A stretch of 47,867 nucleotides of DNA from Olivibacter sitiensis DSM 17696 (lineage in GTDB: Bacteria > Bacteroidota > Bacteroidia > Sphingobacteriales > Sphingobacteriaceae): assembly GCF_000427965.1 (NCBI RefSeq), contig NZ_ATZA01000046.1:1-47867 (forward strand), in the 5' to 3' direction. Positions 1-47,867 of the stretch are shown piece after piece. A program made the translations under genes and the position numbers. Each line of letters begins with the position of its first letter. Position 1 is the stretch's first letter. The notes under the pieces are model-generated. The model was not told where the DNA came from. It made no database searches and worked only from the letters and a program-made list of their open reading frames with translations.

Positions 1-1
1 C

Positions 2-262
2 TCGCAGAATCGTGTAAGTCCAGGAGAACGCAATCCGATCGAAGGAAAGTTTGGTCAAGCAAAGACTGGTTACGGAATGAATCTCATTTTAGCTCGTCTA
101 GCAAGAACCAGCGAAGCTTGGATTAGCTGCATCGTATTGGTGCTTAACTTGGTCAAATTGGCCGAGCTAGCACTTTATTGCATTATCAATATAGTAATCA
201 AATATGTGGTAGATCTGCGCAAAGATTACAACCTCATACCCCAATACTCAAAAATCTGCTGA
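2..262 (+). mobile_element. 3' end of an IS5-type DDE transposase (cut by window edge)
   Basis: The reading frame is open from base 2 and stops at 262. It encodes about 86 residues. The stretch RNPIEGKFGQAK, followed by YGMN, ARL and TSE-W, resembles the C-terminal end of IS5-family DDE transposases, where the catalytic Glu lies in the IEGKFG segment. The start and the left inverted repeat lie outside the window. The element ends against the body of a P-type ATPase gene, so it probably interrupted that gene. The family assignment rests on motif recognition only. Confidence 0.75.
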
Positions 263-286
263 AAAAATCATTGAGTTTTTCAGCAG
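256..286 (+). terminator. Hairpin at the right end of the IS element
   Basis: An 11-base arm, CTGCTGAAAAA (256-266), pairs perfectly with TTTTTCAGCAG (276-286) around a 9-base loop. It overlaps the transposase stop codon and sits at the junction with the ATPase homology. It could be the transposase terminator, or part of the IS end that blocks read-through. Confidence 0.5.
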
Positions 287-1419
287 ACCCTAGCTTAGTG
301 TTTGCGGGTATTACCGGCATGATAGACCCTCCGCGCCTAGATGTAAAGGATGCCGTTAACGATTGTCGCCGCGCTGGCATAAAGGTCATTATGGCTACGG
401 GTGACCACGCAAAAACAGGTTTGGCTATCGCAAGAGCTACGGGCATTGTGCCGCCGGATGCTCATGATGAAGCGGTACTGACGGAGAGCGACTTGCTTGA
501 AATGACCGAAGAAGAATTTGACGAAGCCGTGTCTACCTGTCGGGTGTTTGCCAGGTTGACACCAACCATGAAATTGCGCATCGCCAGCAGGATACAGGCC
601 AGGGGCGAATTGATCGCCATGACTGGCGACGGGGTGAATGATGCGCCCGCTCTGAAAAAGGCGGATGTGGGAATAGCTATGGGCATTATGGGGACGGACG
701 TGGCCCGTGACGCCTCCAAAATGATATTGGCAGATGACCGCTTTTCTACTATTGTGCACGCCATTGAGGAGGGACGTATAGTCTTTAACAACACACGACA
801 AACCACCTATTACTTATTGACCACCAACTTTGCTGAGATTACCACTTTACTTACCGCTATGGCTATTGCGTTGCCTACGCCGTTGACAGCCATACAGATA
901 TTGTGGCTCAATTTGGTGACTGATGGTGCGAATGATATGGCCTTATCCACAGAGCATGGCCATGGAGATGAACTGGACACCAAGCCCGTGAAGAAAAACA
1001 CGGGTATAGTGACCAAAGAGGTGCTTCCCTTTCTGGTAATTAATGCTGGTCTCATGACCTTGCTGAGCTTGGGCGTCTTCTATCTTTACCTGGATGAAGG
1101 GCTCAATAAGGCCAGAACGATGGCGTTTATAACGATGGCGTTTTGCCAATTATGGAATGTGCTTAATATGCGTTCCTTAAGGAAGTCACTTTTCCAGATA
1201 GGGCCATTTACGAATCGATACGTCATATATTCGCTGACGGGGTCTATCATCGTGCAGATTGCGGCTGTAGAGATGCCTTTCTTTGAGAACTTATTTGGTT
1301 TTGAGTTTGTGTATCCTTGGGAATATCTTGTGGTAATACTTATGACCTCTAGCGTTTTTCTGTTTGGTGAACTGTACAAGTATTTGAAATATGGCAAGTA
1401 CGTTGGTAAAAAGATCTAA
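286..1419 (+). pseudogene. P-type cation-transporting ATPase, 5'-truncated by the IS
   Basis: The frame continues upstream into IS sequence, but family-like residues begin near 286 (DPSLVFAG, then GMIDPPR). The remaining part holds the end of the P domain with TGDH and GDGVNDAPALK, followed by the C-terminal membrane helices. The actuator domain, the first membrane helices and the phosphorylated DKTGT segment are all missing. The remnant of roughly 378 residues therefore cannot form a phosphoenzyme or transport ions. It resembles type II (Ca/Mg-like) pumps. The intact gene would have been more than twice as long. The frame itself is undamaged, which suggests a recent insertion. Confidence 0.85.
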
Positions 1420-1435
1420 GGCGGAGTCTTTTCCG

Positions 1436-1468
1436 CAAAGGTAGATCTTCGACGCATTTTTGTTCAAA
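1436..1468 (-). promoter_or_regulatory. Bacteroidota-type promoter pointing antisense into the broken ATPase
   Basis: On the minus strand, TTTG (1465-1468) and TACCTTTG (1436-1443) are 21 bases apart, which matches the -33/-7 consensus TTTG / TAnnTTTG. The predicted transcript would begin with a GCGGA...TCCGC hairpin and run antisense to the ATPase remnant. No gene lies on this strand downstream. Confidence 0.4.
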
Positions 1469-1495
1469 TGGGGATTTCTGTGCAGCCAAGGTTTC

Positions 1496-2155
1496 TTAGA
1501 GCTTTATCAAATCGTTTTTGATGCCATAGACCACCAATCCTGTTCTTGATTTGATGTTTAGCTTTGCGAAGAGAGATTCCCTATAGTTGTCCACTGTACG
1601 GGGACTTACGTTCATGGCGGCTGCTATCTCTTTATAGGTAAGCTCGGTACTGCAATATTGAAGGAACTCTAGCTCTCTTTCAGTTATTTTTAATGATGTT
1701 TGTTGTGTTTGCTTATCATGCTGCAGGGAACTCAATAATCTCCCTGTAACTAATTCATTAATATAAAATCCTTTTTCCATAATAGTGTTCATGGCCATCA
1801 GTAGATCTGATGGCCTCGATTCTTTCAACATATACCCCACAGCGCCTGCCTTTAGCATATTGATAATTGCTTTTTCATCTTCAAACATGCTTAAGGCCAA
1901 CACCTTTGTGTGCGGGAAGTTGTCTTTTATCCAAGCTGTGCTCTCATACCCGTTCATTTTGGGCATACTGATATCCATGAGGATGATGTCCACCTGCTTT
2001 TCATGAGCCTTTAACTGTGCCTGAAGTTCGATGCCATTTGCAGCCTCAAAAAGTACATCCAATTCATCAAACTCCCTTAGGAGGGAAGCAATTCCTCTGC
2101 GAAATAGCGTATGATCATCGACCAATCCAAGCGTGATTTTCTTATCTCCCTTCAT
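1496..2155 (-). CDS. LuxR/NarL-type response regulator
   Basis: This 219-residue protein has an N-terminal receiver domain (about 8-125) with the acidic pair Asp13-Asp14, the phospho-acceptor Asp61 in MDISMPKMNG and a conserved Lys in YMLKES. The C-terminal LuxR/GerE helix-turn-helix (about 150-215) carries LTYKEIAAAMNVSPRTVDNYR. It acts in the cytoplasm as the output of the histidine kinase encoded just upstream, with a 38-base gap between the genes. It is the last gene of a four-gene minus-strand operon. Target genes cannot be read from the sequence. Confidence 0.93.
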   Translation of the reverse strand: MKGDKKITLGLVDDHTLFRRGIASLLREFDELDVLFEAANGIELQAQLKAHEKQVDIILMDISMPKMNGYESTAWIKDNFPHTKVLALSMFEDEKAIINMLKAGAVGYMLKESRPSDLLMAMNTIMEKGFYINELVTGRLLSSLQHDKQTQQTSLKITERELEFLQYCSTELTYKEIAAAMNVSPRTVDNYRESLFAKLNIKSRTGLVVYGIKNDLIKL

Positions 2156-2193
2156 GCTGTCTTATAGAAATCTCTTAGCCATAGACAATCGTG

Positions 2194-2985
2194 TCATGGA
2201 TACGGCACTGTAATACTTATACGTGTTCCTTTTCCCAATTTGGAAGAGATGTCCATGTCTCCTCCTATGAGTTTGCTACGCTTTTTCAAATTATTTAGTC
2301 CGAGTCCCTGATTTCTGGATGAGGACTCAGTGATGTCAAATCCTTTTCCGTCGTCTTTGATCACGATGGAAAGTTTGTCTTTTTCCAACTCCATTATTAC
2401 GTCAATATGACCAGCTTCTGCATGTTTTACAATGTTGTTGAACACTTCCTGGAATATCCGCAGTATGACTAGATCTTTGCTGGCGGAACTGAGCTCGGTA
2501 TCCTTTAGCCCATTTTCAAAGGTAATATTGTAGTTCCTAGAATGTTTAAGCCAGTTTATTCCTTTTTCTAAAGCTTGACTTAGGCCGTTTTCTAACAATT
2601 GCTCCCCCTGGATTACTTTTGCCAACTGTCGTAAATCGCGGATGGAATTTCCTATGAGCTCCAGAGAGTGATCTATTTTATGCTTTGCTTTTTCGTAATC
2701 ATTCAAATTGATGGAACTCAGGGTAATATGGGTGAGACTTAACAACTGACCTATATTGTCATGTAGGTCGGTAGCTATTGTCTGCATAGTTTGCTCCTGC
2801 ACCTCAATGGAGGTTTTCAATAGCTCAGATTCAAAACGTTCCGTAATTAGCTCTTTTTCCTGTTGATGCAGTTTCTTTTTCTTGTTATACGAGACAATGT
2901 ATAATAGCAAGAACAGTGGAGCCAGCAAAAACACTAATGAGGCAAGCAAGATTATCGATACAATTTCCGTTGGCGTGCTCTGCAT
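2194..2985 (-). CDS. Membrane-anchored sensor histidine kinase (NarL/DesK class)
   Basis: From the ATG at 2985 the protein has 263 residues: one N-terminal membrane helix (about 8-32), a short basic linker and coiled segment, a HisKA_3 dimerisation region with the phospho-acceptor His75 in DLHDNIGQ, and a C-terminal HATPase with GLGLNNL and the GKGTRI segment. A TTG at 2-3 codons' distance further out (3003) is possible, but the ATG is preceded by GGAG at suitable spacing. There is no extracellular sensor domain. The start overlaps the end of the upstream membrane-protein gene, so the two are probably translationally coupled and work as partners. Confidence 0.9.
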   Translation of the reverse strand: MQSTPTEIVSIILLASLVFLLAPLFLLLYIVSYNKKKKLHQQEKELITERFESELLKTSIEVQEQTMQTIATDLHDNIGQLLSLTHITLSSINLNDYEKAKHKIDHSLELIGNSIRDLRQLAKVIQGEQLLENGLSQALEKGINWLKHSRNYNITFENGLKDTELSSASKDLVILRIFQEVFNNIVKHAEAGHIDVIMELEKDKLSIVIKDDGKGFDITESSSRNQGLGLNNLKKRSKLIGGDMDISSKLGKGTRISITVPYP

Positions 2986-3599
2986 ATAAATGAATAACTC
3001 CAAAAACCATACAAAAGAAAGCTTAATGTCGGATTAATATAACTTAGTAAAGGGTTTCTGACTTCCATTTTTACCAATACTAAGTCGTAGATCAAATTAA
3101 AGGCCGTTCCTCCGAAATAAAATAGTAATATGCCCGCTATCATCCAAAAAGGAGGGTAGTATTTCAATACTACGTACTCATCATTTTTCAACAAAAGTGC
3201 ATAGAAATAAAAAGCATATAATACAAATATAACAGACATTACCGATACTGCGGTGGATGTATAACCAAAATTCCTTTTGAATAATTCGATAATATATACT
3301 GTGATAATGATACCATATCCCAGCCAAAACAGGTGATTTATGCGTGTTAACCTCCTAAGAAAGGTGTGGAAAACATATGTTATAAAGGTTGCTTCGACTG
3401 GAATATATAAATTATAAAGCCAAAATGTTCTTTGGTGATACACTTTTAATAATATAAAGGTGATCAATTCTATTATACAAGTGAATAACAAATACACAAT
3501 CGTGATCTTCCAAAAAACTTGTCGGTCTCTAAATAGCGTAAAAAATGCTATAAAAAAACAGGTGAATTCTATGAATAATCCAGGGTTAAAAAAAAACAT
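2952..3599 (-). CDS. Multi-pass membrane protein, likely sensory partner of the kinase
   Basis: This 215-residue, very hydrophobic protein has about six or seven predicted membrane helices and no motif that I recognise. It overlaps the kinase gene and starts 10 bases after the preceding gene, so the four genes form one tight operon. The adjacent kinase lacks a sensor domain, so this protein may supply the membrane sensing part; that is inference from context. Its A/T-rich sequence is typical of a membrane gene and gives no sign of transfer. Confidence 0.75.
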   Translation of the reverse strand: MFFFNPGLFIEFTCFFIAFFTLFRDRQVFWKITIVYLLFTCIIELITFILLKVYHQRTFWLYNLYIPVEATFITYVFHTFLRRLTRINHLFWLGYGIIITVYIIELFKRNFGYTSTAVSVMSVIFVLYAFYFYALLLKNDEYVVLKYYPPFWMIAGILLFYFGGTAFNLIYDLVLVKMEVRNPLLSYINPTLSFLLYGFWSYSFICRARQRKLYR

Positions 3600-3609
3600 C
3601 TATAGAGGC

Positions 3610-4011
3610 TTAATTTTCAGTCGGATTTTCTTCACAGCCTGTCTCGGGTGGACAAAGGTAGTTCCTATTCTCATAAGAGAAAGACTTAGCCTCGTTTACA
3701 TAATCTTTATGCCCGCTGCCATCTTTCACGGTTGCAACATGTACTAAGGTGGTATATCCTTCATATTTTGGGTTGTCCAGTTCATCCATGTTTTCCTTGG
3801 TGTATTTTGCTAGGTAAAAACGCACGCCATCTATGCCCAGTTCATCTTTGTGCTTGTTTAGTTTTTCAACAAGTGCTGTTAAGTGCTCTAGGCTGAACCA
3901 TATTCCCCTTGTATTCGATCCGCCGTTTGCATGTCTTGCATCAGATTTAGTAAATGCGGCCCTCATTTTTTTTGCTTTCTCCAGCGAAATGGATGTTTTT
4001 GAATCTTTCAT
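3610..4011 (-). CDS. Conserved hypothetical protein, first gene of the two-component operon
   Basis: This 133-residue soluble protein has no signal peptide. It resembles a family of Bacteroidota hypothetical proteins with a GIWFSLEHL segment and a GVRFYLAKY strand followed by TTLVHVAT. No catalytic motif is evident. It begins the operon that continues with the membrane protein, kinase and regulator. The divergent gene upstream encodes a stand-alone LuxR-type protein. Its role is unknown; a cytoplasmic input or output factor of this signalling system is one possibility. Confidence 0.75.
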   Translation of the reverse strand: MKDSKTSISLEKAKKMRAAFTKSDARHANGGSNTRGIWFSLEHLTALVEKLNKHKDELGIDGVRFYLAKYTKENMDELDNPKYEGYTTLVHVATVKDGSGHKDYVNEAKSFSYENRNYLCPPETGCEENPTEN

Positions 4012-4082
4012 GTCCGTTTAATTTTAAGTTTTTGATTGGGTTAAAAATCAGCATTTTATATCGTTGATGCAATGAGTAAATC

Positions 4083-4123
4083 ACCCTTTTTGACTACCGT
4101 AAAAATACCCTGGCAAAAAGGGT
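4083..4123. promoter_or_regulatory. 10-bp inverted repeat between the divergent signalling genes
   Basis: ACCCTTTTTG (4083-4092) and CAAAAAGGGT (4114-4123) are perfect inverted arms 21 bases apart, in the 176-base gap between two divergent genes. Neither arm is next to a gene end, so a terminator is unlikely. It is a candidate operator for one of the two LuxR-type proteins. Confidence 0.4.
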
Positions 4124-4156
4124 AAATTGAAGTGTTAATTAATGTTAAGGAGTATG

Positions 4157-4164
4157 TAGGTTTG
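4157..4164 (+). promoter_or_regulatory. -7 box upstream of the LuxR-type gene
   Basis: TAGGTTTG matches TAnnTTTG exactly and lies 23 bases before the ATG at 4188. No good -33 TTTG is present at the usual distance, so activation by a regulator bound at the upstream inverted repeat is plausible. Confidence 0.4.
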
Positions 4165-4187
4165 AATTCAAGAAATTATTCAAAGCT

Positions 4188-4418
4188 ATGACAGTGAAGA
4201 TTAATCGAGACGAAAATCAGCAGCTGATTAGTCGTCGGGAAACTGAAATTGTACGTATGATGTCTTTAGGCTATAATAGCAGGCAGATAGGAAAAATGTT
4301 GTTCATTAGTGAGCAAACGGTACAAACTCATAGAAGAAATGTCATTAAACGTTTGGGTTTACGCAATTCAAACCATTTAATTGCATGGGCATTTCAGGTA
4401 AACATGTTGTCTTTTTGA
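4188..4418 (+). CDS. Stand-alone LuxR-type DNA-binding protein
   Basis: This 76-residue protein consists almost entirely of a LuxR/GerE helix-turn-helix: SRRETEIVRMM, GYNSRQIGKMLFISEQTVQTH and RRNVIKRLGL. There is no receiver or other sensory domain. It is transcribed away from the four-gene kinase operon, whose own response regulator carries the same kind of DNA-binding domain. It could compete with or assist that regulator at shared sites. The short length appears natural: the ATG is followed immediately by the domain, and the stop follows the last helix. Confidence 0.85.
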   Translation: MTVKINRDENQQLISRRETEIVRMMSLGYNSRQIGKMLFISEQTVQTHRRNVIKRLGLRNSNHLIAWAFQVNMLSF

Positions 4419-4625
4419 CTTAAATGTTTAGGGTTTTCCGCAATCCACCCCAATCTCCATAGGTATTGATAAGAAATTGTCGTTTTTTCTTTGGAAATAA
4501 CCACTCACCTCTTGTATGTAACAAAAAATTGACATAAATTTGGTTTTCAATCAACCGAACGTTATGTGCAATATGATTGGCTACATGGGGATGAGTTTAA
4601 GATATTGCCCTTTCTTTGTGCGTTT

Positions 4626-4652
4626 CTTGGGCAAAAGGTACTTTTGCCCAAG
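4626..4652. repeat. Perfect 12-bp palindromic hairpin
   Basis: CTTGGGCAAAAG (4626-4637) and CTTTTGCCCAAG (4641-4652) pair perfectly around GTA. It lies just after the stop of the minus-strand peptidase gene but has no adjacent T-run on either strand. It looks more like a dispersed intergenic palindrome than a standard terminator, although it may still stop or protect the transcript. The rest of 4419-4674 shows no gene. Confidence 0.55.
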
Positions 4653-4674
4653 AGCAAACAAGGAAAATTTCTGT

Positions 4675-6324
4675 TTATTTCCTTAACTGTTCTCCAATAG
4701 ACTTAAACTCCGAGCCTTTTTTCCACTTAGGATAGTCCTTCTCCATACTCAACGTATAGCCCACATCGAACAATAACTTTAGATCCTCTACAATCCCATC
4801 AATGTTCCATTTGCTCGCTACGTATTCGTCCTGCGGCTGATGATAGCGTTGCTTATTGTATTCTTTTTTTAACTGAATGCCATAAACACTCTCTTGCCCA
4901 ATAACCTGGTCGCCCGTGGCCGGATATAGCGCGGGTATACCTACCTTGGCAAAGTTGAAATGGTCAGATCTATAAAACCAGCCATTGGAGGCGTCTGCCT
5001 GAGGCACGATGTGCCGTCCTTGTTTTTTTGCCGCCCGTTCTGCGTATTCATCCATTTCCGATTGTCCCAGACCCACGATAACAATATCATTTGTTTTGCC
5101 AATGGGCTGCATGGCATCCATATTGATGTTTGCCACGGTTTTTTCCAATGGGAATATGGGATGAGCGGCATAATATGCGGAGCCTAATAACCCTTCTTCT
5201 TCACCTGTGAGCGCTATAAACAATATGCTACGCTTTGGGGATGTTGGCGCTTTCTTAAAAGCATTTGCCAGTTCGAGCAAGCCTGCAATGCCCGTACCAT
5301 TGTCTACGGCACCGTTGTATATGGAATCGCCTTCAACAGGTTCTCCCACGCCGAAGTGATCCCAATGGGCCGAATAGACGATCACCTCCTCTGGTCTTTC
5401 ACTGCCCTTGAGTAGCCCGAGCACATTGTTCGATGTTGATTTTTTTAGTTCCTGCTGTATATGTACGGATGTGCTTGTTTGTAGATCGACCGCCTTAAAT
5501 CCCGGTTTTTTTGCTTGTTCCAGTAAATCGATACTTTGCCCTGCTACCTGGAGCAGCTTTGCGGCCGTCTCGCCACTGATCCATCCTTCAAAGGCGGCCC
5601 TGTCCGCTCCATTGTTTTCTGTTTGCAGGTTGAGCTGCGGGCCGCTCCAGCCATTGCGCACCACATGCCACCCATAGCTGGCAGCGTCTTCCTGGTGAAT
5701 GATGAGGGCACCCGTGGCGCCTTGTCTTGCCGCCTCCTCGAATTTGTATGTCCAGCGACCATAATAGGTCATGTTCTTGCCCTTGAATAGGGTGGGATCG
5801 TAAAATCCGGGATCGTTGATCATCACCACAACCGTCTTCCCCTTTACATCTAGTCCGTCGTAATCATTCCAATTATATTCTGGCGCAACAATGCCAAAAC
5901 CGGCGAACACCAAGTCCGTATTGGTTACATCGACCTTTTCCTGTACCCTTCTGCTGCCCAGTACGATATCATCCAAAAGGTGGCTGGCCAACTTCCCGTT
6001 CTTTCCATTAAACGTAATCTCTTGTTGGGGATACGAGGTGATTTCCACCATAGGCACTTCCTGCCTATAGCTATCGCCATTGCCAGGGGCAAGCCCCAAT
6101 TCTTTGAATGTACGTTCCAGATAGTTTATGGTACGGACTTCTCCTTCCGTAAAAGGTTTGCGCCCCAATAGGGAGTCATTGGCAATAACAGCCATGTAGT
6201 GGTCAAATCCCTCTTCCGTAATGCTACTGGCCGCTTCGGAGATTTGTTTATCGGGGCTGCTTTGGCAAGCCGTGCCAATTATTGATAGGGCAAGGCACAG
6301 ATGTTTTATCTTGTTCACTGTCAT
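4675..6324 (-). CDS. M28-family zinc aminopeptidase lipoprotein with PA domain
   Basis: From the ATG at 6324 the protein has 549 residues. The first residues form a lipoprotein signal ending in IIGTAC, so it should be exported and lipidated; an in-frame upstream ATG (6366) would bury this signal. A protease-associated domain occupies roughly 120-260. The M28 domain follows, with zinc and catalytic residues in AHWDHFG, GAVDNGTG, GEEEGLLG, NMDAMQ and SDHFNF. It probably trims peptides in the periplasm or at the cell surface. It stands alone, divergent from parC. Confidence 0.9.
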   Translation of the reverse strand: MTVNKIKHLCLALSIIGTACQSSPDKQISEAASSITEEGFDHYMAVIANDSLLGRKPFTEGEVRTINYLERTFKELGLAPGNGDSYRQEVPMVEITSYPQQEITFNGKNGKLASHLLDDIVLGSRRVQEKVDVTNTDLVFAGFGIVAPEYNWNDYDGLDVKGKTVVVMINDPGFYDPTLFKGKNMTYYGRWTYKFEEAARQGATGALIIHQEDAASYGWHVVRNGWSGPQLNLQTENNGADRAAFEGWISGETAAKLLQVAGQSIDLLEQAKKPGFKAVDLQTSTSVHIQQELKKSTSNNVLGLLKGSERPEEVIVYSAHWDHFGVGEPVEGDSIYNGAVDNGTGIAGLLELANAFKKAPTSPKRSILFIALTGEEEGLLGSAYYAAHPIFPLEKTVANINMDAMQPIGKTNDIVIVGLGQSEMDEYAERAAKKQGRHIVPQADASNGWFYRSDHFNFAKVGIPALYPATGDQVIGQESVYGIQLKKEYNKQRYHQPQDEYVASKWNIDGIVEDLKLLFDVGYTLSMEKDYPKWKKGSEFKSIGEQLRK

Positions 6325-6393
6325 GGGTGTAAAATTTGTATGTTGTAGATCGGATATTCGCTTCATGCTATCATGGGCTAAATTACTTTTTTC

Positions 6394-6425
6394 TTTGTAT
6401 TTTTACAGCATCATTGAAATCTTTG
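6394..6425 (+). promoter_or_regulatory. Probable promoter of parC
   Basis: TTTG (6394-6397) is followed after 20 bases by AATCTTTG (6418-6425), one mismatch from TAnnTTTG. The ATG is 36 bases downstream. Confidence 0.35.
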
Positions 6426-6461
6426 ACCGTTGACGATCTAATGATAAAGAGACACCTATAA

Positions 6462-9188
6462 ATGAGCGAAGAAATAAATAACCCGAACGAAGAACCTGAA
6501 CAACAAGCGGACGATCAATTGAGCAGCCAGACGATTCCGTTGACTGGGCTGTATGAGAATTGGTTTTTGGATTATGCCTCCTATGTTATTTTGGATCGGG
6601 CTGTGCCCCATATTTATGATGGCTTGAAGCCCGTGCAACGGCGTATTCTGCATTCATTGAAGGAAATGGATGATGGTCGTTTTAACAAGGCTGCCAACGT
6701 GATAGGGAATACCATGAAATACCACCCTCATGGCGATGCTTCTATAGGTGACGCCATGGTGCAGATTGGGCAAAAAGATCTGATGATCGACTGCCAAGGA
6801 AACTGGGGCGATCCGATAACGGGCGATTCAGCGGCTGCAGCTCGTTATATTGAGGCAAGGCTTAGCAAGTTTGCGTTGGACGTGGCCTTCAATCCCGATA
6901 CGACTGAGTGGCAACTCAGTTATGATGGGCGCAACAGGGAACCGGTGACTTTGCCCCTGAAATTTCCCTTGCTACTTGCACAGGGAGCGGAAGGTATTGC
7001 CGTGGGATTGGCCACCAAGGTTATGCCCCACAATTTCCATGAACTGATAGATGCTTCTATCGATGTGCTGCAAGGCGGAAGGCCCAACTTGGTGCCCGAT
7101 TTTCCAACGGGCGGTTTGGCCGATGTGACTGCATACAATGAAGGGCAAAGAGGGGGGCGTATCAAGGTACGGGCCCGTATTGAGGAGCGAGATAAGAAGA
7201 CGCTAGCCATTACGGAGATCCCCTTTGGGACGACCACGGGGGGGCTTATCGAAAGTGTGATAGCGGCCAACGACAAAGGGAAGATTAAAATAAAGAAGAT
7301 AGAGGACAATACGGCGGCCAATGTAGAGATTATGGTGCACCTGGCTCCTGGTATATCGCCCGATGTGACCATAGATGCACTCTACGCATTTACGGATTGC
7401 GAAGTGTCCATATCGCCCAACACCTGTGTCATCAAGAGGGATAAACCCTATTTCATGAGCGTCAATGACGTACTCATAGAGAATACGGTGCACACCAAGG
7501 CTCTATTGAAACAAGAACTGGAAATAAAGTTAAATGAGTTGCAAGAAAGGATTTTTTTCAGCTCTTTGCTGAAGATCTTTATCCAAGAGGGGATGTACAA
7601 GCATCCCGATTATGAAAACTCCGGCGCATTTGAAGTCGTGGTCGATGTGTTGGATCGTTTATTTACGCCATTTTTCTCCCAGTTCTATCGTACCATTCTG
7701 CCAGAGGATTACAAAAAACTGATCGACAAGCCGATGAGTAGCATCACCCGCTTTGATGTGAAAAAGGCTGATGAGCAGATGAAAGCACTGGAAGATGAAA
7801 TCAAAAAAGTGCGCCATCACCTGAAGCATTTGACCGACTATGCCATTGCTTGGTTTCAGAAGTTGAAAGACAAGTACGGCAAGGGCAGGGAGCGAAAGAC
7901 AGAACTCCGCGTCTTTGAGAAGGTAGAAGCAGCCCAGGTCGCATTGGCCAATGTAAAGCTCTATGTAAACAAAGCCGATGGCTTTATCGGTACGGGACTC
8001 AAGAAGGATGAGTACGTAGGTGACTGCTCGGATATTGACGATATCATCACTTTTCGCGACAATGGCACCTGTCTGGTCACGAAGGTACAGGATAAGGTGT
8101 TTGTTGGAAAAGACATCATCCACGTGGCCGTTTTCAAGAAAGGCGACGAGCGTACGGTGTACAACATGGTTTACCGAGATGGTAAGACAGGCGTATCCTA
8201 CATCAAGCGCTTTTCGATACTTGGCGTTACTCGGGACAAGGAGTACGATCTGACCAAAGGAAGCAAGGGGTCTAAGGTGCTTTATTTTACGGCCAATCCC
8301 AATGGGGAGGCAGAGGTGGTCAACGTGCAGTTGAAACCACATTCCAAATTGCGCAAGCTGAACTTTGATCTTGACTTTGCCGAAATAGCCATCAAGGGCA
8401 GGGGCTCGCAAGGCAATATCGTGAGTAAATACCCTGTCAAGAAAATTTTGCTAAAATCAAAAGGTGTGTCCACCTTGGCCGGTAGAAAGATTTGGTATGA
8501 TGAGGTGCTACATCGCCTCAATGTGGACGAACGGGGTAAATACTTGGGTGAGTTTGACGGTGATGACCGTATCCTAGTGGTGATGCCCGACGGCAGTTAC
8601 ACGCTCACCAGTTTTGAGCTTACCAACCATTACGACCCCAAGCTATTGCGCATAGAAAAGTTCAGACCCGAATGGGTGTATAGTGCCGTTCATCAGGATG
8701 GCAAGAGCAAGAACTATTATGTGAAGCGCTTTGTTTTTGATGCCACTCCAATAGGGAAGGTAAGCTCTATTATCAACGATGAGCTAGGGTCGCGGTTGAT
8801 CCTGCTGACCAATAATCCACAGGCGAAAGTGAAGTTGAAGGTTTTGAAAGGTAAAAACCAGACAGAGGAAATAACCGAAGAAGATTTGGCTACATTAATC
8901 GATGTCAAGGGAATGAAAGCGCAAGGCAACCGCCTGAGCTTGCATACGGTAGAAAGTGTTTCTCTTATGACCGAGGAAATGGATCTGAGTAAGCCAGTAA
9001 ACAATAAGGTGGGAGAGCAAGGACCAGAGGAACCAATACAGAGTGGATCGGTTGAGGAATTAACGAAAAGTGACGATGGTGAGATGAAAAAATCGTCACC
9101 CGTTTCTTTTGAAATTACCAATCCGGATGATATCGATCTAGACGATGATGCGGATACAGATGAAAATGGTCAGGGGAAATTGTTCTAA
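6462..9188 (+). CDS. parC: DNA topoisomerase IV/gyrase subunit A
   Basis: This 908-residue type IIA topoisomerase A subunit cuts and rejoins DNA together with a ParE/GyrB partner that is not in the window. The breakage domain has the active Tyr129 in AAARYIEARL. The quinolone region reads HPHGDASIGD, with Ala93 where E. coli GyrA has Ser83. I believe this is usual for the family in Bacteroidota, so it is not evidence of acquired resistance. A C-terminal beta-pinwheel domain occupies about 500-820, followed by an acidic tail rich in Asp and Glu. It could also be called GyrA-like. It is convergent with msrA. Confidence 0.92.
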   Translation: MSEEINNPNEEPEQQADDQLSSQTIPLTGLYENWFLDYASYVILDRAVPHIYDGLKPVQRRILHSLKEMDDGRFNKAANVIGNTMKYHPHGDASIGDAMVQIGQKDLMIDCQGNWGDPITGDSAAAARYIEARLSKFALDVAFNPDTTEWQLSYDGRNREPVTLPLKFPLLLAQGAEGIAVGLATKVMPHNFHELIDASIDVLQGGRPNLVPDFPTGGLADVTAYNEGQRGGRIKVRARIEERDKKTLAITEIPFGTTTGGLIESVIAANDKGKIKIKKIEDNTAANVEIMVHLAPGISPDVTIDALYAFTDCEVSISPNTCVIKRDKPYFMSVNDVLIENTVHTKALLKQELEIKLNELQERIFFSSLLKIFIQEGMYKHPDYENSGAFEVVVDVLDRLFTPFFSQFYRTILPEDYKKLIDKPMSSITRFDVKKADEQMKALEDEIKKVRHHLKHLTDYAIAWFQKLKDKYGKGRERKTELRVFEKVEAAQVALANVKLYVNKADGFIGTGLKKDEYVGDCSDIDDIITFRDNGTCLVTKVQDKVFVGKDIIHVAVFKKGDERTVYNMVYRDGKTGVSYIKRFSILGVTRDKEYDLTKGSKGSKVLYFTANPNGEAEVVNVQLKPHSKLRKLNFDLDFAEIAIKGRGSQGNIVSKYPVKKILLKSKGVSTLAGRKIWYDEVLHRLNVDERGKYLGEFDGDDRILVVMPDGSYTLTSFELTNHYDPKLLRIEKFRPEWVYSAVHQDGKSKNYYVKRFVFDATPIGKVSSIINDELGSRLILLTNNPQAKVKLKVLKGKNQTEEITEEDLATLIDVKGMKAQGNRLSLHTVESVSLMTEEMDLSKPVNNKVGEQGPEEPIQSGSVEELTKSDDGEMKKSSPVSFEITNPDDIDLDDDADTDENGQGKLF

Positions 9189-9197
9189 CCCCTGACC
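9168..9197. terminator. Terminator hairpin at the end of parC
   Basis: GGTCAGGGG (9168-9176) pairs with CCCCTGACC (9189-9197) around a 12-base loop that contains the parC stop codon. No strong T-run follows. It lies between convergent genes and may serve both. Confidence 0.5.
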
Positions 9198-9224
9198 GTT
9201 ATTGAATTTCGTATATAGGATTGT

Positions 9225-9740
9225 CTAGTGCACCAAGCTTTTTAGGAACTTAGTTACCTTGGGCTGTATGACGGCCGCACAATAGGGGTTTTCTGGATGG
9301 TTGGCAAAGTAATCATGGTGGTAGTCCTCGGCTTCCCAAAATGTACTGGCAGGCGTTATTTCGGTCACGATGGGATCATCGTACACCTGTTCATCCGTCA
9401 AACGTTTAATGAAAGCCTCTGCCTCTTCTCTTTGTGCCTCATCATGGAAAAATATCGCCGAACGATATTGCGTGCCCACATCGTTGCCTTGCCTATTGAG
9501 CGTAGTGGGATTGTGGGTGCGAAAAAACACCCCTAAAAGTTCTTGGTAGCTTATTGCTTGCGGATCATATTCGATCTGGATCACTTCGGCATGGCCGGTT
9601 AGTCCCGTACATACTTCTTTATAAGTCGGATTTTCCTTTGTTCCTCCCATATAGCCAGGCAATACGCTAGAAACACCCTTTAAATTTTTGAATATCGCTT
9701 CCGTGCACCAAAAGCACCCTCCTCCAAATGTTGCCTTCAT
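9225..9740 (-). CDS. msrA: Peptide-methionine (S)-S-oxide reductase
   Basis: From the ATG at 9740 the protein has 171 residues, typical for MsrA. The catalytic motif GGGCFWC places Cys9 as the nucleophile and Cys12 nearby. The conserved stretches YMGG, GHAEV, FFRTHNPT and DVGTQYRSAIF are all present. It reduces methionine-S-sulfoxide in proteins in the cytoplasm, using thioredoxin. An upstream in-frame ATG would add 19 residues with no family counterpart, and the chosen ATG has a GGAAAA sequence before it. It is monocistronic and convergent with parC. Confidence 0.93.
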   Translation of the reverse strand: MKATFGGGCFWCTEAIFKNLKGVSSVLPGYMGGTKENPTYKEVCTGLTGHAEVIQIEYDPQAISYQELLGVFFRTHNPTTLNRQGNDVGTQYRSAIFFHDEAQREEAEAFIKRLTDEQVYDDPIVTEITPASTFWEAEDYHHDYFANHPENPYCAAVIQPKVTKFLKSLVH

Positions 9741-9866
9741 AAGTTTTTCCTTTTGATTAGCTATTAGCCAATCAAAAATGGGACAAAAAATCGGCATTTC
9801 CCTCAGTTTTATGTAAACATTCTTGAGAAATAAAGAGAAGTCTTCTGAAAATTATTTCCATATTTA

Positions 9867-9899
9867 TTTGTAACTAATCTAAATAAAAACATATACTTG
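9867..9899 (+). promoter_or_regulatory. Promoter of the haem-uptake operon
   Basis: TTTG (9867-9870) and TATACTTG (9892-9899; one mismatch to TAnnTTTG) are separated by 21 bases. The GTG start of the receptor gene is 33 bases downstream. I could not pick out a convincing Fur-type palindrome. Confidence 0.45.
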
Positions 9900-9931
9900 C
9901 ACTGTTATTTATAATCTTTCTAAACAAAGAA

Positions 9932-12007
9932 GTGAAAAGGGTATTGATTTTGGGCATAGCGTTATGGTTTATACAGGTAAGGGCGCAATCGTTAGCTGAA
10001 GCTTTAACTCCGCTAGATACCATAGTTGCCAAAAAAGACACGCTTCGTGAAGTGGTGGTCACAGGGCAATATATGCCACAGTCAGTTCGAAATTCGGTAT
10101 ATCGTGTGAGAAGCATCAGTAGCGAGCAGATTAGCCTTCGCGGCAGTACCAGTATAGAAAATGTCTTGAACACGGAATTGGGAATAAGGTTTTCAAATGA
10201 TTTGACTTTGGGCGAAGCCGATATTGAGCTTATGGGTATGAGTGGCCAAAATGTGAAGATATTGTTGGATGGCTTGCCATTAATAGACAGAGGTGCTACC
10301 AAACAGAGCTTGAGCCAAATAGATATAAATAATATAGCGCGCATTGAAATCGTGGAAGGGCCAATGTCCGTGATATACGGTACGGATGCACTGGCGGGAG
10401 TTATCAATATTATTACCAAAAACCGGAATAATGTAAACAGTAAAATGAATGTTGCGGCTCGTTTTCAAGAGGAAAGTGCAGGGGACGGTTATGGCACAAT
10501 AGATGGTGCTGGAGTCCACAACGGAAATCTAGCCTTGGATTGGTACGGAAAGGCATGGTCGTTTGGGGCGTCTGGAACCCGCAATGACTTCGGAGGGTGG
10601 AAAGGCAATAAAACTGGCAGGGAGTGGGAATGGCTGCCCAAAGAGCAATGGATGGCTAGGGGAAATGTTGGCTATCGGAAGGGGCGATTGGATTCTTGGT
10701 ATCGATTGGACTATTTGAATGAGGATATTTACTCACCGGGTGCCTTGAACACCAATAATTACCGCGCTACAGATAAAGATTATATCACGGATAGGTTTAG
10801 TCATCAGCTGCAGGGAAGCTATTCGTTCACTGCAAATACAAGTTTGAATTTAGCTGCCTCTTATCAGGACTACGCACGCAGGACGCGGACTATGGTGAAC
10901 GATTTTCGGGCGGGTACCAGTTGGCCGTCAACTGAAGACGGCACCCAGGACACCTCCAAGTTTAAATCGGGCATTGTGAGGGCAACATTGCAGCAGCGGT
11001 TTTCTGAGCAGTTTTTTATGCAACCAGGCGTTGAAATAAACCTAAATTCTACAAGTGGCCAGCGTATTCTGGGCAATCCATCAATCAATGATTACGCGTT
11101 CTTTCTCTCTTCGGAATGGAAGCCTATAGCGTGGATAAATTTGAGACCGGGGCTACGTTTTACCAAAAACTCCGTTTATGATGCTCCACCCGTAATACCA
11201 TCGTTAAACACCAAATTCAATATCAATAAGTCTTTCGACCTTCGGATGGCTTATGCACGGGGATTTCGAGCGCCAGCTTTGCGTGAACTATATTTTGATT
11301 TCTTTGATGCCAGCCATTCCATACGCGGGAATGAGAACTTAAAGGCAGAGCATTCCAATAGTTTTAACGCCTACCTGAGCTGGTATGGCATTCAGCAAAA
11401 GGAATGGAATATTTCGTCAACGGTGGGAGGATATTACAACGATTTCCGCGACCAAATAACGACGGGTTACCTATCTGGCGATAACAGCGTAACTACTTAT
11501 ATAAATATTGATAGGTACCGTACCGTCGGCGCTTCTTTTGAAAATGCTGTCGCCATAAAGAACTTCACTGGCACGATCGGTTTCTTATATATCGGACGGT
11601 ATAACCGACTTTCCAGCGATGAAGCGCAGGTGCCAAGTATGAGGTGGACGCCTGAAGTTAATTCCAATATATCTTACCGCTGGCCAAAAGCGCAACTTAG
11701 CCTAAGTGCCTATTATAAGTTCACAGGGAAGTTGGTTTCGTATGAAACGGCGACAGATGCCTCGGGAACGTTAGACATCCATAGAGCGGAGATTGCCGCA
11801 TTCCATATGGCCGACATTAGTGTAAATAAGGTCTTTTGGCGGGGAATAAGCCTTTCAGGAGGTGTGCGTAATCTGTTCAATGTGGTGCGACTCAGTAATA
11901 CCTCTATCGACACCAGTGGAGCGCATAGTACGGGAGGTGCGGTGCCCATGGGGTACGGAAGATCCTATTTTCTAGGCTTGCAATATCAATTAACAATCAA
12001 TAATTAA
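9932..12007 (+). CDS. hmuR: TonB-dependent haem receptor (HmuR-like)
   Basis: This 691-residue outer-membrane receptor starts at a GTG. A signal peptide ends near VRAQ, a TonB box-like segment (LREVVVTGQ) follows, then a plug domain (about 45-160, with IEIVEGPMSVIYGTDALAG) and a 22-strand barrel. The FRAP and N-x-NLKAE motifs typical of haem receptors such as HmuR are present (GFRAPALREL and GNENLKAE). HmuY, HmuT, HmuU, HmuV and HmuS genes follow in order, so haem or haemoprotein uptake is the likely role. Energy would come from TonB-ExbBD encoded elsewhere. Confidence 0.88.
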   Translation: MKRVLILGIALWFIQVRAQSLAEALTPLDTIVAKKDTLREVVVTGQYMPQSVRNSVYRVRSISSEQISLRGSTSIENVLNTELGIRFSNDLTLGEADIELMGMSGQNVKILLDGLPLIDRGATKQSLSQIDINNIARIEIVEGPMSVIYGTDALAGVINIITKNRNNVNSKMNVAARFQEESAGDGYGTIDGAGVHNGNLALDWYGKAWSFGASGTRNDFGGWKGNKTGREWEWLPKEQWMARGNVGYRKGRLDSWYRLDYLNEDIYSPGALNTNNYRATDKDYITDRFSHQLQGSYSFTANTSLNLAASYQDYARRTRTMVNDFRAGTSWPSTEDGTQDTSKFKSGIVRATLQQRFSEQFFMQPGVEINLNSTSGQRILGNPSINDYAFFLSSEWKPIAWINLRPGLRFTKNSVYDAPPVIPSLNTKFNINKSFDLRMAYARGFRAPALRELYFDFFDASHSIRGNENLKAEHSNSFNAYLSWYGIQQKEWNISSTVGGYYNDFRDQITTGYLSGDNSVTTYINIDRYRTVGASFENAVAIKNFTGTIGFLYIGRYNRLSSDEAQVPSMRWTPEVNSNISYRWPKAQLSLSAYYKFTGKLVSYETATDASGTLDIHRAEIAAFHMADISVNKVFWRGISLSGGVRNLFNVVRLSNTSIDTSGAHSTGGAVPMGYGRSYFLGLQYQLTINN

Positions 12008-12029
12008 CAACAATTAAATAATCTTAAAA

Positions 12030-13067
12030 ATGAAAATAAAAACAACAACATATGCTTTTCTTGCCCTGTTTTCGCTTTTCTCTGTAGCTTGTAGCGACAA
12101 GGACGAAGTAGTAGTGCCAGACATTCCGCCTTCCGATGGAACTGTCTTGACATTAAATGGTGGCGCTGGTGGTGCAGGAGCACAAAACTCGGTGTTTGTT
12201 GGCTTTAGTACGGATACACAGGATTCCGTACTGAGATATTCGTGGGATTTGGCTTTTTATTCTGGTAGTGAGTTCCGTGTGCGCTTGAACAATTTTGCGG
12301 GATCGGCCGCTATCGAAACTGAATTTACCAACTTGACGGAGGTCACTTCTGCCAATTTTGATATAAGCACGTTGGCAATAGGACAAGGACAGGGAACTTT
12401 GTCGATGATTGACAATCCAAGCGGCGAAATAAGCGGTACTTTTATCGATGAGATTTCTGCTGCCACTACAGGCAATAAGGTATATGTCATCAGCACAAAA
12501 GGTGGCACCGCGCCTGTTCTGGACGATGTATATAAAGTGCTTATTACGCGAAATAGTTCTGGTGGATATATCCTGCAGTACGCTAAGTTGGACGCAACCA
12601 ATATCGCAAGTATTGAGGTGTCTAAAGACACGGAGTACAATTTTAGTTTTGTGTCTTTCGTGACAGGAGGATTTGTTAGCGGCGAGCCAAAGAAAACAGA
12701 TTGGGATATCGTCTGGTCTTACAGTATGTATTATACTGCTACTTTCCCCTACGCGTTTTCCGACATGGTATTTATCAACAATCTTGGTGGGGCGACCGCT
12801 ACCGAAGTTTTGACCGAAACCGTCTCTTACGCGGATTTTTCAGAGAGCAACATTACTTCATTGACATTTGATAACTCGAGAAACGTTATTGGTTCCAACT
12901 GGAGGGCGACAACGGGAACTATCGGGGTGAAACAAGACCGCTTTTATGTTGTTAAAGATGCTGCTGGAAATGTTTACAAGTTGAAATTTAATAGTTTCCA
13001 TGCAAGCGATGGCGGAGTGCGGGGTTATCCCGAAATCGAATATGCTTTAGTCAAGAGGGGGTCTTAG
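12030..13067 (+). CDS. hmuY: HmuY-family haem-binding lipoprotein
   Basis: This 345-residue protein has a lipoprotein signal ending in FSVACS. It contains two HmuY-like halves: one around residues 60-170 with SWDLAFYSG, and one around 210-340 with DWDIVWSY and a conserved YYVVKDAAGNVYKLKF-like strand (FYVVKD...YKLKF). It should sit on the cell surface, capture haem and pass it to the receptor encoded 22 bases upstream. It is longer than the classical Porphyromonas HmuY of about 216 residues, consistent with the duplicated fold. A strong terminator follows. Confidence 0.88.
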   Translation: MKIKTTTYAFLALFSLFSVACSDKDEVVVPDIPPSDGTVLTLNGGAGGAGAQNSVFVGFSTDTQDSVLRYSWDLAFYSGSEFRVRLNNFAGSAAIETEFTNLTEVTSANFDISTLAIGQGQGTLSMIDNPSGEISGTFIDEISAATTGNKVYVISTKGGTAPVLDDVYKVLITRNSSGGYILQYAKLDATNIASIEVSKDTEYNFSFVSFVTGGFVSGEPKKTDWDIVWSYSMYYTATFPYAFSDMVFINNLGGATATEVLTETVSYADFSESNITSLTFDNSRNVIGSNWRATTGTIGVKQDRFYVVKDAAGNVYKLKFNSFHASDGGVRGYPEIEYALVKRGS

Positions 13068-13080
13068 ATTCCAATTTTTC

Positions 13081-13119
13081 AGGAAACTACCCCATGCTAA
13101 CCGGGGTAGCTTTCCTTTT
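13081..13119 (+). terminator. Strong intrinsic terminator after hmuY
   Basis: AGGAAACTACCCC (13081-13093) pairs with GGGGTAGCTTTCCT (13103-13116), with a single bulged C, and TTTA follows. It separates the two surface components from the ABC transporter genes and could lower their expression by partial read-through. Confidence 0.75.
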
Positions 13120-13156
13120 AATAAATAGAACAAGTATATTGCTGATAACGGAGACG

Positions 13157-14029
13157 ATGAAAAAAAGTGGTGTATATCTTATTTTAACGGCAACCTTTTT
13201 ATGGTTTGTTGTCGGGTGCAGGGGAATTGGGAATGGCGGGGAATCGAAATTGATAAACGATTCCACCAAAATAGTTTCGCTCAATGGCACCCTAAGCGAG
13301 ATAGTGGCTGCACTGGGCTTGGAAAATCACATTGTGGGCACGGATGTAGCGAGCACCTATCCAGCGAGCTTGTATGGCAAACCAAAGGTGGGACACGGCA
13401 AGAAAATTGCGGCAGAGGGTGTACTGGCCTTGCACCCCGATCTGGTGCTGGGCGTACGGGAAGATGTAACACCGGAACTGGAAGAACAGTTGCGATCGGC
13501 AGGAGCCAGATTGCTTATTTTTGAGCATGTTTTTAGCGTAGACGGCACTAAGTCATTGATAAAAGGTGTGGCAGATAGTTTGGGACTTGTACAAAAAGGC
13601 GATTCCATTATACAGGTATTGGAGGCTGACCTGAAAAAGGTGGAGGCCATCCCGGGCAAGGAACCCAAGCCCAAGGTACTTTTTATCTATGCCCGTGGTA
13701 CGGGAACGATGATGGTGGGCGGAGAAGGAACGCAGATGGAGGAAATGATCCGTTTGGCAGGCGGAGAGAATGCAGTGAGCGGTTTTTCAGATTTCAAGCC
13801 GCTCACTTCCGAAGCCTTGGTAGCGGCCGATCCAGATGTACTGCTGCTCTTTTCCAGTGGTTTGGAAAGCTTGGGAGGTGCAAATGGACTGGAAGCGGTG
13901 CAGGGCGTAATGCAAACCAATGCGGGCAGGAACAAAAATATTGTAGACATGGACGGACAGTTGCTCACGGGCTTCGGGCCCAGGCTAGGCTTGGCCTTGC
14001 TGGAACTGAAACAAAAAATTAACCATTGA
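13157..14029 (+). CDS. hmuT: Haem ABC transporter substrate-binding lipoprotein
   Basis: From the ATG at 13157, preceded by GGAG, the protein has 290 residues. Its lipoprotein signal ends in WFVVGC. The periplasmic-binding fold of the BtuF/HmuT class starts with KIVSLNGTLSEIVAALGL and continues with GTDVASTYP, a HmuT-like segment. It binds haem in the periplasm for the permease encoded 14 bases downstream. The longer in-frame ORF start at 13094 lies in the terminator and has no signal peptide. Confidence 0.88.
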   Translation: MKKSGVYLILTATFLWFVVGCRGIGNGGESKLINDSTKIVSLNGTLSEIVAALGLENHIVGTDVASTYPASLYGKPKVGHGKKIAAEGVLALHPDLVLGVREDVTPELEEQLRSAGARLLIFEHVFSVDGTKSLIKGVADSLGLVQKGDSIIQVLEADLKKVEAIPGKEPKPKVLFIYARGTGTMMVGGEGTQMEEMIRLAGGENAVSGFSDFKPLTSEALVAADPDVLLLFSSGLESLGGANGLEAVQGVMQTNAGRNKNIVDMDGQLLTGFGPRLGLALLELKQKINH

Positions 14030-14043
14030 GATAAAGAACGCGG

Positions 14044-15093
14044 ATGGATTCGAATAAGCTCATCGTAAAGGTATTGTTGGCCTTGTTGCTACTGGTTCTG
14101 CTGGCGGTGAGCTTGGCTGCATGCGTAGGTGCCCTGCACATTCGTTTCGATGAGCTTGTTTCCATATTGGCCTACCAATTGCACCTTTCGGATCATATGG
14201 GCTTCAGTGCACAGCAGCAATCTGTCTTGGTGGGTATACGGCTCCCCCGGGTGGTTTTGGGTCTGTTGGTAGGGGCTACGCTCTCCATGTCGGGCGCCGC
14301 CATGCAGGGCTTGTTCCGCAATCCTCTGGCTGAGCCCGGGTTGATAGGCATTTCCTCGGGCGCTTCCCTTTTTGCTGTTCTTACCATCGTACTGCAGGCC
14401 GACTACTTTCCTTGGTTGGGACAATTGTTCGGTTATTATGCTTTGGCCATTGCCGCTTTTATTGGAGCCTGTTTGACTACTTTTCTTGTATACGGTATAG
14501 CGGTGAAAAAGGGCAGGACTGACGTGCTTACTCTCTTATTGGTTGGCTTAGCCATCAACGCCTTGGCAGGCTCATTTACGGGATTGCTCACCTATGTGGC
14601 ATCGGATGCGCAGCTGCGCGATATTACGTTTTGGAGCTTGGGGAGTTTAGGAGGGGCCAGTTGGAAAACCGTATTGGCCATATCGCCATTCGTATTTATT
14701 TCGCTGGTGGGCATTCCTTTTCTGGCCAAGCCGTTAAATGCCTTTTCGCTGGGCGAGGAACAGGCCAGCCACTTAGGCGTATCCGTACAGCGTACCAAAA
14801 GGTGGACCGTATTGTTGGCTACCTTGGGAGTGGGTGCCTGCGTGGCCGTATCGGGAACCATTGGTTTTGTGGCGCTCGTGGTGCCCCATATTTTGCGTAT
14901 GGCCTTTACGGCCGATTATAGGCTGGTCATCCCTGCCTCGGGCCTGTTGGGAGCGGCGGTGCTGGTATTGGCCGATCTGTTGGCCAGGACCATCGTGGCT
15001 CCATCCGAGTTGCCCATTGGGATTATCACGGCCTTGGTAGGAACGCCTATATTTATGTTGATTATTATCCGAGAAAGGAGGCAGCGCATATGA
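14044..15093 (+). CDS. hmuU: Haem ABC transporter permease (FecCD family)
   Basis: This 349-residue protein has about nine or ten membrane helices, typical of FecCD/BtuC permeases. It shows the signatures RLPRVVLGLLVGATLSMSG, NPLAEPGLIGISSGAS and GFVALVVPHILR. It forms the transmembrane channel for haem in the inner membrane. Its last four bases overlap the ATP-binding gene (ATGA overlap), implying coupled translation and fixed stoichiometry. Confidence 0.92.
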   Translation: MDSNKLIVKVLLALLLLVLLAVSLAACVGALHIRFDELVSILAYQLHLSDHMGFSAQQQSVLVGIRLPRVVLGLLVGATLSMSGAAMQGLFRNPLAEPGLIGISSGASLFAVLTIVLQADYFPWLGQLFGYYALAIAAFIGACLTTFLVYGIAVKKGRTDVLTLLLVGLAINALAGSFTGLLTYVASDAQLRDITFWSLGSLGGASWKTVLAISPFVFISLVGIPFLAKPLNAFSLGEEQASHLGVSVQRTKRWTVLLATLGVGACVAVSGTIGFVALVVPHILRMAFTADYRLVIPASGLLGAAVLVLADLLARTIVAPSELPIGIITALVGTPIFMLIIIRERRQRI

Positions 15094-15863
15094 TTCGTGT
15101 AGATGGTGTCGGCTACCGTGTTGGTAAGAAAGAGTTGCTGCATCAAGTGAGCTTTGAGGCCCTTTCTGGCCAATTGGTGTCTATTATAGGCGCCAATGGT
15201 GCCGGCAAAAGTAGCTTGCTGAAGCTGTTGTGCGGGGACCAAAAAGCCTCATCTGGAGAGATTTGGATCAAGGAACGTCGCATCGACGACTATCACCTGG
15301 GGGAGATGGCCAGGTTCAGGGCCGTTCTTAGCCAGCACAATACGCTATCCCTCTCTTTTACGGTGAAAGAATTGGTACTGATGGGAAGATACCCCCATTT
15401 TGGCAGTCAGCCCACACCTAGCGATATAGAGATCGTAGACAGTGCCCTCGGAGAGGTAGGCATGTTGCTCTGTCGCAACAGGGCATACCATACCTTGTCG
15501 GGTGGTGAGCAGCAACGGGTGCAGGTGGCGCGCGTGCTGGCACAGGTGTACGATCAGCCAGAAGGCATTCTGTTGTTGGATGAGCCGACCAATGGACTGG
15601 ATATGCTCTATCAGCAGCAGGTACTGCAATTGGCAAGGAATTTGGCAGACAGGGGGTATTGCGTGGTGAGCATATTGCATGACATCAATTATGCGGCTCG
15701 TTTTTCGGACAAGATATTGATGCTCAAGGATGGGCACGAAATGGCTTTCGGGCGTCCCGCAGAAGTTGTAAATTGCGATACCATTCATCAGGTATTCGGC
15801 ATCAAGGTGAGGTTGGTTCCTTATGAGCATTGTGGTTGCCCTTTGGTGGTGCCTGAGATATAA
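15090..15863 (+). CDS. hmuV: Haem ABC transporter ATP-binding protein
   Basis: This 257-residue ATPase has Walker A GANGAGKSS (34-42), a Q-loop around LSQHNTL, the signature LSGGEQQRV, Walker B LLLDEPTNGLD and a switch His in LHDIN. It energises haem import through HmuU in the inner membrane. The start overlaps hmuU by four bases. The family also includes ferric-siderophore ATPases, but the neighbouring hmuS and hmuY support haem as substrate. Confidence 0.92.
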   Translation: MIRVDGVGYRVGKKELLHQVSFEALSGQLVSIIGANGAGKSSLLKLLCGDQKASSGEIWIKERRIDDYHLGEMARFRAVLSQHNTLSLSFTVKELVLMGRYPHFGSQPTPSDIEIVDSALGEVGMLLCRNRAYHTLSGGEQQRVQVARVLAQVYDQPEGILLLDEPTNGLDMLYQQQVLQLARNLADRGYCVVSILHDINYAARFSDKILMLKDGHEMAFGRPAEVVNCDTIHQVFGIKVRLVPYEHCGCPLVVPEI

Positions 15864-15895
15864 TGGTTTGAATAGTTAATAAAGAATTTGGGATT

Positions 15896-16912
15896 ATGGA
15901 AAATAACGTAATGACATCGCTCAAAGAGCGATATGAACACTTTAAGGCGGAGAACCCGAAGGTGCGTATACGGGATGCTGCCAAGCAGCTGGGCGTAAGC
16001 GAAGCCGAATTGGTCGCATTGACCGCCATTAGGCTGCAAGACGATATTGAGGCTATTTTGAAGGATATACCGCAGTTGGGTTACGTAATGGCGCTGACCA
16101 GAAATGATTATGCCGTACACGAGCGCAAGGGAGAATACCGCAAGGTGGCCATCAATGGCGGCATTGGCCTGGTGGTTAACCCGGATATCGACCTGAGATT
16201 GTTCCTTGGTGTCTGGAAATACGTTTTTGCCGTCAGTGAAAACGAAAGACAGAGTATCCAGTTTTTCGGCAAGGAAGGTGACGCTATCCATAAGGTGTAC
16301 TTGCAGGAAGAAAGCAATACAGCGGCATATGATGAACTGGTGGCCCGTTATAAGTCGCCCGTACAGGGATTGGCACCGATAGAAGAACATTATCCTGAAA
16401 GGGAAGAAGAACTGCCGGATTCAGAAATCGATGTCAAATCGTTTCAGGATGCATGGGTTGCCTTGCAGGATACGCACGATTTTCATGCCATGCTCAAGGC
16501 GCACCATGTCAAGCGCACGCAGGCTATGCGGCTGGCGCCAAAGGGCTACGTCACGGAGATCAGCGTGGCCCAGGTGAAGCAAATCATGGAGCTTGCGGCC
16601 GCAAAAGAAGTGGAAATCATGGTATTTATCGGCAATAGGGGCTGCATACAGATCCATACGGGTCAGGTGAACCGTTTGCTCCAAACGGGACCTTGGTTCA
16701 ATGTGCTGGATCCGACGTTCAATATGCACTTGCGGGAAGACGCCATAGCACATGCGTGGATGGTAAGAAAGCCTACCAAAGATGGTGTGGTCACCAGCAT
16801 AGAATGCTACGATGCGCTGGGCGATACCATTGTGCAGTTCTTTGGCAAGCGGAAGCCTGGCATTCCGGAGCTTGCTGCATGGCGTGAAATTGTAGAAGAA
16901 GTTTTGGCTTAA
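15896..16912 (+). CDS. hmuS: Hemin-degrading/haem-trafficking factor (HmuS/HemS family)
   Basis: This 338-residue cytoplasmic protein begins with the typical segment LKERYEHFKAENPKVRIRD followed by AAKQLGVSEAEL. It has the two-fold repeat of the HemS/ChuS family, with GNRGCIQIHTG in the second half. Members bind imported haem and pass it on or break it down to release iron. A second ATG at 15911 is an equally good start. It is the last gene of the haem operon and is followed by a strong terminator. Confidence 0.9.
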   Translation: MENNVMTSLKERYEHFKAENPKVRIRDAAKQLGVSEAELVALTAIRLQDDIEAILKDIPQLGYVMALTRNDYAVHERKGEYRKVAINGGIGLVVNPDIDLRLFLGVWKYVFAVSENERQSIQFFGKEGDAIHKVYLQEESNTAAYDELVARYKSPVQGLAPIEEHYPEREEELPDSEIDVKSFQDAWVALQDTHDFHAMLKAHHVKRTQAMRLAPKGYVTEISVAQVKQIMELAAAKEVEIMVFIGNRGCIQIHTGQVNRLLQTGPWFNVLDPTFNMHLREDAIAHAWMVRKPTKDGVVTSIECYDALGDTIVQFFGKRKPGIPELAAWREIVEEVLA

Positions 16913-16962
16913 TGCCATAAAAGAAACCTATATAGTTTGTTTATATAGTTTTTAGTTGTTTA

Positions 16963-17011
16963 GTTTAGTTAGAGAAGCGGGCCGATGCGATATCGCCCCG
17001 CTTTTTTTGTT
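16963..17011 (+). repeat. 49-bp direct repeat, copy A (contains the hmuS terminator)
   Basis: Bases 16963-17000 are identical to 19099-19136 over 38 bases. After one mismatch, ten further bases agree. The repeat starts GTTTAGTTAGAGAAGC. The two copies flank the accessory operon at 17.2-18.8 kb. Confidence 0.9.
16976..17008 (+). terminator. Intrinsic terminator of the haem operon
   Basis: AGCGGG (16976-16981) pairs with CCCGCT (16997-17002), with an inner CGAT/ATCG stem, and seven T residues follow. It is a classical rho-independent terminator on the plus strand. Confidence 0.85.
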
Positions 17012-17231
17012 TTATGCTGCTGTACCTATATAATTTTTTGTGATGGTCACCGAATTAACCTCGTGGTTCTTTTAGATAAGGCACATATGAAGTGAACTAA
17101 TATTTGAAGACTGTTTAGATTGGCTTTTGTAAATTCTGGGGATGCGGCTTCTCAATTTGTCGGTAAAGGAATGATTTCCCAAGTAAAGCTATAAACGTTT
17201 TTTTCCTCTACGAGGTGTATCGCAGAAATAT
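17012..17231. other. Intergenic DNA without a visible gene
   Basis: A/T-rich spacer between the haem-operon terminator and the end of the minus-strand accessory operon. I see no ORF, strong hairpin or promoter in it. Confidence 0.5.
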
Positions 17232-17873
17232 TTATAATTTTTCCCGCCAGTTTTTATAATTGTTAATATCTCTTTTTTTAGGTCCAAGTCCAGTAAAGAT
17301 TTTATTTTTACTAATACTTTCAGAATCGTTATTTGCTAAGGGATTAATTCGTATGTCAAATTCAACATTGCCCCATTTGTCATCAATCAATTTTTTGTAA
17401 TGAACCGTGGCAATTTTATCTGTTTCAGTGCGCCCCTCTGCATTTTCTTCTCTTACACTTATAAGAGAGTAATAACCTAGTGATGGCAAATTACTACCCG
17501 CAAAAGAGATTGATGTCCCTTGTCCGATTTTCCTTTCACATTCTTGATATGCTTTGTCAAGTGAATATGCCCATTGTTTCTTTTTAAAATCGGCCAGTAT
17601 TATTTTTTTGTTTAGCTTATTGTATTCTTCAAGTTTGTCTTTTACACGGCTGATTTCAAAGGGATTTTTACATTCGTTGTATTCTTGGTTCATTTTATTA
17701 TTACAATCTCTGTAATCGGAAATTTCTTTATCATATTCCGTTGTCTTAATTTGGTCAAAAGATAAACTAAAGGAATAGCGCTTGTTGAGTTGATTGAGTG
17801 GGCTATTTCTGATGAAATTGAGGCTGATTTCCTTGGTGATGGTCTTTTTATCTTCTTCTTCTTTGTTTGTCAT
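17232..17873 (-). CDS. Hypothetical protein, last gene of accessory operon
   Basis: This 213-residue protein has no signal peptide or membrane helix and is not one that I recognise. The first half is highly charged and Lys/Glu/Asn-rich, with a probable coiled segment (about 55-110) holding four Cys. The second half looks more globular (SISFAGSNLPSLGYYSLISV, then KIATVHY). The ATG overlaps the TGA of the small interrupted gene upstream (ATGA), so they are meant to be co-translated. Low G+C relative to neighbouring operons suggests transfer. The role is unknown. Confidence 0.65.
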   Translation of the reverse strand: MTNKEEEDKKTITKEISLNFIRNSPLNQLNKRYSFSLSFDQIKTTEYDKEISDYRDCNNKMNQEYNECKNPFEISRVKDKLEEYNKLNKKIILADFKKKQWAYSLDKAYQECERKIGQGTSISFAGSNLPSLGYYSLISVREENAEGRTETDKIATVHYKKLIDDKWGNVEFDIRINPLANNDSESISKNKIFTGLGPKKRDINNYKNWREKL

Positions 17874-18043
17874 GGCCTAGCAGCCTTTTTAATTTCTGGA
17901 TTTTTCTTCCACTCGATCATCCTTTTACTGTTCCTTGCCTTTATTTCCTTCATCAACTCCCTAAAATCGGCAAGTTCCTTTTTGGTCCAAGGTACGGACT
18001 TGGCCTAAAAATCAATATTCTTCGGCTCTTTTATCAATCCCAT
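17870..18043 (-). pseudogene. Small charged protein with in-frame amber codon
   Basis: From ATG 18043 the frame reads 12 codons (ending NIDF), then TAG (18005-18007), then 44 codons to a TGA that overlaps the next gene's ATG. The conceptual protein aligns without gaps to the 53-residue gene upstream: Asp11-Phe12, Pro18, Ser/Thr20, Lys22, Glu23, Phe27, Glu29 and Lys32 are shared, and the amber codon falls at position 13. A downstream ATG preceded by AGGGAG could give a 27-residue product. It is either a nonsense mutation, a sequencing error or a recoded stop. Confidence 0.65.
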
Positions 18044-18098
18044 AAGGCTTAACTTTTAAAATATCGCGCTATCCCAAAAATTAATTTAGGGATTACTT

Positions 18099-18260
18099 TT
18101 ACCTATTTATGGGAGCCTTTTGCTTCTTCTTTGTCTTGGCTATCGCTTGTTTAGCCTTGCGTGCTTTCAAAAACTCGCTAAATTCTTTTTCTTCCTTTTC
18201 GCTCAAAGGCTTGTTTACAAAAACAAAGTCCTTTTCGTCCATTTTCTTGAAGTCTATCAT
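18099..18260 (-). CDS. 53-residue highly charged protein (antitoxin-like partner)
   Basis: This small gene starts with an ATGA overlap on the stop of the GNAT-like gene. It encodes a Lys/Glu-rich helical protein with KPLSEKEEKEFSEFLKARK in the middle and a basic tail ending in INR. There is no signal peptide. Size, charge and coupling recall antitoxins or immunity proteins, and a paralogue lies directly downstream. Function is inferred from arrangement only. Confidence 0.7.
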   Translation of the reverse strand: MIDFKKMDEKDFVFVNKPLSEKEEKEFSEFLKARKAKQAIAKTKKKQKAPINR

Positions 18261-18790
18261 AACCTGAAATCTTTAAAATACCTAGTAGTCAAAACAAGTG
18301 CCTCCTTGGTGTCGATAAACATGCGGTTTCCGCTGAATACCTTTGCGCCTAGGGTCTGTTTGTAATGATCGACAAGCTGTGTCTTCGCCATGAAAGAAAC
18401 AACTCCCCCATACTTTTGTTCAAACGATGTTTTGCATGCGAACGCAACTAGATTGCCTGCAACACCTTTGTACAGTTTACCCTTGCCTTTGTTGAACTTG
18501 GCATTTTCTATCAAATCCATAAAAACATGGTCGCCTTTGTCCGTCAAGCTAATCAGGCCGTGAACGATGGTTGGGTTGTTGACCGTGGTCAGCTTATAGA
18601 CATGCCTAGTCCCGTCTTTTATTTCCCTTTTCCAGTCAAAAGTCCATTCGGACTTTCTAATTTGCCTGCTATCTCCCAAACCAAGCTTGCTTATCAACGT
18701 ATCGAACACCTCGCCTGAAATGGCATTTTCAATCGAGTTGGTCAACTTGTCAACCTCAAAATCAAGCCCGATTTCTGTTCTTTCTTCCAT
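18257..18790 (-). CDS. GNAT-like conserved hypothetical protein
   Basis: From the ATG at 18790 the protein has 177 residues and begins MEERTEIGLDFEVDKL, which matches my memory of a widespread Bacteroidota family. The 18847 start would add 19 unlikely residues. The C-terminal half (NKGKGKLYKGVAGNLVAFA, then SFMAKTQLVDHY and LGA) resembles an acetyltransferase (GNAT) fold. It is the first gene of the accessory operon and is coupled by four bases to the small charged protein. A toxin-antitoxin-like module is possible; acetyl-CoA binding is unproven. Confidence 0.7.
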   Translation of the reverse strand: MEERTEIGLDFEVDKLTNSIENAISGEVFDTLISKLGLGDSRQIRKSEWTFDWKREIKDGTRHVYKLTTVNNPTIVHGLISLTDKGDHVFMDLIENAKFNKGKGKLYKGVAGNLVAFACKTSFEQKYGGVVSFMAKTQLVDHYKQTLGAKVFSGNRMFIDTKEALVLTTRYFKDFRL

Positions 18791-19098
18791 TTGCCAAATA
18801 CGCTTACAATTTACGGATTTTTGGTTTATATACATAAGGATGTCCATTTTTTTCTTAAAAGGCCAATCTATATAACGTAGCCACTTGATTCCTTGAAAAA
18901 GTGGACAAGTTCATATCCGTGTCAAGCGTAACTTTTTTGTTGTATTTGGTTGCTTTTGATGTTTTTAGAAGCTTGATTTGTCTTATGGCGAACCATACTA
19001 GCGTATTCCTTTATAAATCAGGTGTTTTAGTAGGTGTAAACTATGTAAAGACAAGCTTGAATGGTGAAAATAGCCATTTTTGAACTTCTGGGCTGATT
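18791..19098. other. Spacer upstream of the accessory operon
   Basis: About 300 bases with no convincing gene. A GTG-initiated frame of 60 codons on the plus strand (18901-19083) lacks recognisable features. The promoter of the accessory operon should lie here on the minus strand, but I see no clean TTTG/TAnnTTTG pair. Confidence 0.4.
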
Positions 19099-19147
19099 GT
19101 TTAGTTAGAGAAGCGGGCCGATGCGATATCGCCCCGTTTTTTTTGTT
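19099..19147 (+). repeat. 49-bp direct repeat, copy B (orphan terminator)
   Basis: This is the second copy of the hmuS terminator region, 48 of 49 bases identical to copy A. On the plus strand it ends in eight T residues, yet no plus-strand gene lies upstream of it inside the island, so it looks like a by-product of a duplication or insertion. Confidence 0.9.
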
Positions 19148-19240
19148 CTGAGACTCTTATGTCAATCAGTTTTTTACTTGCGGATGAAAGTTGATCAAGT
19201 TGTTTTTCTTAGTCGGATCCAGCCTATTGAATTGTCGTCT

Positions 19241-19440
19241 TCAAATGGAACTGGCTAAGATAGACTTTAGCGTAATCATGTGCCATGAGGAGGCGGATTG
19301 CACATGGGAATACTGACCATTGTACTGGATAAAATCGTAAATATTGCGATAAAGACCATCCACGTGCGGAGCTGAAATTAAATCGCCAAAGGAAATGCGG
19401 TACTGATGGGCCGCGCCTTGAGATAAAAAGAGGGCAATGC
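19241..19440 (-). other. Start-less open frame downstream of metF
   Basis: In a frame different from metF, about 66 codons stay open to a stop at 19241 (segments AAHQYRISFGDLI, DGLYRNIYDF and HVQSASSWHM). The composition looks protein-like, but no start codon lies after the metF stop. It may be the 3' remnant of a lost gene. Confidence 0.3.
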
Positions 19441-20397
19441 CTAAAGCACCGCCTCTGCTATTCTTTTGGTTGGCTCTGGATTGCCCATGGTGTAAAAATG
19501 CAATACCGGAGCGCCTATCTTTATGAGCTCTTTGCATTGATTGATCATCCATTCAATACCTACTTCCTTGACTTGTTTGTCATCGGCACAAGCTTCTACG
19601 GCTTCGCTCAATTCCAATGGGATATCCAAGTGGAAGATCTTCGGCAAGTTGATAAGCTGCTTCTTGGTGGTCAATGGCTTCAGGCCCGGTATGATGGGCA
19701 CATGAATACCATGCTCCCTGCACTTGTCCACAAAGGCCTTGTATTTGCTGACATCGAAGAACATCTGTGTGACGATGAAATCGGCTCCCATATCCACCTT
19801 CATCTTGAGGTATTTGAAATCCGTATCCAGATTGGGCGACTCGAAATGCTTTTCGGGGTATCCTGCTACGCCAACGCAAAAGTCCGTTTTATCACCCAAT
19901 ACGGTATCTTCATGCAGATAGATGCCGTTGTTTAGGTTGGTAACTTGCTGCAATAGTTCAGAGGCATAGCAATGCCCACCAGCCGTAGGGATAAAAGCGC
20001 TGTCGCTCTTACGGGCATCGCCACGCAGGACCAGCACGTTGTCTATGCCCAAAAATTGCAAATCGATGAGCGCATACTCCGTCTCTTCCTTGGTGAAACC
20101 ACCGCATATGAGGTGTGGTACGGCATCCACCTTATATTTGTTCATAATGGCGGCACAGAGGGCTACCGTTCCGGGACGTTTCCTTAAAGCCAATTTTTCC
20201 AGTAGTCCGTTGGGATGTTGCTTGTAGACATAGTCTTCCCGAAGGGAGGTAACATCTATAAATGGCGGATTGAATTCCATTAGTGGATCTATGGCGTTAT
20301 AGATGCCCTGTATACCGGTGCCTTTGATAGGTGGTAACAGTTCAAAGGAGAACAAGGTCTTTCCTTTGGCATTTGTTATATGTTCAGTGATTTTCAT
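19441..20397 (-). CDS. metF: 5,10-methylenetetrahydrofolate reductase
   Basis: From the ATG at 20397 the protein has 318 residues, normal for MetF. Signatures include FSFELLPPIKG, VDVTS-like IDVTSLR, LVLRGD and FIVTQMFFDV. It makes 5-methyl-THF, the methyl donor for MetH, whose gene lies upstream in the same direction. An upstream in-frame ATG (20460) falls inside the short tandem repeats and only encodes repeat-derived residues. Expression is probably shared with metH under the SAM riboswitch, across the inserted S23-type cassette. Confidence 0.95.
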   Translation of the reverse strand: MKITEHITNAKGKTLFSFELLPPIKGTGIQGIYNAIDPLMEFNPPFIDVTSLREDYVYKQHPNGLLEKLALRKRPGTVALCAAIMNKYKVDAVPHLICGGFTKEETEYALIDLQFLGIDNVLVLRGDARKSDSAFIPTAGGHCYASELLQQVTNLNNGIYLHEDTVLGDKTDFCVGVAGYPEKHFESPNLDTDFKYLKMKVDMGADFIVTQMFFDVSKYKAFVDKCREHGIHVPIIPGLKPLTTKKQLINLPKIFHLDIPLELSEAVEACADDKQVKEVGIEWMINQCKELIKIGAPVLHFYTMGNPEPTKRIAEAVL

Positions 20398-20400
20398 TGT

Positions 20401-20452
20401 GTTGCGAGTTGTCAGTTGCGGGTTGTGAGTTGTCAGTTGCGGGTTGTGAGTT
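20401..20452. repeat. Tandem GTTGTCAGTTGCGG-type repeat, left flank of S23-type gene
   Basis: Two 21-base units (GTTGTCAGTTGCGGGTTGTGA) plus partial units fill the gap between the S23-type gene and metF. On the opposite side of that gene the same motif occurs in reverse complement, so the gene is bracketed by inverted repeats. Confidence 0.85.
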
Positions 20453-20472
20453 CCTTGCAAGCGACTAGGTGT

Positions 20473-20862
20473 TTAATTTGTATGGTTGTTTTTAAGTTGT
20501 TGATAATATCTGATAAAGCCATTCAGTAGTTTTCTGCAATTGATAAGTTGATTTAGCAATGAATCAAAAACTTCTTTTTCAATGAAACTCAAATCGTATG
20601 ATACATATAGTTGTGTTTCGAGTTCGTATAACGATCCTCTGGCAATAAAGAAAAATTGAATACTGTCTTTTGTATGATTTCTGCCACATCCTTCTGCAAT
20701 ATTGGAAGGAATAGAAACGGCACAACGCCTCATTTGGTTTACAAGACCAAATAATTCATCTTTTGGGAAAATTGATGTAGCTAAATAGATGTCCTTTACA
20801 AGCTGTTTAGCCTGAATCCAAACCTCCAATTGCGTATATGATGTTATTTTCTTATCGTCCAT
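20473..20862 (-). CDS. Four-helix-bundle protein (S23 / 23S rRNA intervening-sequence family)
   Basis: This 129-residue protein carries the family pattern LEVWIQAKQLVKDIY, FPKDELFGLVNQMRRCAVSI and PSNIAEGCGR, then SLYELETQL. Members fold as four-helix bundles that assemble into rings. They occur inside intervening sequences of 23S rRNA, in retroelements (Avd) and as isolated genes. Their exact role is unclear. Here the gene sits between metH and metF, flanked by inverted copies of a short repeat, which suggests a mobile cassette inserted in the methionine operon. Confidence 0.92.
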   Translation of the reverse strand: MDDKKITSYTQLEVWIQAKQLVKDIYLATSIFPKDELFGLVNQMRRCAVSIPSNIAEGCGRNHTKDSIQFFFIARGSLYELETQLYVSYDLSFIEKEVFDSLLNQLINCRKLLNGFIRYYQQLKNNHTN

Positions 20863-20897
20863 TGTCTAATGATAATGTTCTTTTACAGCTCACTATT

Positions 20898-20928
20898 CTC
20901 GCAACCCATAACTCGCAACTCACAACTA
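20898..20928. repeat. CTCGCAAC/CTCACAAC repeat, right flank of S23-type gene
   Basis: CTCGCAACCCATAACTCGCAA followed by CTCACAACTA touches the metH stop codon. It is the reverse complement of the repeat motif on the other side of the S23-type gene. Confidence 0.8.
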
Positions 20929-23900
20929 ATTATATCCCAAGTTTGGCGAAAGCCACCTTTCCGTTTCCTCCACGCTCATTCCCTTGCGCTTGGCGTAGTC
21001 CTCCACTTGGTCTTTGGCTATTTTTCCCAGACCAAAGTACCGCGACTCCGGATGGGAGAAATAGAAGCCGCTTACGGCTGCAGTGGGGTACATGGCCAGG
21101 CTTTCGGTCAAATAAATTCCTGTTTCTTTTTCGGCGTCCAATATATCAAATAAGATTGTTTTCTCCGTATGGTCCGGACAGGCAGGATAGCCTGGGGCTG
21201 GACGAATACCCGCGTATTGCTCTTTGATCAGCTCCGCTGTGCTAAGTGCCTCGTCTTGGGCATATCCCCAGTATTCCCTGCGCACCAGTTCGTGCAGTTT
21301 TTCGGCAAAAGCCTCGGCCAGCCTATCGGCAATGGCTTTTATCATGATGCTATTGTAGTCATCATGATCTTTTTCGTACTGTGCGACCAGTTCATCTACA
21401 CCGATGCCCGTTGTTACGGCGAAGCCTCCCCAATAATCGGCAAGTCCCGTTTCCACCGGTGCTACAAAATCGGAAAGGGCGTAATAAGGCTGTCCTTTGG
21501 CTTTTTCAGCCTGTTGACGGAGGGTGTGGATACTTGTCAGCTCCACTTTTCTGGTATCGTCTTGGTATAAGATGATGTCGTCACCATCCGAATTGGCCGG
21601 CCAAAAGCCGATTACGCCGTTGGCTTTCAGTTTTTTGTTCTGTACCACGTCTTGGAGCATCTTCTGGGCATCGTTATACAGTTTGGTGGCTTCGGTGCCT
21701 ACGGTCTTGTCACTTAGAATACGCGGGTAACTTCCCCGCAACTCCCAAGTATGGAAAAATGGGGTCCAATCGATATAAGGTACCAGTTCATCCAAAGGAA
21801 AATCCTTAAAGGATTTTATGCCCAAAAAGGCTGGTTTCGGTGGCGTATAACCCGTCCAATCTATGGCATAATGATTGGTCCTTGCTTCGGCTATGGGGAG
21901 ATATTGCTTGTCGCTCTTTTTGTTGAGGTGGTTTTCCCGCGCCTTGGCGTAGTCTTCTTTGATCTGTGCTTTAAACGCCTGCTTTGTCTCTGGATTGAGC
22001 AAGTTGCTGGCTACCGTCACGCTGCGTGATGCATCGAGCACATGGATGATCGTCTCCGAATAATTGGGATCTATCTTTACGGCAGCGTGAATGCGCGAAG
22101 TGGTGGCACCGCCAATCATAATGGGAACCTTGAAGCCCTGCCGTTCCGCTTCCTTGGCAAAATGTACCATTTCGTCCAGCGAAGGCGTGATGAGGCCACT
22201 GAGGCCGATGATATCTACCTTTTCGGCCTTGGCCGTATCGAGGATTTTTTGTGCGGGAACCATTACACCGAGGTCTATGATTTCGAAATTGTTGCAAGCT
22301 AATACAACGCCTACGATGTTCTTGCCAATATCGTGCACATCCCCTTTCACGGTGGCCATCAATATTTTTCCGGCATTGCTTCTGGTGCTCGCATTGGGAT
22401 TGTTTAGTTTCTCTTCTTCAATAAAGGGTAGCAGGTAGGCCACCGCCTTCTTCATCACACGGGCAGACTTTACTACCTGAGGTAAGAACATCTTGCCCTC
22501 TCCAAACAGATCGCCCACGATATTCATACCGTCCATTAAGGGCCCTTCTATGACCTGCAATGGACGATCGTATTTCTGACGGGCTTCCTCCACATCATGG
22601 TCGAGGTGTTCGATGATTCCCTTGACGAGGGCATGGGATAGACGCTCTTCGACGGTACCATTGCGCCATTCCTCATTCTTGACAGCGGCCTTGCCTTTGC
22701 TCTTCACGGTTTCGGCATAGTCTACCAGGCGTTCGGTAGCATCTGGCTTTCGATTGAGCAGCACGTCTTCCACATAGGTCAGTAGCTCGGGATCTATCTG
22801 CTCATACACTTCGAGCATGCCCGCATTGACGATGCCCATGTCCATGCCCGCCTTGATGGCGTGGTAGAGAAAGGCCGAGTGCATGGCTTCGCGCACCACA
22901 TTATTTCCCCTAAAGGAGAAGGAGATATTGCTCACCCCACCGCTTACCTTGGCATAGGGCAGGTTTTCCTTGATCCAGCGTGTGGCCTTGATGAAATCGA
23001 CCGCATAGTTGTTATGCTCGTCCATACCGGTAGCCACCGTGAGTATGTTGGGGTCAAATATGATATCCTCGGCAGGAAAGCCCACTTCATGGACCAGTAT
23101 GTCGTAAGAACGCTTACAAATCTCAATCCTACGTTCGTAATTGTCGGCCTGCCCCTGTTCGTCAAAGGCCATGACGATGACGGCAGCCCCAAAACGCATG
23201 ATGGTGCGGGCATGCTCCTTGAATGCCTCTTCGCCCTCTTTGAGCGATATGGAATTGACTATGCCTTTTCCCTGTAGGCATTTTAGCCCGCATAATATAA
23301 CCGACCATTTGGAGGAGTCTATCATAAGGGGGAGCTTGGCGATGTCCGGCTCGGAGGCAATGAGGTGCAGGAACTTGGTCATTGCCGCTTCCGAATCCAA
23401 CATGCCCTCGTCCATGTTTACGTCAATGACTTGTGCACCGCCCTCCACCTGTTGCAGGGCCACGGACAGTGCTTCCTCAAAATTGCCGTTGAGGATGAGC
23501 TTGGCAAACTTGGGGGAGCCTGTGACATTTGTTCTTTCGCCTATGTTCATGAACACGCTTCCGGGGCCGTAGGTCACGGGCTCCAGTCCGCTGAGGCGTA
23601 GTAGCTTTTCCGGTGTGGGGACTTTTCTCGGTCTGCTCTTGGCCGCTTTTTCGGCAATGCATTTGATATGCTTGGGTGTGGTACCGCAACAACCGCCCAC
23701 GATATTCACAAATCCATGGTCTATGAAATCTTCTATGAAATGGGCCGTTTCATGCGGCTGCTCGTCATAGCCCCCAAACTCATTGGGTAGGCCCGCATTG
23801 GGATAGGCCGAAACATAGCATCCTGCTTTTTGGGCAAGTTCTTCGATATGTGGGCGCATCTCGTGCGCACCAAGGGCACAGTTGAGCCCTATGCTGAGCA

Positions 23901-24627
23901 GATGCGCGTGCTTTACCGAATTGAGGAAAGCCTCCACGGTCTGTCCCGATAACGTGCGGCCACTGGCATCGGTGATCGTGCCCGAGATCATGATGTCGAG
24001 ATGCGCATCGTTCGCTAATTTTCCTGCATGTTTAAGTTCGTCCTCATATTGCATGATGGCGTAGATGGCCGCTTTGGCATTGAGCGTATCGAAAATGGTC
24101 TCAATGAGCAACAGATCTGCTCCTCCGTCTACCAGTCCACGTACCTGATCGTAATAGGCATGGACCAAATCGTCAAAGGTAACGGCCCGATAGCCAGGGT
24201 CGTTTACGTCTGGTGAAAGCGATGCGGTGCGGTTTGTCGGGCCAATGGCACCAGCCACAAAACGTGGTTTTTCCGGTGTCAGTTTATTGTATTCTTCGGC
24301 CGCCGACTTGGCAATGCGCGCTCCCTCAAAATTTAGCTCGTAGCTGAGTGGTTCCATCTGGTAGTCGGCCATGGAAATGACCTGCGAGCTGAAGGTGTTG
24401 GTCTCTATGATGTCTGCTCCGGCAGACAGATAGGCCATATGGATATCCTTAATGATATCGGGACGCGTGAGGTTGAGCAAGTCGTTATTGCCTTTCACTT
24501 CACATGGATGGTTGGCAAAACGCTCGCCCCTGAAATCTTCCTCGGTCAATTGATAAGGCTGGATCATGGTACCCATAGCTCCATCAATAATCAATATACG
24601 CTTATTTAATTCTTTTCTAATATCCAT
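20926..24627 (-). CDS. metH: Cobalamin-dependent methionine synthase
   Basis: This full-length 1233-residue enzyme starts at ATG 24627; a GTG at 24648 would add seven residues. Domains in order: homocysteine-binding (1-330, zinc site with GGCCGTTP), pterin-binding (about 350-640, [15 protein letters not shown]), cap and B12-binding (about 650-890, GDVHDIGKN with the cobalt-ligand His, plus GLSGLITPS and GGATTS), and the AdoMet activation domain (about 920-1233, RGSYPRIL and [12 protein letters not shown]). It methylates homocysteine from 5-methyl-THF in the cytoplasm. A SAM-I riboswitch precedes it. Confidence 0.97.
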
Positions 24628-24712
24628 AGTTGGGGTGTGCTGAGACACCTTTTATATAGTTTGTACTTGAAGTGCTTGGATTGAGAAAAAGCTAGAGGTG
24701 CGGACTTCTATT

Positions 24713-24812
24713 GCTTATCTTTCCCATAAAATATGGGTAGAATGTAGCACCTTGTATAGTACAGGTTGCCAAGACATCGCCGGGTCCAGTCCCTCCGTCT
24801 TTCTCAATAAGC
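24713..24812 (-). promoter_or_regulatory. SAM-I (S-box) riboswitch controlling metH
   Basis: Read on the minus strand, GCTTAT (24812-24807) and ATAAGC (24718-24713) form the closing P1 stem. Inside are the conserved GGAGGGACTGG, the GGCAACC stretch and AAGGTGCTA, in SAM-I order. It lies about 85 bases before the metH ATG. Binding of S-adenosylmethionine should switch metH and the following genes off. The expression platform is not obvious: no strong terminator follows, so control at translation is possible. Confidence 0.9.
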
Positions 24813-25124
24813 TGGGCAAATGTCGGCAATAATTTGGTGATTAGCAAGAGTAGCGAAATTACTTCCCTTATGGAGTCGATTTATTGGAGCAATGTTTTTG
24901 TGGTATGATGAGTTTACTCAATCAATTAGGCAAGTTTACAATGCATAGACAACATATCAAGTTTCGTAATGATGATGCAAGCAAAAAAGGAAGTTGTTTG
25001 CATGATGACAAAGGAAGTAAGCTAAGGACGACGGGCTGAAGACATCCGTGAAGCTCAGCACAAAGTCGCACCTCGGAAGGCGATTTAAATAGATAACTTA
25101 ATTCTATTAAAATAATCTACTTTT
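24813..25124. other. Intergenic DNA between riboswitch and FGE-type gene
   Basis: No gene is visible. It holds an imperfect inverted repeat (ATGCAAGCAA at 24975-24984 against TTGTTTGCAT at 24994-25003), and the minus-strand promoter for the riboswitch transcript should lie near 24820-24860. Confidence 0.4.
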
Positions 25125-25154
25125 TTTGTAGAGTATTTTGCTTTGCTATATTTG
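25125..25154 (+). promoter_or_regulatory. Strong promoter of the FGE-type lipoprotein gene
   Basis: TTTG (25125-25128), 18 bases, then TATATTTG (25147-25154), a perfect -7 match. The ATG is 23 bases downstream. Confidence 0.6.
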
Positions 25155-25177
25155 CCTTGTAATTTTAGCGATCGTAA

Positions 25178-26269
25178 ATGAATACTTCAAAGATATATGG
25201 CTTGCTTTTACTTGGGTGGTGCGCGGCTTGCGGTCAAAAAGCGGAACAAGAGTCTAAGGTTCTGCAAAATCTCGATCCTCTAAAGGATTCGGTGGCATAT
25301 TGCGTATCGGACGGAGTGCCCTCTAGAACTACAGCAATTGCAAACGCTTCACAAAATGAAGGGAAGCTAGGGGAGGACAGCGTAAAAATGGTGCTGATAA
25401 AAGGAGGTGCATTTTTGATGGGGGCAGAGGAATTTGCTGATGCAAGGCCATTACACGAGATCGTGGTAAGTGATTTTTTGTTGGACGAGCACGAGGTAAG
25501 CAATGCACAATTTGCACAATTTATAGAAGCGACGGGTTATGTCACTGTGGCGGAGCGGGAGTTGAATCCTGCCGATTTTCCCGGAGTTCCTGCCGAGGCT
25601 TTGGTGCCAGGCTCTGCCGTTTTTACCCCTACAGCTCAGAAGGTAGGACTACAAAATCACCTGCAATGGTGGACCTACTTACCTGGTGCGTCATGGAAGC
25701 ATCCGGAAGGCCCCAAAAGCTCTATTCAAGGGCGAGAATGGGAACCTGTAGTACATGTTTGTTTTGAAGATGCCCAAGCCTATGCCACATGGGCGGGCAA
25801 ACGGTTGCCTACGGAGGCCGAGTGGGAATATGCGGCGAGAGCAGGCAAAAAGCAGTCGCGCTTTTATTGGGGCGATGAGCTTAAACCTAAGGGGAAGTGG
25901 GTGGCTAATGTCTATCAAGGAGACTTTCCATCAAAAAATACAAAAGAAGATGGTTTTGAACATGCCGCTCCGGTAAAATCTTTTCCCGCAAATGGATATG
26001 GCCTATATGATATGGATGGCAATGTATGGGAATGGTGCGCGGATTTTTATCGTCCGGATTATTATGAGAAAAGTCCTAGAAGTAATCCGCGAGGACCTAG
26101 CGATAGCCATGATCCTGCCGAGCCGGGCACGGTGAAGAGGGTGCAACGGGGGGGCTCTTTTCTCTGCAATGACCGATATTGTGAACGTTATAAGGCCGGA
26201 AGCAGGGGTAAAGGAGAAGTTTCCAGTGGAAGCAATAACCTAGGCTTCCGCTGTGCCAAGGATGTGTAA
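25178..26269 (+). CDS. Formylglycine-generating-enzyme (SUMF1) family lipoprotein
   Basis: This 363-residue protein has a lipoprotein signal ending in WCAACG and a full FGE-sulfatase domain (about 65-363): MVLIKGGAFLMG, EHEVSNAQFAQF, RLPTEAEWEYAARAG and DMDGNVWEWCADFY. Both active-site cysteines of true FGEs are kept (Cys330 and Cys335 in GGSFLCNDRYC), unlike many SUMF1 relatives. It may therefore convert Cys to formylglycine in sulfatases as they leave the cell. No sulfatase gene is in the window. Confidence 0.87.
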   Translation: MNTSKIYGLLLLGWCAACGQKAEQESKVLQNLDPLKDSVAYCVSDGVPSRTTAIANASQNEGKLGEDSVKMVLIKGGAFLMGAEEFADARPLHEIVVSDFLLDEHEVSNAQFAQFIEATGYVTVAERELNPADFPGVPAEALVPGSAVFTPTAQKVGLQNHLQWWTYLPGASWKHPEGPKSSIQGREWEPVVHVCFEDAQAYATWAGKRLPTEAEWEYAARAGKKQSRFYWGDELKPKGKWVANVYQGDFPSKNTKEDGFEHAAPVKSFPANGYGLYDMDGNVWEWCADFYRPDYYEKSPRSNPRGPSDSHDPAEPGTVKRVQRGGSFLCNDRYCERYKAGSRGKGEVSSGSNNLGFRCAKDV

Positions 26270-26290
26270 GAAAGCAGGCAGTGTGAGATT

Positions 26291-26866
26291 TTATGGATTC
26301 AGGCGATGCTTTACATAATCTTTCGTTGTGCAATTGATGCCGCCGACTTCTATATATTCTATGTTGGGACTCAGTTTGGAGCCACCATCTATCCGCACAA
26401 ATATGTAATCGACTTTAATAGTTGTTTCCTCTTCTGTTTTTATGGTTACGAGCGCTTCTTTGTTGGGTTCATAATGGAGGTAAAGGGGCAGTTTCTTGCA
26501 TGCCGAAAGTTTAAGCTCATAGGTATGATTATCTGTTTTTTTACTACTTATCCCATAAGCCATATTGCGTTGGAGAAAGGATAGCTCTGCCCTTTCGCCA
26601 TTGTCTTCGTATCTAATCCAGTAACCGTGCACCGGGTTTTTTTCAACCAATTCGCCATCTTTCATGTTTAGTGTATATACAATCGTATTGGTGTTTGGGT
26701 CTCTTTGCAAGTAGAATAGCTGATTTTCTTCCTTTGGTACGGGCAATTTTTTGCGATCTACAAAATTGGGATTGCCCGCATTTTTGCTCTCTTGTGCAGC
26801 GAGTGGCATAAAAGACAGGTAGTACAGGGAAAAGATACCGGCAAATGCAAATTTCTGTGTCATCAT
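26291..26866 (-). CDS. Secreted DUF4833 protein
   Basis: This 191-residue protein has a signal peptide cleaved near PLAAQ. The body contains NQLFYLQRDPNTNTIVY and PVHGYWIRYEDNGERAELS followed by QRNMAYG, typical of DUF4833 as I recall it. It is predicted periplasmic or outer-membrane-facing, with a beta-rich fold. The function is unknown. It is convergent with the FGE-type gene (21-base gap) and probably monocistronic. Confidence 0.8.
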   Translation of the reverse strand: MMTQKFAFAGIFSLYYLSFMPLAAQESKNAGNPNFVDRKKLPVPKEENQLFYLQRDPNTNTIVYTLNMKDGELVEKNPVHGYWIRYEDNGERAELSFLQRNMAYGISSKKTDNHTYELKLSACKKLPLYLHYEPNKEALVTIKTEEETTIKVDYIFVRIDGGSKLSPNIEYIEVGGINCTTKDYVKHRLNP

Positions 26867-26932
26867 AAATCATTAGGTTTTAGTATGTTGCCAAATTGAC
26901 GCCAAAACCATACCAAAATATTGCCGGCAGGT

Positions 26933-27499
26933 TTAAGATAGCCTTTTAGTTAATTGTTCTTCAACAGACCAATACACCTGTAATGGTTTGATAGTACGCC
27001 AATTGAAATCGTCTAAGCCACCGCCAAAATTGATGTAGTAATCGATATTGGACGACTTAAATTCATCTACTACGTGTGGCCGAAAGTTGATCCCGGCTAT
27101 CCACCCATCTTCCACCTCTTGAAACCATTCTTCATAGTAGCAATCGTCCGAAGAATGGAAATTGAGGACGTTTTCCCCAATGAGAATAAATTTCCGTATT
27201 CCTGCCGCAAGCATCATTTCAATGATTTCCCTTTTGAAGAACATGATGTCGTTGTTGATGGCATCGTTCCACTCCCCAATCAATTCAATGATGGCAAAGC
27301 CATGGTCATAATCAGCAAAAAGCACCTTGAGATAGAGGGTGCTGGAGCCAAAATGGTCCCACTGAGGATGCAACAAAAAGTTATATATCTGCTTGTCGAA
27401 TTCAAACTCGCTATACTCAACTCCATAAAAAGGTGAAAGCTCATCCTCCGCAGCGATATAGTCATCTCGCCAACGATAAAAAGGTTCAATTTCATGCAT
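26933..27499 (-). CDS. Conserved hypothetical protein
   Basis: This 188-residue acidic protein has no signal peptide or membrane helix. Aromatic- and Asp/Glu-rich stretches (FYRWRDDYIAAEDELSPFYG at the start) and an alternating strand-helix pattern around FAIIELIGEWNDAI and KFILIGENVLNF suggest a single alpha/beta domain. It resembles proteins annotated hypothetical in Bacteroidota. The function is not known. Confidence 0.7.
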   Translation of the reverse strand: MHEIEPFYRWRDDYIAAEDELSPFYGVEYSEFEFDKQIYNFLLHPQWDHFGSSTLYLKVLFADYDHGFAIIELIGEWNDAINNDIMFFKREIIEMMLAAGIRKFILIGENVLNFHSSDDCYYEEWFQEVEDGWIAGINFRPHVVDEFKSSNIDYYINFGGGLDDFNWRTIKPLQVYWSVEEQLTKRLS

Positions 27500-27788
27500 A
27501 ACAAGATGACTTATTTATTAAACAATTTCAGCCTTAAAGCGTATATAAACAAACGGCAGACGGATTCATATGCCAAGCAATTATTGTTTCCACTTTTATT
27601 ACAAACTTAGATAAATTGACATTTATTTGCAATACATAGTTTAGCTTAAAGACCATTCATCACAAGCTTTTTTAGCGCGCGGGAAATACGAACTTGGTGT
27701 CTGCACACTTTTGCCTGTATAACGGCTATACCGATGTTTGCCTAGACGGTTAGATTGCCCAATTTCTGTTAATTTTGTTGCAAAATGG
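27500..27788. other. Intergenic DNA without a visible gene
   Basis: A/T-rich gap between divergent genes. I see no ORF above 40 codons with a start, and no strong hairpin. Confidence 0.4.
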
Positions 27789-27821
27789 TTTGAGATAATG
27801 GTAACCGAATAGCTACCTTAG
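27789..27821 (+). promoter_or_regulatory. Promoter of the carboxy-terminal protease gene
   Basis: TTTG (27789-27792) and TACCTTAG (27814-27821; one mismatch to TAnnTTTG) are 21 bases apart. The ATG follows 13 bases later. Confidence 0.45.
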
Positions 27822-27834
27822 CGCCTTTATTACT

Positions 27835-29457
27835 ATGCGTCCCGAAACGAGAAAAAACCTCTTAGCTGCTGCAACTTATGCCTTCGTTTTGTTGGTGGGG
27901 CTGGTTTTGGGACAGATATTTGTTCGGGAGGACGACCCATCCACGCCATCGATCATCCCATTGATGTTGAACGATAAAACTGGCAAACTACAACGTTTGG
28001 TTGACTTGATTAGCGAGCGTTATGTAGAGGTGGTCGGCATTGATACACTTCAGGAAATGGCCGTCCGGCAGGTGCTTTCCCGACTGGATCCTCATTCTAC
28101 CTACCTTACGCCTTCTCAGGCACGGTCTATGGACGAGGCGTTGGAAGGTACATTTGACGGTATTGGCGTAGAGTACTACCGCTTACGCGATACGTTGATG
28201 ATCGTCTCTGTTACCAATGGCGGGCCTGCTGAAAAGGCTGGGATAAAGGTGGGCGATCGCTTGATTGGCATTGATAATTTGCCTATCGTGGGGGCAAATG
28301 AACGTGATGTATCTGCCAAGGTGCGTGGCAAGCGCGGATCTACCGTGCGCTTGTGGATTAATAGGAAAGGGCAAGATCTGCCGGAGCCGATTCAAGTAAA
28401 ACGAGATAAAATTTTAGTTAGTAGTATCGAGGCTTCCTATATAATCGATACGGCAACAGCTTATATCAAGATCAAGCGTTTTGGTGCGCGGACACATGAA
28501 GATTTTGACCGAAATATCAAGTTGCTAAAGCAATATGGTGTTCGCAAGCTGATATTGGACCTTAGGGGCAATAGCGGTGGTTTCATGATGTCTGCTGTGA
28601 CGGTAGCAGATCAATTTTTCAGTGACAAACAGCTGTTAGTCTATACGCAGGGTGCGCACGAGCAACGCGTGGATTATCATTCCAACGGTAAGGGCTTGTT
28701 TACGGAAGGTAAACTGGCGGTATTGATAGACGAAAAATCGGCCTCTGCGAGCGAGATTTTGGCGGGTGCCGTGCAAGACTTGGATAGGGGCGTTATCGTG
28801 GGGCGCCGTTCATTTGGGAAAGGACTCGTGCAGGAACAGTTCGACTTTGACGACGGCTCGGCCATTAACCTCACTATCGCCAAGTATTATACTCCCTCTG
28901 GTCGGTGTATCCAGCGTTCTTATGCTAATGGACGGGATCAGTATTTCAATGATATACTCTGGCGAAATCAAGGAGGGGGCGAGTTTGGTCTAGAAGGGGT
29001 ATTGAATATGGACAGCCTCAATTACCAGAAAGGGATAGTGTACCGCACAACGATGGGGAGACCTATATTTGGTGGTGGCGGCATCATGCCCGATGTTTAC
29101 GTGCCTGTTGATACCTTGGGGTACGGCAGCTTTTACAAGCAGGTATTGCAACACGACTTGATCAGCAGCTACGTCTATTCGCATTTGGTGTCCGCACCGC
29201 CAGACTTTGCGGTTGAGCATTTTATGCAAAGCTATGAGCTTCCGGAAGGTAGCTATTCCCGCTTTGTGACATTTGCCGAAGAGCAAGGAGTGGAGGCCAA
29301 GAACAAGGTGCAAGTACAGGCTTCCAGAAGTTTGATAGAGGCCAATATGAAGGCGCTCGTGGCACGTTATTTCTTCGGTAGTGAAGCTTATTTTAAAATA
29401 ATGAACGGCACGGACCATGTATTGAACCGTACCGTAGAGATTATGCGTGGGCAGTAA
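27835..29457 (+). CDS. S41-family C-terminal processing peptidase
   Basis: This 540-residue protein has an N-terminal signal anchor (about 8-28), a PDZ domain (about 100-185, with GIGVEYY and GGPAEKAGIKVGDRL) and a catalytic S41 domain containing LRGNSGG, SASASE with the Ser nucleophile around residue 304-306, and GKGLVQ with the catalytic Lys. It cleaves proteins from their C-terminus in the periplasm (CtpA/Prc type). It has a C-terminal extension of about 150 residues. It is convergent with der. Confidence 0.92.
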   Translation: MRPETRKNLLAAATYAFVLLVGLVLGQIFVREDDPSTPSIIPLMLNDKTGKLQRLVDLISERYVEVVGIDTLQEMAVRQVLSRLDPHSTYLTPSQARSMDEALEGTFDGIGVEYYRLRDTLMIVSVTNGGPAEKAGIKVGDRLIGIDNLPIVGANERDVSAKVRGKRGSTVRLWINRKGQDLPEPIQVKRDKILVSSIEASYIIDTATAYIKIKRFGARTHEDFDRNIKLLKQYGVRKLILDLRGNSGGFMMSAVTVADQFFSDKQLLVYTQGAHEQRVDYHSNGKGLFTEGKLAVLIDEKSASASEILAGAVQDLDRGVIVGRRSFGKGLVQEQFDFDDGSAINLTIAKYYTPSGRCIQRSYANGRDQYFNDILWRNQGGGEFGLEGVLNMDSLNYQKGIVYRTTMGRPIFGGGGIMPDVYVPVDTLGYGSFYKQVLQHDLISSYVYSHLVSAPPDFAVEHFMQSYELPEGSYSRFVTFAEEQGVEAKNKVQVQASRSLIEANMKALVARYFFGSEAYFKIMNGTDHVLNRTVEIMRGQ

Positions 29458-29474
29458 TAGCCACTATTATTTTT
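29455..29474. terminator. Small hairpin between convergent ctp and der
   Basis: TAATAG (29455-29460) and CTATTA (29464-29469) pair around CCA and are followed by TTTTTG. It is weak but placed between two converging genes. Confidence 0.3.
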
Positions 29475-30768
29475 GCCTAAAATATATCTGTACCGGCACC
29501 CCTTCAAAATCAAATTTTTCGCGCAATTTGTTTTCAATAAAACGTTTGTAAGGGTCTTTTACGTACTGAGGAAGATTGCAGAAAAAGGCAAACATAGGCG
29601 ACTTGCCAGGCAGCTGAGTGATGTACTTGATCTTGACATACTTCCCTTTAATTGCGGGAGGAGGCGTTTCCTCTATGATGGGAAGCATGGCATCATTTAA
29701 CTTTGAGGTGCTCACGTGCTTTGTTTTGTTTTCATACACATGTTTTGCGGCCTCTAAGGCTTTGTGTATGCGCTGTTTTTCCGTGACGGACGTGAATATG
29801 ATAGGGAAGTCCGTGAAAGGGGCCGTCTTTTGCCTAATGGTTTCCTCAAACTGTTTCATGGTTTTATTGTCCTTGTCTACCAGATCCCATTTATTGACCA
29901 AGAGGATGATGCCCTTCTTGTTTTTTTCGGCCAGATGGAAAATATTGATGTCTTGAGACTCCAGTCCTTCCGTCGCGTCAATCATAAGAATGACCACATC
30001 GGCTTCTTCCAAAGCTTTGATGGTACGCATAACGGAGTAAAATTCGATATTCTCCTGCACCTTGGTCTTTTTTCGCAGACCAGCGGTGTCTATTAGCATA
30101 AATTCATGTCCATATTGATTGTAATGGATATGGATGGAATCTCTGGTGGTACCAGCGATGGGAGTTACTATATTTCGTTCTCTTCCCACTAGGGCATTGA
30201 TAAAGCTGGATTTGCCTACATTGGGTCTGCCGACTACCGCATATTTTGGAAGGGTATTTTCCTCTTCAGGAAGTTCCTCAAGATGTTTGACCACCTCGTC
30301 TAACAACTCACCGGTACCAGAGCCTGTTATAGAGGAAATGTTGTACATGTCTCCCAAACCCAGGCTGTAAAACTCTGCCGAATCATATTGCAGTTTGTTG
30401 TTGTCCACCTTATTGGCGACAACAAAAACGGGTTTTTTGGACTGCCGTAAGATATTGGCGATATCATCTTCCAGATCGGTTACGCCTACGGTCACATCTA
30501 CCACGAAAAGGATGACCGATGCTTCCTCAATGGCTATAAGAACCTGCTCCCTAATGGCCGCCTCAAATACATCGTCTGAACCGTGAACATACCCGCCCGT
30601 ATCTATCACCGTGAACGTCTTGCCTATCCATTCAGCCTGTCCGTAGTGGCGATCACGTGTCACCCCACTAAGATCGTCTACTATGGCCCTGCGGCTTTCG
30701 GTAAGACGGTTGAATAAAGTGGATTTGCCGACGTTGGGTCGGCCTACAATGGCAATGATATTGGACAT
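29467..30768 (-). CDS. der: Ribosome-biogenesis GTPase Der (EngA)
   Basis: This 433-residue protein has two tandem GTPase domains: G1 motifs GRPNVGKST (residues 9-17) and GRPNVGKSS (about 182-190), with DTGG/DTAG, NKVD and NKWD motifs. A C-terminal KH-like domain ends near QIYFRQK. It is needed for 50S subunit assembly in the cytoplasm and is universally conserved in bacteria. Length is normal. It is a single gene with an unusual hairpin leader. Confidence 0.97.
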
Positions 30769-30791
30769 AACTATTTAATTTTTAAACAAAA

Positions 30792-30822
30792 AGCGACTTA
30801 TGGTCCGTTCCCATAAATCGCT
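30792..30822 (-). promoter_or_regulatory. Terminator-like leader hairpin of der
   Basis: On the minus strand AGCGATTTATGG pairs with CCATAAGTCGCT (11 of 12 pairs, 7-base loop) and TTTTTGTTT follows. It directly follows the -7 box, so it forms the first bases of the der transcript and ends about 24 bases before the ATG. It could attenuate or protect the mRNA. Confidence 0.5.
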
Positions 30823-30823
30823 G

Positions 30824-30831
30824 CAAAGGTA
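30824..30831 (-). promoter_or_regulatory. -7 box of der
   Basis: TACCTTTG on the minus strand matches TAnnTTTG exactly. No TTTG lies at the usual -33 spacing. Confidence 0.45.
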
Positions 30832-30950
30832 CATATATGCTTTCAACTATTAGCTTTTCCCAAAAAATTATATTTTATCGGCGATATCTTGGTTTATTCC
30901 ACCCCGTTGTCTGGATTTGCCATGCAGCTGAGGCACCTAGCAATTTTTTT

Positions 30951-30958
30951 TATCTTTG
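30951..30958 (+). promoter_or_regulatory. -7 box of the outer-membrane protein gene
   Basis: TATCTTTG matches the -7 consensus exactly, 38 bases before the ATG at 30997. A -33 box is not evident. Confidence 0.4.
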
Positions 30959-30996
30959 CAGGCGTTGAAATCTAAATAGCAGCTTATATCTGTCAT

Positions 30997-31875
30997 ATGA
31001 CGAATAGGACTATACTTTCCACCACATTCTTTTTTTTACTGATTTCAAGCCTTTTGGCCCAGGAAAGAGACAGTGCCAAGGTGCATCATGAAGAGCTGGA
31101 CAGCATTTATATCAAGGAAGTGCAAGATAAGTACGAGCCGGATAAGGTGTTGCATGCAGAACCTTTGTACATCGATCTGATTAGGGACTTGGGCGCCCGG
31201 AAAGGGGAGAAGGAGTGGAACGTGGGCCTGGGGCTTACGGACAATAACCACTATGATGAATATTTGGCTTTAGTGGAATATGAATTTGCGCCCATCAACA
31301 GATTAGGCATGGAGATAGAACTCCCGTTTTCTATCTATTCTGCCAATGCAGACGGCATTGCGCCGGCTAATAGGCTCAATAGCTTGAAACTGGCCGCGCA
31401 ATATTCCTTCTTCGTATCGGAAAAGCTCAAAACGTCTATGGCCATAGGCTATATTCACGAATTTGAACTGACCGATTTCAATAGCTACGTAAAAGAAAGG
31501 CTTTTTACGGGAAATGTCTACAATCCTTTCTTCGTCGCTGCCAAACGTTGGGGACAAAATTTCCATACCCTACTATATACGGGCCCCGTGATAGGTCGTA
31601 CCTATGACGGGCACAGCCATCATCTTTGGCAGATCAATAGCAATGTGCACTATATGATTCCCGGTACGCGCAACTTTATCGGCATAGAATTCAACAAGGA
31701 AGTGAGAAGCACGGAGTTTGATATGACCATCAGGCCGCAAATGCGCGTGAGTGTGGCCGACAATTTATTGATAGGTATCGTACCAGCTATACCTATCAAT
31801 CGTAGTGATGAACGCATCGGTACGTTTTTGCGCTTAATATATGAGCCAGGGCAACGGCATGGCAAGCACCGGTAG
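30997..31875 (+). CDS. Outer-membrane beta-barrel protein (conserved in Bacteroidota)
   Basis: This 292-residue protein has a signal peptide ending SSLLAQ. It contains the family-typical HAEPLYIDLIRDLGARKGEKE segment near residue 53 and then alternating amphipathic strands with aromatic girdles, as in small barrels. The final residues are basic rather than a classical terminal Phe. Relatives are sometimes wrongly labelled phosphoribosylformylglycinamidine synthase. The ligand or role is unknown. Its stop directly abuts the stop of the next, converging gene. Confidence 0.75.
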   Translation: MTNRTILSTTFFFLLISSLLAQERDSAKVHHEELDSIYIKEVQDKYEPDKVLHAEPLYIDLIRDLGARKGEKEWNVGLGLTDNNHYDEYLALVEYEFAPINRLGMEIELPFSIYSANADGIAPANRLNSLKLAAQYSFFVSEKLKTSMAIGYIHEFELTDFNSYVKERLFTGNVYNPFFVAAKRWGQNFHTLLYTGPVIGRTYDGHSHHLWQINSNVHYMIPGTRNFIGIEFNKEVRSTEFDMTIRPQMRVSVADNLLIGIVPAIPINRSDERIGTFLRLIYEPGQRHGKHR

Positions 31876-32286
31876 CTATCGGTGCCTGCGCACCAATTTT
31901 TTATCGGCCAACTGTACCAAAACTATGATGGCCGCTGCAAAGGCAATGATAGGTATGTATTCCTTTACCCAAAGCAGGGAAGACTTCAACAAGGGAAGAT
32001 CTATGAAAAAGAAGGCGATGGCTATGGCCAAAAAGCCCAAGGATATACCGGCAATGAAGTTGATCGTGTCCTTTTGCTTGTCTTTTTGCTCTTCGATGAG
32101 CAGTACTTTGGCCATTACCTCATCGACTACCTCATTGGGCTCGTGTTGTATGGGGTTGTCCTTTTCCTTTTCGAGCATGTCAAATAACAGGGTATAGGCT
32201 TCCCTATCCTGATCGGTCAGGGGCTTCTGTTCGCCATCGGCCTGTTCCTGCAATAGTTTTTTCAGTTGTTCATCTGTCAAGTTCAT
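31876..32286 (-). CDS. Small membrane protein, putative anti-sigma partner
   Basis: This 136-residue protein has a soluble, acidic N-terminal half (about 1-70) and two membrane helices (about 77-97 and 108-126). The gene starts 11 bases after the ECF sigma-factor gene on the same strand. Position and topology fit an anti-sigma factor, but no zinc-binding or FecR-like motif is present. A general membrane protein remains possible. Confidence 0.7.
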   Translation of the reverse strand: MNLTDEQLKKLLQEQADGEQKPLTDQDREAYTLLFDMLEKEKDNPIQHEPNEVVDEVMAKVLLIEEQKDKQKDTINFIAGISLGFLAIAIAFFFIDLPLLKSSLLWVKEYIPIIAFAAAIIVLVQLADKKLVRRHR

Positions 32287-32297
32287 CTTTCCTCCCT

Positions 32298-32846
32298 TTA
32301 TTTTACCAGTACAGATAATTTGTCTTTCAGCAGTTTTCTAGCCCTGAAGAGATGGCTTTTGATGGTGCCTTCCGATAGACCGGTGATCGTTGCTATCTCT
32401 TGATAGCTATAGTCGTCTATATGGAAGAGATTGACCACGAGCCTATAGTTTTCCGGTAGGCGCGCGATCATCTCCAGGATAAAGGTACGCATTTCTTTTT
32501 TGTCCAGCTCTTTTTCCGGGCTGCTTTCTCCTGCTAGCTGGTGCTCATATTGGCTCACCTCATCCGTCAGTCCTTGCTTTCTCTTTGTTTTCTTCAGGAA
32601 ATCCAGACTGGTGGTATACGCTATTTGTGCTATCCACGTCGAGAGCTTGGATTCCTGTTTAAAGTGCTTCAAGTTTTTATACACCTTGATGAATACCTCT
32701 TGGCACACATCTTTCTGGTCATCCTCATCTTTGACTATCTTTTGTACCATGCGCAGCACCAGCCTTTCGTACATGCTCACCAATAGCCGGAAAGCATGGA
32801 GATTTCCCGCATTTATCTTGGCTATTAATTCGTGGTCTGCGTACAT
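32298..32846 (-). CDS. ECF-type RNA polymerase sigma factor
   Basis: This 182-residue protein has region 2 (about 20-85, with the DVCQEVFIKVYKNL signature and LSTWIAQIA) and region 4 (about 125-175, LPENYRLVVNLF and YQEIATITGLSEGTIKSHLF with RARKLL). It directs polymerase to a small set of promoters. The membrane protein encoded just downstream may hold it inactive. Its own promoter and that of the divergent gene share AACTT-N15-CGTC, suggesting autoregulation. Confidence 0.93.
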   Translation of the reverse strand: MYADHELIAKINAGNLHAFRLLVSMYERLVLRMVQKIVKDEDDQKDVCQEVFIKVYKNLKHFKQESKLSTWIAQIAYTTSLDFLKKTKRKQGLTDEVSQYEHQLAGESSPEKELDKKEMRTFILEMIARLPENYRLVVNLFHIDDYSYQEIATITGLSEGTIKSHLFRARKLLKDKLSVLVK

Positions 32847-32858
32847 ATTTGTCCATTA

Positions 32859-32882
32859 GACGACGTGGCCCTCAACTAAGTT
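32859..32882 (-). promoter_or_regulatory. Candidate ECF promoter of the sigma gene
   Basis: On the minus strand AACTT (32882-32878) and CGTC (32862-32859) are 15 bases apart, resembling ECF -35 (GAACTT-like) and -10 (CGTC) elements. The sigma ATG begins 13 bases further on. Confidence 0.5.
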
Positions 32883-32909
32883 TCAAAAAAATAAAATTGA
32901 AATTCTTGC

Positions 32910-32933
32910 AACTTTCCGTAGCTGCTAGCCGTC
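32910..32933 (+). promoter_or_regulatory. Candidate ECF promoter of the DUF6249-like gene
   Basis: AACTT (32910-32914) and CGTC (32930-32933) are again exactly 15 bases apart, in a TTGCAACTT context. The spacers of the two sites are unrelated, so the shared elements are unlikely to be simple duplication. Confidence 0.5.
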
Positions 32934-32969
32934 AGATGGCTAAGTTTAACAAATAAAAAACGATATATC

Positions 32970-33314
32970 ATGAAACACTTAGAGCCAGTATTGATAGTAG
33001 GAATTATTTTCTTCACCATCGCCTATATTATTGAAACCATATTGAAGTACCGTCTCCGCTCGCGCATCGTCTCTTCGGGCCTCACCGATGAAAAGCTCAT
33101 TAAGGGACTTTTTTCCAGCAAGGTAGACAACAGGTACAGCTCGCTCAAGTGGGGCCTCATCATCCTCTTTGCGGGCATTGGCCTCATTGTGCTGGAGTTC
33201 ATACAATACGATTACGATTCGCCTTTGCCTTATGGCATTGAGGGAGCATTCGTGGCCCTGGGCTTCTTGATCTATTTCTTTTATGTGAATGGACGTACGA
33301 AAAGTGAGAACTAA
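32970..33314 (+). CDS. Small DUF6249-like membrane protein
   Basis: This 114-residue protein has three membrane helices (about 6-26, 60-80 and 88-107). A basic, polar loop (about 28-58) links the first two. It resembles DUF6249 proteins. It is divergent from the ECF sigma gene and shares its promoter pattern, so it may belong to the sigma factor's regulon, perhaps as an envelope-stress effector. Its last codons overlap the start of a broken hydrolase gene. Confidence 0.72.
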   Translation: MKHLEPVLIVGIIFFTIAYIIETILKYRLRSRIVSSGLTDEKLIKGLFSSKVDNRYSSLKWGLIILFAGIGLIVLEFIQYDYDSPLPYGIEGAFVALGFLIYFFYVNGRTKSEN

Positions 33315-33576
33315 AAGAGTTTATTGCTCGGTACTTTTGTTCCTTGCCTATAACAGCCATGGTAGTCTTTGCGCACAGCTGCTGGAGAAGCAGATAGATA
33401 GCCTCATCCTGACGGAGTTCGTCGATAGTGACGGACTAGGAGGCGTATTCATGGTTGCCAAAGCTGGGCAGGTAATCTATGAGAACGGCTTTGGCAAGGC
33501 CAATTTACCTACCCAACTGACAAGAGATATGCTTCTCATTCCCCGCTTCCAGTTCCGCTGTCCTAGCTGCCAATGA
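33289..33576 (+). pseudogene. 5' fragment of a serine hydrolase (beta-lactamase/class C-like)
   Basis: It begins with a signal peptide (SVLLFLAYNSHGSLCAQ) and the typical entry of class C-like serine hydrolases (DSLILTEF, then GGVFMVAKAGQVIYENGFGK, ANL). Homology stops near 33510, before the catalytic SxxK, and the frame ends at 33576 after unrelated residues. The rest of the gene is absent; an Rpn-type gene with different base composition follows. It is a remnant. Confidence 0.65.
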
Positions 33577-33594
33577 GGCTATCTCCGCCAATCC

Positions 33595-33625
33595 TTGCGC
33601 CAAACCGGGATTTTCCCTACATTTG
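33595..33625 (+). promoter_or_regulatory. Promoter of the Rpn gene, possibly leaderless
   Basis: TTG (33595-33597), 20 bases, then TACATTTG (33618-33625). The ATG at 33631 is only six bases past the -7 box, so transcription may start at or next to the start codon. Confidence 0.4.
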
Positions 33626-33630
33626 GGACT

Positions 33631-34632
33631 ATGGCAAGGATACCCGCCAACATACACGACAGCTACCTGTGTTCCATACTGAACGACAGGGAAATCGCCG
33701 CGGAGTACTTCCGGGCCGTTCTGCCGGCACACCTGGTGGAAAAGCTGGACTTTTCCACCCTGCAGCTCCTGCCGGGCAGCTATATCTCCGAAGGCCTGGA
33801 GCAGACCATGTCCGATACGGTCTATTCCTGCGGGTTCGCCTCGGCCCCGGCGCAGACCCTGGAGATCGCACTGCTCGTAGAACACAAGAGCTACTATGAC
33901 AAGTACGTCATGCTGCAGATCGGGAGCTACCTCTTCTCCGGCTACCGGCAGCAGGTGGAGCAGCGCAAGGGAGGTCCTTCTCCCATCATCCCCATCCTGT
34001 TCTACCACGGCAGGAAAAAATGGAAATACCGCACGCTAGAGGATCTGTTTGACAGACCGTATGCGGCATTGTTTGGATATATCCCCAGCTTTTCGTATGT
34101 TTACAACAATTTGCGGGATGCGCCCGACGGGGAGTTGCTGGCCATACAGCACGGTGTATTGAGTGCATCGCTGCTGTTGCTCAAGCATGCCTTTGATCCG
34201 GAGTGGATACAGGGCAACTTTAAGCTGCTCGTGTCCATCGGCCTTTCGCAGGGCAAGGATAGTCACCACCACCGGTCGATGTTGCTGTACGCTTTTGGCC
34301 GGACGGAGTTTGCCAAGGAGCAAATAAAAGAAGTGATAAGGGAAATACCCACAGACATACAGGAGGTAATTATGAGTACTTACGAGCTATTGATCGAAGA
34401 GGGAAGAAAAGAAGAACGGGCTAAAGCCGAGAAAGAGCAGAAAGAACTGCTTGCCAAGGCCGAGAAACTATTGGCTGATGAACGGGCCAAAGCTGAGGCC
34501 AAGAGCTATGAGGTTGTCAGCAATCTGATCTTGGCAAACCGCTTCACCACGGCAGAAATTGCCAATTTCGCTACCGTAACGGAAGAATTTGTTGAAAAAG
34601 TCCGCGCCGACTTGGCCAAGAAGAAGAAATAG
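33631..34632 (+). CDS. Rpn-family recombination-promoting nuclease / PD-(D/E)XK transposase
   Basis: From the ATG at 33631 the protein has 333 residues. The N-terminal nuclease domain (about 1-230) carries the PD-(D/E)XK residues Asp62 (MSDTVY) and Glu84/Lys86 (LLVEHKSYYDKY). A coiled, Glu/Lys/Ala-rich linker (about 255-290) and a small helical C-terminal domain follow. Rpn proteins make DNA breaks and several act in phage defence. G+C is high up to about 34020 and falls afterwards, hinting at a mosaic gene. A strong internal start encodes the C-terminal part separately. Confidence 0.85.
   Translation: MARIPANIHDSYLCSILNDREIAAEYFRAVLPAHLVEKLDFSTLQLLPGSYISEGLEQTMSDTVYSCGFASAPAQTLEIALLVEHKSYYDKYVMLQIGSYLFSGYRQQVEQRKGGPSPIIPILFYHGRKKWKYRTLEDLFDRPYAALFGYIPSFSYVYNNLRDAPDGELLAIQHGVLSASLLLLKHAFDPEWIQGNFKLLVSIGLSQGKDSHHHRSMLLYAFGRTEFAKEQIKEVIREIPTDIQEVIMSTYELLIEEGRKEERAKAEKEQKELLAKAEKLLADERAKAEAKSYEVVSNLILANRFTTAEIANFATVTEEFVEKVRADLAKKKK
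34361..34366 (+). promoter_or_regulatory. Strong internal Shine-Dalgarno AGGAGG inside the Rpn gene
   Basis: AGGAGG is followed after five bases by an in-frame ATG (34372). Such perfect sites are rare in this window, where most genes have none. Confidence 0.6.
34372..34632 (+). CDS. Putative intragenic RpnS-type antitoxin (C-terminal Rpn product)
   Basis: This in-frame internal ORF of 86 residues starts MSTYELLIEEGRKEE and covers the coiled linker and C-terminal helical domain of the Rpn protein. E. coli rpn loci are known to make such short C-terminal products that restrain the full-length nuclease. The perfect ribosome-binding site supports the same here. It has not been shown for this protein. 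Confidence 0.55.
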   Translation: MSTYELLIEEGRKEERAKAEKEQKELLAKAEKLLADERAKAEAKSYEVVSNLILANRFTTAEIANFATVTEEFVEKVRADLAKKKK

Positions 34633-34657
34633 GGCTTTCAATGCCCACAATAATATG

Positions 34658-34690
34658 AAAGCCATTCCTATAGATGTAGGGATGGCTTTT
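34658..34690 (+). terminator. Intrinsic terminator of the Rpn gene
   Basis: AAAGCCATTCCTA (34658-34670) pairs with TAGGGATGGCTTT (34677-34689), 13 pairs with one G-U, around a six-base loop, then T-rich sequence. Confidence 0.75.
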
Positions 34691-34762
34691 GTTGTTTCTA
34701 TCGACGATGCTATTGTCCTGTTTTCCAGTTGCATTTGTCAGGTTGTATATGTTTTTGCGTTT

Positions 34763-34790
34763 GTAGAGACGCAAAATATTGCGTCTCTAC
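34763..34790. repeat. GTAGAGACG-type palindrome, copy 1
   Basis: GTAGAGACGCAA (34763-34774) and TTGCGTCTCTAC (34779-34790) form a perfect 12-bp stem around AATA. The same GTAGAGACG stem recurs at 36094-36123 with compensated changes. Confidence 0.8.
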
Positions 34791-34999
34791 GGCCGGCAGA
34801 GCGTCCAAAACCAATTCCCGATATTTACGGCGTATGAAAATTGGAATGTTTTCATTTTGCGTTTGTTTTTCTTTTTGCAACGTTTTTCCGCGCACTAGTC
34901 AGGCTAACGCTCCATCCCTTCCCGCTAAGACTGGCGCGAATTGGGGTAGCATTGTTCATTTCCGAATTTAAAGCCTAAATTTACCGTATAAACATGGCA
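34791..34999. other. Intergenic DNA without a supported gene
   Basis: The 367-base gap between the Rpn gene and the XRE gene holds the terminator and palindrome listed separately. Plus-strand frames running through it are built on the palindrome and are not credible. Confidence 0.4.
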
Positions 35000-35272
35000 T
35001 CAATTGTTATCGCTATCTGCATCAATCTTGTCATATTCCTCATTAAAGAACTCAGATAAAAGCATATTAATTCTGTCAAGAATATTCAGAAGTGAACTGA
35101 TACGTAAATCCTCAGAACCAGCCTCGTATTTGCCATATTGAGACCTATTTAATTCATATTTATAGGCAAAGTCATCAGAGTTACCGAAGCCGAGCTCTTT
35201 CCTTATTTGCTTGAGCCTTAGTCCGATTTTTTTGACATCAACAGGGAGTTCTTTCTTTGTTCTTTTCGCCAT
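35000..35272 (-). CDS. XRE-family transcriptional regulator
   Basis: This 90-residue protein has a Cro/CI helix-turn-helix (about 13-75: IGLRLKQIRKELGF, DDFAYKYELNRSQYGKYEAG, LRISSLLNILDRI) and a short acidic tail. There is no sensory domain. It lies alone between repeat-rich intergenic stretches; targets are unknown. A 9-bp hairpin (AGCCTTTGT/ACAAAGGCT, 35382-35407) lies upstream of its start. Confidence 0.85.
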   Translation of the reverse strand: MAKRTKKELPVDVKKIGLRLKQIRKELGFGNSDDFAYKYELNRSQYGKYEAGSEDLRISSLLNILDRINMLLSEFFNEEYDKIDADSDNN

Positions 35273-35554
35273 TTTCCACTAATGTTCTTTTTGAACGCTA
35301 AAACTCCCAATAATCAAAATCTAATATTACTCTTAAATAAGAGTATATTAATTTGGAGTATTAAAAATAGTTACGTACCTTAGCCTTTGTAAATAAAAAC
35401 AAAGGCTTATTGATTGAATTTTAACTGTAAATAGCGAAATAATAATCCAAGGCATTTTGGATACTGGCACTTGTGCAAGGGAATATAGGAAGTTTTCAAG
35501 TACGCAAGTTGCAGGAGTCTGGTGCCCATATTGTATCTTTGTCAAAAAAGAAAC

Positions 35555-35626
35555 GATGGGCCCCTCTTGTACGTGTACTTAGCCCTCCTATAGGCTCCTT
35601 GCTCGTACATAGAGGGAACACCCATC
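35555..35626. other. Structured non-coding hairpin
   Basis: Nested inverted repeats GATGGG/CCCATC, CCCTCT/AGAGGG and TGTACG/CGTACA, with an inner AGCC/GGCT stem, build one long hairpin of 18 pairs plus apex. A TATCTTTG -7 box lies 14 bases upstream (35534-35541). It could be a small RNA or a leader element; no ORF fits. Confidence 0.45.
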
Positions 35627-35753
35627 ACCAAAAAATATATGTGATTGTCTCTGTTGAGTGCTGGTTTTCAGACCATACTTTTAGGGAACCATGAATCACC
35701 AAACCAAAAAACACTTTCTACGCAACCTTATCACAGCCCCAGAGTAACTGGAC

Positions 35754-35859
35754 AGCCAAAAGCTGGGATGCACGGTGCCATTTGAGATTTCTCGACTGCA
35801 CTTTGTTTCGCTCGAAAACTTGTCCGCCTTTGGCGGATGACGAGCTGTTAGCTTTTGGC
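35754..35859. repeat. Long-range inverted repeat with inner hairpin
   Basis: GCCAAAAGCT (35754-35763) and AGCTTTTGGC (35850-35859) are perfect inverted arms enclosing TCCGCC-TTT-GGCGGA (35823-35837). The fold could be a MITE-like or structured RNA element. The rest of 35273-35946 has no convincing gene. Confidence 0.45.
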
Positions 35860-35946
35860 CATCTTATCCTTTTAGGTAAGGGCGCCCACCTGTAAGGATT
35901 CTTTTCTTAATCAACAGAATCATGAGAAATCTAAACTTACACAGAA

Positions 35947-38900
35947 ATGAAGCTTTTTACAAGCGTCAGGGGGCATCTTTGTGCCTTTTTTCAGACATCA
36001 GACAAAAGACACCAGACGTCAGACTACCTGACAGCGCCATATATAAAGCAACCGGCCTTTGGCCTCTTGCACCATTTAAACCGTGCTTTGCAATGTAGAG
36101 ACGTAAGATCTTACGTCTCTACATGCTACTTAACACTGCTAGCAGTACGGGCGAAAGATTTTTCGCCCCTAATCTCGGCCTTTGGCCTTATTACCTTCTT
36201 GTTTGTGTGTCCCTGCGCCTTGCTGGCGCAGCAGTCCGAGCCATCCCGAGTACTCGGGGTGGTCACCTCGGCTGCCGATGGCAGCCCGCTGGCAGGTGTG
36301 GCCATCAGGGTAAAGGGGACAAGCAGCGGCGTACTGACCGATAAGGAGGGGAGGTTCACCATTGTCCCCACCCGAGCGACAGGTACCTTTACCATTACCT
36401 ATCTTGGCTACAAAAGCAAGGAGGCGCCATTTGACCTTGCCAGCGGCGAGCCAATCCATATCGCGCTCGACCCGCAGGACAACACCCTCGACGAGACGGT
36501 GGTGATAGGCTACGGCACCACCACGCGCAGGCTCAATACAGGCAGCGTGGCCACGGTGAGCGCCGCCGAGATAGAAACGCAGCCCGTGACCAATGTGCTG
36601 ACGGCCCTTTCGGGCAGGGCAGCAGGTGTACAGGTGCAAACGGTGAACGGACTGCCGGGTGGCAACGTAAGTGTCCGCATCAGGGGAGCCGCCTCCATTG
36701 CGGCAGGCACGGAACCGCTCTACATCATAGACGGTGTGCCATTCAACTCCAGTCCCGTCACCACCTCGCTGGCCAACCAGACGGGGGCGCAGGGCAACGT
36801 AAGCCCGCTCAACAGCCTCAATCCGGCCGATATAGCGCGCATAGAGATACTGAAGGACGCCGACGCCACGGCCATCTACGGATCGCGCGGCTCCAACGGC
36901 GTCATCATCATCACCACGAAAAAAGGCGACGCTACGGCCGGCAAGCTGAACATAAACTACTACGGCGGATGGAGCGAGGTGAGCCGCATGGCCAGCTACC
37001 TGGGGCTGGAAGATTACCTGGCCCTGCGCCGCGAGGCATTCGCCAATGACGGCGTGCAGCCCTCGGCCGATCCCACCTCGCGGCAGTATGCCCCGGATCT
37101 GCTCGTATGGGATACCACAAGGGGCATCGACTGGCAAAGGGAATTTATAGGCGGCAAGGCCGGCATGCACCAGCTGCAGGCCTCCTATCAGGGCGGTACG
37201 GCCACCACGGGCATCCTGCTCAGCGGCAATTACCGCCGCGAGGGCAGCGTGTTCCCCGGCGATTTTAGCTATACAAAGGGCGGGGGAATGCTCTCCGTAA
37301 ACCACCGGCCCGAAGGCGATAGGCTGGACCTAGGGCTATCGGTCAGTTACCTGGCCGACGGCAACGGCCTGCCCAAGGTAATCCCATCGCTCAACCTGCC
37401 GCCCAACTATCCCCTGTACGACGAAAGCGGCAACCTCAACTGGTACAGTTCAAACCCGCTGGGCGTATTGCGGCAAACGAACAATACCAATACGCACAAC
37501 CTGGTCACCAATGCCAATATCGGCTATAGGATAAACGACGATCTGACCATAAAGCTCACTGGCGGCTATACCAACTACCGGCTGGGCACGGTGAACCTCA
37601 CGCCCAGGGCATCCCTATCGCCCACCTCCACCAGCGGCAACATGAGCAACTTCGGCAATAGCACCACGCAGACGCTCACCGTAGACCCGCAGGTCAACTA
37701 CCGCTACCAAACCGGCGCCAACCGGTTCGACCTGCTGCTGGGCGCCAGCTACCAGCACATCAGGCAGGAGGGCCGTTTCATCACGGCTACCAACTATGCC
37801 AACGAGACGCTGATGGAGACTTTGGCAGGGGCGGGCAGCATCAGCGGCACCGATAGGCACGAGCCGTACAAGTATGTCTCCCTGTTCTCCAGGCTCACCT
37901 ACAACCTGGCCGACAGATACATCGTCAACGCCAGCTTCCGCCGGGACGGCTCCTCGCGCTTCGGGCCGGGCAGCCGCTTCGGCAACTTCGGCGCCGTGGG
38001 CGCCGCATGGCTGTTTACCGAGGAGAAGTGGCTGGCGCCCATCAGGGGGCTGCTCCACTTTGGCAAGCTGCGCATGAGCTACGGCATCACGGGCAACGAC
38101 AACATAGGCAATTACCGCTACCTATCTGCTTATACGGCATCTACCGTGTACAACGGTGCAGCCTCGCTCGCGCCCTATCAGATAGCCAACGATGCCTTTC
38201 GCTGGGAAACCAATAGGAAGCTGGAACTGGCATTGGAATTGGGACTCTGGCAAGATCGCCTTTCGCTGACCGCCGCACGCTATCGCAACCGCACGGACAA
38301 CATGCTGGTCACCTATCCGCTACCGGCACAGACCGGCTTCACGGGATATCAGGCCAATTTTCCTGCCGAGGTAGAAAACAAGGGCACCGAGCTGAGCCTC
38401 CGTGCCACGGTCATAAAGTCGGACAAGTTCACCTGGGACATTAACTCCAACATCAGCTTTGAATCGAGCAGGCTCAGGAGCTTCCCCAACCTGGAGGCAA
38501 CAAGCTATGCCAGCCAGTACATCGTAGGGGAAAACCTTACCGTATTGCAACGGTTGCGTTTCCTTGGCGTAGACCCGGAGACGGGCATATCCACCTATCT
38601 GGACAAGGATGGGAACGGGCTGTACAACAACCTGGACTATGAGGTGATAGGCAAGACCACGCCCGACTGGTACGGCGGCCTGGGCAATACTTTCCGCGTT
38701 GGTCAATGGCAGGCCATGGCCTTCTTCCAGTTTTCGAAGCAGTTGGCCCCTACATTGGTACTGGCTCCCGGCCCCATGAACAACTACTTTGATATCGTAC
38801 TGGAACGCTGGCAACAGCCGGGCGATATGACCGATATACAGATGGCGACCACGACCAGCGGTACCGAGCAATACAGCGCCCGCTCGCGTCTATCCCAGTC

Positions 38901-39126
38901 GGACGCCATCTGGAAAGATGCCACATACCTCCGGCTCAAGAATGTGTCTCTTTCCTATATATTGCCTGCCAGGTGGCTGTACGGCATGCAGACAAGGGTA
39001 TATGCAGAGGGGCAGAATCTCTGGACCGCTGCAGCCAATGGCCGCTGGCGCTTGGATCCCGAGACGGCCACGAGCGAGATACCGCCATACAGGACATGGG
39101 CCTTTGGCATTTCACTGACACTTTAA
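35947..39126 (+). CDS. SusC-family TonB-linked outer-membrane transporter
   Basis: Reading from ATG 35947 gives 1059 residues. A carboxypeptidase-like domain (about 105-180) with VLGVVTSAADGSPLAGVAIR, a plug with YIIDGVPFN and NPADIARIEILKDADATAIY, and a large barrel form a SusC transporter that imports oligomeric nutrients with the SusD partner encoded next. The signal peptide (FLFVCPCALLAQQ) lies about 80-100 residues in; the preceding region runs through palindromic repeats and is probably not native, and no in-frame ATG is closer. The mature part is high in G+C. Confidence 0.88.
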   Translation: MKLFTSVRGHLCAFFQTSDKRHQTSDYLTAPYIKQPAFGLLHHLNRALQCRDVRSYVSTCYLTLLAVRAKDFSPLISAFGLITFLFVCPCALLAQQSEPSRVLGVVTSAADGSPLAGVAIRVKGTSSGVLTDKEGRFTIVPTRATGTFTITYLGYKSKEAPFDLASGEPIHIALDPQDNTLDETVVIGYGTTTRRLNTGSVATVSAAEIETQPVTNVLTALSGRAAGVQVQTVNGLPGGNVSVRIRGAASIAAGTEPLYIIDGVPFNSSPVTTSLANQTGAQGNVSPLNSLNPADIARIEILKDADATAIYGSRGSNGVIIITTKKGDATAGKLNINYYGGWSEVSRMASYLGLEDYLALRREAFANDGVQPSADPTSRQYAPDLLVWDTTRGIDWQREFIGGKAGMHQLQASYQGGTATTGILLSGNYRREGSVFPGDFSYTKGGGMLSVNHRPEGDRLDLGLSVSYLADGNGLPKVIPSLNLPPNYPLYDESGNLNWYSSNPLGVLRQTNNTNTHNLVTNANIGYRINDDLTIKLTGGYTNYRLGTVNLTPRASLSPTSTSGNMSNFGNSTTQTLTVDPQVNYRYQTGANRFDLLLGASYQHIRQEGRFITATNYANETLMETLAGAGSISGTDRHEPYKYVSLFSRLTYNLADRYIVNASFRRDGSSRFGPGSRFGNFGAVGAAWLFTEEKWLAPIRGLLHFGKLRMSYGITGNDNIGNYRYLSAYTASTVYNGAASLAPYQIANDAFRWETNRKLELALELGLWQDRLSLTAARYRNRTDNMLVTYPLPAQTGFTGYQANFPAEVENKGTELSLRATVIKSDKFTWDINSNISFESSRLRSFPNLEATSYASQYIVGENLTVLQRLRFLGVDPETGISTYLDKDGNGLYNNLDYEVIGKTTPDWYGGLGNTFRVGQWQAMAFFQFSKQLAPTLVLAPGPMNNYFDIVLERWQQPGDMTDIQMATTTSGTEQYSARSRLSQSDAIWKDATYLRLKNVSLSYILPARWLYGMQTRVYAEGQNLWTAAANGRWRLDPETATSEIPPYRTWAFGISLTL
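36094..36123. repeat. GTAGAGACG-type palindrome, copy 2
   Basis: This is a perfect 30-base palindrome with arms TGTAGAGACGTAAGA and TCTTACGTCTCTACA. It keeps the GTAGAGACG/CGTCTCTAC stem of the copy at 34763 but has GTAA/TTAC where that one has GCAA/TTGC. Confidence 0.8.
36149..36168. repeat. GGGCGAAA-type palindrome
   Basis: GGGCGAAA (36149-36156) and TTTCGCCC (36161-36168) pair around four bases. It is a second type of dispersed-looking palindrome inside the predicted SusC 5' region. Confidence 0.6.
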
Positions 39127-39140
39127 GCACACATGACGAC

Positions 39141-40502
39141 ATGAAAAAGCATTACTTACAACTAATAGCCACAGCTGGCCTATTGCTGTGCCTGTCCTGC
39201 GAATCGATGATCGCGATCGAAGATTCCAAGACCCTGATGAGCAGGGATAGGGTACTGGCCAGCGACAGTGCGGCAAACGCGCTTGTATCCAACATATACG
39301 TACAGATAGCCGGAGTAGGGGGCCTGGAGGCCAATTTGGTGCCATACAATGCCTTGTACACCGATGAGGCCTTGCCCTCGCCCAATAACCAAAGCGTCAT
39401 AGACTATTATAACAATGCCTTTACGGCAGACCATATCGGCTTTGTGAACGTGTGGGGCAAGTGCTACCGGGCCATCTACATGGCCAATGAACTGCTCGAA
39501 GGTTTGCCCGGTGCCATGGGGATCTCGGCATCGGCGAGACAACAACTCTTGGGGGAGGCCTACTTCCTGAGGGCATTTTCCTACTTCTACCTCACGCAAC
39601 TGTTCGGTGATGTCCCCTTGGTACTCGTTACTGATCTGGACATTTCGGCAGGCTTGCCAAGGAGCAGCGCGGAAGCGGTGTTCCGGCAAATGGCGAACGA
39701 CCTGGCGGCAAGCAGGGAACTGCTTTCCGTTAGTTATCCCGGCTATTTGCGCACGCGGGCCAATCGTCATACGGCCACGGCCATGCTTGCCCGTATCTAT
39801 CTCTATCGGCAACAATGGGCAGAAGCAGAGGCAGCCGCCTCCGAGGTCATCGATTCCGATATGTATACGCCGCTTAGCTCGCCCGAGCTGACCTTCAGAA
39901 GAGGAAGTACCGAGGCTATACTGCAGGCTCATCAAGTACAGGGCTATGTGAATTATGCCGCTTCATTTGTCCCTGCAGCCGGTATACCGAGTTATATCAT
40001 CTCACCGGATTTACTGGAGGCCTTTGATGAGGCCGACCTGCGCAAACGGGAATGGATAGGGGCCATACAGGTGGCAGGCGTCGATTACCCTTACTTCAAC
40101 AAATATCGGAACAGGGTAACCGCCTCCGGCATTGGGGCAGAGGATGCCATGCTGCTGAGGGTGGCCGAGCAATACCTGATACGGGCGGAGGCCCGAGCCA
40201 TGCAGGACAAGCTGGCATTGGCAGTGGACGATCTGAACAGCTTGCGCCAACGAGCGGGCATCGCGCCCTTGGAAGACCTGGGCAAAGAAGAACTGTTGTC
40301 TGCCATTGTGGAGGAGCGGCAACGGGAACTCTTTGCCGAGTGGGGGCATCGCTTCTTCGATCTCAAACGATGGGGCATCGTAGACGAGGTATTGGGTGTC
40401 AATAAGCATAATTGGAGTCAAGAAGCAATGCTTTACCCCATCCCCAAGTCGGAAATGGAAAAGAATCCGGCCTTGACGCCCAATGCGTCCAATACATACT
40501 AA
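39141..40502 (+). CDS. SusD/RagB-family nutrient-binding lipoprotein
   Basis: From ATG 39141 the protein has 453 residues and a lipoprotein signal ending LCLSCE. It shows the SusD pattern: an N-terminal helix-rich region with RDRVLASDSAANALVSNIYV, ARQQLLGEAYFLRAFSYFYL and YFYLTQLFGDVPLV, and the C-terminal RAEARAMQ, DLNSLRQRAGI and EERQRELFAEWGHRFFDLKR. It caps the SusC transporter at the cell surface. It starts 14 bases after susC. Confidence 0.93.
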   Translation: MKKHYLQLIATAGLLLCLSCESMIAIEDSKTLMSRDRVLASDSAANALVSNIYVQIAGVGGLEANLVPYNALYTDEALPSPNNQSVIDYYNNAFTADHIGFVNVWGKCYRAIYMANELLEGLPGAMGISASARQQLLGEAYFLRAFSYFYLTQLFGDVPLVLVTDLDISAGLPRSSAEAVFRQMANDLAASRELLSVSYPGYLRTRANRHTATAMLARIYLYRQQWAEAEAAASEVIDSDMYTPLSSPELTFRRGSTEAILQAHQVQGYVNYAASFVPAAGIPSYIISPDLLEAFDEADLRKREWIGAIQVAGVDYPYFNKYRNRVTASGIGAEDAMLLRVAEQYLIRAEARAMQDKLALAVDDLNSLRQRAGIAPLEDLGKEELLSAIVEERQRELFAEWGHRFFDLKRWGIVDEVLGVNKHNWSQEAMLYPIPKSEMEKNPALTPNASNTY

Positions 40503-40513
40503 AACTAAGAAGA

Positions 40514-41842
40514 ATGAAAAGATTATTTGCATTATATGTTTTGCTGCTGATGGCCTTATGGTCATCCGCGCAAGTAAAAAAACACGAAAACAGCATCGGC
40601 ATCGGGCAAAAGATTCCCGATGTTCTACTCGAAAACCTATTGAACGGCAAGCTTTCGGGCAGATCCTTGGAAGAGCTTCGTAGAAACAAAATACTGATCA
40701 TTGATTTTTGGGCCACCTGGTGCAAGCCCTGTGTGGAGGCATTGCCGAGGCTCGATAGCCTGCAGCAAGCCTTTGGGGATAAGGTACTGATACTCGCCGT
40801 GAGCCATGAGAGCGAAGCTGTGCTAAGGGGCTTTTTCGAACGGAAAAAGCTCAATCCCTCAATTCCGATACTGTTTTCGGACACTTTGTTCAGTACTTGG
40901 TTTCCGCATAGGCTGTTGCCCCATAGTGTTTGGATAGATAGAGAAGGAATGGTTAGAGTGGAGACTGGGGAGGGCGAAATTAACGGAGAAAACTTCAGAT
41001 TGGCAGTCTCAAATGGTGAATTTCCTAGCCTCAACAAAAATGATGATGTCAGTTTTGAAGCAAATAGTGGATTAAAGATAGATGAAAATACCTTAATCTC
41101 TGTTAATTTTAAAAAGGCTAACTTACATGTGCCGACAATGATTACTATGAGGGATAGTGCTGGAACGAACAGATTAGATACTGTGTTTAGGTATTTTTCT
41201 ACTAATCAGCCAATTCTGAAATTATTCTACTCAGCATTTTCAAATGGCAAATCATTTCCAAATTACAATTTAATTAAATTCGACGATGTCAAGGATTCAA
41301 GTAAGTACTTTCCTCCGAACATTGTTGATAGTTTAAAGGGCAGACTATCAATTGATGATATAAAGGACTGGTATTTGCATAATTCATATTGCTTTGAGTT
41401 ACGGCATGATAAGGGACTTCCAAAGGAGGTTTTCTTTTCGAATATGTTTAGGATATTAAATACCCTTTTTGATGTTGAAGCATCTGTGGAATTTCAGGAT
41501 CAAGATTGCTTTGTGTTGAAATTGGTAGATCCATCGAGAGTTCCTAGGTCAAGTGGCAAAACTCCATATTCATCGTGGACTAACGAGGGGCCAACCTTAC
41601 ATCGATTTCAAGATCAGAGATTTAGCATCCTAGTAGATCAACTTAATACAACTATGTTTAACTTGCCAGTTTATGATGAAACAGGTATAGGCTACCCAAT
41701 AGATATAACATTAAACTTGAATTTTAACGGCAGCCATCATTATGATACGGAATATCTGAAGAGAATTTTTTGGGATTACGGTATCGAAATGGTTAGGGAA
41801 AAACGAAAATTAAAAGTTTTGGTAATCCGAAATAGATGTTGA
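40514..41842 (+). CDS. TlpA-like thioredoxin protein with C-terminal DUF3738-like region
   Basis: From ATG 40514 the protein has 442 residues. A signal peptide ends WSSAQ. A TlpA/AhpC thioredoxin domain (about 25-165) has the active site Cys70-Lys-Pro-Cys73. The C-terminal part (about 330-442; FSILVDQLNTTMFNLPVYDE and TGIGYPIDITLNL) resembles DUF3738. The gene follows susD closely and belongs to that operon. Base composition drops sharply near 40980, suggesting two origins. Redox work in the periplasm is likely; the partner is unknown. Confidence 0.8.
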   Translation: MKRLFALYVLLLMALWSSAQVKKHENSIGIGQKIPDVLLENLLNGKLSGRSLEELRRNKILIIDFWATWCKPCVEALPRLDSLQQAFGDKVLILAVSHESEAVLRGFFERKKLNPSIPILFSDTLFSTWFPHRLLPHSVWIDREGMVRVETGEGEINGENFRLAVSNGEFPSLNKNDDVSFEANSGLKIDENTLISVNFKKANLHVPTMITMRDSAGTNRLDTVFRYFSTNQPILKLFYSAFSNGKSFPNYNLIKFDDVKDSSKYFPPNIVDSLKGRLSIDDIKDWYLHNSYCFELRHDKGLPKEVFFSNMFRILNTLFDVEASVEFQDQDCFVLKLVDPSRVPRSSGKTPYSSWTNEGPTLHRFQDQRFSILVDQLNTTMFNLPVYDETGIGYPIDITLNLNFNGSHHYDTEYLKRIFWDYGIEMVREKRKLKVLVIRNRC

Positions 41843-41898
41843 TCTACTTCAACAGTAAGTTGTATTTACAATGGTTTCAAAAGATGTCTCAGCAAAAC

Positions 41899-41935
41899 AG
41901 AGCGGTGAGAAAACATCAAATTTTCTCACCGCTCT
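41899..41935. terminator. Bidirectional terminator
   Basis: AGAGCGGTGAGAAAA (41899-41913) and TTTTCTCACCGCTCT (41921-41935) form a perfect 15-bp stem with a 7-base loop between converging operons. Confidence 0.85.
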
Positions 41936-41957
41936 CTCTTCAAGGTCTGAGTTGTGT

Positions 41958-42257
41958 CTAAAAAGTTGATCGCTCAATAGTTTCGCCTGGGATAGGATTT
42001 CCCAATGCGTCTTGCGCTTGTGCACAGCTGAAACCTGCTCCTCCACAGCTATAAGTCGCTTCGATTTGAGCTCGGGTCTGATTTTCGACCAAGATATACT
42101 CATTTGTACCTGGGGTTCTGACCTGCCAGTTGTAGGAATCCTCTTGGGCTACCTTTTTGTTGAGCATCATTTTGGCATGTAGTGCTTTTCCAAAGCTGAG
42201 GGTCAATGCCAGGGCCATGCAGCCCGTTCCGATGAATTTAATTGTTTTTGTTCTCAT
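41958..42257 (-). CDS. DUF6520-family secreted peptide/protein
   Basis: This 99-residue protein has a signal peptide (ALALTLSFGKALHA) and a short exported part with YSCGGAGFSCAQAQ holding two cysteines near the end. It fits DUF6520, a small Bacteroidota family of unknown role often found beside MauE/TlpA-type genes. It is last in a minus-strand group with the MauE-like protein. The two cysteines could form a disulfide. Confidence 0.72.
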   Translation of the reverse strand: MRTKTIKFIGTGCMALALTLSFGKALHAKMMLNKKVAQEDSYNWQVRTPGTNEYILVENQTRAQIEATYSCGGAGFSCAQAQDALGNPIPGETIERSTF

Positions 42258-42293
42258 TTTTGATAAATAATAATGGTTTGAAATTTATTGTTT

Positions 42294-42812
42294 TTATGAG
42301 GTTTCCGTGTTGGGGATATGGCGATGTAGCTTTAGGCCGCAATAGGCCAGCAGCATGAGAATGATATTGATAACCAGTTGCCAAGCCCAGGATATGCCGT
42401 TTGCCAATCCGGCGCAGGTGCACGGTAGGGAATAGGGAGACAATAACATGTAAACGATATATATGGAGAAAGTGCCGAATAGTACCAAGCTGGCTAAAAC
42501 GCCCCACCATCTTGTCACATGGTTTACAAAAAGCAGGCTAAGGATAAGCAGGCAGGAAGCGGGAACCGCCCAGGAGATATATTCGGCATAGTCCTTCATC
42601 AAGGGCATGGGCGATAGTTCCATTTGAAAAATGAATTTTTCGTGTTCTATCAACTTGCTTGCTAGGATAAATCCCAAAACGGCAACTAAGGCAACGGTAA
42701 TCAGGTAATAAACGATCAAGCTATTTTTCCTGCTTAGTCTATCGCGCCAGGCATTTTCGCTAACTATCAGATGTACCATGGTTTTCATATCCATCACTAA
42801 TGGGGTTTTCAT
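42294..42812 (-). CDS. MauE/DoxX-family redox-associated membrane protein
   Basis: This 172-residue protein has four membrane helices and the typical SPYSLPCTCAG segment after the third, with two cysteines one residue apart. MauE/DoxX-like proteins help thiol-disulfide exchange across the inner membrane. Several ATGs near the start (42812, 42794, 42788) are possible. It lies 36 bases upstream of the DUF6520 gene and downstream of the AraC gene. Confidence 0.8.
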   Translation of the reverse strand: MKTPLVMDMKTMVHLIVSENAWRDRLSRKNSLIVYYLITVALVAVLGFILASKLIEHEKFIFQMELSPMPLMKDYAEYISWAVPASCLLILSLLFVNHVTRWWGVLASLVLFGTFSIYIVYMLLSPYSLPCTCAGLANGISWAWQLVINIILMLLAYCGLKLHRHIPNTETS

Positions 42813-42878
42813 TCTTTCCTCTCTAGAAAAGCAAAATTAACCCCTGGTTTCCATTTGTGGCATGTCCCTATGTATACT

Positions 42879-43910
42879 CTATATGTCCTTATGTACACGT
42901 TTGGCAGTGGGAGCCTCCGCCATAGTTTGCGCTGCCCTGGGGTACGTGCCGTAGTAGGCATGGAACTGCTTGGCAAAACTGGCATAGTCGCCATAGTGCA
43001 GTCGGATTGCTACCTCCGTGGCGGGCAGCTTTTGCTCCCGTAAGAGGACAAGCGCAAGTTGCATGCGCAGGCCATGTATATAGTCGCGGATGCCCATGTG
43101 TACGTGGCGCTTGAACAACAGGTACAGGCCTTGTCTGCTATAGCCAAAACGCTCGCCCAGTTGTACCGCATTGGGCACTTCGCCGCTGGCTATTTGCTTG
43201 TTGACAAAGGCAGTGATGCGCTTGAAGTGAGGTGGATAGCTTGCTTCTTGTACTTGGGTGCTTGTTCTTGCCTCGTTAAGGTGCCGGTCTATGAGCCGTA
43301 CCAGTGGCTCCTCTACCCCTGTATCCAGGGCCAGGCCCGAGAGGCTCTCCAAGTGCAGGAAATCGTGGATGGCCTTTTCCATTTCCGTGCAAAGTGTATT
43401 GGTATTGCCGCCGATGCACTGTGCCTGCCTACTGATGAGTGCCTCAATTTGCCAACCCAGACCTGTCAGGCTGCCATGGCGGTAGCGCGCCAGCCACGAG
43501 GCCCGCAGTGCAAAGAACAGTAAGCGATGGGTTCCCTTGCCCAGGCGCAGGACATAGGGCGCAGGTGGGCTATAGGGCAGCTGGTATTCACCTGCTGCCA
43601 GTTCCAGCACTGAAGTGCGATTCGGGGTATATACATGGCTCTGGCCCTCCAGCTGGCACAGCATGTATAGGTCATGCGTCTCGCACTGGAAGGGCAGGCT
43701 GATGGGCTTGCCACAGCGCGCCTCTATGTAGCAGGCATACACGCGCTGGGCATCCACGTCCTGCCAAACGAGCTGGAAATCGTGGTGCCTGTAGTGCAGC
43801 ACGCGCTGCATCACTTCCGGCACCTGTGCCACCCAGCCCGGTGGCAGGCCTTCCTCCAGGCGCACCGCCGGGTATGCCTCGGCAATATGTAGGGTGATAG
43901 GGTATCTCAT
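42879..43910 (-). CDS. AraC-family transcriptional regulator
   Basis: This 343-residue protein has a long N-terminal sensing region without a recognisable fold (about 1-230) and a C-terminal double helix-turn-helix (about 240-330: GEVPNAVQLGERFGYSRQGL, GIRDYIHGLRMQLALVLL, ATEVAIRLHYGDYASFAKQF). It probably controls the adjacent redox and small-protein genes. Its inducer is unknown. The base composition is clearly more G+C-rich than the bacteriocin-like genes nearby. Confidence 0.9.
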   Translation of the reverse strand: MRYPITLHIAEAYPAVRLEEGLPPGWVAQVPEVMQRVLHYRHHDFQLVWQDVDAQRVYACYIEARCGKPISLPFQCETHDLYMLCQLEGQSHVYTPNRTSVLELAAGEYQLPYSPPAPYVLRLGKGTHRLLFFALRASWLARYRHGSLTGLGWQIEALISRQAQCIGGNTNTLCTEMEKAIHDFLHLESLSGLALDTGVEEPLVRLIDRHLNEARTSTQVQEASYPPHFKRITAFVNKQIASGEVPNAVQLGERFGYSRQGLYLLFKRHVHMGIRDYIHGLRMQLALVLLREQKLPATEVAIRLHYGDYASFAKQFHAYYGTYPRAAQTMAEAPTAKRVHKDI

Positions 43911-43951
43911 TTATATAGTTGAAAGACTGAAGGCCTAAAACTTGTACCATT

Positions 43952-44009
43952 CTCACAACCCACAACTGACAACTCACAACTGACAACTCACAACTGACAA
44001 CTCACAACT
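43952..44009. repeat. 14-bp tandem repeat (CTGACAACTCACAA)
   Basis: At least three perfect units of CTGACAACTCACAA plus partial units lie just past the stop of the thioredoxin-like gene. The motif CTCACAAC is shared with the repeats around the S23-type cassette at 20.4-20.9 kb. Confidence 0.85.
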
Positions 44010-44016
44010 AAAAAAG

Positions 44017-44535
44017 TCAACGGTCCAAATGCGCCAGTATGGCCTCTATCTTGGTCTGTCCGCTGTACTTCTTTTGTAGCCTGCCATCTGCACCATAGAT
44101 GATGATAGTGGGCGTCGTAGCCGTGCCGAAGTACTGCGAAAAGGTGAAATCCCTGTCCCGTGCCAGCAGGACCTCGGGTAGCAGTACCAAGTCCATCTCC
44201 TCTTGATACTGCTGCAATCGTTCCTCGCGGGCTGGCGATACCAGTAGCAGTTGGCTGCCGGAGAAGCGCTCTATATGCGTTAGTATATCCTTCATCTCTT
44301 CCTCGCAGAAATGACAATCGGGATCCATATAGATGATGCACAGGGGCTTACCCTTGGCCACGTCCTTTTGGCTGATGGAATCGCCTTGGAGGCTATAAAA
44401 AGTGAATTCGGGCAGTTGCTGCATCTGCTGGGTCACTTGTTTTTTCTGTGCCCTGCGCTGCAAGGTGTGGTACAGTAGACTGCCCATGGCGATGGCCAGG
44501 AGTACATAAATCAGAAAGGGTAATGTCTTTTTCAT
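44017..44535 (-). CDS. Membrane-anchored thioredoxin-like protein
   Basis: This 172-residue protein has one N-terminal membrane helix (about 5-22) and a periplasmic thioredoxin fold with Cys74-His-Phe-Cys77 in DPDCHFCEE and the cis-Pro region ATTPTIIIY. C-x-x-C with His inside is typical of disulfide-forming (DsbA-like) rather than reducing enzymes. It sits on the same strand below the bacteriocin-like peptide genes, each of which has two cysteines. A maturation role is plausible but inferred. Confidence 0.82.
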   Translation of the reverse strand: MKKTLPFLIYVLLAIAMGSLLYHTLQRRAQKKQVTQQMQQLPEFTFYSLQGDSISQKDVAKGKPLCIIYMDPDCHFCEEEMKDILTHIERFSGSQLLLVSPAREERLQQYQEEMDLVLLPEVLLARDRDFTFSQYFGTATTPTIIIYGADGRLQKKYSGQTKIEAILAHLDR

Positions 44536-44640
44536 AAAGGTAAATTCATAGTGAATCTTACGTTATCAGTGATAAGTATTAAATATTCCAATGGCAAAAA
44601 CCAATGCGATTGTTAAAACTTAATGCTTATTACTTATAGC

Positions 44641-45291
44641 TTAGTTGAGCGTCACGGTCAAGAACATGACCAATACGATCCAGAAACCCAAGGCGGGCAG
44701 GTACGATTTCACGACCAGCATTAGCGAGCTGTCATAGTCCTTTTGGATGACCTGCTGCAGTCCCCAGGCCAGCACCAGCCAGTAGGCCAGCTCAAAGACG
44801 TTGAGCAATTGGAAGGGATAGATCCAGATGTTGTCCAGGTGCTGCACGTCAAAGAGACTGAGGGCAGAGAGGGGGTAGAAATATTGGATATCTTCCAGGG
44901 CATAGTTTGTCTGCACGAAGCTGAACCAGCATATCTTGATGATAAGGGGGAGCAATAGCAGCAGTTCGGCCAGCAGTACCACTTTGAGTACCTGCCCAAA
45001 TCGTGCCTTGTATCCCGAGAGGTAGACGCCCGTGTACAGCACGGTGGCTATAAGCGCGTATTTGATGGCGGAGAACAGCACCAGTAGGACATAGCTAAGC
45101 CATTGGTATTGCTCTTGCGTGTTCAAGAGATTGTTTATCTGGTCTATGCTCAGCTGTCCGCTCATGCTGTTGTAGTACACCTCTTTGGTGAGCAGTTGCT
45201 GGCTGATGATGTAGGTACACACGGCACTGACGGCAATAAGTACCGTAAAGAGCGTTGTGTTTTTTGTTGTAATTCCTCTGTAATTAGCCAT
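44641..45291 (-). CDS. Multi-pass membrane protein of the peptide locus
   Basis: This 216-residue protein has about five membrane helices (around 13-32, 63-88, 98-120, 160-180 and 192-215). The first loop is polar. I do not recognise a functional motif; relatives may be carelessly annotated as transport permeases. It lies between the thioredoxin-like gene and the small membrane protein, all on the minus strand. It could serve in export or immunity. Confidence 0.65.
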   Translation of the reverse strand: MANYRGITTKNTTLFTVLIAVSAVCTYIISQQLLTKEVYYNSMSGQLSIDQINNLLNTQEQYQWLSYVLLVLFSAIKYALIATVLYTGVYLSGYKARFGQVLKVVLLAELLLLLPLIIKICWFSFVQTNYALEDIQYFYPLSALSLFDVQHLDNIWIYPFQLLNVFELAYWLVLAWGLQQVIQKDYDSSLMLVVKSYLPALGFWIVLVMFLTVTLN

Positions 45292-45318
45292 GATACAAAT
45301 TTTTGAATATCAATCCCT

Positions 45319-45519
45319 TCATTTTTGTTTGCTTCTCTTTTTCTTAATATAGTTGATTATCGTGTCTTTTTGAAATAGTAGAGTCGAACCAATAATAACG
45401 GGCAATATATTAAGAATGATGTTTAGGATTGAATTCGTTGAAAAAATAGGTTTTGAATAGAAAATATATAGCTGCACAGCTAAAAGCAAGATTCCTGCTA
45501 ATATTAAAAAAGATTTCAT
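45319..45519 (-). CDS. Small two-helix membrane protein, immunity-like
   Basis: From ATG 45519 the protein has 66 residues: two membrane helices (about 4-22 and 33-51) and a strongly basic tail (IKKKRSKQK). Upstream in-frame codons would read through the terminator hairpin and are not used. It is placed right after the peptide genes. Such small membrane proteins are typical of bacteriocin immunity, which is inference here. Confidence 0.62.
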   Translation of the reverse strand: MKSFLILAGILLLAVQLYIFYSKPIFSTNSILNIILNILPVIIGSTLLFQKDTIINYIKKKRSKQK

Positions 45520-45538
45520 AAGACATTCGTTTTGTAAG

Positions 45539-45574
45539 AAAAGCCTGCTTTGGAAACATCCACAGCAGGCTTTT
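45539..45574 (-). terminator. Terminator between peptide genes and downstream genes
   Basis: AAAAGCCTGCT (45539-45549) and AGCAGGCTTTT (45564-45574) pair over 11 bp; on the minus strand TTTTCTT follows. Partial termination here would give more peptide than membrane-protein mRNA. Confidence 0.75.
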
Positions 45575-45592
45575 AAAATTATTGGATGGAAA

Positions 45593-45784
45593 TTATGAAG
45601 CACATATCGCTCCAGCTGTTATACTTGCAACATTAAAGGCCCTTGCGACACCTACGGAAAATGAAGCAAAACCAATTACTCCAAAACCTATTATCGTTCC
45701 CCAGCATAGTCCTTCTTTAAACTCTCCCCATTTGTCTCGGCCTCCAACAAGGGCCTCCATTCTTTGAACATCTATTTTTTTCAT
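45593..45784 (-). CDS. Double-glycine-leader bacteriocin-like peptide 1
   Basis: From ATG 45784 the precursor has 63 residues. The leader MKKIDVQRMEALVGG (15 residues, Gly14-Gly15) is followed by a 48-residue core with a charged start (RDKWGEFKEG), then a Gly/Ala/Phe-rich hydrophobic stretch and Cys27 and Cys61, ending CAS. Leader length, Met9-Glu10, GG and the two-Cys layout are shared with two other genes nearby. An upstream ATG exists, but it would spoil the leader. It probably makes an exported antimicrobial or signal peptide. Confidence 0.8.
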   Translation of the reverse strand: MKKIDVQRMEALVGGRDKWGEFKEGLCWGTIIGFGVIGFASFSVGVARAFNVASITAGAICAS

Positions 45785-45822
45785 GACTATTAAATTGTTG
45801 TAATTAATTTTTTTACTGTTCA

Positions 45823-46023
45823 TTAGCTCATGGCGCAACCCAACCCAGTGACTGCACTGAAGTATAATCCTAGTCCTCCCGCAACTGCAAAGCCCAAACC
45901 CCCTGTCGCAATACCTGCGGCCAAGATGATTGCCCCAGACGAGAGTAAAGCGCCTGACGCATTACATAAAGTAACTTTCCCGCCTTCAGCAGATTCCATT
46001 TCCTCCAAAGATAAAGTTCTCAT
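45823..46023 (-). CDS. Double-glycine-leader bacteriocin-like peptide 2
   Basis: This 66-residue precursor has the leader MRTLSLEEMESAEGG (Met9-Glu10, Gly14-Gly15). The 51-residue core begins KVTLC and is rich in Gly, Ala and Leu with several GxxxG spacings, ending GCAMS. Its cysteines are Cys20 and Cys63. It lies 38 bases upstream of peptide 1 and is probably co-transcribed, forming a possible two-peptide bacteriocin. Confidence 0.82.
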   Translation of the reverse strand: MRTLSLEEMESAEGGKVTLCNASGALLSSGAIILAAGIATGGLGFAVAGGLGLYFSAVTGLGCAMS

Positions 46024-46154
46024 TTTTTCATTTTTTTAAAGTTTAACCATTTTGTTGAGTAATTCCCTTTGCGCATTGGGTATAAGTCAAATTTAAGGAG
46101 GTGTTTTTGTTTTTGCTAGACCTACAGGGTATAAATGATACCTTTGGGGTATAA

Positions 46155-46213
46155 GGAAAAGCGAATGCTAAAGTTCGGACGGGTTATGCGACGGCAGACT
46201 TTAGTAAGTCTTT
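46155..46213. repeat. 59-bp tandem repeat, unit 1
   Basis: It begins GGAAAAGCGAATGCTAAAGT and contains inverted CTAAAGT/ACTTTAG arms. Unit 2 follows with a 71-base period and differs at five of 59 positions, four of them in the loop between the arms. Confidence 0.9.
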
Positions 46214-46225
46214 AGGGATATATTT

Positions 46226-46284
46226 GGAAAAGCGAATGCTAAAGTTCGGACGGGTTGCGTGATGGCAGACTTTAGTAATTCTTT
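46226..46284. repeat. 59-bp tandem repeat, unit 2
   Basis: It is 54 of 59 bases identical to unit 1 and ends 23 bases before the rhomboid ATG. The conserved arms and variable loop suggest that the hairpin, not the sequence in the loop, is kept. Confidence 0.9.
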
Positions 46285-46307
46285 CTGAAAAGGTATAAGA
46301 ACGGCTT

Positions 46308-46937
46308 ATGAAACTATTTGACGAATTGTGGGAACTGTGGCTAGGCCTGCCACAGCATCCTGCTACGTTTTTTATTCTACTGCTTATTTTGATCAGTAGC
46401 GTCGTAGGTTTTTATTATCACCCTTGGTACAAGGCCTGTGTATTGCATCCCTATAGCGTGTGGCGGGGCAAAAGACGGTGGACGCTATTGACGATGGGTT
46501 TGGTGCATAATTCGTGGCAGCACTTAATTTTTAACGTGGCGTTTTTGCTTGTTATGAGTGTGGGAATTGAAAAAGAATTTCAAGATTATTATGGTAATAA
46601 ATCGTTGCTTGTCTACTCTCTTCTGTATTTCGTTACGATCTTCTTTGGAGCATTGGGAACAACCTTGATGAACAGAAACAATTTTTTATTTAGTACAACG
46701 GGGTTATCTAGTGCTTATTTTGGAACGATAACCTATTTTTGCCTTCTTAATAGGAATGAAGTAATTTATGATTTTTTTGGTGTTGCGGTAATATATGGTT
46801 GGCAATGTGCATTGGTATTGAGTATTGTTTTGGTTTTTGCATCAAAAATACGCCCCAATGATGACGTAGATCATTGGGGGCATTTTTTCGGTAGTTTGGT
46901 GGCGCTTTTTGTCTGGTTGGGTTTTGGTTTATGGTAG
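46308..46937 (+). CDS. Rhomboid-family intramembrane serine protease
   Basis: This 209-residue protein has six predicted membrane helices. Catalytic features are present: the HNSWQHLIFN segment (His67, His72, Asn76), the serine helix with Gly132-Leu-Ser134-Ser, and the histidine helix DHWGHFFG (His192, with Gly195). Ser134 and His192 would form the dyad. It cleaves membrane-embedded substrates. It is on the plus strand inside the minus-strand peptide cluster, so it may process or respond to its membrane-active peptides, or be unrelated. Confidence 0.85.
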   Translation: MKLFDELWELWLGLPQHPATFFILLLILISSVVGFYYHPWYKACVLHPYSVWRGKRRWTLLTMGLVHNSWQHLIFNVAFLLVMSVGIEKEFQDYYGNKSLLVYSLLYFVTIFFGALGTTLMNRNNFLFSTTGLSSAYFGTITYFCLLNRNEVIYDFFGVAVIYGWQCALVLSIVLVFASKIRPNDDVDHWGHFFGSLVALFVWLGFGLW

Positions 46938-46948
46938 CATGATATTGT

Positions 46949-47110
46949 TTAACTAATGCAGGATGGAGAAAACGTTGCCGTTAGTGCTCCAACAAAAATA
47001 CCAATACCTCCGAACCCGGCACCTATTGCTGCACCAATTATTACCGCATTTAAACAACTTATTTCTCCCCCGTTCAAATTTTCCATTTCATTTTCTTGTA
47101 ACTTTCTCAT
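46949..47110 (-). CDS. Double-glycine-leader bacteriocin-like peptide 3
   Basis: This 53-residue precursor is missed by a 60-codon cutoff. The leader MRKLQENEMENLNGG again has Met9-Glu10 and Gly14-Gly15. The 38-residue core starts EISCLN and continues with a Gly/Ala/Ile-rich stretch and ends SCIS; its cysteines are Cys19 and Cys51. A divergent XRE gene and three palindromes lie upstream. It is separated from peptides 1 and 2 by the rhomboid gene. Confidence 0.8.
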   Translation of the reverse strand: MRKLQENEMENLNGGEISCLNAVIIGAAIGAGFGGIGIFVGALTATFSPSCIS

Positions 47111-47157
47111 GATTTTTCCTATTTTAGCCCTTGCCTAATGATTAATTGTTCCTTTAA

Positions 47158-47201
47158 GGCAAATTTTGCCCAATTTATTAGCTTAAGCTAAACCCTAAGG
47201 G
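47158..47201. promoter_or_regulatory. Three palindromes between peptide 3 and the XRE gene
   Basis: GGCAAATTTTGCC (47158-47170), TTAGCTTAAGCTAA (47178-47191, perfect) and CCCTAAGGG (47193-47201) lie in a row in the divergent gap. They are good operator candidates for the XRE regulator. Confidence 0.5.
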
Positions 47202-47267
47202 TCTAAATGAGGACATAAAAGGTATAATTTAGCCGATATGGGTATGGTTATTTAGAGGGAAAAGCTT

Positions 47268-47615
47268 ATGGAAACACGTGTACCGAGTAACATTGATAAG
47301 GAAATAGGAGAAAGATTCCGTCAGGTTCGCCGTATGAAAGACTTATCTCAGGAAAATATAGCCAACCTGATAGGAATAGCCCAGAAAAACTATTCCAAGC
47401 TGGAAAGAGGAGAGAGCAAGTGGACCATAGATAGGGTATATGAGGTAGCCGAAGCGTTGGGCCTTTCCGTAGTGGATATCCTGCCCAAATCAAAGGCCAG
47501 CACGGGAGCCAATACGGCCGGATTGCCGGAAATATGGGCCAAGCTGAAGACTAAGCTAAACGCGGTATTGGGAATCTATGTACGTCTTCAAACTAAATTA
47601 GACACATTAGGATGA
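47268..47615 (+). CDS. XRE-family regulator of the peptide locus
   Basis: This 115-residue protein has an N-terminal Cro/CI helix-turn-helix (about 12-68: IGERFRQVRRMKDLSQENIA, GIAQKNYSKLERG) and a C-terminal amphipathic helix (about 85-115) that may dimerise the protein. It is divergent from peptide 3, with palindromes in between, so it probably controls that gene and itself. No sensory domain is present. Confidence 0.85.
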   Translation: METRVPSNIDKEIGERFRQVRRMKDLSQENIANLIGIAQKNYSKLERGESKWTIDRVYEVAEALGLSVVDILPKSKASTGANTAGLPEIWAKLKTKLNAVLGIYVRLQTKLDTLG

Positions 47616-47636
47616 AACCTTAAGGAGACTTTCGAG

Positions 47637-47867
47637 TTATAAATTTATTAATTTTTGTTGATTATACAATTGTCTTCTTTTATTCAGAGAATCGATTTTT
47701 ACCTGTTGTCTTTTTTCCAAAATTCTTTCAGATCGTCCACAGTAGACATCTGCAGGTGTTAAGTTTTGCAGCGATTCGTGATAACGTCTGTTGTTATAGT
47801 TGTCCACAAAGTTTCCCAGGGCTTCGATAAGTTCTTCTGGATGGTAAAAGTGGTTTAATTTCACTAC
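47637..47867 (-). mobile_element. 3' end of an IS3-type transposase (cut by window edge)
   Basis: On the minus strand the frame is open at the window end and stops at 47637. The segment ALGNFVDNYNNRRYHESL followed by LTPADVY is typical of the C-terminal integrase core of IS3-family OrfB. The catalytic residues and the other IS end lie outside. It bounds the bacteriocin-like locus on the right. Confidence 0.85.

Follow-up and report, generated by a model that had tools for sequence, protein, structure and literature searches.

The window, which is the whole contig C50 (47,867 bases) of Olivibacter sitiensis DSM 17696, appears to hold two joined peptide systems, namely a class II bacteriocin cassette of the bacteroidetocin type without an exporter and a module composed of genes for a rhomboid protease, the peptide P0003 and an XRE-type regulator; we assign this reading a probability of about 0.6. 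In our reading, P0001 and P0002 encode precursors of the bacteroidetocin type, and the P0003 peptide belongs to a module for signalling or toxin immunity that includes an intramembrane protease. Only a small number of peptide bacteriocins from Bacteroidota have been studied, and the substrate is known for few bacterial rhomboids. A short peptide encoded beside its own rhomboid is a small, testable substrate candidate, and the loci described here provide a signature for finding more two-Cys bacteriocin-like peptides that standard models score below their cut-offs.

Three precursors with double-glycine leaders

P0001 (45593..45784), P0002 (45823..46023) and P0003 (46949..47110), all on the minus strand, encode precursors of 63, 66 and 53 aa, each consisting of a 15-aa double-glycine (GG) leader and a core with two cysteines. 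The open reading frames confirmed what a sequence-only reading of this DNA had described: all three leaders have a basic residue at position 2, Ile or Leu at position 4, Met9-Glu10 and Gly14-Gly15, and the cores, which that reading called dissimilar, are 48, 51 and 38 aa long. Its account of the cysteines was accurate for the C-terminal end, where the last cysteine is the third residue from the end in P0001, the fourth in P0002 and the third in P0003, but placing the first one near the start is loose wording, because it stands at core position 12 in P0001, compared to positions 5 and 4 in P0002 and P0003. The hydrophobic and acidic positions typical of GG leaders of C39-processed peptides are kept in all three, which supports their earlier assignment to double-glycine leaders of the class II type.

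A strict leader pattern, M-[KR]-x2-x4-[ML]-[ED]-x3-GG in ATG-started ORFs of 30-120 aa, which was built after P0001-P0003 had been seen, matched these three and no other ORF of the window, and had no match in 20 Markov-shuffled windows or in 513,489 bases from the regions of 29 relatives around rhomboids without XRE. The common leader pattern of P0001-P0003 is not due to chance. The pattern is narrow: it hit 7 peptides at only 4 of the 19 loci with peptides that were scanned, missed most known relatives and matched no scanned relative of P0003 of form B (described below). None of the three precursors passed a Pfam or NCBIfam cut-off. P0003 scored 20.2 bits with Pfam Bacteriocin_IIc (PF10439, cut-off 27.1) and 16.6 bits with TIGR03949 (cut-off 21.5), P0002 reached 11.1 bits with TIGR03949 and had no PF10439 match, and P0001 matched neither model. 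A structure model of P0003 (two helices, pLDDT 58.9) was set aside as poor, and a disulfide receives no support from structure.

The proposal that the three peptides form one family was not borne out, since P0003 and P0002 have different relatives and P0001 is nearly an orphan. Among 99 other genomes, P0003 had one credible homologue (E 5.1e-7), which lies in a genome of the same family (G005) and has the same neighbour genes, while the remaining matches, with E 0.03-1, were not credible; P0003 was aligned with 14 relatives, and it aligns with the form B peptides. Among 250 other genomes of the family, P0002 had one homologue, in genome G130 (E 2.3e-4), and P0001 had none at E ≤ 0.01. The best relative of P0002, at locus L181 of G074, reaches 48% over 65 aa, and the core of P0001 has weak similarity (24 bits) to a peptide at locus L159 of G130.

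The P0002-P0001 cassette and its relatives

On the minus strand, in the direction of transcription, P0002 and P0001 are followed by a hairpin and by genes for a 66-aa protein, a 216-aa membrane protein and a thioredoxin-like protein, and further along by an AraC-type regulator, a MauE protein and a 99-aa protein. The hairpin (45539..45574, minus strand) lies 3' of P0001, ends with a few T and is formed by inverted repeat I2 with 16-nt arms that are 94% complementary; it is a possible terminator or attenuator ahead of the downstream genes. No Rfam match was found in 40000-47867. The 66-aa protein (45319..45519, minus strand) has two hydrophobic stretches, and from its place and size our guess is that it is a candidate immunity protein; the G130 cassette also has a small membrane protein, which has no sequence similarity to it. 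The 216-aa membrane protein (44641..45291, minus strand), a recurrent partner of the peptides, is modelled with five long helices (pLDDT 94.6) and had neither a Pfam family nor a PDB fold match at E ≤ 0.001. The thiol oxidoreductase (172 aa, 44017..44535, minus strand) is thioredoxin-like (AhpC-TSA/Thioredoxin_2), has a CxxC motif and one N-terminal hydrophobic stretch, and shows 35% to its G130 homologue, which likewise comes after the five-helix gene. Whether the MauE-family membrane protein (42294..42812, minus strand; Pfam MauE 67.3 bits), a counterpart of which also accompanies the module in Mucilaginibacter, belongs to the peptide system is uncertain. Next to the peptide locus, at 35947-41842, a SusC/SusD-type pair precedes the gene of a thioredoxin-like protein.

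Because the gene of a CxxC thioredoxin-like protein follows in the same direction, with two genes between it and P0001, it is plausible that the two cysteines of the cores are joined by a disulfide. That the peptides are instead modified RiPPs, for example with thioether bridges, we consider very improbable: one G130 peptide scores 20.6 bits with a lantibiotic model whose cut-off is 32.95, and a RamC-like kinase adjoins the module in genome G230 and at two of the 15 named loci, but no modification enzyme was found among the 20 window proteins scanned, and the operon contains a thiol oxidoreductase.

In G130, the order is a GG peptide with more than two cysteines, the small membrane protein, a second GG peptide with two cysteines, the five-helix protein, the oxidoreductase and a full C39 exporter. 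A profile of the five-helix protein matched 17 of 345 Bacteroidia genomes, that of the window included, and 19 loci (18 places outside the window and the one in G130) were examined. The oxidoreductase, a full exporter and Cys-bearing GG peptides occur together in five of them (L159, L181, L182, L194 and L195). At L184 these genes are likewise present, and its Cys peptide lacks a clear GG leader; L196 has an exporter and a GG peptide and no oxidoreductase match; and L183, on a short contig, has the oxidoreductase and a GG peptide. Two further loci are of form B. At the other nine (L185-L193), none of the other cassette genes was found with the queries used, and the five-helix protein is therefore not tied to bacteriocins alone. 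At L182:6403-7806, the five-helix protein, the oxidoreductase and the full exporter are accompanied by a row of six GG-leader peptides that contain two to four cysteines.

In relatives that have the whole cassette, cleavage of the leader behind Gly15 and export of the core would fall to the C39 exporter and joining of the two cysteines to the oxidoreductase, and production would depend on the five-helix protein; in the window, the 66-aa protein may confer immunity.

The missing C39 exporter

The co-occurrence with C39 exporters that the sequence-only reading had proposed to look for was found in other Bacteroidota, where relatives with the same leader and cysteine placement adjoin such exporters, but not in the strain itself: no C39 domain (PF03412) was found in the 110 contigs of its genome (5.05 Mb, reported 99.99% complete). 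PF03412 is present in 23 of 29 genomes compared and missing in this one and five others, including G312, which has the module and eight further GG peptides and no C39 match at E ≤ 0.1. A full-exporter query found 51 places in the genome, none of which covers the C39 part, and the window contains no exporter remnant, the one similarity being ATPase-like at 15.0-15.8 kb. Since the AraC gene 3' of the window oxidoreductase stands where G130 has its exporter, the exporter's absence from this position of the cassette is real. Its absence from the whole strain is likely, an assembly gap being the other possibility. With no C39 domain in the genome and no remnant in the window, P0001-P0003 may not leave this strain, and their export from it is doubtful.

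The same facts could describe a decaying relic, in which loss of the exporter and an IS insertion left three orphan peptide genes under no selection. This possibility carries real weight, although we lean against it. In its favour are a genome of high reported completeness in which no C39 domain was found, the IS fragment that abuts the XRE gene, and searches of four same-genus genomes in which neither P0001 nor P0002 turned up. However, the reading frames, leaders and catalytic residues are all intact, G312 likewise combines a module and many GG peptides with no C39 match, and, with an assembly in many contigs and this one ending in an IS, the exporter could be missing from the assembly.

The rhomboid-P0003-XRE module

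On the plus strand of the window, a rhomboid intramembrane serine protease (46308..46937; Pfam Rhomboid 61.5 bits) and an XRE-type HTH regulator (47268..47615; HTH_19/HTH_3) are encoded on either side of P0003, which lies on the minus strand, convergent with the rhomboid gene and divergent from that of XRE. The XRE frame appears to run with its final residues into the end of the IS, as identical terminal letters recur where contig C35 ends, next to the same integrase frame. Two 64-nt direct repeats (D1, 89%, no Rfam match) stand 5' of the rhomboid gene (46150..46284, plus strand), and visual inspection suggests that either copy could form a stem, CTAAAGT...ACTTTAG. In the P0003-XRE interval, the palindromes present near -85 in the window and some relatives were no better operator candidates than shuffles: across 16 sequences, at least 11 of 100 shuffles scored equally well, and for the window 20 of 100 did.

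The frequency of this arrangement was surveyed with tblastn (E ≤ 1e-4) in 53 regions of 9.4-18 kb each (L051-L063 and L094-L133) and the last 7.9 kb of the window. L062 and L063 were left out, having no rhomboid match, which leaves 52 regions, 23 with XRE adjoining the rhomboid and 29 without. C39 was found in 17/23 regions with XRE vs 0/29 without; the six XRE regions with no C39 are the window, L059, L060, L097, L099 and L104. As L051-L061 were partly chosen knowing the peptide, the fairer set is L094-L133, which was taken down a ranked list with a few listed places skipped and three genomes represented twice; here C39 accompanied 10/13 rhomboids with XRE vs 0/27 without (Fisher p 3.4e-7, genome relatedness ignored). 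Between rhomboid and XRE, a GG peptide was present in 18 of the 23 regions and an AG variant in L051, L094 and L130, in total 21/23; the rhomboid adjoining XRE in L130 is a partial match (58 bits). Neither a GG nor an AG peptide was found there in L060 and L104. In a search extended beyond the family, 30 loci from a longer list of places were examined, and an XRE match occurred only in the window and in two Mucilaginibacter.

The module occurs in two forms. In form A (genus g16), the order is XRE, peptide, rhomboid, followed in L051, L094, L095, L121, L122 and L130 by matches to HlyD, a full C39 exporter and TolC; the other form A regions have only part of these, and L097 and L104 none. In form A, the core of the peptide is amphipathic, about 20-24 aa long and free of cysteine, apart from one in L095. 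The form B peptide has a core with two cysteines. A scan of named genomes, which was seeded with the peptide and overlaps the survey in some genomes, yielded 15 form B loci, 12 from Mucilaginibacter and one each from Hufsiella (a member of the Sphingobacteriaceae in the NCBI taxonomy), Daejeonella and a MAG. On all 15 contigs, a P0003-type peptide stands between rhomboid and XRE, and all 15 loci match rhomboid, XRE, the five-helix protein, C39 and the transmembrane region of the exporter; MauE is present in 14/15.

The ATPase query matched at none of the 15 named form B loci. Their C39 proteins (L134-L148, e.g. L134:7494-9011) are 453-505 aa long as first-start frames. Pfam identified Peptidase_C39 in four of four proteins scanned, ABC_membrane in one and an ATPase domain in none, and in two proteins the best NCBIfam exporter model was covered only to positions 430 and 312 of 710. 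C39 proteins that keep the peptidase and show no ATPase raise the question how the cut peptide exits the cell. It is quite improbable that P0003 and XRE form a toxin-antitoxin-like unit on mobile elements with an incidental resemblance in the leader. Mobilisation and primase genes do adjoin the form B module in the two loci scanned for them, and RteC is present in 13/15 named loci, but Cys, His and Asp are kept in the C39 proteins of 15/15.

The strain's own genome has a second module at L059:6437-7833 on contig C35, close to where this contig ends, again with that IS frame. Its peptide starts in the manner of form A and has a Gly-rich end, so that it looks intermediate between the forms, and at 27.3 bits it exceeds the cut-off of Bacteriocin_IIc (27.1). 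A gene with RamC-N and protein kinase domains, which resembles that of a class III lanthipeptide synthetase and gave no match to a cyclase, adjoins the module in G230 (L052:7346-8794) and in two named loci (L143/L144, about 3825-5204). At L099:10817-15526 (genus g16), eight GG-leader peptides with varied cores stand together with HlyD, and no C39 was found in this stretch or in G312 at E ≤ 0.1.

Possible roles of the rhomboid and the module peptide

Ser134 and His192, the putative catalytic residues according to the rhomboid motif, are kept in the window rhomboid and invariant in 10/10 aligned module rhomboids. Neighbouring His/Asn residues are kept as well, one of the neighbouring His in most and not all. 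With this Ser and His in a Rhomboid domain, the window protein has the feature expected of an active protease. In a tree of 58 rhomboids, 30/31 ordinary ones form one supported group. The module rhomboids fall outside it, in two supported groups of 14 and 11 rows, and those of the window and L060 stand on long branches whose position is uncertain; the module rhomboids are not a single group, and L057, a non-module rhomboid from the same genome, also lies outside the ordinary group.

We favour a role in signalling, as a tentative choice held at somewhat less than even odds. XRE would control the divergent P0003 gene, the C39 protein would remove the P0003-type leader, and the membrane-inserting, Gly-rich core would be a signal, toxin or substrate handled in the membrane by the rhomboid. 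Most probably among these, the peptide would be a signal that switches the neighbouring bacteriocin or exporter genes, and the rhomboid would be needed for its maturation or sensing. Counted in favour were the combination of two different peptide cores with one type of protease, the divergent regulator and the precedent of SilX (see below). More speculatively, and in our view unlikely as a whole, the Sphingobacteriaceae may have a new signalling or maturation unit of rhomboid, divergent XRE and GG peptide, with an 'ATPase-less' C39 half-transporter in Mucilaginibacter, leader removal thereby being uncoupled from ATP-driven export, and with the rhomboid finally releasing or sensing the membrane-inserted two-Cys peptide.

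The rhomboid could also be an immunity factor that cuts or binds the membrane-inserting P0003-type bacteriocin in the producer, as reported for CAAX proteases, which confer immunity to some bacteriocins according to the accessible part of PMC9298176. This is about as unlikely as the preceding proposal. The recurrent pairing with the peptide (21/23) and the position of the module rhomboids outside the ordinary group, several on long branches, are consistent with it, as is the rhomboid protease gene named for caseicin operons in the available text of PMC12634818. Against it, the module peptide shifts from a short amphipathic to a two-Cys, Gly-rich core while the rhomboid stays, and deletion of SilX gave no sensitivity (PMC9298176). 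Our literature search, which did not reach most subscription journals, found no publication on a rhomboid-peptide-XRE module; the word rhomboid is absent from the main text of PMC10352776, and a rhomboid serves as species marker in the accessible part of PMC10967575.

Comparison with known systems

The suggestion that the peptides are of an undescribed kind was not supported, because a leader of 15 residues and the layout of four genes are also features of bacteroidetocins (PMC6671954, as far as its accessible text goes): their regions encode a five-TM protein, a peptide with such a leader, a thiol oxidoreductase and a C39 exporter, mutants in the TM protein and the oxidoreductase were attenuated, and neither gene was protective. 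Like the window peptides, bacteroidetocins (proposed class IIf; PMC6671954, PMC8546649, both in part) come from Bacteroidota and have a GG leader, and their mature size is 42-53 aa compared to 38-51 aa here. Common to both is also a cassette with a thiol oxidoreductase, a membrane protein of several helices and, on our side in the relatives only, a C39 exporter; the likeness of the five-helix protein to the bacteroidetocin TM protein EH213_01845 consists of five long helices in a model. In contrast, bacteroidetocins A and B have four core cysteines and not two, and Gly/Ala-rich hydrophobic cores, an additional small membrane protein and a genome in which the exporter was not found set the window apart. 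Rhomboid and XRE are not mentioned in the available portions of these bacteroidetocin accounts.

The NCBIfam microcin model gave 13 and 12.6 bits vs a cut-off of 50, and, unlike at loci of class IIa microcins, no HlyD or TolC match was found in 40001-47867. The leader of P0002 resembles that of colicin V. Class IIa microcins of the colicin V type have in common with the window peptides the GG leader and, if the cores are oxidized, disulfides as sole modification (PMC9746304, in its accessible part). Class IIb peptides such as lactobin A and cerein 7B (PF10439, TIGR03949) are similar in GG leader and hydrophobic Gly/Ala core and differ by the sub-cut-off scores, the two cysteines and the Gram-negative context of the window.

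For the module, a parallel is the Sil locus, as presented in the available text of PMC9298176. It differs in that SilX is a CAAX protease and not a rhomboid, that sensing is by a two-component system and not XRE, and that the host is Gram-positive. SilX is encoded beside a quorum-sensing locus, bacteriocin activity requires it, and a synthetic signal peptide by-passes this requirement; here as there, an intramembrane protease adjoins a peptide system, which in the Sil case governs bacteriocin genes and in the window may do so.
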